Assembly (NCBI GenBank): GCA_015178975.1
Contig: WHVD01000028.1
Coordinates: 310,001 to 374,000 of the forward strand
Length of the DNA stretch: 64,000 nucleotides
Direction of reading: 5' to 3'
Origin: Hysterangium stoloniferum
Lineage: Eukaryota; Basidiomycota; Agaricomycetes; Hysterangiales; Hysterangiaceae
The notes below the pieces were generated by a model. It saw only the letters and a program-made list of their open reading frames with translations, ran no database searches and was not told where the DNA came from. Below are positions 1 to 64,000 of this stretch, in pieces; the first letter of the stretch is position 1, and the number at the start of each line of letters is the position of its first letter. A program made the translations under genes and the position numbers.

Positions 1-1121
1 TCTGGGTAAGTGGACCTTTCCACACTTTGAAGCTGAATACAATCTGACCTTGATTTAATGCAGTCGCTGCTGGCCTGATGATACCGTGCAACAATGGTTG
101 TATGTTCTTATTCTCATTTTACCCTTAAATCATCCACACACGCTTTCTTCAGTCGCGGATCTCCCTCCGATTGGCCCGGGTTTGATATATGTTAACCCCA
201 CACCAAACAATTGTTTATGCAGTACGGTGGTCTACTCGCTCATGGCAGCCTGTGCTGCATGTCAGGGATTCGAAAGCGGTATCGTAAAGTAAGCACTCGC
301 TACGAATATTCTAATCACAACCCTCACTTATCAATGTTATCATTTAACGTCTCAAACATGTGGAGTGAATGGAGCCAGAATTGTACACCATCCGACATCG
401 CAATCGGTCAATACCCCACCACAATCCCACATGATATATCCATATCCATCCCTAGTTGGGCCTATGTCAATGTTGTAACCCTCGACGAGTGGGACTCGTC
501 AGCGGCACTTTTTATCCATTATCTCGGTGTGACGGACTCTACAGCAGTAGCTTCAGCAACTGGAACTTCCGGCTTAGCTTCAGCAACTGGAACTCATGGC
601 ATAGTTTCAGTGACTGGAGTTATAGCGCCTACTGGGACGGTAACGTCAGATGGAACTTCCGCGTCAACTGGGGCGCCGAGCAAGACATGCAATACAGGCA
701 CGATTGCAGGTGGTGTTGTTGGTGGTGTCGTAGGACTTGCCTTGGTTGTCGCAGGTGCCTACATCTTAATGAAGCGGCACAACACCACGTCCTCGGCTTC
801 CCGTGGTAATGCGGAAAAGCATCTCGCGGCCAGCACATCATCTAGTGGATTCCCCTCGCTAACTGTCGCAACACCGACTGAGCCCCAGAGACTTTATGTA
901 AATTTTTCGTGTTATTACTGTTCCTAATATTCACTTTGCATCCTCGTCAGGACTCCTCTGATCCGAGTACATTCCCCAACACTTATGCTCTATCACCCCC
1001 ACACACACCTGCGACCGTCCTCTCTGGTGGCGTAGCTACAAACAATCACTCCCAGAATTCCCGGTCATCACTCACCAGCGCCAAGCCCAGTAGACATTAT
1101 AACGGGGTTGCTGAGCTATAA
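1..1121 (+). CDS. Single-pass membrane protein, 5' truncated by window edge
   Basis: Exons inferred at 1-5, 64-96, 153-288, 366-897 and 951-1121; every junction is GT-AG and keeps frame, and the stop TAA ends at 1121. The N-terminal part has the Cys-rich pattern common in Agaricomycete surface proteins: CLCSTVVYSLMAACAACQG, then an EWSQNC motif after an intron. A Ser/Thr/Gly-rich spacer with repeated SATGT units follows. Next is a glycine-rich transmembrane helix (GGVVGGVVGLALVVAGAYIL, near 707-769) with a basic stop-transfer KRH, then a Ser/Pro-rich cytoplasmic tail. This type is found as an extracellular Cys-rich domain plus one helix; no enzymatic role is known to me. The start and signal peptide lie before the window. 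Function unknown. Confidence 0.72.
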
Positions 1122-1640
1122 GGATCTTAACAGTGATCAATTGGTCATCACGTCTCTAGTCGGTTGGAGAAAGCGAGCTATTGAGAACTTGCACAGACCA
1201 CAGTAGATAATATAATATACCACTTTTCTTATACTACTCAGGAGTCTATATATCCTACAGGGAAGAAATCTCTGGAAAGGATTGGTAAGTAAAGGACAGA
1301 AATATTACTAAGCTATGTGAGGTGTTCTAATATATTCTAGAATATTCTAGGCACTGTGAATCCTTGAACTTCCTTTTAATTTCGTTGCAAGTGCATTGAA
1401 CAAGTGCATTGAACTCCTTCGTCCCAAGGAATGTTTCGGTGTGCCCTGGAAACAGTTTATCCTCCAGGTGCTCATTTTGAAACTCTTTCTTTTTGCATCA
1501 GGGAGTTCTGGCACACCATCAACAAAGAGAGTCAGTTTATTGAATAAATATAATCACTGTGCTCACTTTCGGTCTCCCCGTAATTTGTGAGATTGGTGTT
1601 GGAATAAGAGGTCCCACACATTTAGCTCAATGCACTCACA
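1122..1640. other. Intergenic, no gene recognised
   Basis: AT-rich spacer downstream of the membrane-protein gene. It contains only short ORFs without family resemblance. Confidence 0.5.
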
Positions 1641-1881
1641 GACTCAATGCACTCAGACTCAACGCACTCAGACTCAACGCACTCAGACTCAACGCACTCA
1701 GACTCAACGCACTCAGACTCAACGCACTCAGACTCAACGCACTCAGACTCAACGCACTCAGACTCAACGCACTCAGACTCAACGCACTCAGACTCAACGC
1801 ACTCAGACTCAACGCACTCAGACTCAACGCACTCAGACTCAACGCACTCAGACTCAACGCACTCAGACTCAACGCACTCAC
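1641..1881. repeat. 15-bp minisatellite, about 16 units
   Basis: Head-to-tail copies of ACTCAGACTCAACGC. The first one or two units carry AATGC instead of AACGC and the rest look identical. Because the unit is a multiple of three with few stops, all three forward frames (repeat peptides LNALR, TQTQR, DSTHS) and two of three reverse frames stay open. The long ORFs across it are therefore artefacts of the repeat unless transcription is shown. Confidence 0.95.
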
Positions 1882-3146
1882 AGAGACAAGTGCATGTTCT
1901 GCCACAAAAGCCCCCTCATTACTGCTTACCCTGGTTGTTCCCCAATCTGGTGTAAGATCCATGTATTTGATCCAGGGGGACCTAGAATAACATGGATGTT
2001 CATTTGGCCATCAGAACTCATCACTAGATACCATGAAACACTGGTTGGCTGGCCACCTGTTCAGACGTAAACAAGATGGAAGTGTAGATTTATCTATGAG
2101 GCAATTGGCTCACATCTACGCCTCACTCTTGAGGTGTCGTGAAGAAAGGTGTTGCCAGGGAGGTGAATTTCTTTGGAAAGAGAATTTCCAAGAACACCCT
2201 AGGCAGCACAAACAGGGACCACCACCCAGTGAGTCATTGGAGGCCATTGGCCACCCGGAGGCCGATGTCCTCCGTTAGGTGCGCTCGCTGTCAGAGCAGG
2301 ATGGTGGCTCGTATATGTGCTGGGAAGATCGATTCATATCTCTAATGTCTGCGCTCTTATAGCTTGTTGATTATCCGTGAATGAACTTGGTTTTGGCTGG
2401 TTAGTGATTTGCAGGCCGCAAAGTAGCGTCGTCACCGGAGATCACCATGATGGCAAACCTCACCATATGACAACCAAGAACCATGTTTGCTGAGAAGAAA
2501 TGTGATCTGGCTTCCTTCCCCAGCTTTGAACCAACTATTATGCGCACAAACATCCAAAAAAAGATATTCGAAGTAAGGCCGCCTAATTAATTAACTTCTC
2601 CGCAGATGATCCATATCAGAGTATTTCTAATCATTCCATTTAATGATTGTCACTGATGAAACATCGTTATTTCTCCGCGTCCGATACAATGCCGGAAGCT
2701 CGTTTGGTTGATCTGGGTAGTTAATCATTCCAAGGGGATTTAAATGGGGAGTAAGATTAGCCTGCTTCAACGTTCTTCAAGAAGCATCCATTCAACTACA
2801 TCATACCCCTGATAATTGTCCTGTTCTAGCTCCGGTTCAGGCATTCCTATCTATGAGAGTTAGGGTAGGTCGAAAGGGCCTTAGCACTATTATTCAGTTC
2901 TCCCAGTGTAAAGGCATAAATTAATTGACTCGCTGTGCTATCGTGGGGGAAACGAAGGAATAAGGCCGCGAATTATTCCAAGTAAGAAAGATTCCGTCAA
3001 TCTCGTGGGACTGGAAAGGCTATGGAATCAAGTAATGTTGTGGATGTCCGTTTTCGTCTCTGGGACTGATACTCCATTGAATGTTCCTAAAATTCCTAGT
3101 ACTGTCCTTAATTTTAATTAAGACTGGGATATACGCTAGATTTCGG
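1882..3146. other. Intergenic, no gene recognised
   Basis: Only short ORFs, for example at 2033-2278 and 2139-2345, with no recognisable domain. Probably degraded repeat DNA. Confidence 0.4.
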
Positions 3147-3540
3147 TGTTAGCAAGTTGGTAGGAGTGATTGTGTAATCCTGGCCGACTTACCACACATG
3201 CAGAGCCGCATCATTGACCACTGGCCACCCCTGGCCGACTTACCAATTGCCCATGTCACCGAGTCCCAACCCGATATTGGGCTCGATCAACAGCATTCCC
3301 CTAGTGACACATACGCCTGGTGGAACCGGATCAGGATCTCGAATCTCTTCTCATCTCCTTGACTCTATATAAAACCCCATATCCTATAGTGATAGAATAT
3401 CTTCTCCTTGACCATTAATCCTTTCCCCACTCTTCCCTAGGGAACCTCGCATTCACCTTGTATCCTACTGATATGTAAAAATAAAGAAAACTTAGTCCTG
3501 TCCGTGTTGACCGAGTGAGGCTGATACCGACAGCCTTACA
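3147..3540. mobile_element. Possible solo LTR remnant
   Basis: The block begins TGTTAG and ends CTTACA, an imperfect TG...CA terminal inverted repeat. It has a TATA-like TCTATATAAAA near 3364 and an AATAAA-like AAATAAAG near 3480, in the order expected for an LTR. It also holds an internal direct repeat of CTGGCCGACTTACCA (near 3180 and 3230). The flanking 5-mers do not match, so no target duplication supports it. Confidence 0.35.
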
Positions 3541-3577
3541 GATTGATCTATAGTTATGCAGGCACGAGGTGTCACAC

Positions 3578-5630
3578 ATTTAATTGCCTCGATTTTACCT
3601 TTAGCTTACTATATCTGGCACCTGCTCTGAGTAGATAGTGAGTAGGGTAGTTTTCATGTTTGTACCCTATCCATTTGCCTTCTCTGAGACAGAGATACAT
3701 CAGATGTATTGTTATTCTTGTAAGCTCTGAGATTTGATTTCAACAGTTTTCATAGTCAGGGTGTATTCCAGGGACAATAAACCTGAGGTAGAAAATGTAG
3801 CTAACATCATAGTAAGAGGGACACATTTCATACCTGGGTTGACCATGCAATATTGGAAACTCGGGCTGCTGCCTTCTTTTCTCGAATTTGTTCAATTGGA
3901 CCATTATAAACAGTAATCCTCAAAAAGCATAAATGCCTCCTCAAATTCCTTGTGAAAATAAAATATTTGAATATGTACTTGTCAGTAGAACTATTTATGC
4001 AACCTGGGCACCATGGATAGAGACTGCGAGGAAAGTGGGAAGATCAGTAAGTGTGCTGTCTATATTGTCTAGTGTATCTTGTCCCAATCTGCCCCATAAG
4101 TCCATTTGCTCACTCATTGCATATTTCCAGACTCCCTGGGATCCCCACACCCCCTTGTATGAAGTTGGACCTGACAATCATGTGAAGTTACAGCACATAA
4201 GCTGAAGCCAAGTCCTACCCATCCCCAGATCATCCACAAGGTCAAACCATGGCTTTTGTCAAAATAAAGCAGCACATCCACTTCTACTGGAGTGTTGCAA
4301 GGAGTTTTAGTTGCAGTACTTCCTGCCCTCTCAACTTCAACATCAACCTGTGGGCAGCATTCAGTGTCTTTTCAGCAGCCTTGTTTAGGTCATGATTTGC
4401 CATTTCAATCCTCTCTCTCTATTCCTCCATAGATGTTGTGTCAAAGTTGATCAGCATCTAAACTAACCTCAATCATGAGTCTTGTAACATTGTCTAAAAT
4501 AGCCTGCTGAGAAAAGGCTTTCGCATCCCAGAAAAAAAAGACTCACTCTCTTGTATATCCAACCGACCTCGTTATATATCTCCCTACCCTTGCCTTCATT
4601 ATTCAAGTATTCACCACATTTTCATCCAAATGTTGACCTATCTTGGTGAATAAGCCATTCCCAAATCATCTCATAAATGTGTCTCGATAAAACCCTCAAA
4701 AGCAAAACATAGCAACCTCTAAGGTAATTTTTCATGTCCCATTCTTTGCCTATTGATAGACAATCCCCAATCTCGTCATCAGCTTGAGGATAACCTGGTA
4801 AAAGTGAAGTAACACTATAGTCAGATGTAACATTGAGAAGACGTCGGACCCAGATCTCAAATTGAATGGTAATGTAAAGACAATTGTTGCAAGTTGATCA
4901 ATCATCCCAGATTTCCCCCTTCCCCAACTCTGTACTATCCATACAAAATTAGAATATGAAAGCACCTCAAGTCCCCAACAATCTCATCCAATGCTCCTTT
5001 CAATAGGACACGATGTCAACCATGATAACGCTGATTCACTGCACTTTGCATCACTGAAATGTCCAAATTAGACCTTCCAAACTTTCGATGCAAGCAAAGA
5101 TACAAAAATTACTGACCAGCCACTTCAATGAAAAAGTTGCTTCAAAATATCCAGCTGTTATGCAAAGAATAATTTACCTTGGTCACCCACAGAACTCCAT
5201 CCACTTTGAGTTGATACCTGCTGTTGATATATAAATGCTTCAGCAGGCCTAGATATGGGCTGCTCACAGGTTGCAGCATCTCTTCAATAACAGAATGCGA
5301 GGACAGATGGTGAGAGTAATATAATAAAAACTAATGAAGGCTCCAAATCTCTGAAAATTATTGTTTTGGTAGGCATTCATCCAGTAAGTTGAAGAACTCA
5401 GTGTTCACTTCAATAAACTTTTGAACATAGTCAAAATTCTCTAGATCGAACAGGAGAGTTGGTTTAGCCGTTTGAACAATTTTTTTCAGCAGGGAGATAG
5501 CCAATGATAATTCAAAACTTTTTCATACCAGACTGGACTCCCTTGGATCTAAGCGATATTATCTTCCTCTAGCACCTCACAATCTCACCTTCGCTCGTCT
5601 TCAAGAGATGCGCGTCTGGTGGTCATACCA
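3578..5630. other. Two-kilobase stretch without a recognised gene
   Basis: Short ORFs on both strands (3734-3916, 3933-4205, 4750-4965) show no domain I can name. The texture, many stops and low GC, suggests decayed transposon DNA. Confidence 0.4.
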
Positions 5631-5821
5631 TGTTGACTTTTCTGGGATTTGTGTTAGCAATGGATTATGAGCATTAGGGCTCGGGTCGCTGCGGTTGGGA
5701 ATTCACTGTGTATTGTGGATTATATAAGGTCTATTTGTATTTATTTATTCCTTATCCATTTACAACGAGTACCGACAAATGAAAGGTTATATGGTCTAAG
5801 AGCACCACGAAAACTTCAACA
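5631..5821 (+). mobile_element. Short solo LTR, family S, copy 1
   Basis: Runs from TGTTGACTTTTCT to AAAACTTCAACA, giving TGTT/AACA ends. It is clearly related to 56204-56375 on the opposite strand. Both share the TATA-like TTATATAAGGTCTATTTGTA, the stretch around TTTACAACGAGTAC, and the end CACGAAAACTT(C)AACA. The flanks show no clear target duplication. At 190 bp this is short for an LTR, in the range of TRIM or small copia elements. Confidence 0.6.
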
Positions 5822-5937
5822 CCAAGTACTTTCCTTGTTGAAGACTGGTTAGCAGACTGCCAGAATAAAGACCGTTTGTTATCAGGAGTTGCCATCAATA
5901 GAACATGAAAGTGGTTGGCAGAAATGACTTGGCCTGA

Positions 5938-6502
5938 TGTTAAGAACTGAAAACTGACTAATGTCGGTGGCCGACAGGGACCGATTGGAAGGACTTGGCT
6001 TCAGCTTATGTGCTGCAGCACCCTCGCAAATATCCGTAGGGTGTCCGTAATTTCAGACAGGCGAAGACTAATCCTAAAGAGTTCCTTTCGGTGAGATACC
6101 GATCAGGACTGAAGGACAAGTCGAGTGTCGGGCCAAGGGGTCTGGGCCGGGAGTGGGCGAGCGCACGTGAAGGTGGATGAGGGGATCCTTAGTATGAGAC
6201 TGTTACAGACGCATGAGGGTATTCTGAGTTGATATTCTGATTGCCTAGTAACTACAACTATAGATAGACATATGTGAGGCATAGGATAGAACAGATCAAC
6301 ATAATAAAAGGGACGTATCAAAAGTTTAACCAGATAATACGAGTATATTTGACGTGGGTGTAAACGGAGTTTGATCATCGCGAAAGCATACGTCAGCTTC
6401 GGGGGCCAATGGTTTCCGATGTGGTGACTTGAATAGTAACTTGAATTGTTGATAAGTGGCAATAACCTCGGGGACCGATAGGGTTGCGACACGGTCGTAA
6501 CA
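5938..6502 (-). repeat. 3' LTR of the chromovirus
   Basis: Plus-strand ends TGTTAAGAACTG and GGTCGTAACA, i.e. TGTTACGACC...CTTAACA in element orientation. It is about 565 bp and near-identical to 15451-16013, with scattered substitutions and a few small indels. Confidence 0.9.
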
Positions 6503-6675
6503 GTATCTCCCCTTTTGGCCGAAATCCCAAGGAGGCTGAAAATCTAGATCCCATATGTAAAAACTTGTCGGGTACAGTTGGGTGTGTCAAAACATCATGT
6601 GACTTGGCAAAAATTACATATAAAAATTCGAGGGGTCCTGGCACTTGAATTTCCACTTCTCTTCCCTCGACCACC

Positions 6676-7655
6676 ATGACCATAGGTTCGGGGTCGAAAC
6701 CCTTCCCGGTTCAGTTAACGGTCACTCCTATGTTGGTCCCGAGTGGACCAGCTAACGTGCAGGAACATCATCGCATACTCGAGCAGAAGAGAAAGGCGCG
6801 TAGAGGAGGAGTGGAAGGAGAAGGAGGAGTTGGTGACCATCGAGGCCAAGGAGAAGAAACAGGCGGCGGAAGAGGCCACGTGCAAGCACTGGGATGCAGT
6901 GCTTGCGAAGAAAAAGCAGCAGGAGGCCGATCGGGCACGAGAGGAGGTGGCAAAGAGGAAACGGGAGGGGAAGGTGAGTCGGCTCCGGTGTTTTTGCAGA
7001 CCTTACTGACTTATATATATTTTAGCGCAAGGCTGCAACGCCTTCGGAGTCCGACGATGAAGAGGAAGAGGAGGATGAGGAGGATGCACCGGGGCCATTG
7101 AGCCCCAAGGTGGGTTTGGTTTCCTAAATAAAAACTCCTTTAATAATTTTTTTAGAAACAAAAGCAGGCCCCAAAGGCGGGGCCTGAAAACGACCCTAAG
7201 TGCAACCGGTACACGAAACGGGGTCGAACTTGCCATCCTCAGGCCAATGGTCGGGGCCACACTTGTCAAGAGTGCGCCGATCAGAAGCTTGGATGTGTCT
7301 TCCCGGGGGCTGATGGATCATTCCAGGAGTGACAGGCCGATGCTCTGGAAGAGCAAACCGCCTTATGTGGACTTATTTCTCGGGAACGACTCAGTTCCGA
7401 TTCGAGACTCTGCGACAACAAGGGCTCATGACCGAGCAGTTGCGGCTTTTGGGTGTCGGGCTGGAGAAACAGACCAGCATTATCAAGTCCCTTGGGGGTC
7501 AGCTTGAGCAGTACTTAGAAGTCTCGAGTTGTGATGGAGTTGGGCCTGAGATTGGGGTATCGGAAAAGGTTGGTGGAGCGGTATCAGTGGCTGTCGGTGC
7601 GGGGGGAGGTTCAGAAGCCGGAGAGGAAGGGGAAGTTGTAGAAGAAGAAACTTAG
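6676..7655 (+). pseudogene. Antisense accessory ORF with Zn2Cys6-like motif, broken
   Basis: Lies inside the gypsy element but on the opposite strand. The start at 6676 (MTIGSGSKPF) leads into a Lys/Glu-rich coiled-coil-like stretch after an apparent one-base slip near 6800. Two plausible introns (6974-7025 and 7110-7155) then join a Ser/Asp/Glu-rich acidic segment to a Cys-rich module at about 7198-7311. Its spacing is C-X2-Y-X6-C-X10-C-X2-C-X6-C, the GAL4-type Zn2Cys6 spacing with the second Cys replaced by Tyr. A stop at 7330-7332 interrupts it. A leucine-rich helix (about 7405-7515) and an acidic tail continue in another frame to 7655. A DNA-binding or structural role is inference only. 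Confidence 0.6.
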
Positions 7656-7752
7656 ATAGTAGAAATATATCGGTTTTCCTTTTAAAACAAACAAATCATA
7701 GTGTGAAAACATAAGGCATAGTCAGGAAAGGGTTGGATACTGTGTGATAGGC

Positions 7753-8680
7753 TTATAAAGAATTTAGAGGACCGGGTTTATTCGGATAAGCTTGGTGAAA
7801 CCCTAAAATGATTTCCGAAGCATTACCGAGCTCTGTAGCTAGGATCCATGAGGTTTCTTCATCTGTACCTTCATAGCCAGCCCATTTAACCAAATAAAGT
7901 AATTTGCATGAGCGTCGGTGATTATCGATTTTTGAGTCTAGGATCTCTGATATCTCGAATTCGGGTTCTCCATCAATGATCACGGGTGGAGGTGGTGGTT
8001 GTATGCCATCCAGTATTCTGTTAGCAACACAAGGTTCTAACATAGATACATGAAATACCGGGTGCACTGCACGCATGTTGTCGGGGAGCCTAAGCGTCCA
8101 TGAAAGTGTGCCAGCTTGTGCTATAGCTTCAAAAGGACCTAAATATTTTTCAGAGAGCTTCTTAGAGGGTCTAGTAGTTCGGAAAAACTTGGCTTTAACG
8201 AATACTCGGTCTCCAATCTTGAAATCAGGAGGTGGAAGTCGGTTCTTATCTGCAGACCGTTGGTATCGTTCTTGAGCCATTGCGATAGTTTTATGAAGTT
8301 CTTGATGTAGCTCATCAAGGTTTGTAACAAAGTCTTGAGCACGGGCGGATGCGAGATCACGTTCCGGGTGGATTGCGATGTTGGGGTTGTAGCCTTTGTT
8401 TGTGAAGAAAGGTGAAATGCCAGTAGTGGCGTTCAGTGCATTGTTATATGTGAATTTGGCTAGCGGTAGTAGTAATTTCCAATTGTCTTGTTGGTAGTTA
8501 CAATAGACATGGATGTACTGTTCCAAAGTTTGATTCATGCGTTCGGTTTGGCCGTCGCCTTCTGGGTGATATCCCGAAGTGAAATGTAATTTCACATCTA
8601 GTGCTTTTCCGAGTGACCTAAAAAAGTGAGAGACAAACTGACTTATTTCCTTAGATCGGTTCGCAAATGCGTCCTCGTCG
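7753..8680 (-). pseudogene. Integrase C-terminal half plus chromodomain (gypsy pol)
   Basis: Encodes the second half of the DDE integrase core, including HFTSGYHPEGDGQTERMNQ with the catalytic Glu. It is followed by the GPFEAIAQ..TLSWTLRLPDNM integrase C-terminal (SH3-like) region and a chromodomain (EFEISEILDSK...YLVKWAGY...ETSWILATEL) at the very end. The chromodomain assigns the element to the chromovirus lineage. It is open in one frame to a stop at 7753, and its upstream half is displaced to about 11.3-11.6 kb by the nested insert. The surrounding 473-codon ORF (7753-9174) is a fusion with unrelated gag sequence. Confidence 0.85.
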
Positions 8681-9247
8681 ACGATTTCCTCAATGGTGGG
8701 AGGTTCAGGTCGCCATAAAACTCTTGTCTCAGTCAGACCTTCACAGTTCTGACGATGAGCGTCTAGCCAGTCTCCTTTCTCGAGAAAATCATGGTCAGAT
8801 ATAGAAATATAAACTTGCGATGTCTCGTTCTCATCCGAGGATGCTTTCACGTCTGAAACGATGTTGTCCTCTGGCTGAGGAAGGTAGACAGAAATGAAAA
8901 TCGATTCCTCATCAACGTTATGTACTTGTCCCTGTACACTTAATCCATAAACTGTTTCATAAGCCCTTTGATCCTCTGCCTCCTCCATTGGGTTCTGCAC
9001 GGAGCACTTGTTAATAGAGACATAGTGCAACATCCTGCCCGCATGGGGGCAGTCGATCTTGAAATGCTCTAAACTCCCACAAATCCAACACTCCTTCGGA
9101 GGTTTGGCGATGCTTTTCTTGTCACTCCGTTCGAAAAAGAACTTGCCATGTTTCTTACCCTGTTTAGCGTTCAATCTCCTAGAGGCGGTTTTATCCTCGA
9201 GTTCGCCGAGGAGGACGTGGCCTCAATTAGTGGGGTCGATTTTTCCA

Positions 9248-9487
9248 GAGTGCTCCTCCTCATGCCAGGGATCCGACTCGTCTTGCTCGGCGATCATGAC
9301 TCTGGGCTTCTGAAACCGATAATGTTCTCGATGTGTTTGAACCCAAGCGTTAATCAGAGCCTCTTGTAAATTGTTCACGTAAGTCTGTAGGCTCATGATG
9401 TCGTCGATAGGTTGTCCCTGTAGAAGATAAAGCCATTCTGTGGGCAGTGTCAGGATAAGTCTGTGCATTTCGTCCTTCCGGTTTTGG
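9248..9487 (-). repeat. 240-bp direct repeat, copy A
   Basis: Appears identical over 240 bp to 10022-10261, by eye. It encodes the helical capsid segment of the nested gag. The two copies flank the 18/19-bp minisatellite. Confidence 0.92.
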
Positions 9488-9604
9488 CAGCACCGAGGTA
9501 CTTGCTGTCGTAGGTGGGGTAGTGAGATTGGTCATCCTCCGAGTCAGATGAAAGATCACCGGGCCCCATCCAGTAGGTCCGCCAAAAGGAAACATCAGTC
9601 ACAA

Positions 9605-9785
9605 ATGGAAGCCACAGCCACAAAAGGAAACAATGGTTACAAAAGGAGACAAAGGTTACAAAAGGAAACAACAGTTACAAAAGGAGACAATGTTTACAAA
9701 AGGAAACAACAGTTACAAAGGAAACAACAGTTACACAGGAAACAATGGTTACAAAAGGAGACAACAGTTACACAGGAAACATAAC
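9605..9785. repeat. 18/19-bp minisatellite, about nine units
   Basis: Tandem variants of GGTTACAAAAGGAAACAAC, alternating GGAAAC and GGAGAC and decaying to ACACAGGAAAC at the right end. It lies between the two 240-bp repeats and may have formed during the same duplication. Confidence 0.9.
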
Positions 9786-10021
9786 CACAAACACGGCCAA
9801 GATGGGTATGTGTATATACAGCGGTCACACGTCGGCAACTTGAGTCTCGAACGAGTCTGAGAATAGCCATCCCCCGGATCAGGAGGTGGTTTCCCTCCGT
9901 TAGTGATTTCCTAGTCCTTGCGGATCTCAGAATGCTCCCATCAATTCGGAGCCGCCATTTGGGGCGAACTGCAGCGGGATGATGTTGCCGGTCTCGGAGG
10001 TCGGGGATGCTGTACACACAT

Positions 10022-10261
10022 GAGTGCTCCTCCTCATGCCAGGGATCCGACTCGTCTTGCTCGGCGATCATGACTCTGGGCTTCTGAAACCGATAATGTT
10101 CTCGATGTGTTTGAACCCAAGCGTTAATCAGAGCCTCTTGTAAATTGTTCACGTAAGTCTGTAGGCTCATGATGTCGTCGATAGGTTGTCCCTGTAGAAG
10201 ATAAAGCCATTCTGTGGGCAGTGTCAGGATAAGTCTGTGCATTTCGTCCTTCCGGTTTTGG
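10022..10261 (-). repeat. 240-bp direct repeat, copy B
   Basis: Matches copy A at 9248-9487 base for base as far as I can read. This copy sits in the expected gag order, so copy A is more likely the duplicate. Confidence 0.92.
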
Positions 10262-11297
10262 TGGAACCCATACAAGAATCGATAAAGCTTGGCCCTTCGC
10301 TGAATGTAGTGAACAGGTGTCTCATGATTGTGACTGGCCTGTCAAAATTTCATGGCTTCCCATTCTAGAGCCAAGGATTCGCACCAATGGGTTCCAAGTA
10401 ATCCTTCTACGATGCCCCAAAGAAACGATCCGTGAGATCGACTAAACTCAGTGCGATGTTCACGGTCTAGGGTGCTCCACCAGATCTTAGCACCGCCGGT
10501 GAGTCGTCTTGGCAGAGCGACTCCCAACAATGTACTCATGGAGTCAGAGATCTCCGAGAGGCTCATAATATCCATGATGTAATCCAACGCCTTGGATTGA
10601 GTCCCATCGTATTCGGGAAGGTCTGACCATTGGATCTTGATGTTGTTGGTGTTAAGAGCAATCCTTTTATCCTTAGGTAAGTCATCAATAGGTGCGCTGG
10701 CTCGAGGTTGCATCGGAGTTCAAAAGGGAGAGTTAGGTACTCTACCGTGACGCCCCCCACCTCCCAAATTCCCTCCATAGCTCGAGGTACTAGAACTCCC
10801 AGATGAATTACTAGGAGGTCCTCCTGATGGCAGAAAAGGGTTGGACGAGATCGGCAGGGAATGGCGAGGATAGACTGGATTCAGCGATCCTTGACCAGCA
10901 ACCTGACCAGCTATACCCTCGGTGAATGCAGTGGAGAAAGACAGTCGACCCTGTTGGCGACTGATCAATATCTAGTCGTAGTTGGTTCATCACCCATGTT
11001 CATATTGCCAGGGATTCGTTCGAATGCGACGCGAGAGTGGTGACTTTCCTGATGGGGGGTAGGGCTAGGTTCCGTCGCGATCCCTCTCTCGATTTCGACC
11101 GTATTCAAAGGTCGACGAGGTTGAGGCTGATAGAGGGGGATGCATATTTCCATTCCTTTTTCCTGAAGACGTTCCGCAACCTGCATCCTCATGTCAGATA
11201 AGACTACATTAAGATCCTGATAAGTTAATATCACAGTAGACCCTGTAGGTTAGTGTAAATAAAGCATATATTAGCCAAATAGTGTTCTATTCTATAT

Positions 11298-14094
11298 CTA
11301 ATCTTTTGACCTGTTTATAAATATTTTTACTGTTTGATAAATAGTATAAAATATATATAAACTACCTAGTATTGTGACATGCGATGGAACACCATGCTTG
11401 GAATATATGTGGGTGATGAATAATTCGGCTAACTGTACAGATGTTATCGTATCATATGTTGGAATGAAAATACTTTGCTTTGAGAGCCAATCCACAACAA
11501 CTAGGATTGCTGTGTGACCTTCAGATGCCGGTAGGTGCTCGATGAAATCCATAGAAATTGAGTGCCAAGGTTCTTCCGGTATCGGTAATTGTTTGAGTAG
11601 GCCATATGGTTTGTGTCACTGTGATTTAGAGTGTAAACACATAGTACAAGATTTACAATAGTGCTTAACAAAATCTCGGATGCCAGGCCATGTATATTCT
11701 CTTCTAATGAGTGAGAGGGTCTTATTGAGGCCGAAATGTCCTGAGATCGGGTGGTCGTGCTTATGTTGTAGGATTTGCAGCCAAAGGGTGTCGGAATCCG
11801 GTACATAAATGCAATTGTCAAGTCTAATGAAACCTTGTGAGTCTAATGACCATCGGGGTTGATTGGGGTCGGATGGGTTATCGAGGTGTGCTTTGGTGAC
11901 TGGGTCTAATGGAATTGCCGATAGTATATCTTGATGTAACTTTTCAGTATCCATAAGGATAACACTTCACAAGACTGGATGAATGAGGTAAGTGGCTCGG
12001 ATAGATGCAGACAGTTGTTCCGATGAAAACATAGGCTTGAAATTATGCGGATTAACTGTGGCGTAGTCGCTACTCCCCTCTTTAGGATAGATGTCCCATT
12101 GTCTAGTCATAGCGTCGGGTTTTCCACCAAGGTGGCCAGGATGGAAGCGAATTACCATGTTGAAGGCAGAGAGGTATTCGGACCAATGAGCTTGTCGACG
12201 GGTGAGAAGTTTCATGGTTGAAAAGTAAACTAAATTTTTGTGGTCGGTAATAACATCTATTGGGTGGGCCGATCCCTCCAAATAAGGTCGCCATGTCTTG
12301 AATGCTTCAAATATTGCAAGTAGTTCCTTATTGTGAACATCATAGTTGAGTTCGGGCGCCGAAAATGTGCGAGACAGAAAAGCTACTGGGTGTACTTCAC
12401 CATCAGTGTCCAAAATGGACAATATTGCAGCAAGCACATAGTCTGAGGCATCAGTTTCCACAATGAGTTGAACGTCGGGCTTCCAGTGCGACAAAATAGG
12501 GGCAGATGTAAATGCACTTTCAATTCCTGGAATGCCGATCGGCATTCTTCAGAAAAATTCCACAGGGCATATTTACGAGTAAGACGAGTGAGTGGAACGG
12601 TAATTTTTGAGTAGTTGTGAATGAAATGACGATAAAAATTGGTGAAGCCTAAAAAGAACTAAATATCTTTAACCTTTCGGGGTTCCGGCCAATCTTGAAT
12701 GACTTGAATTTTAGAGTCGTCCATGCGGAGACCATCAGGTCCCATCATAAAACCTAAGTATTCAACTGTGTCGACATTGAAAGAACATTTTTTACCATTC
12801 ACAAAAAGACCATGTTTTCGGAGTCTTCAGAGAATATGAGGATGTCGTCTAAGTACACAATAACAAAGATGTTGAGGAGGTCGGAAAAGAGGTCATTGAT
12901 AAAACGTTGAAAGACCGACGGAGCATTGGTGAGGCTGAAAGGCATTATTAACCATTCGAAGGAGCCATAGCGAGTGTGAAAAGCCATTTTCCATTCGTCA
13001 CCTTCGGCGATCCGAACCAAATGATAGGCCTGCTTGAGGTCTATCTTTGTATAGATTTGGGCCTTCCAAGGGGCATCGAGTAAATTGGAGATTAGTGGTA
13101 ACGGGTACTTATCTTTTTGAGTGATCGCACTTAGTCCTCAAAAGTCAATGCAAAGCCGAAGGGAACCGTCGTTTTTCTGAACGAATAGGACAGGGGCTCC
13201 ATAAGGAGACTTTGAGGGTTGGATAAAACCTATAGCCAGATGTTCATCCAAGAAATCTCGGATAGCCAATAGTTCAGACTGCAAGAGAGGATAAACTGGG
13301 CCTAGGGGCAGATGTGAACCATCTTCAATATCAATTTTCAAATCGTAAGGCCTGTGAGGGGCGAGTCGATCAGCTTTTTGTTTACTGAAGACATCTGCAA
13401 ATTCATGGTATTTTTCAGGAACACCTTCCAAATCTGCGATCGGTTCGGCCACTGGGGATGCAAAGTGACCAGTAACTTCACCAACTTTAAGATTGACTGT
13501 AAATGCTCAGGAGCCATCCAACTTGATGGCTCTCATAAAGGCTGTGGCATTTATTAGAGAGACGGGCGGCGGAGAGCTCAGATTTGCCACAGGGGCCAGA
13601 GGTGCTGTAGAGGCCATATTTGCCAAAACAGGCGGAAATGGACCAGTCGTATCGGGTGCAGACGAGGTTCGGAAATGGATACTCCTCAATACCCAATCAA
13701 TCAACAGATTGTAGCGGGTGAGCCAGTTATGTCCTAGAACCACGGAGCAGCTCAGGTCCAACTGTGTTACAAAAAACGTAACTGTCTGAAAGGTTCCACA
13801 CAGGAACTGAAGTTGGAGTTCGCAGGCTTGCAAGATTACGGAGTTAGAGGTACCATCAAAAAGTCAGAGTGGAATCAGATCTATTGTATAGGTTTTTAAC
13901 TGATTTTTTCGGGAAAAACTTGTATCTATAAAACAATGGGTTGAACCTGAATCTATGAGAGCTCGAAAAGTGAGACTCCCGAGGGGTTCCGAAGTAAGAT
14001 TTATGAACAAGGAATTAGGATCATACAGGGTGGATGCGTTAAGGTGACAATTTTCCGGTGTGTGAGGAGATTCAATGCAACTCTCCAACCGCAC
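11298..14094 (-). pseudogene. Gypsy pol: protease, RT, RNase H, integrase N-terminus
   Basis: Minus-strand order is as follows. Retropepsin (RALIDSGSTHCFID, about 13980) is followed by a VVLGHNWL motif (about 13740). Reverse transcriptase fingers lie near 13300-13140 and palm near 13020-12799, with catalytic YLDD and [16 protein letters not shown]. RNase H lies near 12520-12100 (ETDASDY, LSRTF, ITDHKNL). The integrase HHCC zinc domain lies near 11750-11630 (H-X3-H within HKHDHPISGH, then CKSCTMC). The first part of the integrase core lies at 11552-11350 (DFIEHLP, VVVDWLSK). In-frame stops and frameshifts occur after SLRLCIDF (13138), after 12799, and between RNase H and integrase, so no functional polyprotein can be made. 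Confidence 0.9.
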
Positions 14095-14503
14095 GGAATC
14101 CAGAGAGTTGCTTAATCTTTTTTCGACTCGGCAGCCGGCTTAGCTGGTTGGGAGGTCGTGGCCGTATTGGCCGATCGGGCTTTTGTGGCCTTTGGGCATG
14201 CAGTGACTCAGTGTCTGGGATCTGCACACAACGAACAAAGGTTGTTGTCCATTCGGCATTGCTTTTCCTGTGGTAGGAGCTTGCCATCGGAGCTGAGTTT
14301 GCCAGTTAAGTCGGGTTTGTCTTTATCTTGAGACTTATTCGACTGTTTGCCCTTGCCTTTTTTGTCATTAGACCCTTTGTTTTCAGACTTCTTATCGGAG
14401 GTCGAGTTGCCACTGTTGTTGGTGTTTGATTACCAGACTTGTTGGCATCCTTATTGTCTGATGATTTCTTGTCTGAGGGGTTTTCACGACTAATTTCCGA
14501 ACA

Positions 14504-15412
14504 TCATTCCCAGTATCGGGCGTCTGCATTTTGAGCTTTCAGATGCATGAGAGGGAGGGTCTTCGGTTTTCCAGTCTCTCCTTTGGAAACTTCGTCTTTG
14601 AGGCAAGACGAGAGGCCGGAGTAAAACTGGTAATGAAGGGCCAAATCGCCCCAGTCGCAATGCACGGCAAGGTTGTTGAACTGGATGATGTAATTGGTGA
14701 TGCGCTGGGTGTCTTTCATTTTGAGATTAGAAAGTGTGGTTTCAGCATCGCTGGTTTGGTCATAGGGACCAAAGTTGGTTTCGAGTTCCTCAACAAAGGC
14801 ATCCCAATCATGAAGCCAGTCGGGATCTTTGGAGGTGAGGCCAGAAAATGCGGGTTAAAACCAGGCTGCTGTGGAATCCTTAAGGTATGAGAGTGTGAAG
14901 TTTATCTTTCAGTCATCCGTTGCGAATGCAGCCGGGCGGTCCCGAAAATTGAATCGACATTGCATAAGAAATGTCGGCAATTTCTTCAGGTTTGAGCCAG
15001 TGAATGGTTTGGGTTTGTTAACTCGGGTTTGCCCAGGTTCCTTTTCCTTGATATTGCTTCTAAGGAATTCATTAAGGGATCCTAGGGTACCTGAGAACAA
15101 TTCCCATGTCTCTTCAGGGTCGAGAGCCAGTTTCTTTTTCGCAGACTTCTTGGAACCACTAGCCTGAGGTTGGTCGCCATCCTCGGGTTCGTGTTCCAGA
15201 GCTGGTTGGTTGTTAACCTCTTCAGTTGCTTCGGGTTCAGTTGCTTCAGTTACTTCTTCAGCATCGCCGGTAATCTCCACAAAGTGAGATTCTTCGGAGG
15301 TTTCTGGTAGCGGGGTTCTCTGGGTAGCTCGGGCTGTATACAGGAAAGGAGACTTGAGAGTGGAAGATTCTGCTTCGCCGCTTGGCTTGGCATCTTTTTT
15401 TCTTGGAGGCAT
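14504..15412 (-). pseudogene. Gypsy gag, frameshifted
   Basis: Starts MPPRKKDAKPSG at 15412, about 40 bp inside the 5' LTR. It continues as an acidic Ser/Glu-rich N-terminus to a capsid-like region (KPKPFTGSNLKKLPTFLMQC, about 15020-14960), where a stop follows at 14909. The gag frame resumes downstream at 14719-14504 (TNYIIQFNNLAVHCDW...LHYQFYSGL), which matches retrotransposon gag cores. At least one frameshift separates the pieces. The order gag then pol on the minus strand fits the LTR orientation. Confidence 0.8.
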
Positions 15413-15450
15413 GATTAAACGGAAAATGCGAGTGTGAAATCAGAATATAC

Positions 15451-16013
15451 TGTTAAGAACTGAAAACTGACTAATGTCGGTGGCTGACAGGGACCGATTG
15501 GAAGGACTTGGCTTCAGCTTATGTGCTGTGCCCTCGCAAATATCTGTAGGGTGTCCTTAAATTTCGGACGGGCAAAGACTAATCCTAAAGAGTTCCTTTC
15601 GGCGAGATACTGATCAGGACTGAAGGACAAGTCAAGTGTTGGGGCAAGGGGTCTGGGCCGGGAGTGGGCGAGCACACGTGAAGGCGGATGAGGGGATCCT
15701 TAGTATGAGACTGTTACAGACGTATGAGGGTATTCTGAGTCAATATTCTGATTGCCTAGTAACTACAACTATAGATAGACATATGTGAAACATAGGATAG
15801 AATGGATCAACATAATAAAAGGGACGTATCAAAAGTTTAACCAGATAATACGAGTATATTTGACGTGGGCATAAACAGAGTTTGATCATCGCGAAAGCAT
15901 ACATCAGCTTCGGGGGCCGATGGTTTCCGATGTGGTGACTTGAATAGTAACTTGAATTGTTGATAAGTGGCAATAACCTCGGGGACCGATAGGGTTGCGA
16001 CACGGTCGTAACA
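15451..16013 (-). repeat. 5' LTR of the chromovirus
   Basis: About 563 bp with ends TGTTAAGAACTG and GGTCGTAACA on the plus strand. It differs from the 3' LTR by scattered substitutions and small indels, so the insertion is not recent. The outer flank is GTAAG. Confidence 0.9.
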
Positions 16014-18338
16014 GTAAGCAATAATTGCATACTGAACACAAGAACAAAATGATACAATGTATTATCTGCTCAAATTGTTGGTATTCACATTAATCCACAA
16101 ATCCAATTCTATGCTATTATATTATATTGTAATTATGAAAGAGGGGGAGTTTGACTAAAAACAACTATAATTTCTGTTCTACTCAAAACATAGTAAGAAG
16201 AATAAAGGGGGCAGTGGATTCCTGGTGTAACACCTTGTGCATGCTCACACAGCCCTATTTCTAACAGTGGTTTGGTTCAGAACATTTGGCTCCATGTGAG
16301 TTGGATACAATACTAGTTTTACAATTAGAGCATTCAAAGATGATATACAGTCACATACTGTGCAATAGTGTCGGTATGACTAAAATCATACCTGCCAGTG
16401 GAGTACTCTAGCTCCCCACATTCATCAGAGTCCATCTCAGAGAGCCAGCTTTCACTGAGAAACTTTTCACCAGTTTTTTGACTGGGGAATGTTGGGAGAG
16501 CCTCCGAGAGTCTCTTTGCGGGTGGGGCCAATTGCCCTGGGTGATGTGACCATTGCTGTTCAAACGAAGGCTCAAATGTACAGCATCGATATCCCTCATC
16601 CACAGACTGACAACAGCAGCCCTCCATTCCTTTCTCAAGATAGTATACACAGGGGCATCATCTTCAAAGTCAGACTCATCAGAGCTCATTCCATCAACAC
16701 CCAAATTGTACAGAGCCTGGAGATGACAGTGAAGGTCAGGGTGACCCTTGGCTGCTCTGATGCGACAATAATATAACTATACAGTCCAATTTATATTTTT
16801 TTTGTCATGCATATGGTTACAACAGCTCACCGTAAGCTTCTGCCGACGTCTCACAGCTGGCTAAGATGAAGGGCAGTAGCAATGTCTGATACGGCTTCCT
16901 TTTGCTGTTCTTTATATTTTTTAATCAAATAGCCCATGTGCTGAATGAAGCGCTTTTTTTATGTCAACTTTGTCTTTATAATCGTGCCAGCTGACCGCAA
17001 CAAAATCTTCAGTGAATATCTGGGCCACTTTCTTATTCCACCCTGACCCAGGCAGACTGAGCAAATTATAATGAAGTTTGCTTTAGAGGGACCATCAAGC
17101 TGCTGTGCTGTGAGAATTCATTGTTTTCTAAATGACATGATATCATGTAGACAGACATCAGGTCAGTAAAAATCGCTAAGATTCATTTGCAATTTCGAGT
17201 CATTGTTCGTTGTTCTTTTTGACAATCGGTAATTACATTTAATAGAACCTTCTTACACTGTAAATATCAAATATCGAGGTCTTATTATTCCAAAATGTGA
17301 AAAATTATCAGTAATATGCCGGAAACATGGACCTTGGCAGCTAGAGGTTCTCTCCTACACATGTACATGGTGGAGCCCTAGGACAAACTAGAAGCTCCAT
17401 TTCACAGACAAGAGGTGAGACAAGGGATTGAATATTCCCCACAACATGTCCTGTCATGGACGACAGCTGATTTTTGGGCCCATGAGGATTGACGAAAATG
17501 ATACCTAGAAGGATAAAGCATATGCCTGCTACTATTCACATTCCAATTCCCTGAGGGAGAATTGTATACATCTAAGTGTATAGTTCTATAATTGGTATTA
17601 TTAGGTGAAGCAAAATATTGACTGACCTGTGTTTGTTCAGATGCCACCAATGGGTCCTGTGTCCTGATGGAGATGGGAGCAGTTGTGGCCCTTGGAGAGA
17701 CTTGAATTGTCTGTGTGAAGATGTCCATATTTTAATAATTCCCAAAGATCCTTCATTCAGAATAGAAGTGGCAACCACATTAACACCCAACCGTTGGGGA
17801 AAAACCTTCATTATAGAGAATGATTCAAGATTCATAAAGGGACCTCAGATATAGGCAAGTGCTCACTGCAAATGAATTGATTTGTTGTTGTCCTGCACAA
17901 CCTATCCAAACAAGACTATGTGATTCATTTTCACCTGCTCTCAGGGTGACAATTATGGGGGGGAGGCTAGGGGTTTGATATAGCACTCTTTTGGTTACTG
18001 GGAGATTATTGGGGGGGGTAAAAACAGTTAAGTATGTTCCATCGAGTATGACCAGGTGTTTTTGATCAGGGGTCAGCATTATATATATACTTAATAAACA
18101 GTCTTCAGTGTATATCACCGGTAATTATAAAGCTTCCAAACTCATGCAGCTGAATTCAATGGAATCTCCCAAATAGATATCCCATTAAGGATATCCAAAC
18201 ACCTTTGAGTTATGTCAATTAAATGTAAGCTAAGCATGTAATGTGCCCTCAAACAAATGACATACAAGACACTTTGTTCACCAGCTATAACTAGACGATT
18301 ACACCCATGGATAAATTCCTGTGTTTAGGATCATCATC
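16014..18338. other. Transposon-derived spacer
   Basis: Apart from the ORF at 16408-16704 I recognise no gene. Minus-strand ORFs at 17402-18118 are short and unassigned. The region reads as old transposon sequence next to the Tc1 element. Confidence 0.4.
16408..16704 (-). pseudogene. Fragment of a transposon-associated hypothetical ORF
   Basis: Begins MGVDGMSSDESDFEDD, followed by KEWRAAVVSLWMRDIDAVHLSLR and an NWPHPQRDSRRLS segment. It resembles a hypothetical ORF I associate with DNA transposons in Agaricomycetes (acidic GVDGMSSDESD motif, then a WLR-D-LH-R core). That link is from memory, not a search. It is truncated by a stop at 16408, and related sequence seems to continue in another frame to about 16334. 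Function unknown. Confidence 0.5.
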
Positions 18339-18866
18339 CTACTGGAAAGTGGCCTCACCTGCTGGAATCTCCAAATATTCAATGCTCTGGGACAAATTCT
18401 GAGCCAGGATCTCCACATATTGTGCAGAATCCATCCATCCTTCAATCTTTGCAAGCCTTCCCACTCCATTCCAACCCATACAGCCCCAGACCATGATATT
18501 TCCACCTCCATGCTTGACAGTAGGTTGGGTTATCCTATCAGAAAGTGGTTCTCCAGCTTTCTTCCACACATATTGATGTCCATCTGACCCAATCCTATTT
18601 ATTTTGGTCTCATCAGTCCAAAATACCCTCTTCCAGTCATCCACTGTCCAGTGTTGGTATTTGAGGACAAAGCTTAACCTGGCCTTTCTATGTTGAGCCT
18701 TCAACAAGGGCCTTTTTGCCTTGACTACTGCTTTGAAACTATGGTCCTCCTGACTGTGCTAGGTGACACATTATATTGATTGATACTGTGAATGTAATGT
18801 GTAGCTTGGACAGCATTATCTAACTGGCCAGAGGGGATTGGCCAGAGGGGATTTGATGCATGATCC

Positions 18867-18994
18867 TGTTAGATTGAGTAATGCTAGCAGTGCTTCCCAG
18901 GGTCAGGTGGTGTAATGGTTAACACCCCTGCTATATATGCAGAAGCCCTGGGTTCAATCCCCAGTCTGGCCATTCATTTTCTACACTTTCAACA
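18867..18994 (+). repeat. TRIM 5' LTR
   Basis: 128 bp, TG...CA ends, followed directly by the primer-binding site. It includes the tRNA-like cassette at 18901-18972. Confidence 0.92.
18901..18972 (+). ncRNA. tRNA-like Pol III cassette in the 5' LTR
   Basis: Folds by eye as a cloverleaf. Acceptor GGTCAGG pairs with TCTGGCC (two G-U pairs), D stem GTGT with ACAC, four pairs of anticodon stem (CTGC with GCAG) around loop TATATAT, and T stem CTGGG with CCCAG around TTCAATC, with discriminator A. A box TGGTGTAATGG and B box GGTTCAATCCC both fit eukaryotic Pol III consensus. A TTTT run (18978-18981) follows within ten bases. Position 33 is A instead of the near-universal U and the top anticodon-stem pair is C-A, so translation use is doubtful. 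Formal anticodon UAU. Confidence 0.7.
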
Positions 18995-19149
18995 GGTTAT
19001 GGGCCCCGCTGTGTGCTATAGGGCATGGTTCCTGTGTGTAGAGTGAACAGCTATATTTGTGTGTGGTATAGTGGACAAGTCTGGACAAAAGAGCCAGAGA
19101 GGACCTATATCTGCTTATAGTATAGTTGAGTGCTAGCATTAAGGGAGTG

Positions 19150-19277
19150 TGTTAGATTGAGTAATGCTAGCAGTGCTTCCCAGGGTCAGGTGGTGTAATG
19201 GTTAACACCCCTGCTATATATGCAGAAGCCCTGGGTTCAATCCCCAGTCTGGCCATTCATTTTCTACACTTTCAACA
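19150..19277 (+). repeat. TRIM 3' LTR
   Basis: 128 bp, identical by eye to 18867-18994 and followed by the second GATCC. Confidence 0.92.
19184..19255 (+). ncRNA. tRNA-like Pol III cassette in the 3' LTR
   Basis: Second identical copy of the cassette at 18901-18972, with the same A box, B box and downstream TTTT. Confidence 0.7.
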
Positions 19278-19616
19278 GATCCTCCTTTGGTCAGGAGGAG
19301 AAAGCTTAGATGGACATCCTCCTTTCAGGTTTTCTTTGTCTATCTCTATCTCCTGAGCAACTCTACTGATAGTAGACTTGCTAAGACTTGTTGTAAAAGC
19401 TACATTCCTATTGGAGAGTCCATTTTGTAAGAGGGAGATGGCTTGTTCTCTTTTGAGAGGGGAAATAGCTTTCATGATAAGAATGATAGTTGAAATGTGG
19501 CATTTAATGGCACATATTAATTAGAACATCAAATAGATGTCACGTGATTTTTCCTGTAATTTTCCTAGCCCTCTAGAATATAATATGATGTAATGAAATG
19601 TGTGAAAAGAGAGGGT

Positions 19617-19822
19617 TGCAAAACTGTCCCAATGATTGGTCATTTTGAAATATTGACTGTGACACCAATATCCATCTATATTATGTAATATTGGGGTATA
19701 TCAAAGCTAGTATGTTAAGGTATATGTGAAAATAATTTCACTATTTTAGAAAATTTATTTGGTAGGTTATAAAGCATTTACTGAGAATTACCAAAACATT
19801 GGGACAGTTTTGGAAGCCACTG
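19617..19822. repeat. Inverted repeat, Tc1 terminal sequence
   Basis: GCAAAACTGTCCCAATG near 19617 is mirrored by CATTGGGACAGTTTTGG near 19799, followed by AAGCCACTGTA ending at about 19822. The outer CACTG/TA end is typical of Tc1-type terminal inverted repeats. It may be the right end of the Tc1 element at 18339-19475, or a separate 200-bp MITE derived from it. Confidence 0.6.
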
Positions 19823-20045
19823 TAAGCCTTGGTTCATGTGATTTGAATCAACATAAATAAAACAAAACAGCTACTCATTGAGACAGTTTTTTGACCCTTT
19901 ATTTTTTGACCTGTGTTCCTACTGTTATACACCAGTACAAGGCAGAGGGAGGCTGTGGGAACAATAAAACATGTCACATGACTGTATTTGTATTTGTTTG
20001 ACTGTTTAAAGTGGTTCAACTACATCCTGACTTCTTACCACTATC

Positions 20046-20311
20046 ATGAGATCTATTTCTCCTGCTCAACACTCTTCTATTGTCTCTCTCCTCAATGGAG
20101 GCTATTCCTATCACCAAATCCCGGAAAGAACTGGTCTAGACAAGAGTACTGTGAATAGGATTAGTAGGAAAGTGGATGGGAACAAGGAGAACAATCCTGG
20201 GGGCTGTCCTTCCAATTCTGGTCATGACAAACAGTCAATAATCTGTCAAATCAGCTCTGGACAGCTTGATAATGCAGTTCAGGCTACCATTTTGTCTAAT
20301 ATTTCTTTTGT
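20046..20311 (+). pseudogene. Second Tc1 transposase fragment (N-terminal)
   Basis: MRSISPAQHSSIVSLLNGGY, then a helix-turn-helix with LDKSTVNRISRKVDGNKENN and GGCPS, and a short linker SSGQLDNAVQAT shared with the first Tc1 copy. It stops at TAG soon after. No catalytic domain follows, so it is a truncated relative in head-to-head orientation to the first copy. Confidence 0.75.
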
Positions 20312-20993
20312 TTAGTATTTCTTTGGTTCCATAGTACTTATAAGTATGCTGTACCGTAGCAGATACCTTAGTCAATTCCACTACCCTGTGACAACTGAGC
20401 TACTATTTGTTATATATTATGGCCCCCATTCCACATTGCTGAACTATACCAGACTTCTGATTATTCAAACCAAACTCCTGAATCCACAAACTAACACTAA
20501 TCCCAACTCAGTTACATCAAAGAGCTAACCATGAACCCAAACTGAACTGAAACCAACCCTGCCCCAAGTTGCTGAACAGATATTGATAACCTGATAAAAA
20601 GACACCAAACCAACTGATCCTGATAAAAGGACCCCGAACCAACTGACTCTGATCTAAATACAAAACTGACCCTGACCAATCACTGAAGTACCAAACTATT
20701 CCAACCTCAACTCAGTTCACCCCTAAACGACTCCAGAAATATGTCATCCCAACCAAACCTTTTCCAACTCATATCAGATGAAAGGTTCAACAGTACAAAA
20801 TGGTATTCCTGGAAGGAAACCATCTTGTCAGCAGCCCATGCAAGAGAGGTATGTATATGGGTACCTAAGTGGGAGTATTACTAAACCATTGACAATGACA
20901 TCCAAGCAGTGGGGAAGGTCTGGATTATGTCAGTGCATTCTAAAGAAGAGAAATAAGCTTGATCTCCACACCAAATTCTAACACTGAATTCAC
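20312..20993. other. Spacer between transposon fragments
   Basis: AT-rich, with several CTGA/CCAA-type near-repeats (20560-20720). Nothing coding recognised. Confidence 0.4.
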
Positions 20994-21710
20994 CTGAATG
21001 TTCCACCAGCTCTCTCCTGAATCAATATCATCATACAACTGAGTGACTATATTATCATCATGCAGGTATTTCTTGACTGGATACTGGATCAGATGCTTGG
21101 CCAATGTTGCATCTGTGACAAGGCTGAGGATCCACTGCCATGGGTCATGATAATAGAAATCAAAAGTGTATTCCTTGCCATCATACACCTCTGAAACACT
21201 GGATTTCTTAAACTGAGAGAAACATGGGCAACAGGGCCACAGCAAGAGAATGATTAGGAATAGTGGACTTACTTCAGGAACCCAGTTTCTTGCAGCTTCC
21301 AAGCCAGCTTTGTAGTCATCAAGGCTAGAAAAAGTCACCTTTCCATGTCCTGGATCAACCCAAGACCCAGTAACTCCCTTCAACATTCTTTTTGTGAACT
21401 CAGCAGAGAGCCCAGCATCAACATTAAGTTGTGCAAACTCAAAATCAGCCCGAGTTCGGAATGGGGCCCAAGGCTGCCCCATTTGATGTCGGTGTACATG
21501 TAGTAAAGCTTCACCAGTGGAAGGTGTTGGGGTGTTGGCATCATGGTAAATAAAATCATCAGGAAGGCCTGAGTGGGGATGATGCACAACCATGATGTAT
21601 GGTCCTGAGGACATCCACTGCTCTGTGCTGTTAGAATGGTGGAGTTCAGGTTCATGTATGGAAGGTGATTCAGATCCAAAGTCATTCAATTCTTCAGACT
21701 CAAATGACAT
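20994..21710 (-). pseudogene. Plavaka-type (KDZ) transposase, N-terminal fragment
   Basis: Minus-strand exon 21710-21273 (MSFESEELNDFGSES..., then PWAPFRTRADFEFAQLNVDAG) and exon 21212-20994 (EVYDGKEYTFDFYYHDPWQWI...ESWWNIQ) are joined by a clear GT-AG intron at 21213-21272. The pattern of WxPFRxRxDFEFA, a linker, EV.Y.GKEY.F.F.YRDPW, then WW matches the N-terminal region of Plavaka-type transposases of Agaricomycetes. The catalytic region, several hundred residues, is absent downstream, so this is a truncated copy. Confidence 0.72.
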
Positions 21711-21964
21711 AGCACTACTGAAGGCAGCTGGAACTGTGTGAATGTAATTCTATAAAAGAGATAAGTGAACAGGATACAAGGCTCAGAGTGCAAGGATGGT
21801 TCTGAAACAAGCACATCAGGGTCCTGTCTAAGTTCACTAGCTGGCAGTTAATAAAATAGATATCAGTCAACATTTACCAAGTAGGAAATTACTGCTTACC
21901 TTGGTGTGATTGTGATTTAAATTTCAAAGCACAGCCACATATCAACAGGCCACAAACTGTCCCT

Positions 21965-22402
21965 ATGGTTAAGCCTCACACCAGGGAACAGAGCCAGGCC
22001 TGGCATGAGCAACGCCAAATGCCACTAGTGGAAAGGCTGTCTCTGCACCCAGACAGCTCCCATAGGCCCCCAACAAGGCACCAACAGCACACTTCGAGTA
22101 CTTCCCATCACTGGACCAAGCCACATAAGGGTGCCCCAATCCAGTCAGCACCATCTCTTTTGCAACACCTCAACTCTTGGCCCCACCAGGGCATGCCTTG
22201 CCATCTCCCTAAGTTGGCAGTGAAAGGCATAGAGGGATGCAGGCCAGACTTGGAAGCAGCCACCACACATGAGGATGCATCTGTGGCACAAGGGAGTGGT
22301 GAGTGCACTGAGGGGATGGAGGTTGAAGTTTGGGGAGAGGGAGGTTACTGGAGTGATGATCTAGATGAGCTGGAGCAGGGGGTGTTAGAATTACACAGTT
22401 GA
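21965..22402 (+). other. Unassigned Pro/His-rich ORF
   Basis: 145-codon ORF with a His/Ser/Pro-rich first half and an acidic C-terminus (EVWGEGGYWSDDLDELEQG). No domain recognised. It lies between the Plavaka fragment and a solo LTR and may be part of a transposon; equally it may not be expressed. Confidence 0.25.
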
Positions 22403-22518
22403 CCAGTCTGTGATACTTTGCACACTGCCTTGCAGTGTGGGAGGGCAGGTGTAATGGGAGCAGACGTGGTGGCAGACTTTGAATTGGGCAGGTAACTACC
22501 CTAGTCTTAGATGGTAAG

Positions 22519-23742
22519 TATTAAGAACAGAAAACTGACTGATGTCGGTAGGCTGACAGGGACCGAATGGAAGGACTTGGCTTCAGCTTATGTGCTGTGC
22601 CCTCACAAGTTACCATTGGGTGTCCTTAAATTTTGGGTGGGCAAAAACTAGTCCTATTGAATTCCTCACGGTGAGTTACCGATCAGAAACTGAAGGATAA
22701 GTCGAGTGTTGGGCCAAGGGGTCAGAGACCAAGGGTGGGCGAGCACACACAGAGGCGGAGAGTGGGATACTTAGAGTAAGGCTTATGAGAGATGTATATG
22801 GGTGTTCTGAGTTGATATTCTGATTGCCTCATAATTACAATTACAGTGGGTTTATATACGAGTTATTGGCATCTAGAAACTACTAACTAAGGGAAGAACA
22901 GAAAATACTATTGACAAATAAACTTGACTAGAAACTGGAAGGTTATGATAAGATCGGAAGCCATGATTAGCTGAGAGTGGGATTACAAGAAAAGGGAATA
23001 GTCCATGGGCTACAAGTATTTACGGGCATATGTGAAACATAGAGTAGGATGGATCGTCATAATAAAAAGGGATGTGTCAAAGCATAACCAGATAGTACGA
23101 GTATAACTTGACAGGGGTGTAAACAGGGTTTGATCGCCATAAAGGTATACATCTCCACCATTGTCTTGCTGCATGGACATTGACAGACGAGCCAGAAGGG
23201 AAACCTGCTACCTCGCAGCACGACCTACGTCAGCTTAGGTGATCATTGATCACGGGTTAAAGCCTCTACCTCCTGATAGGTGTACCGCCCAACCGTACAC
23301 TACCCACCATTGGGTCTCAAGATTCTTGGAATTTCGTTGCGTGCAAAGGTCGGCATGGATTCATTATCTTATCACTCCCTTTGGACCAGGCTCAGTAGTA
23401 GACTCCTAAACAGTAACTCTGGAAGGACGAAATGGTAGCGGTAGCGGTATCCCCCTGATGAGAGCTTTTGTCGGCTCGAAACCATTACATTCCATTTCTC
23501 CTAGCCACCCTCTACTCTAGCTGACAAAGTTCAATCTTCGGAGACAACTGATTGTGGCGATTGATAAGGTGGTGGTCTGCCCAGTGGCGCTCTGGTGGAT
23601 GCCGGTGACCATGCGTTGCTATGGTCACCGTGCTAAGTGTTGGGTGACCGACAGTTTCCGATACAATGACTTGACAATAACTAGAAATGTCAGTAGATGG
23701 TAGTATCCTTGGGGACCATCGGGTTGCGACACGGTCATAACA
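22519..23742 (-). mobile_element. Solo LTR, long variant of the chromovirus LTR
   Basis: Ends TATTAAGAACAG and GGTCATAACA match the chromovirus LTR ends, and its outer parts align with 5938-6502 throughout. It is 1224 bp because it carries two extra blocks, near 22855-23030 and 23140-23650, absent from the 565-bp LTRs. A perfect 5-bp target duplication GTAAG flanks it (22514-22518 and 23743-23747). One terminal base is mutated (TG to TA). No internal region remains, so it is a solo LTR formed by LTR-LTR recombination. Confidence 0.88.
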
Positions 23743-23844
23743 GTAAGGAGTAAAGAGAAGACACTGGAAGTTTTCGATCATTAAAGGGTTTCAGACTTAT
23801 AGGTGTTGTTAGGGGACGTAGCTTACAATTGCCAGCATAAATAG

Positions 23845-24600
23845 GTGAACCTCCCACTAGTTAGAGGAGTCTTTTTCAAATTGGAGCCTATTCCTACTCT
23901 GTGCGTTCCTCTTCATAAGAGCTCAACTGAAGGATTACGCTATCTACAAAGCCGAACCTTACACACTGTCGGCCCTGCTACAGACGTTGTACACCGACAA
24001 CTTCTTATTAAAATCTGGACATTCGAACCAAACGGAGTCCTCAAAATGTTGCGAGTCATATTTATTGGTCTACTAGGAGAGTGCCAAGCTTTTTCTTCGA
24101 AGCGTACTTCCAAAAAACCTTCGCCGAAGGCATTACCGTTGATGCCAAACCTATATCTCGCGATCACCCAAAGAACTCTCGTTGGCATTCTACATTTGAC
24201 AATTCCTCTAGCGTTCAGGAGGAGCCCTGCAATGCCTCACTTGGCACGTCTTCCGACTTCTCTCTGCGTGTCACTCCGGCGGGTACCATTGAATACGATA
24301 GACGGAACAACTCACGATCAAGGAGGCTCGGTACTATATTCCATGTGCCGCTAACGAAGCAGCGATCGATTCGCTCCTGCTTCACGATGGCGATCTGTAT
24401 CCATTCCAGTTTACCACCGGCTCGACGGATGACATTAAACCGGGTCTCCAGAATGTTCTCAATAGATTCACAGGACTCCTACCCCAGAAAGATTGGCGTT
24501 TTATCTTCATCGTCCCTGATGATCTCGAGGCCTTCAGCTACCCGCACTCTAACAAGGGGTTTCTGCTAGATCACATCCCATTCTCAGCGCAAGTTGGTGT
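23845..24600 (+). pseudogene. Decayed PD-(D/E)XK/crinkler-like domain gene, copy 1
   Basis: Readable protein segments switch frame several times. One has FFEAYFQKTFAEGITVDAKP near 24090. The C-terminal part near 24350-24595 reads NEAAIDSLLLHDGDLY, then FQFTTGS, then DWRFIFIVPDD. The ID...Q-x-T spacing and the following IKPGL and RFIF(I/V)PDD motifs resemble the restriction-endonuclease-like C-terminal domains of crinkler/RHS-type proteins common in basidiomycetes. That assignment is from memory. Frameshifts near 24080 and 24340 break it. Its role in the intact family is not settled. Confidence 0.5.
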
Positions 24601-25085
24601 GTATCAAATAGTTAACGGTATATAGAAAAATGGACAAAGTTAAGTTCGTATTACTCAGCTACTGTAACGTACTACGTAGCCGAGCGTTTTCGAATGTTAA
24701 AACAGAAAGTGCGTAGCGAGCACTCTCAACGGCTTGCAACACAACATATTTCTGTTCCTTTGAGAAATTTATGTGTTCCGAGTTTTCTATTTTCTTTGGC
24801 TTTTTGCATAGTGGTTCATTATAAATAACACTGTAGAAACCCTATTACCATATTCAGAAAGAGAATACATGCAGGTTGAAATAACAAAGGAACCATGTGG
24901 CCACATGAGGAATTGAAATGTTCGTACATCGTCAAGCCTTCTACAGACTCCGTTCACCAAGCACTTCGGGTTTAACTCTGGAGGTTAGATGAACATGAAG
25001 TCTGTTAAGTTTTGGCCGTTCGGTAATAATCCCCTAATATATTTCGCGTTAAAGCTACATAGTCCTATATAGTAGTTTAGTAATA

Positions 25086-25700
25086 TTAACGCTTTTTGCT
25101 CGCTTCCACGGTGTACAGACGTATACCCCCCCCCCCCCCCCCCTTTTGCCTCAACAAAGTCCTCAAAATGTTGCGACAATTTTCTCGGATACAGAATGGC
25201 GGAACGTTTGGCCTTCTCTTCGAAGCGCACATGCAACAAGCCTTCGCCAAAGGCATCAACATTAATGCCAAACCTATACCTCGCAGTTGGAACAATGGTT
25301 CTCGTTGGCATTCTACATTTAGCGATTTCTCGACCAAGCCTAACTTTCGGAGAGGCCCATCGCAATGCACTGCTCAACACACAATCCGACTTCTCCCTGT
25401 GTATCACTCCGAGGGCCGCACGGGAAGCTCGTGATCAAGGAGGATTGGTACCATGTTCCATGGGCCGATAATGAAGTTGCGATCGATTCGCTCATAGTTC
25501 AAATGGCTATCTCTATCTATTCCAATTTACCAGTGGCTCAAATCATAATATTAAACCGGTTTCCAGAATATTCTCGATCGATTGACAGGACTCCCATCCC
25601 GGGAAAATCGGCGCTTTTTCTTCATCGTCCCTGATTTTTTGTTACATCGCGCACTCTGACAAGAGCTTTCTGGGAGATCATATCCCATTACATCAAATTG
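25086..25700 (+). pseudogene. Decayed PD-(D/E)XK/crinkler-like domain gene, copy 2
   Basis: Paralogue of the preceding pseudogene on the same strand. It has FEAHMQQAFAKGININAKPI near 25220 and KEDWYHVPWADNEVAIDSLI near 25440-25500, then a degraded SNHNIKP-like and LPSRENRRFFFIVPD-like tail in shifting frames. An 18-base poly-C run (25126-25143) sits near its left edge. Several stops and frameshifts make it non-functional. Confidence 0.5.
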
Positions 25701-26808
25701 AAATTTAAACTGCGACTGTTCTCCCAGTCTTTTCAGAGACAAATGCTTAGAACATGTGGTGTGCTTATAGACATTATGTTACATTTCTTAAGGCTACATA
25801 ATTGAGATTTTTCATTTTCTACTATACTCTGCTCTACAAATGCCCACCTATGTAATCCAACACTTTTGGAATCCCAGGAATATGCTCTTACCGACCACCT
25901 CCTGAGTTATGTCGCACACACTCTTCCCCCTCAACTGTGGTTATGCCAGACGGCATCAACCACGATGACATTTTGCTCATCGCCGAAGGCGCGATGCATG
26001 AGGGCCTTCGGACTAGGTTTCCGAGAATACATCTCACGTTTGCTGCTATCAAAGAGAACGAGTATGTATGTCTCCGAATCACTCACGCGACTCCGTCCCC
26101 ATGGCACCGACGACATGACCAAATAGGACGCGAGCATTGGCGAACTCGCGAAGACAACCAATCGATGACCTGTTACATTGTTGTCCAGAAGTACCTCAGA
26201 GTACCGTGTACACGAAATCATCCATTGACAGAGAATTATTTACCTTGAGCCCCTACCACGAATTCAAAGAAATGGTCATACAGGCCAGTACAGAAAGTAC
26301 CTTAAGATTCCCGGGTGTGGTAGGATATAGATCTAGAGTCCGCGATTCAAATCTGCGTCCCAGCCCGATTATTGTACAGGTGCCAGTACGAGCCTAATGA
26401 GTGGACTGATAGTATACACGTAAAATTGATTTGGTCACTTGCTGATGGCAACTTTTACATTGATCAACACCGCTTACCTTATCCTTCCACCAAGAAGATT
26501 GTTTTTATCAACGGAAATAACATCTTTGAGGCCCAAACGTTGTCTCGATCAAAAGCGTGCGACATGGGCAGATACATGCGCATGGCATAACATACGGGTA
26601 TATATTATCACGTCGAATAACACTAGAACAGGCAGTCATGGTACATCTTACAAGACCTGAGACGATGCGAGGGACGACAGAAGACGAATAAAAGGGATCT
26701 ATGAAGAATAGGGAGACGAGATGACGGGGAAGAAAGAAATACCTAGCAAAGGATGACAAATAAACATAAGGGAAGGATATAAAAGTAAACAAACTCACAA
26801 CACAAGAA
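25701..26808. other. Intergenic, no gene recognised
   Basis: Short ORFs only (25937-26248, 26137-26397, 26439-26660). Nothing matches a family I know. Confidence 0.4.
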
Positions 26809-27459
26809 TCATTCGTCGCTCTCTTCATCAGCGTCCTCCTCTTCACTTTGCTCGACGGGTTTCGCCTTTTTAGCTCCTCGTTTTGGTTTTGACGCAACGT
26901 TCTCCTTTCCCTCAGCGGTCTTCTTCTTCGAGCCAGCCTCCTTGCCGCGGTTTGGGTTTTCAGGCGCGTCTTTCCAAAGAGCAGCGACCTGAATGAAGGA
27001 AAAGAGTCAGCAAAGCGTCAATTAGACGATAAGACGCGTAAACGACGCGTCAATTCGGAAGAAAAGGTGGGAAATGACGCGAGGATGAGGAACGCGTCTT
27101 GGCTTGTGGCGATATGGACATATGAAAGGCGATGCAACCACACGTACCGCAGTAAATGCCTCCTTGTGGTTGAGCTCAGGATGGTCCGCCTTGTATGTTG
27201 TAAGTCTGTCCTTCATGAAGACGTTGTATGCTGATGGTGGGCGTTTAGCCTTTTCTTCCTTTACTGCATGTATGTTCAGATACCAAACACAAACAAGTTG
27301 ACCGAGCGACTAACAAGGCTTAGCTGTCTTAGCGTTGGCCGCCTTAGTGGAGGCTTTGGTTGACTTCTCTATCAAAGAAAAAAAAAAAAGGCGTCAGATA
27401 TGCCATCCCGTTATTGAATATTAAATAACATAATACAGACCGGTTGAGGCTTTAGGCAT
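26809..27459 (-). CDS. Small HMG-box protein
   Basis: Four exons on the minus strand: 27459-27441, 27368-27315, 27263-27148 and 26988-26809, all GT-AG and in frame. The protein starts MPKASTEKSTKAS. It has a Lys/Ala-rich N-terminus, then an HMG-box-like core (KRPPSAYNVFMKDRL, HPELNHKEAFTAVAALWKD, PENPNRG). The tail is Lys-rich with an acidic end, EEEDADEESDE. About 122 residues. Proteins of this form in fungi are nuclear, non-sequence-specific DNA-binding architectural factors; the PPSAYN-FMK core is also called YABBY-like. The gene sits 480 bp downstream of an SDR gene on the same strand. Exact target and function unknown. Confidence 0.85.
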
Positions 27460-27937
27460 TATGAATGATGAATCAAAGGGAAAGCTCTACGACAGAGACA
27501 AAAAATTCGAGGGATGATGGGTGGTCAGGAGCAAGGGGCGATATCAGAATTTCTTGGGTTGCGGGCTTTAAAGAGAAACTACAGGCGCGGAACGCGAAAC
27601 ATCACGTGATTCAAATCTCAAACTTGCGCACGGGCCTACCCTCGCTAATATTGGCATCCTAAAGGCTACCTGTTGTCGTCTACCATCCATCTTCTCTACG
27701 AGTTCCTTCTTAAGGCTCCCGTTAAGGCCTTCGCAATATCACTCTGACAGTCTGGGTCTGTTATCAATAGTGGCAAAGTTGTTTGACAACAAGGCTGCCC
27801 CTCTCTGACTGCATTGGTCTTGCGGATGATTTCCGCATGTAGGAATGATTGCCCACATATACATATATATTCCACGACCAAACCTCATATAAATTGGTTT
27901 TTGGAAGATATCGTGATCGTGTACACATAAGCTCCTG

Positions 27938-29014
27938 CTATCCAAGTATATGTCCATTATCCTTTACGGTACATTCCGCGATGAGCTTGAGTTGCTTCTC
28001 AACAGAAACGTCGACGGATAGCATCCCCTGAGACTGAGGGAACTTCTCGCGGAAATTCTTGATACATGCTACTAACCATTCCATATTTTTGGGAGACCCT
28101 GTACACAAGGTTAGTGCCCCCCACTCCGAACCAAGTTTGTATGTGTAGAGGCTATTACTCACTGGGTAACGGATTATCTCGAGAAGTATCCACCAATCCA
28201 GGGCTAAGTCCAACAACTACAAATCCTTCCCCTTGGAGTTCCAGAGCCAACTTCGCAACGACCATGTTTGTTCCAGCCTTTGAAGTTCCGTACGCACTCA
28301 TGCCAGTCAGACCTGCCTTGTACACAAAATCGGGGTTGCCGCCTTGACTGCTAATTACAATGATTTTCCTAGTCTTCCCGATGCGCAAAAGAGGTAAAAA
28401 GCTGAGTGCCGAATATATCACTCCCATAACGTTGACCTTGAACTAGTACCCCCTGCATAAAAGGCAGAGAGAAATTTAATAACAAGAACATACTGCATTA
28501 TCGAATTCCTTCTGGAGAATTTCATCTTCCCCATCGCTGCATTCTTTAGTAGTCTGTAATTCTTCTATTCTGGAGCCCAAGTGACTCACAAATCAATGAT
28601 TCGCCGCCAGTCATTTTCTCCGTTAATTGCCGCTGCATTCTCGATCAAGACATCCAAGCCGCCTCCAGTTATTTTCGCCACTTCCTCAGCAGCTGCCTAT
28701 GAGCGAGCATAAACATCCACTCCCGCATAAAAATTTGACGGGGCCCTCACCCTCATCGCTTTCACATCCGTGACATCAGCTTCAATAATATGGACATTAT
28801 GGCGATTCTCGTTTAGAACTGTCGAAGGGGCACTCAAGGCTGTCATTTTACTCCTCACTAATGCAAACACGGTATTCTCTGCTGCGGCCGACTGCGCCCC
28901 GCCAAAAGAAATGTTAAATAGCGGATGTAGGCCACACGTTCAAAGACTTACCAATTGCCGCACGAATTCACGTCCGATTCCGCGCGATGCGCCCACAACG
29001 ACATAAGACGGCAT
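27938..29014 (-). CDS. Short-chain dehydrogenase/reductase (SDR)
   Basis: Start MPSYVVVGASRGIGREFVRQ at 29014, with the Gly-rich NAD(P)-binding motif GASRGIG. Exons include 28952-29014, 28751-28891 (VRSKMTALSAPS...IIEADVTD) and 28590-28696 (LDVLIENAAAIN, the NAG-type motif). The large exon up to about 28447 has FKVNVMGVIYSALSFLPLL, IIVISSQGG and catalytic YGTSK, then LSPGLVDTSRDN. A final exon ends at stop 27938. All the core classical-SDR residues (Asn, Ser, Tyr-x3-Lys) are present. The junction near 28555-28590 is not clean: the best frame there would need a 20-nt intron, so one splice site is unresolved or damaged. Substrate unknown. Confidence 0.82.
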
Positions 29015-31410
29015 ATTTGTCGCGATTACGATTAATAATGGGAAGGGATAATTAGAACCGGATGGTATTAGGATGTTTGACAATTGATCATTCCCTCGTC
29101 GATCTGCTTTATATCCTTTGCAAGCCGGCTCTCACTTCTCACTTTGGCCAATGACTTGTTACCGCTTGCCGTAAACATACGCTTCCATGTTCTTGAGCGT
29201 TACGTATCACACGCTCGGCAGACGCGACACGCAAGTATTGTGCAGATTGACGCTCGGCGAGACCTTTATGACACAAGGTTTTATTGGCTTGATGGTTCTG
29301 AACATCAGCCGCGCTTTGTGAACCCTTGGCAGACGTACAAATTGCTGTCTTTGTCTCTGTCCATGTCTGGGTGAGCGGACCCCCGGTGGAAGCGAATCCA
29401 AAGGCCGCAGGCTCCATTGCGCAAAACATGCTGATGGGGACATGAGCGCCAAACTAATAGTAAATACATGAAAAATCAATCTAAACTACAAGTTTGAGGG
29501 CAATAAAGGAGCAGGAAAAGGTGGGATGGCGGGAAAAAGAAATTTACTCAACGAAAGGCTGAGCGATCCTTGAGAGCCGGTCACCCAGACAATGGCAAGA
29601 GACAAAAGGCGGCAGCCCATTACAAAGAACACGGACTAATTTCATTAGTTCGTTCCAATTATGAGCTCGGCCGTGTATTAAGCAAGTGATACGATTTATG
29701 TTGACCCGCTCGCAGAAAGAATACCATCACTTTCGTATAATTGCTTGAGAATGTGAATATCATGTGTTGATTAATTTTTACGCCTGTAACATCTGCCTCG
29801 ACTATATGGACATTAGAGAGTCTGCCAAGGATTCACGGTGGGGCAGTGAGGGAGTTTCGGTTTATAGCGTACAGGGGCGCAGACTCGGTTTCAGGTTTCT
29901 CTGCCTTTTTTTCTTCTTTCTGGTGAGTTGCTCCTCCCCTTCGTCCGACAATATAAACTCCCCAATTGAGGCACGAATTTCAAGGTCAGTACCATGGGAT
30001 ACACCTGTCAAGATATCATTCTTTCAGGCTGTTTCTTAGTGAGGCCGAGGAGTCTCAACTCTCAGTCCAAACTTTAAAAGGCCCTGACTTCGTCGTATTT
30101 TACACATACTACGTGGGGATCTCACAATTAACGAGACTTTCGGCGGAACAATGCCGGATTTCCAATGTATAGATGTTCGGATTGTTCATTCTCGACACCA
30201 AGGCTTCAACTTCTTATGCAGGAATAACGCACTAGTGGTTGAATCATAATACTTCTGAGAAGGTTTGCTCGGCGAATGAAACTATGGGCAACTATGCTCA
30301 ATCATGCTCACTCTGGATTTGGGGTTAATCCGCTATGATAGATACGTCTGAGGGTTATATCTGCAATCATTCTGAGATTTCGCATTTTTCACGGGCACCT
30401 TAAAAAAAGTAATATACATGTCTTTAAAGCATCTTCAGAGGGTTCCGAGGCCGAAAATTCAAAGCTATGAGCTGTGTGTTGTTGTGATGCAAAAACGACA
30501 TTAGTCAAGGTATATAGCGATGTGGATTGGAATCCCGTTGTCAAGGGGATCACTGGCGGTCACACGAGTTGACAGGACCACGGTGTATAGTCTGGAACAG
30601 GACTGGATACAGGAAGTATAGCTACGGTGTCTGGAGAGAAGGGAAACATCCTGGGCTATATAAGTCATGGTAATGTGGCAATAGAACAAAAGAGGGGAAC
30701 AAAGGAACAAGGAACAAAGGGAACACATAACAAAGAGTGAACGCATAACAAAAGAGCGAACACATAACGGGAACAATGAGTGAAAGCGTAAGACTGGGGC
30801 GCCAGGCTTACATGGATCCCTACTAGTACGAATCCGCAATGTCATCACATTCTATATACCAGGGCGTTTCTTAGTTACGCCATAGTCTCCATAAGAACAC
30901 ACGGAATGTATACTCGCACATGGAACGATTTCTACGATTCTGGAAGTTGACGTTGGAGTCCGTACCAGGTGCCTGAGGCTTGATAATGGAAATTCCACAA
31001 GTACTTTCAACTCAAGCGTATCACAGCCTAGGTGATAATAAGTGTCCAGATCCATCTCCTCGTACTCCTTACTATAAGATTATGAAAATTGAATTGTCCC
31101 CCGGTTGAGTCTAGTTCTTTATATAATAGCCGAACAACCAACTATGACATGGGTGATACAGAAAGGCGTGAAGAAATAACTAGAGAAGCATAAGCGCTTC
31201 TGGTCTGCGCATAGCCACTTAACCCATCATAATTCATTACATGTTCATAGAGCCGCTGCATTGGCTTTAAAGTGAATTAATCATTAATCACCATGTGGTC
31301 CCATGATCCAACGAGGATAACCCTCTTTTGAGTTTTCGGACTTCAAACCGGTACTTATATGCTGGATACAGCGAAACATAGCCACCACTTGTTGAACCCC
31401 CGTACCCACC
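29015..31410. other. Long spacer without a recognised gene
   Basis: Contains short ORFs only. An LTR-like block at 30483-30849 is described separately. A minus-strand ORF at 30852-31055 (LELKVLVEFPLSSLRHLV) has a leucine-rich texture but cannot be assigned. Confidence 0.4.
30483..30849. mobile_element. Possible LTR-like repeat
   Basis: Bounded by TGTGATG and CATCACA, a 7-bp inverted pair with TG...CA ends. Contains CTATATAAG near 30656 and a GGAACAAAGGAACAAGGAAC low-complexity stretch. No second copy and no target duplication were found, so this is tentative. Confidence 0.3.
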
Positions 31411-33149
31411 ATGGTACGCTTCGCCGTTCTGACTGCTCCAGTCCTATTGTCTCTGCATGTTCTTGCCATATCCCAAAAAGGCTTCCAAGTTCCTATCCGT
31501 CCAGAGTTATTCTCGCCTCTCATAGCCACGAAAGTGCAGGCTGTAGCGGAATCGACGCCCGTTCCCTCCGTTTTCCCTCAATACACCGATCGAACGTCCG
31601 GTGTCTGGAATTATTTTGAGCTTCCCTTTTGGACATCTGGTTTCTTTGGAGGGATATTGTATCTCCTTGACACTAGGTCCAAATTGTGTCCCTCAAAACA
31701 GGCCGATTGGCTCGCTTTGGGGAGAAATTGGTCTGTTAGCCTGCTCCCTCTAGCAGACGACAAGACTCTTGACCATGACGTTGGTTTTCTGAGTTATCCA
31801 TTCCAGGCGGAGCTTCTTGTGTAAACCCCCCCGTGCTATATTCGTCTATGATTGCTACTCATGAATATTCCAGAAATTCGGGTAATAAAACAGCACAGAC
31901 TGCTGTTACCAAGTTCGCCGCTACACTGGCTTCTAGGTTTAGCCCTGTAGTTAACTGCACAAGGAGTTGGGATAAGACTCCGGGTTCGACGGGCCCGACG
32001 ACGGATGATTTCTTGGTAATTTACATATCAAATCTCAATGACCTTTATGTAACGTATCGTACACAGGTCATTATCGATAATATGATGAATCTCGAAGTAT
32101 TATGACATGTCGATATAATCCTCATGGAGCTAACTTGAATCATTTGTCTCTAGATTCTCTTTGCTGCTGCAGACATTAATAAGAACCAGACGCTTCGAGA
32201 TATTGCTATCAAGCACGCCGATACCACAATCCGTAATCATTTCCGCCCAGATGGTGCTTACATCATTTCTCGTTTGAGAAGGTGGAATTCTGATAACCCG
32301 TTCAGGCTCTGCTTTCCAGGTCCTGAACTATAATTCAACGACAGGAGCCGTTATTGAACGTAAAACGGCCTTTGGTTATGCAGATAACAGGTGCGGCACT
32401 TTTTATATCTCATTTTCAAGCCATACATTGAAGCTGCTTAGTACCTGGACCCGTGGTCAAAGCTGGGCCATATATGGCTTTGCCAATAGTAAGGCTGTGT
32501 TTGATTTTCATCTTTCCATTTGGTGACGCGAGTACGCAGTGTACAACAGAACGCGTTTTGAGCGATATCTGGACACTGCTCGGCGTACTGCCTCACTTTA
32601 CACCAGTCGACTTCCTTCGTCCGGAGTTCCGCCATGGTCAGTGAACTACGCTTCAAAGTCAAAATTGACTTCTTCCGAAGAGAAATGAAATAAAATACAG
32701 GGATTTCGATGCGCCGTCCCCCGCTCCGGCGGATACAGCATCCGGTGTGATAGCAGCCACTGGCTTGCTATTTTTGGCTCAACTTGAAGAGTCACTCTCT
32801 CCACCGAACCGAACTGGGGCGGAGTTATGGCGTAATGCTGCCGTGACTCTGCTTAATTCCGTGACCGACCTGGCCTGGAAACCGAGCTGGCAAAGCTTGT
32901 TAAGCAACGGCACAGTGAACAACCGAGCTGATCCTCCCAACAATTCGACCGGGATCGTCTACGGTACGTATGCATCAGGACATCCGGCCTTCTCTAACTG
33001 ACCATCATCCTATATAGTTGATTATTTCTACATCAAGGTGAATGAATTGATAATCAATTTGGGTTTATCTCACCATTTACTCACCTTTCCGTGTCTAGGC
33101 TGGTAATATGCTTTTGTCGCAGAAGCTGGCGCCATGCCCGAAAAATTAA
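31411..33149 (+). CDS. GH88-family unsaturated glucuronyl hydrolase-like enzyme, secreted
   Basis: Ten exons: 31411-31820, 31874-32015, 32067-32096, 32154-32253, 32306-32390, 32442-32488, 32540-32636, 32701-32963, 33018-33037 and 33099-33149. All introns are 50-65 nt GT-AG and the frame is kept throughout. A hydrophobic signal peptide (VLTAPVLLSLHVLAIS) opens the protein. Family landmarks follow: FWTSGFFGGILYLLD, HDVGFLSYPF (in bacterial GH88 the Asp of the HD-GF segment is catalytic), TRSWD, VIIDNMMNLE, IKHADTTIRNHFRPDG, WTRGQSWAIYGF, ATGLLFLAQLEE and a C-terminal VDYFYIKAGNMLL. The predicted role is removal of unsaturated uronic acid residues from polysaccharide fragments left by lyases. 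The exact substrate is not visible. Confidence 0.88.
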
Positions 33150-34323
33150 TTCCGTAGCATCGCAGGACTGGATAGCTTGAATGGAGTGGAGTGCATAGGG
33201 GTTGAATAGACCGCTAAATGGATACCGATGGACAGCTCTGCCGTATCGTTCTTGCATTATTGACGGCATTGTTTTTCGGATTCCTGGCTGTGTTGTATCG
33301 TGGATATTCTTGGCCATGTTGTTTCTTGCATTATTATGGCCGATACAATACTATTGTGGTCTTCCGTATTCCTCTCATTCACGACAGTACATCACTGAGA
33401 CATTGAGCTACACCCGCCGCACTGGGGGGACACACGTCACGCCCGTCAAAGAGTCAACGCAACTAACGACAATAATACAGCTCGTAGCCAATGCAAATAA
33501 ATCCCGTCCGCATACCACAGCCGAATGCCGCTTATAATATTTGTGTTGGTCCTGAAATATGAAAAAAGAAATTGGAGTAGATATGGCGTGCAGTCAATTA
33601 TGTTGTTTATGCACTTTCTTTAATTATAGAACATTATTTATTTAGCAGCACATGAGCCCTGCGTCATCTCTATTCCAGCAATATTCTCGGCAGGAGCCGG
33701 CAACGGCGACTGAACATGATGACTGGTCAGCAAGGCTTCATGTTTTGTAACTACCCAGACACGACCAAAAAAAAAGAAAATTAATGTGATTATCTGTCTG
33801 TAATAGTACGCATGAGGTTAGGCTATCAACAATCTACAGAGGGTCCACAGATCTTTTGGATCCGGGCTCTTTCCAGTGATATAAGGTAATAAATAATTCA
33901 TGTAGGCAGGCCCATTGAGAACTGAAGGTCACACGCAATGGAAAAAGAAAGTAAGTTCTATGGAGTGCCTTTTCTAAACTGAATCAGTCGAATTTCTTTC
34001 CCTTATGCAAGGTGTTTCCGTTGATCCAGCAACTTTGTATTTCCAGTGACGCATTGAAACTTGAAGACCAAAATATTTGCGGGGCATATTAATGTGTCAT
34101 TGGCGTAGCATTCCAATGTGGTCAGTCGTGGGTATTAATTACTCCTTACAATGCATATGTAACCCCAAACCGTAAAAATATAATAAAATTATTTGGTCAA
34201 CTGATGAGCGAATAAACACCCTCAGCCATTAAAAGTGTAGTTTGTAATCAGTAGATGGCACTAATGGAAGGATTAACTCATGTCACCCATCAAGTTAGTA
34301 TTTTGAAATACCGAGCGATGATG
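33150..34323. other. Intergenic, no gene recognised
   Basis: Low-GC spacer between the GH88 gene and the convergent transcription-factor gene. Nothing coding recognised. Confidence 0.5.
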
Positions 34324-37100
34324 CTAGCCCCCGTGTGATATCAGATGGTCCCAACCCGTTTCCAAAAGTCGAGACACCTGATAACCGGCAGGCATCCCTG
34401 TCTCGGATGCTCCTTTCTCCTTGTCCTCATCGCCAGGAGATCGATGCGGCAGTGATGGTGAGGGGGCATCAAAACACGATCCGGCCGATATCTCCTCCCA
34501 GAATGAGGCCAGTCTCATATCTGATAGTCCATCGGTTTCGGTCGCCTCTTCGACCTTTGGAGAAGCACGGTGATTCGTGACGGCTTCGTGAGCTCGCTTC
34601 TGGAGCTTGACCATGGCGCTCTTTTGCCTCGTGGTCAGTCGACGGTACGGCGCACGCGGGAGCAGAGCCACCTACCTTCCGGGCTGATAAATAATCCAGG
34701 CTGTCCTCCGCTTTGAGAAACATATCACATGTTTCGTCGAAATGCATCAAGGCCCCGTCTGTGAATTGACTGTCTGGACGAAGTGACACCAATGCACCCA
34801 GGACGAGCTATTTATCTATGGTCAGGCAAAAACGGCGTGGCGAGGAAATGATATTTACACAAGCTGAATGTGCATGGCTCCAGAATGGACCCATCCGCTC
34901 CATAAGCCTTGGATACAAGAGCCAGAGGCTCCGCACATGTGAGACGATTGCACAGGCACTGTGGGGCATGTTTAGCATTCCGTCCTCGGTCGTTTCGCAA
35001 TACCCACCTATGGTAGGCAGCCACTAGGGATCGCCAATATTGATGACGCACCAATACCACGTCGGGCGTCGACACGGCCTGCCAAAAGTAAGGACGATGC
35101 ATATAGAGTAACGCTACGATCTCGATGAAAACAAGTGAAAACTGGTGGGGTAGGCTTTTTGACTTACAGACCTCTGACCAGACAGCGGTTAAACATCGCT
35201 GAAAGGTCTGGCCAGCAGCCTCACTGGCTACGAGAGACGGGTGCGGGAGCGGCCACTCAAGTCCCTGAGGAATAGGGTGTTCCCGCAGTCTTCTATCATA
35301 GTTCAGAATCGATCCATATGAAACGTCGGGTGTTCCAGTTGCTTCCACTACGCCTGACACAAGAGAAGCGAATGAAAATTTCCAACGAGGGACTTGTCGA
35401 GGGTCAGGAAATATTATATATCCAGAGAAGGCGTACACATACACTTTGGATGGTGTCCTGGATGGACTTCGACGTTTGACGGGAATTGGCAATGGATAGA
35501 CGTATTCGTAATAGAAACCGGACGTCCAAACATGTAGCTCTATGACTGAATTATAGCAGGAAGGTCCAGGAAAAAAGAAAAAGACATTATACCTGCCAGA
35601 TATCCTGAGCATGGTATTCCCAAAAGGTTTGTTCTCCACGTGTTATGCCAGTAGGGTCTTGAATGTATTGAGTACTGTCGCGAGCATCCCTGTCTAAAAG
35701 GTTGATAAGTAAATATGTAAATGGCAAGCATTCAGGTCACCGACGTAATCCAATCTGGTACAACACACGGTATCAAGGTTAAGGGAACAAGAAGTAATAA
35801 AAGAGTTGACGGACACCCGACACCAGTTTATTCAAATACCCCGAGAAGCCCCACTGGAAAGGCAGACTGCGACAATTACTAATGTACAATTATATTGATG
35901 ATCGATGGCTAACCTTCTTGTCGCAGGCGATAGTCGATAATACCATACCATCAGTACCTAAGAAACGTCAGTAAAGTGATCTCAACCCTCGGCAGAAGCG
36001 CACCATGGCTTGTATCGCGGCTAGCGTAGGACATTCCGGTATGCTAACGCACGTCAACGACGCTCGCGACAACGCCAGATAAAACGCAATGTCCCTAGAT
36101 CGTGAACGGATATCGAGTGCCAAGTCATAGTGAGTTCCAAGCAGAAACACCCCCAACAGAATGCCCAAGCGATGGGCATGAGCAATATCTAAGGTGTCCG
36201 CGATCCTTCCTCCGGGGTACAGAAGATCAAGTATGTCGCGCAGGTCGAATAATGGGACAGGTAACGCACTGCTAATAGGGTTATAAAATGCTGGATTTAG
36301 ACAGATATGATCTTGCGCACAGCCAACTGAAATGAGAGAGATAATTCTTAAGGAGGGTGGAAGCCCGCTGGTACGATGGAAGATGATGTAGGAACCGTGT
36401 CATGTCTACAGGTGGCTGCGGCGGAGGGCAGGGAAATTGCAGGTTAAGCAGAACAAGCTCGGGAAATATGTCTAGACGCGGCATGGCACGTTCTGGCCGA
36501 GGAGGGTGAGGCTTCTCTTCAGCCTTTTTGGTGATTTGATCACACTCCTAATGAAAGTGTCAGATTAAGTACATCAAGGAACAGAACAATGCTATACATA
36601 TCACCTTGAGGATATACTATGAATATGATAATAAAATTCATTTCGACACTATCATGGAATTTGAGAGTGAAATGCAAACCTCCGATGCGGCAGTTGAACC
36701 ATGAAATTGGACATTTCCAGCCTCGCGCAAAGATAGAACTCCAAAGGCGTCGGCGAGGAGATCTGTTTCAACATCGTTTGCCTCCTGGGGAGATGCTTCG
36801 GGCGGTACTGACGCTTGAAGAGTGGTGGAATAGTTTTCAGATCGAGGGGGATCTGCTGCAATACTTTGACGCAAAGCTGCGATTGCTTTCTTGAGCGTTA
36901 GTTCGCGGGCATACAGTTCCGAATATTGTTCCTGCAGTCCTCTTCTCGGGCCCGATAGTGTACTGAGGGGATGAATATCGATAGGAAAACAGATCGAAGA
37001 TAAACGGTTCTCACTGGGTGCCCTTCACTAGTTCTTCATCGTGTTGGATTTGATCTGCCGTTCTCAGTTTTGGTGGCTGGCTGTGACAAGTGATTAATCA
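34324..37100 (-). CDS. Fungal-specific transcription factor-like protein, possibly damaged
   Basis: Minus-strand pieces in order are a coiled region (LQEQYSELYARELTLKKAIA), LLADAFGVLSLREAGNVQFHG near 36720, and PRLDIFPELVLLNLQFPCPP near 36480. Then come TLDIAHAHRLGILLGVFLLG near 36170, FWEYHAQDIWQ near 35600 and SYGSILNYDRRLREHPIP near 35310, and IEIVALLYMHRPYFWQAV near 35110. Last are SLRPDSQFTDGALMHFDETC near 34770 and a C-terminal tail ending at 34324. This matches the middle-homology (fungal_trans) region and tail of Zn2Cys6 regulators. I could not find an N-terminal Zn2Cys6 cluster upstream (37.1-37.6 kb). The stretch near 35900-35650 runs into a stop where the GLHRD-type motif is expected. 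It may be a pseudogene or have unseen introns. Confidence 0.6.
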
Positions 37101-38808
37101 ACGGAATCACAAAGACAAGAGTACATGTATGATTCACGTTGCGCGCTTCTCTGTAAAGGATAATGAGCTTTCGATCAAGTTGATTTATTTATGTACATAC
37201 TTTTTCCAGCTACTTGGGCCCTAAATCGCCTGCGTGGCCACAAATGGCCGTGAGTTATTCTTAGCAGAGAGCGACATAGTTGGCTTACCTTGGCTTTTGA
37301 CATTCAGGACAAATAGCCTTCTTATATGGCTTATATGGGATAAACGAGTCGCATTCGCATCTGGCAAGGCTCATTAGAGGAGTTGAGGGATAATGATGGT
37401 CTAGAAGAGGCCTTGGAGTCAAGGAAAATACCATACATTTGTTTCCGCTCGGCTATGACCAGAAGGCGTCGCAGGTAGCTAAGAGCTCGGGTAATGTTGA
37501 AATCGTCACAAGAATTATACTCCCGTTTCCAATTTGTCCCAGAATGGCAATGGACCGTGAGGAAGCCGCGGAGGTAAAGCGGGGCCGGCATTCCAAAAGG
37601 AGGATGTGCTTGTCAACCAGCCAATCGGGATGGACCCTTGATGCCTATATTTTCCGTAAATTTTTCTCAAATCTCCCAAAAAAGCGCGGAAATTTTAATG
37701 TGTTCCGCATGCATTGGGCCTATAACCGAGCACTTGGCCCTTTCCACTCAAGAGTAATGAAATACTACCAAATTCAATAATGGCGTGCCTCTCATATGAA
37801 TATCAGGAACCCATCAACTATATGTTACTCGAGCGGAGATAAATTCGCGTTTGGGTCCTGGTGGTGTACACACTCTTTAATTCAAGGACGAAACAATCAC
37901 CTTGCCTGTCCAGATATGCCATTGAGATTCCCCAAATGAATCATTGGCATCAGCTTCTCGTTCGGAAGATATGAATCAATGGCGTCTTGAGATCCAGCCC
38001 TTGTTCTCAGTTGTTACAAGTACACACTAAGTATATTGCGCCAGCGTCTCGCTGAAATTCTAGATCTGTCTTATGTCACAGAGTGACCAAGTGGCGCACA
38101 ACAATATGTTGAGGCAGTTCGGCCTGCTCGGCAGACTCGCACCCGTAAAAGTTACGCTCCTTGAACAGAGCCACAAAATCCCAACCGAGTCCTCCAGGGA
38201 AAGTTGGTGGCAAAGACCTTTTTCTTCTTCTGATATTCTTCCCCATCACGGCGTAGCTCATGGATCTAAGTTGTGGATTGGAGAAGAAGCAATCACTATT
38301 CAGCCTAAACCTATCCACACCACATTACATTATTCAGGGTACCTCATCGATTCATTCACAAGTCAGCGTGGACATCTGCACAGATATCGCCCTAGATAGG
38401 TTTCATCGATGAGTGGCCCTATGTACCGCACTTCTATATTGGATTAAGAAATATTGTTGCTTTACAGATACAGAAAATATGCACGCTTAGATGGTTAAAT
38501 CAACTACAACTATGGCATGTAGCTGGTCTATTCCAAAGGGCCTTCAAAAACATTCGGCAACAATTCGTTCGGAACATCCCTCATTGCGATAAGAACTGGA
38601 TGACACGACGGTACATGAATGGAAGTAGGTGTGACAGATCTCAAACCAGCCCTCATCGATGGATGACAATGTTATCCTAAGCTACTTACTATATGCGACC
38701 TTGTCCAGATTTCCACCTATATTTATGCCAACTCAACGAGTCAATGCCTAACACCTCAGCGACATCCTCAGCCCTCTAACTCTTTTTTGTCCTACACCCA
38801 TCTCCAAC
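37101..38808. other. Intergenic or unrecognised 5' part
   Basis: May contain the missing N-terminus of the transcription-factor gene. A minus-strand piece near 37390-37310 reads CDSFIPYKPYKKAICPECQK, which is Cys-bearing but does not have Zn2Cys6 spacing. ORFs at 38073-38399 (+) and 38076-38318 (-) overlap and neither is recognisable. Confidence 0.35.
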
Positions 38809-39341
38809 ATGTCCCGCTGGTACAGCAGTGATTCTTACGAGGCTCGGGCATTCGAACAGGCAACTTTCCGCCTGACACACTGCATTGCCATATCTTAAAT
38901 GTTCAATCTAGGTCACTTCCGCCCCACACAAGGCGACTCTCTCACACGAGCTCATTGCGGGAGCGGCCGCATACGAGGCAGCCAAGGCATACGAGGAACA
39001 CTCGGCGAGGCATGGAAAACCCGACAACCACGCGTAAGCTCTCCCTACCTTGAATTTCTCCGAATCACATATTTCCCCAATTTTCAGCAAGGCGAAGGAG
39101 ATCATGGCGGGATTCGCTGGAGCCTTCGTCGACCGTATGGTCGAGACCAAGGGGTATGTCGTCCTTCTGCTCAATACTCATTTTTGTTGCCTTTGATTCG
39201 ATCTCCGTTAGTCTGGACTATATAGATGACATGAGGGCGAAGGCGAAGCATCACGCAACCCAGCAAGTTCACAAAAGCTATCAGTCCGAGGTTGATATCC
39301 AGGAGTCCTTTACCAGTGTGGAGTATGTCCGGCAGTACTGA
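38809..39341 (+). CDS. CipC-like stress protein (DUF3759 type)
   Basis: Four exons: 38809-38859, 38912-39033, 39088-39153 and 39212-39341. The roughly 122-residue protein reads MSRWYSSDSYEARAFEQ, then HKATLSHELIAGAAAYEAAK, then AKEIMAGFAGAFVDRMVETK and GLDYIDDMRAKAKHHA. These are the hallmarks of CipC-like proteins, small helical cytosolic proteins first noted as induced by an antifungal in Aspergillus and often upregulated in basidiomycetes during stress or interaction. The biochemical role is unknown. The first intron (38860-38911) must use a GC donor (CAG/GCAACT) to keep frame; the other two are GT-AG. Confidence 0.85.
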
Positions 39342-40693
39342 GCCGTTACATGTAGTCTCGTGTTTGTGTTGTACCAGTGTACTATATTTTTCTTGTGAAT
39401 GTTTTTAGTGATTGCCAAGTTCCGGTTTGGGATATTTTCAGTCCGGACCAGGAAGCACTTTTGATTATGTTCTATGATCTTAGATGCTTCTTCTAAATCA
39501 GAAAATATTAGTCTTCTTTTCTTTCCTTCATTATTCACTCCCATGGTAAGGACGCCCCCGTATGGTGAAGTTATAATATTTTGGACCATGAACAGTGCTA
39601 CACACAAAGACCCCTGCGCTGCTGCTGGCATTAGAAGGGTAGGTCTTCATACCAATTTTTTCTACCGACTTCTCTAATGCTACTGTACGTTGCATCTTTT
39701 AGGAAAATCCTCGTTATTTTGGTGCGTATCCAGAATGGTTTTTTATTTACTTCCATGAATTGGACGCATCATTGATTCCCCTGCTCATACGAAATGAAAA
39801 ACACGAGCCTGCGGCTGGGGAGACCGATGGGATTACCCTTGATTCCTGTTTCGGCATTTGCGCAGTAAATGGCAGGAGCTGGCGCGTACATGTTGCAAAG
39901 GCCGGAGCAACGCTCAGGCTTCTCGGTTCTGATGATGCGCACTCTGCAAAAAGAGCGAGGGCCTGACGAGCGATTAAAAGGAAGTGGAATTTTCCGAGAA
40001 AACAATTGAATAGCCTTTGCGGGCCAGCGGTCAATGCAACAGCCGAGGACAGCTGGCATATTCGTAGAATTGGACGGGGAAGAAAGCTTTTATACGGTCT
40101 TCTATATAAGTTTGAAACATTTAAAGCTTGAAAATGAGAAAAATCGACCTTCGAGTACCAGCAGACTCCCAACGAAATCGCTCATGTGCTGCTGTTAGGT
40201 GCTCACTGGCACTGGCATCTATCCAGGTTTATTACGGAGGAGCCGTGCGGCATATCAGTGGGGTGCTATGATGCGGAGCAAGGAGTCTTCTGGTAGTCAG
40301 TCTGGCTCGGGGCCGTTTTGGAAGCAATGTTACAGCCCTGGAGATTTGTGAGTGTTTATGATCACACTACGTTTCCTAGTTCGACGGCTCATACATGCGG
40401 TTTGTAGACGAGCAATACCAACTCACAGCATTTGGTCACAGTAAGGCTATTATGCTACTAGCGAGCGGAAATATGGTAGGTGATGTAAGGGGAAGTTTTC
40501 CCCTTATATTGAACCCTGGCCTCACCCGGAGGGCTTGCGGGCTATTCTTCACGACTGTACCTGCGACATCGGAAAAGGATCTTATAGCGACATTACCGTA
40601 TCAACCGGCATCTCTGTCTAATCAACTTCGAGCACACGAGGATTAGTGATACTTGTAGCCTCAGAAATTTGTACATGGTAATGCATCGACTAT
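39342..40693. other. Intergenic, no gene recognised
   Basis: Holds overlapping short ORFs (39747-40172 minus, 40395-40646 plus) with no assignable domain. It is the common downstream region of the CipC-like and acyltransferase genes, which point toward each other. Confidence 0.4.
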
Positions 40694-42238
40694 CTAACGG
40701 TATTGCCTCAGTCGCACATCCTTCAGTACCTCACTCATTACATCATCTCGGAGATATAAAGACACATGCGCACCCTTCTCATACCACGGACTCCTTTCTC
40801 TATCACCGCCGGCTTCTATAATCTGGATGCAACCATCAACATGCGGCATGACGGCATGCACATATTTCGGACGTCCGCTTCCAAAATCAACATCATAAAC
40901 GCCTAGGTCAAGCCAGGAGGTAACAATCGTATTTTGGCGACCAAGAAATGCATTCCACCTTCTTTGGGGGGTTATTTCGAACATCATTTCGTGTAATATG
41001 ACAGGTATTGATTTAGGATTAAACCTAGATAAAGTTGACCGTATTGAGCGCGCCATCTGGCTGATATCGTGCGCGTGCCCTTCCTGGCCAGTTGAAGTTA
41101 CTGCGGCTAATGTGAGTGGTGAGCCGAGGAATGAAGGGGGAAGTGGTGGCTCTAGTCGTTTCCTAATTCCAAAAGTTACATCTAAATAACTTTCTTCATT
41201 CAGTTCGATACCACGCGCACGGATAATAATGGCCCAGAGGTGTGCAAGAAGTACATCCAAATGACTGACACGACCAGCCTGAGAAGATGCTTCCATCCAC
41301 ATGTTTTGTAATTCAATTCGGCTAAAATATAATATAAAATGGGAGACTGGGGCATCTGGGTCCCAATTACTCCAGGGTAAAGGTTTTCCAAGGTCTTCGA
41401 GAGATGGCGGAGTAATCTCTGTGGGTATTTGACTTGAAGCGACCTTGGCAGCTACAGAGCTTTTCTCAGAAGCCCACCAATCATATCGATGCAATGGCAA
41501 CGGACAGGATTGGCGCAATATATTCTTGTCAGCGTTCTGGGAGTTTATATCACCTGCGGCGGCACAGTCCAGTAGTTGCGGATTGAACATGGGAGAAATG
41601 ACGGGGACAAGTGTGCCAGCCACCATTGATGAACAGATGGCGGCCCAGTCTGTGGCGAATCGCAATAACGTTTGCGCATCTGCAAGGGGATGTGCCATTT
41701 TAATGGCAATAGACATCCCCTCACATTTAAACCTTGTTAATTGCACGATGATGCCTGGAAGACCAGGGACATCAACCATGTTGGGTAGTGCAAGCTGAGT
41801 GCTACCACCTGTCAATTCTCTGACAGGAATACGTCTCATATCGTAGTGATCATCAATAGGTGGTGGGATAATAGTCGAAACATGGTCTGAGGCCTCTGCT
41901 CTAATTAACTCCACACCCGGATCACTGTCTGTGCCGTAAGACAGCATTAGCCGTCCATAGCGCTCGGTATGGTTCCCTTCAGGATTGTACTTGGCAGAAT
42001 GAAGTTGGCCGCACCATTGAGGATACGCATCGAGTGTTTTCCGCAGGCTCGAGATAAGGATCTCTGTGGGAGGCGCTTTCTCGTATACCCACACCGCATT
42101 TGTTGGCGCAAAGCGTGCGACAGAGGCATCGACTATCGAAAGAGGGGCATGGATTGGCCCAGCTGTGCGAAAATCTGCCGACTCTGGATAAGTCCGAGTG
42201 CAGGAGTTGATGCGAAGTTCGAGGCTATCGAGAGACAT
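40694..42238 (-). CDS. BAHD-like acyltransferase
   Basis: Intronless ORF of 514 codons. It carries the two signatures of the transferase family: HPLAD at residues 183-187 (the catalytic HxxxD, in MAHPLADAQTLL) and DFGSGRP at about residue 451 (the DFGWG structural motif, here with Ser). The N-terminal part (LSIVDASVARFAPTNAVWVY and LRKTLDAYPQWCGQL) also fits. These enzymes move an acyl group from acyl-CoA to an alcohol or amine. Basidiomycete members are found near secondary-metabolism genes, but no such cluster is visible here, and acceptor and donor cannot be told. Ends in stop at 40694. Confidence 0.88.
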   Translation of the reverse strand: MSLDSLELRINSCTRTYPESADFRTAGPIHAPLSIVDASVARFAPTNAVWVYEKAPPTEILISSLRKTLDAYPQWCGQLHSAKYNPEGNHTERYGRLMLSYGTDSDPGVELIRAEASDHVSTIIPPPIDDHYDMRRIPVRELTGGSTQLALPNMVDVPGLPGIIVQLTRFKCEGMSIAIKMAHPLADAQTLLRFATDWAAICSSMVAGTLVPVISPMFNPQLLDCAAAGDINSQNADKNILRQSCPLPLHRYDWWASEKSSVAAKVASSQIPTEITPPSLEDLGKPLPWSNWDPDAPVSHFILYFSRIELQNMWMEASSQAGRVSHLDVLLAHLWAIIIRARGIELNEESYLDVTFGIRKRLEPPLPPSFLGSPLTLAAVTSTGQEGHAHDISQMARSIRSTLSRFNPKSIPVILHEMMFEITPQRRWNAFLGRQNTIVTSWLDLGVYDVDFGSGRPKYVHAVMPHVDGCIQIIEAGGDRERSPWYEKGAHVSLYLRDDVMSEVLKDVRLRQYR

Positions 42239-42286
42239 GTTAACTTGAAAAGCTTAAAGTGATGTAAGAGGTTACAGTGGACATTC

Positions 42287-42294
42287 TATATATA
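42287..42294 (-). promoter_or_regulatory. TATA-like element of the acyltransferase gene
   Basis: TATATATA on the minus strand about 50 bp before the ATG at 42238. Plausible core promoter; not tested. Confidence 0.4.
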
Positions 42295-45241
42295 TGTTTG
42301 CCAACGAAGCCCAAATCAAGAAAAGTTGAGCCCAGCGAATTCTGCCAAAATCCCCCGACGGCACGATACGGATGTACTAATGGTTTTTCGGAGCGCTCAT
42401 TAATCGTGTTAGATGAAGACAGTGATTCAAAGTCGTTGGCACACTAAGTGCATTGGAAGTAATCTTACCCGATGTTCATATTATGGTTCTGATGAGGGTT
42501 GCCGCAGTGTGCCTTTGACTCATGGTGCCGCGAAGCCAAAAATAGGAACCGAGACCCAAAATCAACGGTTTTGGACCTTTTGACCTGGACACAAATGGTG
42601 TGATCACCGATTTGACCTTTTTCCTGGATTAGATCTGCCCAATAAAAATGGAAATTTTGCTGTGGAAACATTCTAATATAAACATATTGATATATATAAG
42701 TATACTTAATGCAAATCCACATGTCATTATTAAAAATAAGACATTGGTATCATTATAGCAACACATTATATCTCCGTTCCCAACTTGACCCATTCATGAT
42801 TCCTTGTTTGCCTTGCATAGAGTTGATTGTTGTTGTCTATGGCAAAAAAACAAAAAAAAGTATTCTGCCACTGATGCCTTCTTCAGGATACTGTTCAAAG
42901 ACACTGATAACACTTGCTCCCCACTTCATCACACCTGTGGGGCTGTGGGAAACCAGCACTAGGAGGGAGGAAGATAATCAGATAGAGTCACCAAGTGTGC
43001 AAGGCTACTAGTAGCATGCAATCTCAATAAGGGATGGTACCCATGGATGCTATGTAAGTCAAATAAGGAGGTCCCTGTTTGCATCTTATTGGGCATAGCA
43101 GCAGTGCCAGCTGTTAAAATCCTTGTCATTTGGCCCCCTGCAAGCTTGTTTCACCCTCATAACCCTCTGGCACCCTGACACTTGGTTTACTATAGCTTTC
43201 CTCTTTTGTCATTCCATTCCATCTCCATCCCAATGCCCTCCCATCATCTGCTCAACATGTAAATGATACTTTGCCATCTCATACATTTTAGTATACCCAA
43301 ATTACATCATTTTCACTTGTGGTTTGATCCTTACCCCTTTCCATGCTTCTTTTGACCCATCACTGCTTCTCACTTCCTTGATTGGACCTCTGCTCATCTG
43401 TTACACCTTCCTATAAAGTTCCTACCATGTATGCTATTAATCTTCAGTACTAATTTCAACTTAGATTACCCTTGTTTAGTCTTCAGCCACTTTACTCCCT
43501 TTCTAATACCCTTGAAGATGTCATTGGCAAGCCACAACTCTTTAACTCATGACTCTTAGCATTGCAACCCCCCAGTTGAGTGAGCTAAGTGTTGTCTTTA
43601 TTTCTTATCATACTATCCACTCTGTTTGAAATACTGGAGCACCTTAACAGTTTGTACAAGGGTGCAATACATAAGTTGAAGCCAAGCTCCACCTGTTTTA
43701 TAGAGTCAGATCTCCCAACTAGTACAATCTTTATCATCAGCCCCCTGTTAGAAGTAAGACCTAAATACAATAAACTCAGTCTCGTATATGATATAAGGGA
43801 CTATATTTTGTGTACCTAAATACAATAAACTAATGGACAATTATTAGTTACATTATGTGCGAATACATAACTGTTTCAGAACTCACCTCAGTCTCATATA
43901 TGATATAATGGACTGAGGTGATACTGTCATAATCCTTTAGTTTATATATACTTTTGACCACATATGTTGCTAGGTATCGTGTTATTGGTGTTGTATGGCT
44001 GTGCCCAAGAGTTTATTGATACTGGGCAGCCATGCCCGAAATTAGATGTTTCAATGGTGTTGTTCAACACCCCAACATAGAGCCATTTTTTACCCCTTTG
44101 CTTAGATCTTAACAAGGCAGGTGGTTGTTGGAATATATCCATGGCTTTGGTTCTGTCCATCATGCAGTCAATCTGAGTCTGAGTCTGAGTATGAGTGGTG
44201 GTCTATTTGTCCACTGGGGTCACTAGTCTGTGTTCTGATCCCCTTCTATTTTATCTTTCTAACAGTGATGAGTCAGGGTGCAGGGTCATTGAGGGGTCCA
44301 ACAGCTAGTCCACTTGGACTGCAGAGGCTGGAAATATCCCAATAGTTTCCAGAATATTTCGTAGATATTTTTTCAGTAAATCCTTCACTTAACAAAAATA
44401 TCCAAACTTTTGTGTCTTATATTCACATTGAATATTATTCCCAGATAATGAATTGGAGTATTCATCACCGTGGTCCTCACAAACTGCCAAGTTTTGGGTA
44501 ATCAAAATAACCAGTTCATAATAGGGCGACAGATCTAGTTCCTTGGAAGTAGCAGTTTGGCATTGAAGTAATCATATATGTACTGGGTGAATGGCTCTAA
44601 AGGCCCTATGTGGAGTGCCTATAAAATTCGGTCCACAATGCGCAAACATGTAATTTCTGGGTAGTGGCAAACTTCCTAAAAATGAGGGGTTTGTGCAGAT
44701 AGCTATCCCACTTTTAGGATCATAGACTTGTTTGAACCCTCTCAGCTAGGTAAGAAATTTCTTTTCTTACATATACTTATTAGTTTGTACAAATAATATC
44801 CTCTGCAGCGTTGTATGAAGTCGACACCAGTCGCACTTACAGGACTATCTAATGCAACCACCGCTCTAAAGAGTTTAAACGAGATTAAGTTGTACTCAAG
44901 TTGAGGTGTGCGCTTCGACCCTTATGCCACATCAGACCGTTTATTCATTAGGGTTATGACACTACAATTAATCCAATAAAACTAAATATTGCATCGTTTT
45001 ACTTCTCACGTGATGACCAACAACACCACCACGTGCACGACCACTCTGCGAAAAAGGGAAAACAAAAAAAAAAAAATTGAACAACCAGACTGCAAAAGGG
45101 GTACAAAGATGGGAAGTGAGACGCCGAGAGAAAAGCTGGGAAGGAAGTGGCTGAGAAACGAAGCGAAGGGATGGATGGTATTGTTCTAGTAAAATCATAA
45201 ATGACGAAATCTAACCGACATCATCGCAGAGTGAAGCGCGT
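42295..45241. other. Three-kilobase repeat-like spacer
   Basis: Low GC, short ORFs only. A near-duplicated segment containing CTCAGTCTC(G/A)TATATGATATAA occurs near 43780 and 43886. A short GAGTCT microsatellite lies near 44170. It looks like old transposon DNA; no protein signature found. Confidence 0.4.
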
Positions 45242-47580
45242 TTACAGCAGTTTTACATCTCGGAGATCGTCGCGGAGTATGATATCCCGGACTGCGCGTA
45301 CGTTAGTAAAGCATAAAACAGGGGAAGGGGGTAACCTACCACTGGTGATAATTGAAGACGTCCTGCGTGTGTCGGTAACAGCAGTTAGATGCACTATGAA
45401 AGTAGGGGAGACATTAGGTACGCAGAGTATAATAGGACCCGAAGGATAACATACGATATACTTCGCGGTCAGAGTTTGGAGAGTATGAGTGGTTAAGAGC
45501 TAGGAATTTGTTGCGGAAGTCTGGATGTATATATATATGACACTGCACCGAACCGCGGAGAAAAAGAATAGAAAATACATTTTGACACAGACTCATGATC
45601 GTTTGGCCTATCGCCATACGATGTCATATATTGGTTCAAGCGCACACCAGCTTCGAGTTTAGCCTATCAGTGCGAATAACAGAACCAAGTCATTAAACAA
45701 ACAAACAAAAATAAAATAACTCTATAGGACTCACTTGCAGCAAATCACACTTGTTCAAAAACAAAATAATATTAACATTCGCAAGGAGTTTGTTCGAAAC
45801 CACAGAACGCCATAGAAGCAACGAGTCCTCAACACGGTTGACACGAGGATCCTAATGATGGAATTGAATTTTGTTGTAAGAAAAGGATATTTGACCGATG
45901 GTGCGATTTACCTCAGTGAGGACCTGATCAAACGCTGAGATCGGCGCGAGGAATATGAGGGCATTGACTGTGTGGTGGGGCAAGGTGAGAAAGCACTTGG
46001 TAATGATGAAGAAAACGTTATAAGACTTACTATCTTGGAAGTATGGTATCCATGCATGTCGCTATGAGAACAATCCGAAAGATTAGCATGATCGCGACAC
46101 GACAAAGCGATACAGATCCAACCTGACTCCGTGCTCTGGACGTAAAAAAGAGACAAGGTTAGAACCAAAACACCACAGCATAGGAAGAATCCAGGCGCCG
46201 ACTCACCCTCCTACATCATATATCTTCCAGTCCACGCCCTTCTGCTTCCCAGTCTCAAGGGAGAAGGTGTGCTCTACAACACCAACCGTCTTCAAACGCG
46301 CTTTTAGAACATCGTCGTCCGTTGGTGTGTAGCGAGTGTCGGTGATTCGCGCTAAAGAATCAAGATAACTAATACGTTACACGTGCGTATGATCGGGAGA
46401 GGAGCGAATCATATCAATTGATGATCGATCGAGTGCCAAGGATCCGCAACGCCACAGTGCAATGACCATCAAAGATCACAAAAGGAAAAAAGAGGGAGAA
46501 AAAGCGCCAAAATACCATCAGTGGCTTGTCACATGCTATGTTCAAGAGAGAGGACTCACAAACCGGAGCTCTCCTCAAGCCGTACATGTCGCTTTTGCAA
46601 CTCGCTCTGGACGGCGGGATCTGACCATAGACGCTCAATATCTGGCCCGCAGCGATTGAGGACGTGACAGTGATCGGTAGGATCGTTCCACCAGCCATCG
46701 TCGTCTGATGAGGCGCCTATTGGCATAAGTATATCGTCAGATCCAAAGTCTCACTACTCATGTAAATACAAGGATGAAATCTGACCATTCCCTTTTGATC
46801 CTAGCGTGAGTTTGTTGAGCGCACGTTTCCAGTTATGTCTGTTATTAACAGAGACTTCGGCTGGTTTGCCGTTTGGTGGTGTCGGGGTCGGGGTCGGGCT
46901 AGAGGAGGGGTATGCGAGCTGCGTCGCCTCACCCTCGTCCTTTCCGGCTAGTTTCTTCATGAGTTCATCTTCAAGCGCCAAGAGCGGCTCCAGGCGCTGT
47001 CTAAGTGATGTATATGGCTCCGCAGCGAATGGAGATGAAGTGTCAATCCCCTGTGCAGTACCTGGGCGGCGTGCATAGGACTCTGGGCGTGACACACGGG
47101 GGGAAGTGGGGGAATTGGGTTCGTCGTCGTCGATATCCGAAGGGGAAAGTGCGTCGAGGATGCGGCGTACTGAGCGCACGAGGTTGAGATAAACAACAAG
47201 CCGCCATGCGAGATGCTCTTCTCTGAAGGCATTTGGGGTATACGTCAGTTGGAATTCTGAAGAAAAGGTCAGATATGCACGATCAGAGAACAGCGTCAAG
47301 GGCTTGAGAATGAAGCGAACTAACGCTTAAGCGTGGTACTCTTCCCACTCTCACTCTGGCCCAATAACAGAATCCTAATCTCCTTCCTGCTCCTCAACTT
47401 GGCCTTCAAAGCCTCCTTCTCCAGCCTTAATTGTTCATCGATACTATCGCTTATTTTTTTGGCCTCTCGCTCCTTGGCAAGTCGGGCTTCTCGATCTGCT
47501 GGTGATTCATCTGGTGGGGGCTGGAGAGCAGCTGTGAGTGGGTCAGAGACGCGACGGTTACGGGCTACTGCAGCAGGCAT
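45242..47580 (-). CDS. Divergent G-protein alpha subunit
   Basis: Multi-exon gene. Exons 47580-47325, 47256-46786, 46716 to about 46560 and 46351-46207 are clear; further small exons run to stop 45242. Exon 1 has the P-loop GQSESGKST. Later come QLTYTPNAFREE, a long Ser/Pro-rich insert in the helical domain, CHVLNRCGPDIERLW, switch I TPTDDDVLKARLKTVGVVEH (arginine finger and Mg-binding Thr kept), DVGG, LIFLAPISAFDQVL, DPRVNRVEDSLLLW, LFLNKCDLL (G4), and a final TAVTDT with helix VRDIILRDDLRDVKLL. Oddities: no N-terminal Gly for myristoylation, switch II reads DVGGARSQRHAW with Ala where Gln is catalytic in classical G-alpha, TAVT replaces TCAT, and no C-terminal Cys. It fits the expanded, non-classical basidiomycete G-alpha group. 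Partners unknown. Confidence 0.88.
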
Positions 47581-50500
47581 TTGGGTGGTAATGGTAGTGG
47601 TAAGAAGAGAGACAGGGACAACGTGTGAAGGCTGGATATTGCCGCATCAATCTGTCGGGATAATGTCACATGTGACTTGTTACACACTCCAGATCTGGCT
47701 ACTCCCCATATACAATTGAATGCGGGGTCCTATGTGTGGCTGTTCTAACAGATCAATCAGGGCTACACTCCCGATACTGCGAATAATATCTTTAGATCAT
47801 TGCAAGTCCATTATTATTCCATCTCAACTGAAATATCTGATTAGTAAAGAACATCCGAATTTTCCGTTTGAACCTTTCAAGGCGTGAACCTCTGAAGCAG
47901 CCAGTAGTCATGGTTACAATGAACTACCAGGTTTTCAACACAGGCGGAGAGACAAGATAAGATCGGGTATAGTTCATTTATTTCAGGTACGCACAAGTCT
48001 ATCTTTTCATGTGACTATGGAATACCAATCATAATTTTTGTCGAAAGCTAAACACTGTTCATAAGCACAGTACTATTCTGCATAGCATGCTTGACATGGC
48101 CGATGATTCCAAGAAATCTCTCCTGGTACCCGCTACTTTGGAGCTTGGCAGTCCGATCAACGGATATCTTATCGATGTCTACTCATCCCCAACGGCTTCC
48201 AAAAATTCTACCTCGCGTGGGTTTGCCGCTGTCTCGACAATCCGAGACATTCAGTGGCTAGCAGACATTTTAATATGATTGACGGGACAAGCGAACAAGG
48301 CAATTTTGATAAACCCATATTTACCCTACAAACGGAACAATACCAACTCGCTGTTCAGAAAAGGCACACAAATTCTATCCAGTATCCCGTACCAAACACA
48401 GGATCTTAGTGGACACAGTGCCGAATACAGCTTTGGCATCATTCCTACCACGGATCAGTACCTCACTCAATCGGTATCAGACAGGACAATGTTGGGTCTT
48501 TTCAACGGTGTAACTGAAGGGCGGAAATACACGCAAGGAAGGAATATGAGTAAATGCTCTGCTGTGTCGGTGAAGCAGTTACTAGGGAGACCTCAAAATT
48601 CGGAGGTTACTTGTAAGCACCTGTGTTGGTAGAATTAAAAGAGGTGCGTGATCGAAGAGTGAGGTCATGTGCGGTAAGCCGGCCAAACTTACATTAAGGC
48701 TGATGTCACACTAACTTTTCTTCTTACTTCTAGAACGCGCCATACGCACGCTAAACAAAACTTCGCTGTCTAAATGTGAAATGAGTCTAGTGGGCCGTGC
48801 ACTGGCCATCCCAAAACCCCCTCTTGAAATATTTCTTTTCTTTTGCTACAATCCATCTGAGCTAGGGAGAATACTGCGCTTTAGCCGCAACTCCGTCAAT
48901 CAAGCTGGAACCCCAAGCACCTCTTCTGCAGACGTAAATGTCATTTTGTGCACATGAGGATCCTATTACGTTTAATCGATTAACTGAAACTGCTGTCAGC
49001 GTCTGTCGGTGATAGTTACGCCTTGGCTGGTGTTAATTTTCTCGGAGATTGGCAAGCCCGTCTGTACATACTTACGGTGGTATCTCATATTATGCAAATC
49101 GTGATCAACGCAGGAAGGGGGCTATACGCCGGTACGCGGTGTGCGCGAACAAAAAAGCGTTGGTATTACTGAGCTGTACCGAACTACTTACGACCCACAA
49201 GTGTCATCACAGTGAGATTATTACCGAACGGCCAAAACTTCAACAGATCATTCCAGGTGAGCCTCCCACAACTCTAATTGGTTCATAATATGCGATTCCC
49301 CACCCACGAATGATCTTGGCTCATGTGTTACTCAGTGTGTAAATACTTGTTCACCACAATCACCTCTCTATATTTGTTATGCCGAATAATTGTTTTATTT
49401 TCTAGTAACAACCTTCCGTCTCAGCGGTCACTGACGCCGGTTATGAATTGTATAGGGCGCCTGGAAGATCACATGCTTAAGAGGGGTAGGAGGAAGATCC
49501 TGGGGAATTGCAAATAATACAGAACCCGCTCAAGTTGAGTTTGCAGTGTCTGCAGGAATGTAAAGCTCATCATATTATCCCTTCTGGAAGTACCTAATAT
49601 TCTATTTTTTTTGGACTTGATCGATGGTGCATTCCCCGAGACCGATCGGTAGCGTAACCTCTTAGTGGAGTTACCGATCACTGAGAACTTTTATAAGCAG
49701 CGCAACCCCCGTCGAGTCTTTTCTTCATAATTAAGTACCTAGACTAGCTACATGATGCAATTAACAGTACTCCCCCGGACAACATTGACGATATGCTTAC
49801 AGTGCACAACCATCGCATAGCGGCCAACCAGCATACCCTGCGATGGTTATGGGTTAGACCAATGGCTGTTTCTATTTCCAAGTCAAATTAGTTGTACCTT
49901 TTATTCTTGTATTCAATTGTGACACAAAGCATCCAGTTTCTTTAGTATTGATGAACATCGCCTGTTTCTTATTGACTATCCCACGGGCAAAATTCCCAGC
50001 TCCCGGTTGACTTGCCCTGCTTCATTAAAGCACTATTACAATAGTTAGGAAATGGAGGACGGGGGGGAGGGTAATTATGGACAAGTCAAATTCAAAATGA
50101 CCCTAATAAACTCAAGGCTCCCCCAATCTTCCCAGAGAAGAAGCCAAAACGACATAACTCGAATGCCGTTTGCTGATATTTTTTTTATTTATTTTCATTT
50201 ACATTCGATCAATTACTTACTATTCAATTATTTAAAAGATTTACTTTTCCCAATGAAGGCTTATGCATCCGGAGGTTTCCAAAAAAGGCAAAACGTTATC
50301 TGAGTTCTCTATATATGGGCCACCATGCTTACGCGGGGGGCGTGCCAGACTTACCACGCCACTGGAGACGAACTCACCAAAGCTTTGCTTCCTGTGAGAA
50401 AATTTCGGGCTTCTAGCCTGTACATGCATATGCGCTATTGGGATACACGGCACATGAATTAAACTTTGACTTTCTACTCCTAGTACCGCAAATGAAGTGC

Positions 50501-50664
50501 CATGGCACAAACGTTCCCAGTTATTATAAATTGAATGTATTTTTGAGCGCTATTACATCCCACAGGTGAGTAATGATAAGTATATAGCGTGTGGTTATCT
50601 CACCGTTCGTCACCCGAGGCACCTTTGACTCTCTCCTCTGCAACAGTGAATCAAATCACGGATC
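47581..50664. other. Three-kilobase spacer, one uncertain ORF region
   Basis: Forward ORFs at 48087-48278 and 48279-48632 are separated only by a stop. An overlapping frame (around SYRCLLIPNGFQKFYLAW) also reads protein-like, which suggests a decayed gene of unknown type. The rest (48.7-50.6 kb) shows nothing recognisable. Confidence 0.35.
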
Positions 50665-52809
50665 ATGACAACCCGCTCATCGTCGTCTTCCACAACCCAG
50701 TTCGTCGTTGAACTACATACACCAGCTACTGCTGACTATGTCCCTCAGACCAATACGGGTCTTCGCATTGTTCATTGGTATTGACCGCTATCAGAGCACA
50801 TTTATTCATCCCCTCAATGGTGCGGTCGCTGATGCTCAGGAAATGTATATGTTCATGTCCAAGACGTATAATCTCCACTCCGTGAAGTTATACAACGAAG
50901 ACGCGACGCGCCAGGCGATCATCACTGCATTCCATACAGAGCGACCATCGCATTAACCGTTGCGACCCGATCCTCATCTACTATGCCGGGCATGGCGACA
51001 GAGTTCCCGCACCGAACGGATGGCATGCCCCGGATGGGATGGTCGAGACTATCGTGCCTTACGATACTTGGACCATGAACGGAGAAATCGGAAATATGAT
51101 TTCTGATTGGGGTTTAGGTGACTTGTTGGCGAGCTTAGCCCAGAACAAGGGTAATAATATTGTCAGTTGCTGACTGTGTATGCATGAATCAGCTATTAAC
51201 CCGCCATTATCTTTTCAGACTGTCATCCTCGATTGTTGCCATTCCAACTCTGGAACCAGAGGAATTTCCGAGGGAGGGCAGTTCACTGACAGAAGTGCAA
51301 GGGTCAGGGGCATCCTTCCACCTTCTCAGGATAAGGACATCTTGAACCAGTTTACAAGCGGTCTCACGTCGCAGTTTCGATGTAATCAGGGGAGTCATGA
51401 TCCTGATACTCACATCATCCTGGCGGCGTGCGGTAGCGCAGACCAAGCACGTGAGCACAGGGGGCGTGGTTGTTTTACAGATGCTTTGCTCCGTACATTG
51501 GCTGATATTGACTTGAAAAAAGTCACATTTGCAGAACTTATGGTGTTATTGCCAACCTTGCCCTTGTAATATTTCGTTTTTTAAAGTGAGATACCCCCAT
51601 TAATGGCACCTCCCATTTCCAGGAATCAAAGTCCTCATTGTCGGGGAAGGAACCAGGGTCGATTCCTATTCAGCACAAACATATTGGACAAATCCATTAT
51701 TCCTGTTATCAAGGGGCCGAACAATGAACTCAAACTAGTGGCTGGCTGGGCACAGACAGTTTCGCCCCGTGATGTCTTCCAAGTCGCTACAATAGACGAG
51801 GAGCCTTTGGGTACCTTTATACCCTATCGCATTTTACAGTCATATACAATACTTATTCCTGATCGTGATTCAATGAACACCTCGACGTTTCCTCGCCAAG
51901 CGAGAGCACGTCGTGCTTTAGCGCCGTTACCGCAACACCCATTTGGGGTGTACTTTTCGACCTCATTCGACGATCTCTTTGTGAGGTCTGTTGAGGCCAA
52001 TTCGGGCCATAGGATCCAGCGTGTTGGTAAAACTTCCGCCGATATGTTGGTGGACACCGAACACGACGAAGCTGTTTTTACCTTGATATTACGCCGTCTA
52101 AACCACGAGGAAAGGCTTAATCCCAGGACCCAGGTACACCACCAGGAAGTATTAGTTGTCCTCCTCAATGCCGCACGTGTTCATTGGCACTTGTGTCGGG
52201 ACGTGAATGATGAAAATGACGTTTCAATTGAGTTTTTCGCTTTGGAGCAACTACCCACATCGGCTGATGAGGGATCCAATCCAAGGTGGGGACCAATCAA
52301 ACCAATCCGGAATCTCGTTGAAAACGGAACCGTTGATATCACCGTTGGACGAAAGGGATTCTGTTATGGAATGAAATTGATAAATAAGACGAATGTAGAT
52401 TTTTATGTTTACGGCCACTACTTTGACGTAACATCCTTGAAGTCTGGTGAGATATTTCTGCCCTTCAGAAAATTTATTAGTTCTTACTTTTCTCTATTCA
52501 GAGACGGAGTACGACATCTCTGCAACCGGAACAGGTCACGGGAAAATTGACATCCCACTACGTCGTAGTGGTGAGCTCCCGATTGGTTATGGTGCTAGTG
52601 GATGCGACCCATTCGAGTTCGAGAGATCTGCTTCAGTTCCAGTGGAATGCGGGTTTCTCAAATTTTTCCTCACGACTGCAAATCTGAATCACAGCCCTAT
52701 ATCACTGTCACCGTTTGAACAACATATGAACACCCGCGGACTAGTATCCCGAAAACCCGAAATTTTGCGGACGTGTCTCCTTAAGATAGTGGGGAGATAT
52801 CCACCATGA
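50665..52809 (+). pseudogene. Caspase-like (C14) gene, copy 1, frameshifted
   Basis: Start ATG could be 50665 (MTTRSSSSSTTQFVV, another frame) or 50738 (MSLRPIRVFALFIGIDRYQS). The caspase fold follows: GAVADAQEMY, KLYNEDATRQAIITAF, then YYAGHGD with catalytic His (codon 50991-50993) and TVILDCCHSNSGT with catalytic Cys (51237-51239). Introns are 51162-51218, 51566-51622 and 52447-52501. The C-terminal 380 residues (LDKSIIPVIKGPNNELK...IGYGASG...FLKFFLTT) match the domain fused to such peptidases in other Agaricomycetes. Between AFHT and DPILIYY, five bases are missing relative to copy 2, which creates a stop at about 50954-50956. A sequence error would also explain this. Confidence 0.8.
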
Positions 52810-53873
52810 TGTAGAAGTTTTTAAAAAAATCTCAGACTTAAGTATATTGCATTAATAATATTTGTAATGGGAGTATTGCACGGCAAGTAATACTTACTAC
52901 GAGGTTCCGGAGAATACCTCATCACCTTTTCGTGTGTTATGTAGAGCTCCGTAGAATCTCGTAACACATTCCGTTATGACTCCTATTCACTATATTTAAA
53001 ACTGCCTTAGTATGGAAAGAATAAAGATAATTTACAGTATATCCCAATTGTCCAACTTTCATATCAATATTAACAACAAATTATGGGCCATAAACAGTCA
53101 AGTACAAGACTTGCAAAAATACATACAACTTACACCTTGAATAATTACTCCCGTAAGCCAACATGTATGACGAATATACTTCGCGACCTTACCTGATGGA
53201 AATACTGAAGGCCAGGCCATTAATCGGATTTTATGGAAACGAAGAATGCTCGCCATTCTCAGAGACCTCGGACCGGAAAAATATATCTCAAAAAACGCAC
53301 TCCCCACAGAAACAACCGACACGACAACACCAACTTCCGAAGCTACAGCTAGAGCAAAGTGGGATTCAGGCGACCCAGAATCAAGCCATGGTCCACATCA
53401 GCAGCGCGAGCACCAGGAAGGAAATATGGGATCAATAGTCAAACTGTCAGGGAGTCGAGAGACGAGCCACGCAGAATAGTTACTCGTAGGGAACTGTATA
53501 GTACCGATTAAGGAGCTCTGGAGCCTGCAGACCACCCCACGGTGGGCTTCTGAGAGATGGATTCGGGACAATCTGAACTAGCTGGACTTACATTAATCAC
53601 ATTGTCTTCGGAATAAAGTAAAGGCCAAAAGTTCTGGTTTCAAACACGATCGCAGCGCTGATATTCCAGGACTCACCGCCCGAAGGGATTCGCGGCGATT
53701 GAAAATATGATGAGGAAGCAGGCCGCAGCGAGTAGCTCATTTAGTTCGGGCGGATTGGCTTCGTGGGTAGCATCATGCTATTGGGCGCTAATGGTTAAGA
53801 GAGGAGACGTTTGCTTTCTACACTCCCAAAGGGCTCTATGAAACTACCGGTTAAAATAATGTATATGCAACAT
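52810..53873. other. Intergenic, no gene recognised
   Basis: Spacer between convergent genes. The ORF at 53246-53479 is short and unassigned. Confidence 0.45.
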
Positions 53874-55424
53874 TCAGTCAAATAGTTGGTCCGAGTCCAT
53901 AGCCTTAATTATTGTTATTTCACCACGCTGGTCCCTGATTTCAACACTACTCAGACACTGAACGCCATTTTTTTCTGCCAGATCCTCCCTACTACGAGTG
54001 TTGAAGAATTCCAAGTATTCGCTAGACATGAACTGATTTCCCCGTAATATCAACCTTCTCAGTTGTGGGCAGAGGACCATAAGAGGCTTGTCCATCGCTG
54101 GCAACTTTAAAGTAGTGAAAAGCGGCTCGAGATCGTGGCACTTCTCCAATACCAGAACGGCAAGCCGCGGGAGGGAGGAAAATATCTTTTGTAAGCCTTG
54201 AAGTTCAAAGCCCACCAGTTCCTTGAATGTCACGGATGAGAGTAGTGGTAGATTTTGGTCCAAAAGAGATGATATGACTGGAACCAATTCCTCGAAACAA
54301 TTTCCATCAACGCCAACTTCACCTCCGCTAATCCTTAGAGTGTGGAGAGACGGTACTTCAATTCGCGAGAGGAAGTCTTCTGCGGAGGATGAATTCGCAA
54401 AGAAATGTAATTCCTTGAGGGATAATAATTTAATGTCCTTGATGGTGGGATATTGGGGTTCTTGGTGACGTCCAAGTTCTAAATCCACGTCACTTCCATC
54501 CGTGGGGACAAGCTCCAGGATCTCCAGAGAGTGACATTGCGAGAGAAATGGGAAGGGTACACAAATAAGGCCGTCCAAGGAAAGTTTCATTGACCGCAAG
54601 GACGCCGAAGTCTCAGGCGCATAGTCGAAACCCATGAAACTATATATTATTGAATGGTTCTTGAGCTTCGGCGCGTGTAATTTGGGGCAGGTCCCACCTG
54701 ACAACTCGTTTAGGTCACAATCCAGGAGCGAAAAATACGTCAAAGCCGGTGCATGAATGACAATTTCTTCGTTCGGGAACAGAATTGGAAAATTCCATTG
54801 CGAACCCGAGAGACCGTTTTCGAGACTCCAGTTATACACCAGAAGTCCACGGATGCGGAAGAAGTTCCGTCTCAGAAGGATTGCGAAAAGAGATGTTTCA
54901 GGAAGGATGCCTGGGAGGCACAAACTAGCATCTATAAAAATGTCCAAGTGACATGCCCCGGATCGCTGAAACGTGCGCTCTAACTCCTTTGGAAGTTTGC
55001 GCTCAAACAGTAAGGTAGTCCATACTCTTGGGGTTGTCTTCATGACCCTGTCCCAATGGCGACAAACCGAGCGGAGGTTGGTCTGAACAATACTAGGATG
55101 TGTAGAAGAGCATGTGATTCTATCAATGTTGATAGTTCCAATTTGGGTAGGTAAGATGGTGTCCACTAATTCCCACAATAAGCGTGGCATGGCTTGCGTG
55201 AATATTTCTCCAAGTACTTCACACGGAAGGCTTTCGGCGGGAGATTTGGAGTGGGTCCATTTGGGGACTGCGTCTAGTGTGGTGATATGCATATACTGGG
55301 GCAAGGGTGAAGATTGTTTCAAGAAAGGGAATAGTGTGAACGAAACTGAAAGAGAGATACTGTAGTGTTGGTGGTATGGTTGGAAAAGGGGATTGTGAAG
55401 TCGCAAGAGACATGGTCTCCACAC
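53874..55424 (-). CDS. F-box-like protein
   Basis: Uninterrupted ORF of 516 codons. The F-box-like region is ESLPCEVLGEIFTQAMPRLL followed, after a loop, by LRSVCRHWDRVMKTTPRVWT (about residues 63-150), the usual Agaricomycete F-box-like arrangement. The remainder has leucine-rich-repeat-like strands (ALTYFSLLDCDL, SLRMKLSLDGLI-like, LLSLKELHFFANSS, SLHTLRISGG, LRRLILRGNQF). Such proteins are presumed substrate adaptors of SCF ubiquitin ligases, with the LRR-like part binding targets. The first 45 residues look unlike the family; the true start may be the Met at MHITTLDAVPKW. It lies between caspase copies 1 and 2, on the opposite strand. Target unknown. Confidence 0.82.
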   Translation of the reverse strand: MWRPCLLRLHNPLFQPYHQHYSISLSVSFTLFPFLKQSSPLPQYMHITTLDAVPKWTHSKSPAESLPCEVLGEIFTQAMPRLLWELVDTILPTQIGTINIDRITCSSTHPSIVQTNLRSVCRHWDRVMKTTPRVWTTLLFERKLPKELERTFQRSGACHLDIFIDASLCLPGILPETSLFAILLRRNFFRIRGLLVYNWSLENGLSGSQWNFPILFPNEEIVIHAPALTYFSLLDCDLNELSGGTCPKLHAPKLKNHSIIYSFMGFDYAPETSASLRSMKLSLDGLICVPFPFLSQCHSLEILELVPTDGSDVDLELGRHQEPQYPTIKDIKLLSLKELHFFANSSSAEDFLSRIEVPSLHTLRISGGEVGVDGNCFEELVPVISSLLDQNLPLLSSVTFKELVGFELQGLQKIFSSLPRLAVLVLEKCHDLEPLFTTLKLPAMDKPLMVLCPQLRRLILRGNQFMSSEYLEFFNTRSREDLAEKNGVQCLSSVEIRDQRGEITIIKAMDSDQLFD

Positions 55425-56203
55425 TTATTTAAGGTGACAAAAATGAGACAATGTTGTGGCCGGAATGGGGCTCACCATCGCCATTATTTCCACTTTTTAG
55501 GCCTCGAACAAGTGCTGCCACACTGTGGTCCGAGAGACAAGGCAGAGTTGTAATTTTGCGACATTGATGATCTGCCAGTGCTAGGTAACCATGTCTCAGA
55601 TGATGCGGACCGTGTTACGATGATCGTAAATACCGTGTTCACGGTTATGGACGGTGCGAATTCCCTAGGAGCACCTGAGCACAGCATCTGGGTGTCTTTG
55701 CGTCGGTGAACTATCCTGATTGAATATATAATCTGAGTGGCTCTTTTCCCTTGACCTTCATTAGTACTCTAGCCGACAAAGAGTTCTTTTGTGCCACTTA
55801 GAGGCTTTCAGGCCACTTGTATATTTCAAGATCACCGCTTGTTATTCTAAGAATGGTTTTAATATTGTGAGATGTATATATAACTGTCTACAAGCCCATA
55901 CCGCTCCGAAACACTTCCGCTTCCGCATGTTTTCTCCAATAATTGGTCATGGCAGCAATCAAAACACCTGGTAGTTTTGTCGCAATAATGTAGGTTCAAA
56001 GATGGTGAAATCGGGAGCAATGCTCGACCTCCGAATAATGTGTCAGGGAATAATAAGAAAGCAGCTTTAATTCTACGGAACTTGCTCCTCATGCCAAGAT
56101 TCAGAGCATAATAGGTGGAATATCTCCTCAGGAGCAAGCCCTTTCCCTGCCAATGTGAACTTGAAGAAAGATGGAGACATTAAATGCGCAAAGTAGTTGA
56201 CAC

Positions 56204-56375
56204 TGTTAAGTTTTCGTGGTGCTGTTCCTAGACCGTATAACTTTCCGTTTGTCTGAGTGAGGTGACAGTACTCGTTGTAAACGGATAAGGACTAAACAAA
56301 TACAAATAGACCTTATATAACCCAAAATACGATGCTCGTGATCACTCGCTAACCCAAATCTTAGAAAAGTTAACA
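56204..56375 (-). mobile_element. Short solo LTR, family S, copy 2
   Basis: 172 bp with perfect TGTTAA/TTAACA ends, in reverse orientation to 5631-5821. It shares the TTATATAAGGTCTATTTGTA promoter-like core. The flanks GACAC and GCCAC match at four of five bases, consistent with an aged target duplication. Confidence 0.68.
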
Positions 56376-56449
56376 GCCACTTCCAACAAAGGTCGATTTT
56401 CAAGTCATAGTTTCCGAATCTGAAACTTATTTATTGTGGTGCGACTAAA

Positions 56450-56792
56450 ACACTGGGAAAAGCCCTTGCTCCAAATATTTTTAGGATCCTCAGTAGAGGC
56501 TTATTTTATATAAACTCCGCCAATCACTCATCGGATCCTTAACCGATTCAAAGGATCCAACATGTGATTGTCGGGTTTAGAATCCCCTTAAAAGATCCAT
56601 AACCGAGTTAAAATCGGTTAAGGATCTAACATATGATTGCAGGGTTTAAAATCTAATAAACTTTAGGATCCTCAAAAGATCCCTAATCAATGTCAACTCT
56701 TATAAGGATTCAATAAATGACTATTGGGGTTTATATAAAATAAGGCTCTACTAAGGATCCTAAAAAATTTTGGAGGGGGGTTACCCCGGTGT
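56450..56792. mobile_element. MITE with long terminal inverted repeats, copy 1
   Basis: Left end ACACTGGGAAAAGCCC through TTTTTAGGATCC is mirrored at the right end (GGATCCTAAAAAATTTT through CCCCGGTGT). The inverted similarity extends about 75 bp inward to the TTATTTTATATAAA segment. The interior has GGATCC/GGTTAAGGATC sub-repeats and no coding potential. Related to 60312-60745. Confidence 0.75.
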
Positions 56793-57772
56793 TAGTAATA
56801 TATATACCACCAGATCCTCGGGGAGGTTCATATTTGTGGGGTGCCATCCAATTGACACCTGACGGTCGTAGGATGGCATTGAAGCACGGTGAACCACATT
56901 GCGGAGCAAGAGTTGCTATGCGCTATGAGGGTTGACTGAGTTATGCGATTCGAAAATAAAACTAGTAGAAATATGTTTGGCTAGTACATGCTGCATTGCG
57001 ATAAAAAAATCAAACATTTAGTTGTTCTTTGGTGGTTATCTTTATCTCAAACAGCTTTCGGAAGATATATATTATCCAGGCATGTTTGTTGCACCAACTG
57101 ACGTTATTTAACTTCGAAGTTAGAGGCATGTAGCGATATAGTGCTTTGTGAATTTAGCAAGGTTGCTTCCTCGTTAGGGCCCAACCTTGGTGTATTCTGG
57201 GCGCCCAAGAGAAATGTAGATATTATTTTAATATTTAATGAGACGCCATGGCTCATCTCCTCAACCTTGGAGACGATCTTAATTAAGCATTGCCTTTAGT
57301 GAGCAAAAGCTGTGTAGTCTTTGACTGGCTGGATATTCAACCACCAATTATATGGGTTGATTTAACATTAAAGCGCAGACGGTTCGCTGTAGGCTCTCCT
57401 TCAGATTGTGCCATGGGATTTATAGATTAGTTTTCCATTTCAATATATGCGAGGTAATCCCAGGATTGAGCTATACATCCTGGGAAAGCAGTCAAGGACG
57501 CTATGAAGAGTTATACAATTATTTGCTACACACCCGCACTTCTTATACTCAGCTCGTGTTGTAGAATTACGCAATTTTGCTGAGCGCTCCAGTGTTGATC
57601 GACCTTGATACCGCAAACTCCAAACAACAAAATCACGTCGCCCTCCATCGTTATACCTTTCAGCCTCCCATCCTTCGTCTTCTCAACATGGCACTACGGC
57701 ATCTATCTTCACCTATAATCCAGTGCGTCGTGGAGCTGTTTAGATGAGCTTCTAATCACGTTTTCTCTTAGA

Positions 57773-59871
57773 GGGGAGCAGGCGAAGCCGATCCTATCCG
57801 TATTGATGATTGGCATCGACGTATATCAGAACACGTCAATTCCCACACTGAAAGGCGCAGTCGCTGATGCACGGGACATGGAAGCTTTCTTGGCAACGCT
57901 GTACGACCTCCGCCCTCTGAGGCTATACAACGAAAAAGCGACACGCCAGGCAATCATTGATGCATTCCATGCTCTTCGGGCTGATGTTCGGATCCACGAA
58001 CTCGACCCGATCCTCATTTACTATGCCGGACATGGAAATGAGGTTCCTCAGCCTGACGGATGGCATGCAATAGGTCGCATGATCCAGACCATCGTACCTT
58101 ACGATACTATTACGATGGATGGGGGCGAAATCCACAATATGATCTCTGATCGCGGCTTAAATGACATGCTAAAGAGCTTGGCGGAGAGCAAGGGTGATAA
58201 CATTGTAGGTGGCTCATTTAGTATATGGGCTCGAATTCGTCGTTTCATAGTCGACCATATCCACAGACAGTTATTTTCGACAGTTGCTATTCCAACTCTG
58301 GCACAAGAAGTCTTGAGTCCGGGTTCGTATCCAGGTGTGCAAGGCTCAGCGGCACTGTTCCACAGGATCAGGATAAGGACATCTTGAATTATTCTACAAG
58401 CAACTCTACCTCGCCTGTCCACATGCCACGACCTTCACTTGATTCCACGTATCCTACACTGGGCACTCACATTCTGCTTGCCGCATGCGGTAGTGCAGAA
58501 GTCGCGCGTGAGCGCTTCGGGCGGGGGTGTTTTACAAAGGCCTTGACTGACACATTGAAGGATGTTGACTTGAGAAACATCACATATACCGAGCTCTCGA
58601 AGCTGCTGCCCCGTTTGCAAAAGTAATTTCGCCTTGGATCCCGGTTTCAAATGTTTTCATTGATGAGATTTTTGATATACAGTCAAAACCCTCATTTTCA
58701 AGGCACCCACCTGGAGCGATTTTTATTCCGTGTCGACAAACTAGACAAATCCATTATTCCTGTGATCAGAGGAGAGAATAATGAACTCAAACTGATGGCC
58801 GGCACAGCACAGGGATTTACGGCTCAATCTGTTTTCGAACTTAGCACAGTCGACAATGAGATTATAGGTACCTTCAAGCCCATCAAGATTAAACAAGCAG
58901 ACGCGATACTCCGCCTCCATTCTGATTCCACAGACACGTCGAACACCAGGGCCGCAGTATTCCCTAAACGTGCGAGAGCACGCCTTCAAGTTGCTTTGGC
59001 AAAGCTGCCGGATGAGCACGTATTTAAGGTTCACTTTTCGAGATTATTCACCGATGAATTTGTGAGGTCTGTTGAGGCTGAAACAAACCATAGGATTAAG
59101 AATGAGACAGCAACTGCGGCGGATATTATTGTGGATATAGAAGGCGGTAAGGTGGTCTTTACGATGACGTTACGAAGGCCAAAACACAAGGAGCAGCTTG
59201 ACCGAACCACTCAGGTAGATACTATGGAAATATCGAGCGTGTTACTCGATGCTGCAGACATTCACTGGAGACTGTGTAGGGGAGGCCGAGAGGAAACTGG
59301 CATCTCGATAGAGTTTTTCCGTGTAGAGCAGCGAATGGGAGGAGCTGATAGAGATTTTATGCCAATTTGGAGACCAGTCGAGCCGGTACAAAATCTAATT
59401 AGGGACGGAGTTATTGATGTCAGCGTCGATTCAGCGCAAAACAAGTACGGAATGAAGTTGAAGAACAACACAAATTTTGATTTTTATCCTTACATCTGTT
59501 GCTGTAACCTGAGATCCTTGGAATTTGGTGAGTATTATAATTCAATCTCTGAACATTTCTTACCTCTCTCTTCAGATGATGTGCCTAACATTTGTGCAAT
59601 GGGAGGTGACAAGGTCGATGCACCGCTGCCCCGTGGTTCGGAGCTCGCGATTGGTTATGGTACAAATGGAGGGGAGCCGTTCTCCTGCGACACTTCCACT
59701 TCACTGTCAACGCAATATGAATTTTTCAAAATTTTCCTTACGACTTCGCCTTTGTCAGTGTCACCTAGCATGATATCTCCATTCACAACGTTTACGAGTA
59801 CCCGCGGAATGAATCGACCAGTGGATTATTGGTACACATGCCTCATCAAATTAATAGAAAGATTCCCGTGA
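57773..59871 (+). CDS. Caspase-like (C14) peptidase with C-terminal domain, copy 2
   Basis: Exons to 58204, then 58267-58622, 58683-59527 and 59576-59871. All junctions are GT-AG and in frame, at the same sites and phases (0, 2, 1) as copies 1 and 3. The caspase fold reads KPILSVLMIGIDVYQ, GAVADARDME, KATRQAIIDAF, DPILIYYAGHGNEVPQ with catalytic His (58031-58033), and TVIFDSCYSNSGT with catalytic Cys (58285-58287). HILLAACGSAEVARE and GRGCFTKALTDTL follow. The C-terminal domain of about 390 residues includes VDKLDKSIIPVIRGENNELK and LAIGYGTNGGEPFS. Metacaspase relatives cleave after Arg/Lys and act in cell death or proteostasis; this one's substrate is unknown. The first Met is uncertain: 57806 (MIGIDVYQ) is the first in-frame ATG, but the frame is open upstream. 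Confidence 0.85.
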
Positions 59872-60311
59872 GGTAGGGGAGTGTGGCTCGCCTGGTGCGC
59901 AAGGTGTGTGGTACTGTTCTGCATGTTGCGTGACTCGCAATTGACATAAATGACTTAAGTTACTCCGGTATGGAATTAGTTCTTACATAATCACATGTAC
60001 CCAAGTTACAAGTGTGTCTTTGCGTCTTTCTTGTATTTCGCGTAGAATCAACCCACAAAGTACGAAGATATTGCTACGAGGGTTACTATTCACAGTAAAT
60101 AAATCGAATGTAGTATTTTGTCAATAAAATTTAATTGGTAGTAATTCTACCTACCCAGAAATCGAGACCTAATAGTCATTGGGCTTTTCCGAGTATTACT
60201 TCTGTTGGGTATTGGAAGTGTTTCGTATTCAACCCTGGCGCTTGTCAAATTTTTTGGTCCCAAAACTGCTAACTCGCTACAAAACAGTTCGCAAAGGGAT
60301 GGAAAAGGTAT

Positions 60312-60745
60312 GCACCGAGAAAAGCCCTAGCTCCAAAAATTTTAGGATCTTCAGTAGAGGCTTATTTTATATCCACTCCGCCAATCACTCATCGGATCCG
60401 AACATGTGATTGGCGGGTTTAGAATCCAACGAACTTCCTTATCAGGAACCAATCCAGTTTGCTAATATTTCATTACGAAAAAGGAAGCTCGTTGTCCGGG
60501 CTTAGTGTTCGATACTCATACCTCTCCAGTTGGTAACTCCACTGAGAGGTTTACGCTACTCCATAAGCGACTTAAAATCGGTTAAGGATCTAACATGTGA
60601 TTGCAGGGTTTAGAATTCAACCAACTTTTGGATCCTCAAAACATCCCTTTCCAATTTTGACTCTTATAACGATTGTTGGAGTTTATATAAAATAAGACCC
60701 TACTAAGGATCCTACATTTTTTGGAGAGGGGGGTTATCCCGGTGT
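60312..60745. mobile_element. MITE with long terminal inverted repeats, copy 2
   Basis: Ends GCACCGAGAAAAGCCC and ATCCCGGTGT match copy 1 at 56450-56792, including the CAGTAGAGGCTTATTTTATAT segment and the TTAAAATCGGTTAAGGATC interior. About 130 bp (60435-60565) is extra relative to copy 1. Part of that extra block (AACTCCACTGAGAGG) also resembles 49640-49676. Confidence 0.75.
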
Positions 60746-60753
60746 AAGACCCT

Positions 60754-60850
60754 CACCGGAACAAGCCCTGGATCCGCAAGATTTGTGATTCTCTGAACCC
60801 TCCACAAAGGATCCTTGCTAAAGTTTTTGGATTCAGGGCTTTTTCTGGTG
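60754..60850. repeat. 97-bp hairpin, MITE-related
   Basis: CACCGGAACAAGCCCTGGATCC at the left is nearly the reverse complement of GGATTCAGGGCTTTTTCTGGTG at the right. The CACCGG end resembles the ends of the adjacent MITE, so it may be a further-reduced relative. Confidence 0.6.
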
Positions 60851-61980
60851 CCTCTTTAAGCGAGGAGTCCAAAATGTCGGACTCATACTTACGACAATAA
60901 GGTTTTCGGAAACTCTGGTAAAACTCCATGTGTTTCAAGGGACTTTCAAGGGACTTCCATGCGCCTTTTGATGTCGAAATTTTGGACGTCCGAGCTGTGT
61001 CTTTAGCGTCTTTGTAAAACCCTTACACCGGAGGAGTTCTACCGCCAATCTTCAGCGGCTAGCTCGAAAAAAATTGTATAAGGAGGCTAAAATAAACGGA
61101 GTTGCCTTCAAATCAAAGTAAAGCTGGTTATTTCATGTGCACCGGGGACACACATGTACCCATATGCAAAGTTGGGCACGGGTTCGATTTTCATCGTGAG
61201 AGCTTAGGTCAACAAATTTTTTAAAAGAGCGCTCTAAAGCCTTGAGTTTTAACTGAGGCGCTCTAATTATTAAATATCCCCATATCATTTAATTTAGACC
61301 TTTGCGCAGACAATGGCACCACACCTGCCCCCGACCTTGCCTGTTAATATTCATCTCTACTTAGGAGTAGCTTGCACAAAGGGACATGGTCCCTTCCGAC
61401 CGACTCCGGAACACGGGACTGCCTCGTGTGCGAGTTCACTCCTCGTTCCAGAACAGTATAAGTATAAATCACATCTCTCATCGACCAGGTCTTCATTTCA
61501 TCCCCTCTTCTCATTCCCCTTGTCGAACACAATTATCTGGAATTTCTCAACGATCAAATCTTCCCTCAGTGTTTCTGTTCAAATCGATGTGTAGCGTTGT
61601 TATCGCCCCTTGCGAATCCCTCGCCGCTACTTTGTAAGCTAGTCTCTTTTCGATGTTTACCGTCTGATGCATTCCTATTAGTGATCATGGAATGGAAACG
61701 TTGACGGGATGGCCCGACCATCCTCCGATCCGATCGAAGGGAGCGATCTATACAGAGGATAGGGGAACTATCTCCAAAAGAGTTGGAGATTACCCAGATA
61801 GGTGTGGCAATCTCATTACGATTACGAATGACGGTGAGCATGATTCGAAACGCAAAGCACCACGCACCAAATGAACTCTTACTAGTTGCGGCGGAATGTG
61901 GTACGGTCCTTTCGGGGAAGTAAGTAGTTTGAAATAGTGTAATTCCCTCTGATCACTTAATCAGTGATTCAAATCGAAGG

Positions 61981-64000
61981 ACATTTGCCTTCGCTACTGT
62001 CGCTGACCGCCACCAAGCCTCCCCCAGCCCGGGAAAACCCACCTCTGACGCAAATGATTACGAACTGAAGACGAACTTCAACAACTCTGTGAGGATCTCG
62101 TTATAATTGTATATGGCTCCAAGGCCACTCGCTCATCAAATTTACAGAACCTTCGTGAATGGAAGGATAATTCACACATACATTCCATTGCCATCTACAT
62201 TCCCGGATACGGTAATAACGAAAAACAATGCCATTCAAGATGCAAATCTGGCAGTGCTATTCTCTCTTGTGATACCAATACGACGCAGGACGGGAGGGCA
62301 TGCCATCCAACGACGCACTGCGCAGTCGCAGAACTGCCTGAGGACTCTGCAAAGGTTGAAGGGAACAAACCCGTACGCTTCATAGCATTCCCCACTGTTC
62401 ATGCCAATACTAACCAACTATCGCTAAGTTATTAATCCTTGATTGTGTTCATTGTCCACTGAATGGTTCGCCAATAACCTCTAGCACTGGCATGGCAGGG
62501 TTCACAGCACTCGAGAGTGAGCTTCCACAAGATCTAGATGCCGATGTCTTATCATCTAACAATGAGCCCCCCACATTTTCAAGATCCAGTATCCTTCAAA
62601 GGTGGTCTGTGCGGAGTGGATGAAGCTGCCCGGGAAAGCAACAAGCTTAGCCATTCAACCACCGTCCTGTTCGCTACTCTGTGTGGAACTAACATTACAA
62701 GCATGTCCTCCATAGATTTAAGCAAAGCACTCTCAGAAGTTTCTAAGTACAGCTCGACTTTTTTTCACTGCTCTCGATGTTGACTAAACCTCAGCCAGGA
62801 ACATCCCCAGTGTCAAGGTGTCCATAAAGACATACTCTTGTTCACCGCAGATGCAGCGATCGGCGACAATTCTCATTTTTTCTTAGTACGCAATGAGGGA
62901 CAGGCGTATAGACTATTGGCAGCTGAATCCCATGGGGTCTTCCTCGGTGCTTTTTTCTCCGTGTTGAAAAACACCCCCTCTACCTTCCAAATCACACACG
63001 TTGGAAGCGACGACAGTATCCCCGAACCGAGCGATAAGGGATACTCTGATTGTCGCTCTGTGCCGTCCAAGTTGGTTCAGACTCAGCGGGAGCGTACCCG
63101 CTTTCCAGAAAAACTGACTGTTCATTTTTCGGACCGGTTTGAAGCGTGTACGGTGAAACGCATACTAGTCAACGCAATGGAGGCGTTAAACCTGAAAGAA
63201 GAAGATAACCTTATTGTTGTAGTTGAGCGCAATGAGGCAGTACTTATCGTGGATCAGGATCAAGATCAAACTAGTGCTGGAGGTATTGCGAGTTTCTCAA
63301 TGAGAATATCCCACCCGAAAGTCGGCGGCGTTTACCGACTAGCACTGCATTCGTCTGCAAACTCCGTGGAAGAAATGTCAGCCGCGATTCGAACAGTCGC
63401 ACAGTGGAATTGGAGTCGACTGCGAGGGGAATCTTTAATGGGCCAAAACGACATTTCCGTCGAGTTCTACCCCCTTCAGTACGAATATGACCTGCTTAAT
63501 GAGCCATTCAACATGATCCTAAGCCCGAAACAACCCCTTCAGAGCATTATTTCAGATAATGTGATCGATGTTGTCCCTAACCCATACGACTCGTATGGGC
63601 TCAAAATCGTCAACAACACTTCCACCGATCTTTTCGCTCATCTTTTTTATTTGGGGCTGAAACACCAGAGCATTGGTGAGCATCTAAAGTAATTCTGCGC
63701 GCAAGGCACGCCCCCATGTTGACTTTGAGTCCAGAACATAACGAGCTCGGGCCATTGGATATACATGGTACGGGGGTGTCCTTAATGGCCAATTCTCATA
63801 TCACCGTTGGTTACGGCGCCGGTCGGAACTCTGGTGATCCCTTTTCGTTCGAACTACAGGAGTGCGACCGTGGAGAGGACCAACTGGGATTCATCAAGCT
63901 CTTTCTGACAACTGCGGCCGTCAATTCCAACTCGCTAGTGCAGTTTATTCCTTTCCAAAACCACCATGAAACGTCGATTGGATTGAATGATCAGCGGATT
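61981..64000 (+). pseudogene. Caspase-like gene, copy 3: catalytic residues lost, runs off window
   Basis: Aligns with copies 1 and 2 piece by piece. TFAFATVADRHQ is from 61981, then LVIIVYGSKATR and IAIYIPGYGNNE (His replaced by Tyr, codon 62208-62210). An intron at 62373-62428 is followed by LLILDCVHCPLNGS (catalytic Cys replaced by Val, codon 62447-62449). LCGVDEAARES is near 62610. An intron at 62747-62794 precedes NQEHPQCQGVHKDILLF and the C-terminal domain, an intron lies at 63676-63734, and the last exon continues past 64000. Intron sites and phases match copies 1 and 2. Frameshifts seem to lie near 62060-62080 and 62575-62605 in the caspase half. The C-terminal half is open for over 280 codons. 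It is a pseudogene or a domain-only descendant. Confidence 0.75.

Follow-up and report, generated by a model that had tools for sequence, protein, structure and literature searches.

A Helenus-type TRIM family of an agaricomycete, with a tRNA-like cassette in its LTRs, probably transcribed by RNA polymerase III and moved through Copia elements

The stretch of Hysterangium stoloniferum DNA analyzed here, 64 kb in length (hereafter the window), carries a TRIM of 411 bp at positions 18867–19277, coordinates that a preliminary description had given exactly to the base. Comparison of the sequence with itself revealed two 100% identical stretches, 18867–18995 and 19150–19278, of 129 nt each, of which 128 constitute the LTR. 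The two identical 128-bp LTRs, their termini TGTT...AACA and the GATCC duplication flanking the element on each side were all found at the positions previously assigned to them. The internal region starts with GGTTATGGGCCCCGC and ends with AAGGGAGTG, and only two stop-to-stop frames of at least 50 aa, of 52 and 56 aa, lie wholly within the element. Its features are as follows.

18862–18866, no strand: left target-site duplication (TSD) GATCC, read from the sequence
18867–18994, plus strand: 5' LTR, 128 bp, TGTT...AACA, from the sequence and self-comparison
18901–18972, plus strand: tRNA-like cassette in the 5' LTR, 72-nt cloverleaf, from ARAGORN and Rfam
18908–18918, plus strand: A-box-like TGGTGTAATGG, by the consensus in its 11-letter form
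18913, plus strand: LTR position 47 (T47), where four truncated copies elsewhere in the genome have their left end
18951–18961, plus strand: B-box-like GGTTCAATCCC, by the consensus
18977–18980, plus strand: TTTT after the 5' LTR cassette, read from the sequence; TTAT in 52 of 128 LTRs
18995–19009, plus strand: primer-binding site (PBS) GGTTATGGGCCCCGC, perfectly complementary over 15 nt to initiator-tRNA-like genes of this genome (anticodon half)
18995–19149, plus strand: internal region, 155 bp, non-coding by frame scan
19141–19149, plus strand: polypurine tract (PPT) AAGGGAGTG, read from the sequence
19150–19277, plus strand: 3' LTR, 128 bp, same as the 5' LTR by self-comparison
19184–19255, plus strand: tRNA-like cassette in the 3' LTR, from ARAGORN and Rfam
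19260–19263, plus strand: TTTT after the 3' LTR cassette, read from the sequence
19278–19282, no strand: right TSD GATCC, read from the sequence

The sequence that received the insertion is Tc1/mariner-like. Transposase fragments of this type were found on the minus strand at 18339–18758 and 19272–19520, with a weak Pfam match (HTH_Tnp_Tc3_2, 22 bits, below the cut-off of 31.5), and the TRIM is inserted there. When the two flanks were joined without the TRIM, all 40 scored places (the best 40 of 220 candidates) matched at 82–89% across the junction, and these matches read as empty sites in related copies of the transposon. A 14-bp tandem duplication is present in the host transposon at 18825–18852, and the alignment of the empty relatives is shorter by about 14 bp. 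Elsewhere in the window, the minus strand at 7753–9174 bears the end of a Gypsy-type element with Tf2-1-like SH3 and chromodomain, and a sub-threshold zinc-knuckle in the same frame.

The 72-nt cassette proposed for each LTR was recognized by two programs. ARAGORN called a tRNA (Ile, tat) at 18901–18972 and at 19184–19255, its sole two calls in the 64-kb window, and the Rfam tRNA model matched each cassette with 46.8 bits and an E value of 2.3e-8 (gathering score 29). An Rfam search of positions 18000–20000 at E up to 1 returned tRNA only and no 5S rRNA in the LTR. In the window cassette 20 of 21 cloverleaf pairs form, and TTTT starts 4 nt beyond each cassette. Within it, TGGTGTAATGG, which we take to be an A-box-like element, matches the 11-letter and not the 12-letter form of the consensus; the 11-letter form occurs 8 times on the plus strand of the window and is hence not rare. 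The word GGTTCAATCCC, B-box-like by its consensus, occurs twice on the plus strand and not at all on the minus strand of the window. A second subfamily (L150, L107), 91–92% like the first, retains the cloverleaf, differing at four stem positions and keeping or gaining the pair at all four; over all LTRs, nine kinds of change affect paired positions, five keeping or gaining the pair and four breaking it. In a relic with 83% likeness (L100), ARAGORN still calls a tRNA and the cloverleaf folds in outline. Position 33 is A in the window cassette, the second subfamily and this relic, and because U33 is, to our knowledge, near-universal in tRNAs, the cassette is unlikely to be a translating tRNA and is read as a promoter. 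Among young copies, which differ little, neither the A nor the B box visibly stands out in conservation from the remainder of the LTR; selection on the boxes was dropped as an argument because the differences among the aligned LTRs are too few. The ARAGORN calls also illustrate that high-copy LTR cassettes can enter an annotation as tRNA-Ile genes. A separate observation concerns intron-containing tRNA-Lys(CTT)-like genes, which form clusters at C112:0.91–1.22 Mb, C68:0.74–0.85 Mb, C290, C410 and C526 (among L118–L142), sometimes two or three in 3 kb, and account for much of the 62 tRNA matches scored.

A search of the genome (111 Mb, 554 contigs) with the cassette yielded 191 matches at up to 3 mismatches and none with a reversed control, and at least 43 full-length places at 98–100% identity were found among the best 40 of 507 candidates, tandem units being counted apart. 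The copies analyzed came from 80 regions plus the window, with places taken from the element search, from 100 listed of the 191 cassette matches and from 4 further places; this sample is partial, its selection favours likeness to the window element, and places C268:186227, C46:531551 and C7:285513 of the last search lie outside it. An exact 5-bp TSD was present in 65 of the 71 groups with both element ends intact, namely 34 of 37 full-length elements, 27 of 30 solo LTRs and all 4 three-LTR tandems. The 65 duplications comprise 63 distinct sequences, and equal 5-mers between different loci were met in 7 of 4970 control comparisons. A further 15 groups with incomplete ends lie outside the 71, four of them with a TSD at an alternative left end. 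LTR pairs (n = 45, tandem units and L068/L071 counted apart) were identical in 31 cases, differed at one position in 8 and at 2 to 14 positions in 6; the recent movement that had been suggested from the window copy is upheld. The cassette was present in all 128 full LTRs aligned; as these were chosen by likeness to the window LTR, cassette-free LTRs would escape.

The groups without an exact TSD are L059, L068, L071, L083, L091 and L105. Since their flanks are identical, L068 and L071 may be a single locus counted twice. The solo LTRs L083 and L084 (C57:941469 and C57:992101) lie 50 kb apart; their left flanks are the same and their right flanks nearly so, perhaps through segmental duplication. 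At C520:241359–241839, on the minus strand, three TRIM LTR/PBS junctions known from positions alone are spaced at 220 bp, as would be expected if a shorter variant of the TRIM, its internal region about 92 bp long, were arrayed in tandem.

On another account the cassettes would be plain copies of tRNA genes, or a repeat of SINE type, and local duplication would have produced the direct repeats; the tRNA-like sequence with TTTT and its high copy number speak for it. The TSDs, however, border the LTRs rather than the cassette, the PBS is conserved, as is the PPT that had been noted beforehand (54 of 55 PPT 20-mers are identical), and solo LTRs with TSDs occur along with empty sites; we regard this account as extremely improbable. 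A tRNA-derived SINE is ruled out by the LTRs, the PBS, the PPT and the fixed 5-bp TSDs, and a merely local duplication, the outcome against which the preliminary description had weighed its proposal, is excluded because many copies carry the cassette and their TSDs vary. At the level of sequence, the 5-bp TSDs, PBS, PPT, identical LTRs and empty sites establish the TRIM family as real, recently active and moving as an LTR element.

The TTTT terminator attributed to the cassette is present in both window LTRs and is not fixed in the family: the terminator place reads TTTT in 73, TTAT in 52 and otherwise in 3 of the 128 full LTRs, which were drawn from the 80 regions and include 2 from L150 and 4 from L068/L071. 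TTAT is probably the derived form, because the second subfamily (L150, L107) reads TTTT. The full or tandem elements flanked by TSDs number 38, of which 19 carry TTAT throughout their LTRs, 17 carry TTTT throughout and 2 are mixed; the TSD-flanked solo LTRs comprise 20 with TTTT, 5 with TTAT and 2 others. For all intact-ended copies the ratio of TTTT to TTAT was 19 : 20 in full elements versus 22 : 5 in solo LTRs (Fisher p 0.0097), and for the listed cassette-match places it was 13 : 17 versus 20 : 5 (Fisher p 0.0069), where each test omits the 2 full elements that are mixed and the 3 solo LTRs with neither form and the p values are only a guide because the copies are related by descent and not independent. 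The form lacking TTTT thus appears to be commoner among intact copies, these being probably younger. LTR positions 7 and 113 occur in all four combinations (61, 40, 15 and 12), which suggests that lineages have exchanged sequence or that mutations have recurred. Apart from its two TTTTs the window element has no run of 4 or more T, so that a copy otherwise equal to it with TTAT in both LTRs would have no internal Pol III stop. Some other tRNA-like genes of this genome, among them L123, L125 and L130, likewise have T4 as their first downstream T run, and runs of 5 to 8 follow many of these genes. T4 terminates Pol III weakly in budding yeast, according to the available part of PMC9278858.

From the tRNA-like cassette we infer that the TRIM is transcribed by Pol III. 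Transcription by Pol II as in ordinary LTR elements would leave the cassette as a passenger (tRNA or SINE) or simply as a TFIIIC-binding site, with Pol III irrelevant to the RNA used in transposition; this would suit a TTTT that is dispensable, as it seems to be in the 19 of 38 elements with TTAT throughout, and an element like that of the window, devoid of any further T run of 4 or more. Set against it are the cloverleaf retained in the second subfamily, the tRNA call in the 83% relic and the conservation of the surroundings of both boxes across Helenus families, reported in the accessible text of PMC10886601, and we judge it quite unlikely. Pol III transcription is kept as the preferred reading; counting against it are the TTAT of 52 of 128 LTRs, boxes that show no visible excess of conservation among the young copies, and the four of nine kinds of stem change that break a pair.

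A half-tRNA primer site had also been proposed. Three initiator-tRNA-like genes of the genome read ...GCGGGGCCCATAACCC (31 letters each) and the PBS is a 15-nt perfect complement of all three, in agreement with that proposal; it is kept in 45 of 55 full internal regions. A 12-nt PBS word followed by A, G or T gave 210 matches in the genome and 1 in the control. Thirteen regions containing this word were read, among them L150, with TRIM parts at both occurrences, and L148, which does not resemble an LTR junction. Frames following the PBS were scanned in 7 of the 13, and 5 of the 7 match Pfam Retrotran_gag_2, the Copia gag: L144 (72.8 bits), L146 (71.6) and L143 (47.5) exceed the cut-off of 27, L153 (26.8) and L151 (25.1) fall just under it, and the post-PBS frames of L145 and L155 gave no match. 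Over the few hundred bases read in each Copia-like region, no likeness to the TRIM internal region was found beyond the PBS at E 1e-5, and the search for an autonomous partner through internal-region sequence was dropped on that account. Among the best 150 of 1270 candidates for Copia RVT_2, many frames exceed 1300 aa without a stop, and Copia looks recently active in this genome.

At two places (L094, and L112, which is the same as L023) the order is Copia LTR, PBS, TRIM internal region, TRIM LTR, PBS and Copia gag frame. In L094, 135 bp of LTR end plus PBS are 94% like L144, the 489 bp downstream are 96.5% like the internal side of L144, and the gag frame scores 71.2 bits. L112 belongs with the family of L145, to which it is similar over 58 bp at 84% before and 149 bp at 87% after the TRIM unit, and its gag frame scores 100.4 bits. 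TRIM units are seen here joined to Copia elements, and the sequence reads as a unit spliced in exactly at the PBS common to two different Copia families. We interpret such joins as second-strand transfer between co-packaged cDNAs. The same logic, transfer of the second strand at the PBS between two packaged RNAs, is proposed in the available part of PMC9278108 as the source of asymmetric LTRs in HIV-1, where deletions within one virus are concerned, whereas two different element families are involved here.

Other arrangements were also encountered. In L150, on the minus strand, foreign sequence ending in TAACA is followed by the internal region and LTR of the TRIM, and a second PBS is lacking. 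At C24:163148 and C141:38734 the internal region that follows a Helenus-type LTR is not that of the TRIM; this other region is apparently non-coding in L002/L033 (C141:37301–39900) and L150 (C24:163148–163600), with no frame above 74 aa in the first 1.4 kb at C141. The exact LTR/internal join was found at 2 of 36 matches in a search for the junction that allowed 3 mismatches in 41, would miss joins with more diverged LTR ends and listed 5 of the 36 without their sequence, and the alternative internal region itself matched at about 40 scored places among the best of 69 candidates. A longer element family with a tRNA-bearing LTR was dropped in favour of joins, the exact join being so rare. At C140:60984–65631 positions alone place, all on the plus strand, an LTR at 60984, RVT_2 with one stop at 63872–64603, a PBS at 65348 and an LTR at 65504; with the LTRs 4.5 kb apart, this may be a Copia element between TRIM LTRs.

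In four copies (L082, L090, L106 and L111) the 5' LTR starts at T47 and the 3' LTR is complete. The 5 bp before T47 are GTCCG, ATCAC, GAAGG and GTTTT, respectively, and in each case equal the 5 bp after the 3' LTR. T47 is preceded in the whole LTR by GGTCAGGTGGTG, and the true left end by AAGGGAGTG; these ends are best explained by plus-strand priming at a cryptic purine-rich site within the tRNA-derived cassette. A fifth copy, L042, is less certain: it starts around position 34 of the internal region and, provided that TG are its first bases, is flanked by AAGAA on each side. Later genomic rearrangement, rather than reverse transcription, could have produced both the T47 ends and the Copia/TRIM joins: such joins could stem from a circle with one LTR that underwent homologous crossover within the PBS region common to both, and three-LTR tandems could stem from LTR–LTR crossover, as discussed for Cassandra arrays in the accessible text of PMC7215508. 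The left ends at four places, however, share the same base and each abuts an exact 5-bp TSD, as integration would give. This evidence concerns the left ends and not the joins, for which crossover may also account; taken as a whole, we hold rearrangement to be a rather doubtful alternative to priming and transfer during reverse transcription.

These features place the window TRIM in a known group. TRIMs with tRNA-like LTR sequence were named Helenus by Kojima in 2024, with 113 families in Pucciniales and some in Agaricomycetes (PMC10886601, available part), so that a tRNA-bearing TRIM in a fungus is no longer the novelty that the preliminary description had allowed for. According to the same portion of that source, Helenus elements measure 311–1263 bp, show in fungi 5-bp TSDs, Copia-like PBSs and anticodon-loop primers, most commonly initiator tRNA, form tandem arrays in one fish family, and have Pol III transcription as yet unproven for the group in general. 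The window TRIM agrees with them in the tRNA-like sequence in both LTRs, its 411 bp, the 5-bp TSD, the solo LTRs, a PBS of the prevailing fungal type, complementary to the anticodon loop of initiator tRNA and common to Copia, an internal region bounded by PBS and PPT, and a cassette unlikely to be a working tRNA. By the features described it belongs to Helenus, probably as a further family. Protein relatives of the host, from 7999 candidates scored, fall in Lyophyllaceae and other Agaricomycetes, the best-scoring named one being 53% identical (Hypsizygus marmoreus). The TTTT/TTAT polymorphism, the T47 ends and the Copia/TRIM joins at the PBS are differences, going without mention in the part of PMC10886601 available.

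The parallel previously drawn with Cassandra of plants is sound as regards a Pol III gene piece in the LTR of a short, non-coding element, and extends to the methionine PBS and the tandem LTR-internal-LTR arrays (PMC7215508 and PMC10853983, parts available); Cassandra differs in its plant hosts and in carrying 5S rRNA instead of a tRNA, and Pol III transcripts are reported for it, as stated in the accessible text of PMC10886601. Ajax of nemerteans, in the same text, is likewise a TRIM with a small-RNA promoter in the LTR and a 5-bp TSD, and differs in using a 5S piece and the 3' end of tRNA-Leu as primer.

Combined, the observations make it likely that the element is a Helenus-type non-autonomous LTR retrotransposon of an agaricomycete, driven by Pol III and moved via Copia. 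The tRNA-derived boxes of the 5' LTR would recruit RNA polymerase III, the weak TTTT would be read through to give a full-length RNA, and Copia particles would package this RNA; with a half of initiator tRNA(Met), released by cleavage, as primer, it would be copied into cDNA, which Copia enzymes would integrate. A more far-reaching proposal, which we offer tentatively and regard as doubtful, is that a Pol III-driven LTR element is shedding its terminator, the change from TTTT to TTAT having reached about half of those copies that are intact, and that at least two Copia families have exchanged packaged RNA with it through the common primer site, leaving TRIM cargo inside Copia.

The family described here adds a young, high-copy member to Helenus outside the rusts, with its Copia context visible in the same genome. 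The T47 ends, the loss of the terminator and the Copia joins are the parts of specialist interest. The natural split between TTTT and TTAT offers a ready comparison for how a promoter in the 5' LTR that is followed by its own terminator yields full-length RNA, and the Copia/TRIM joins bear on the question of whose enzymes move TRIMs with a Pol III promoter.
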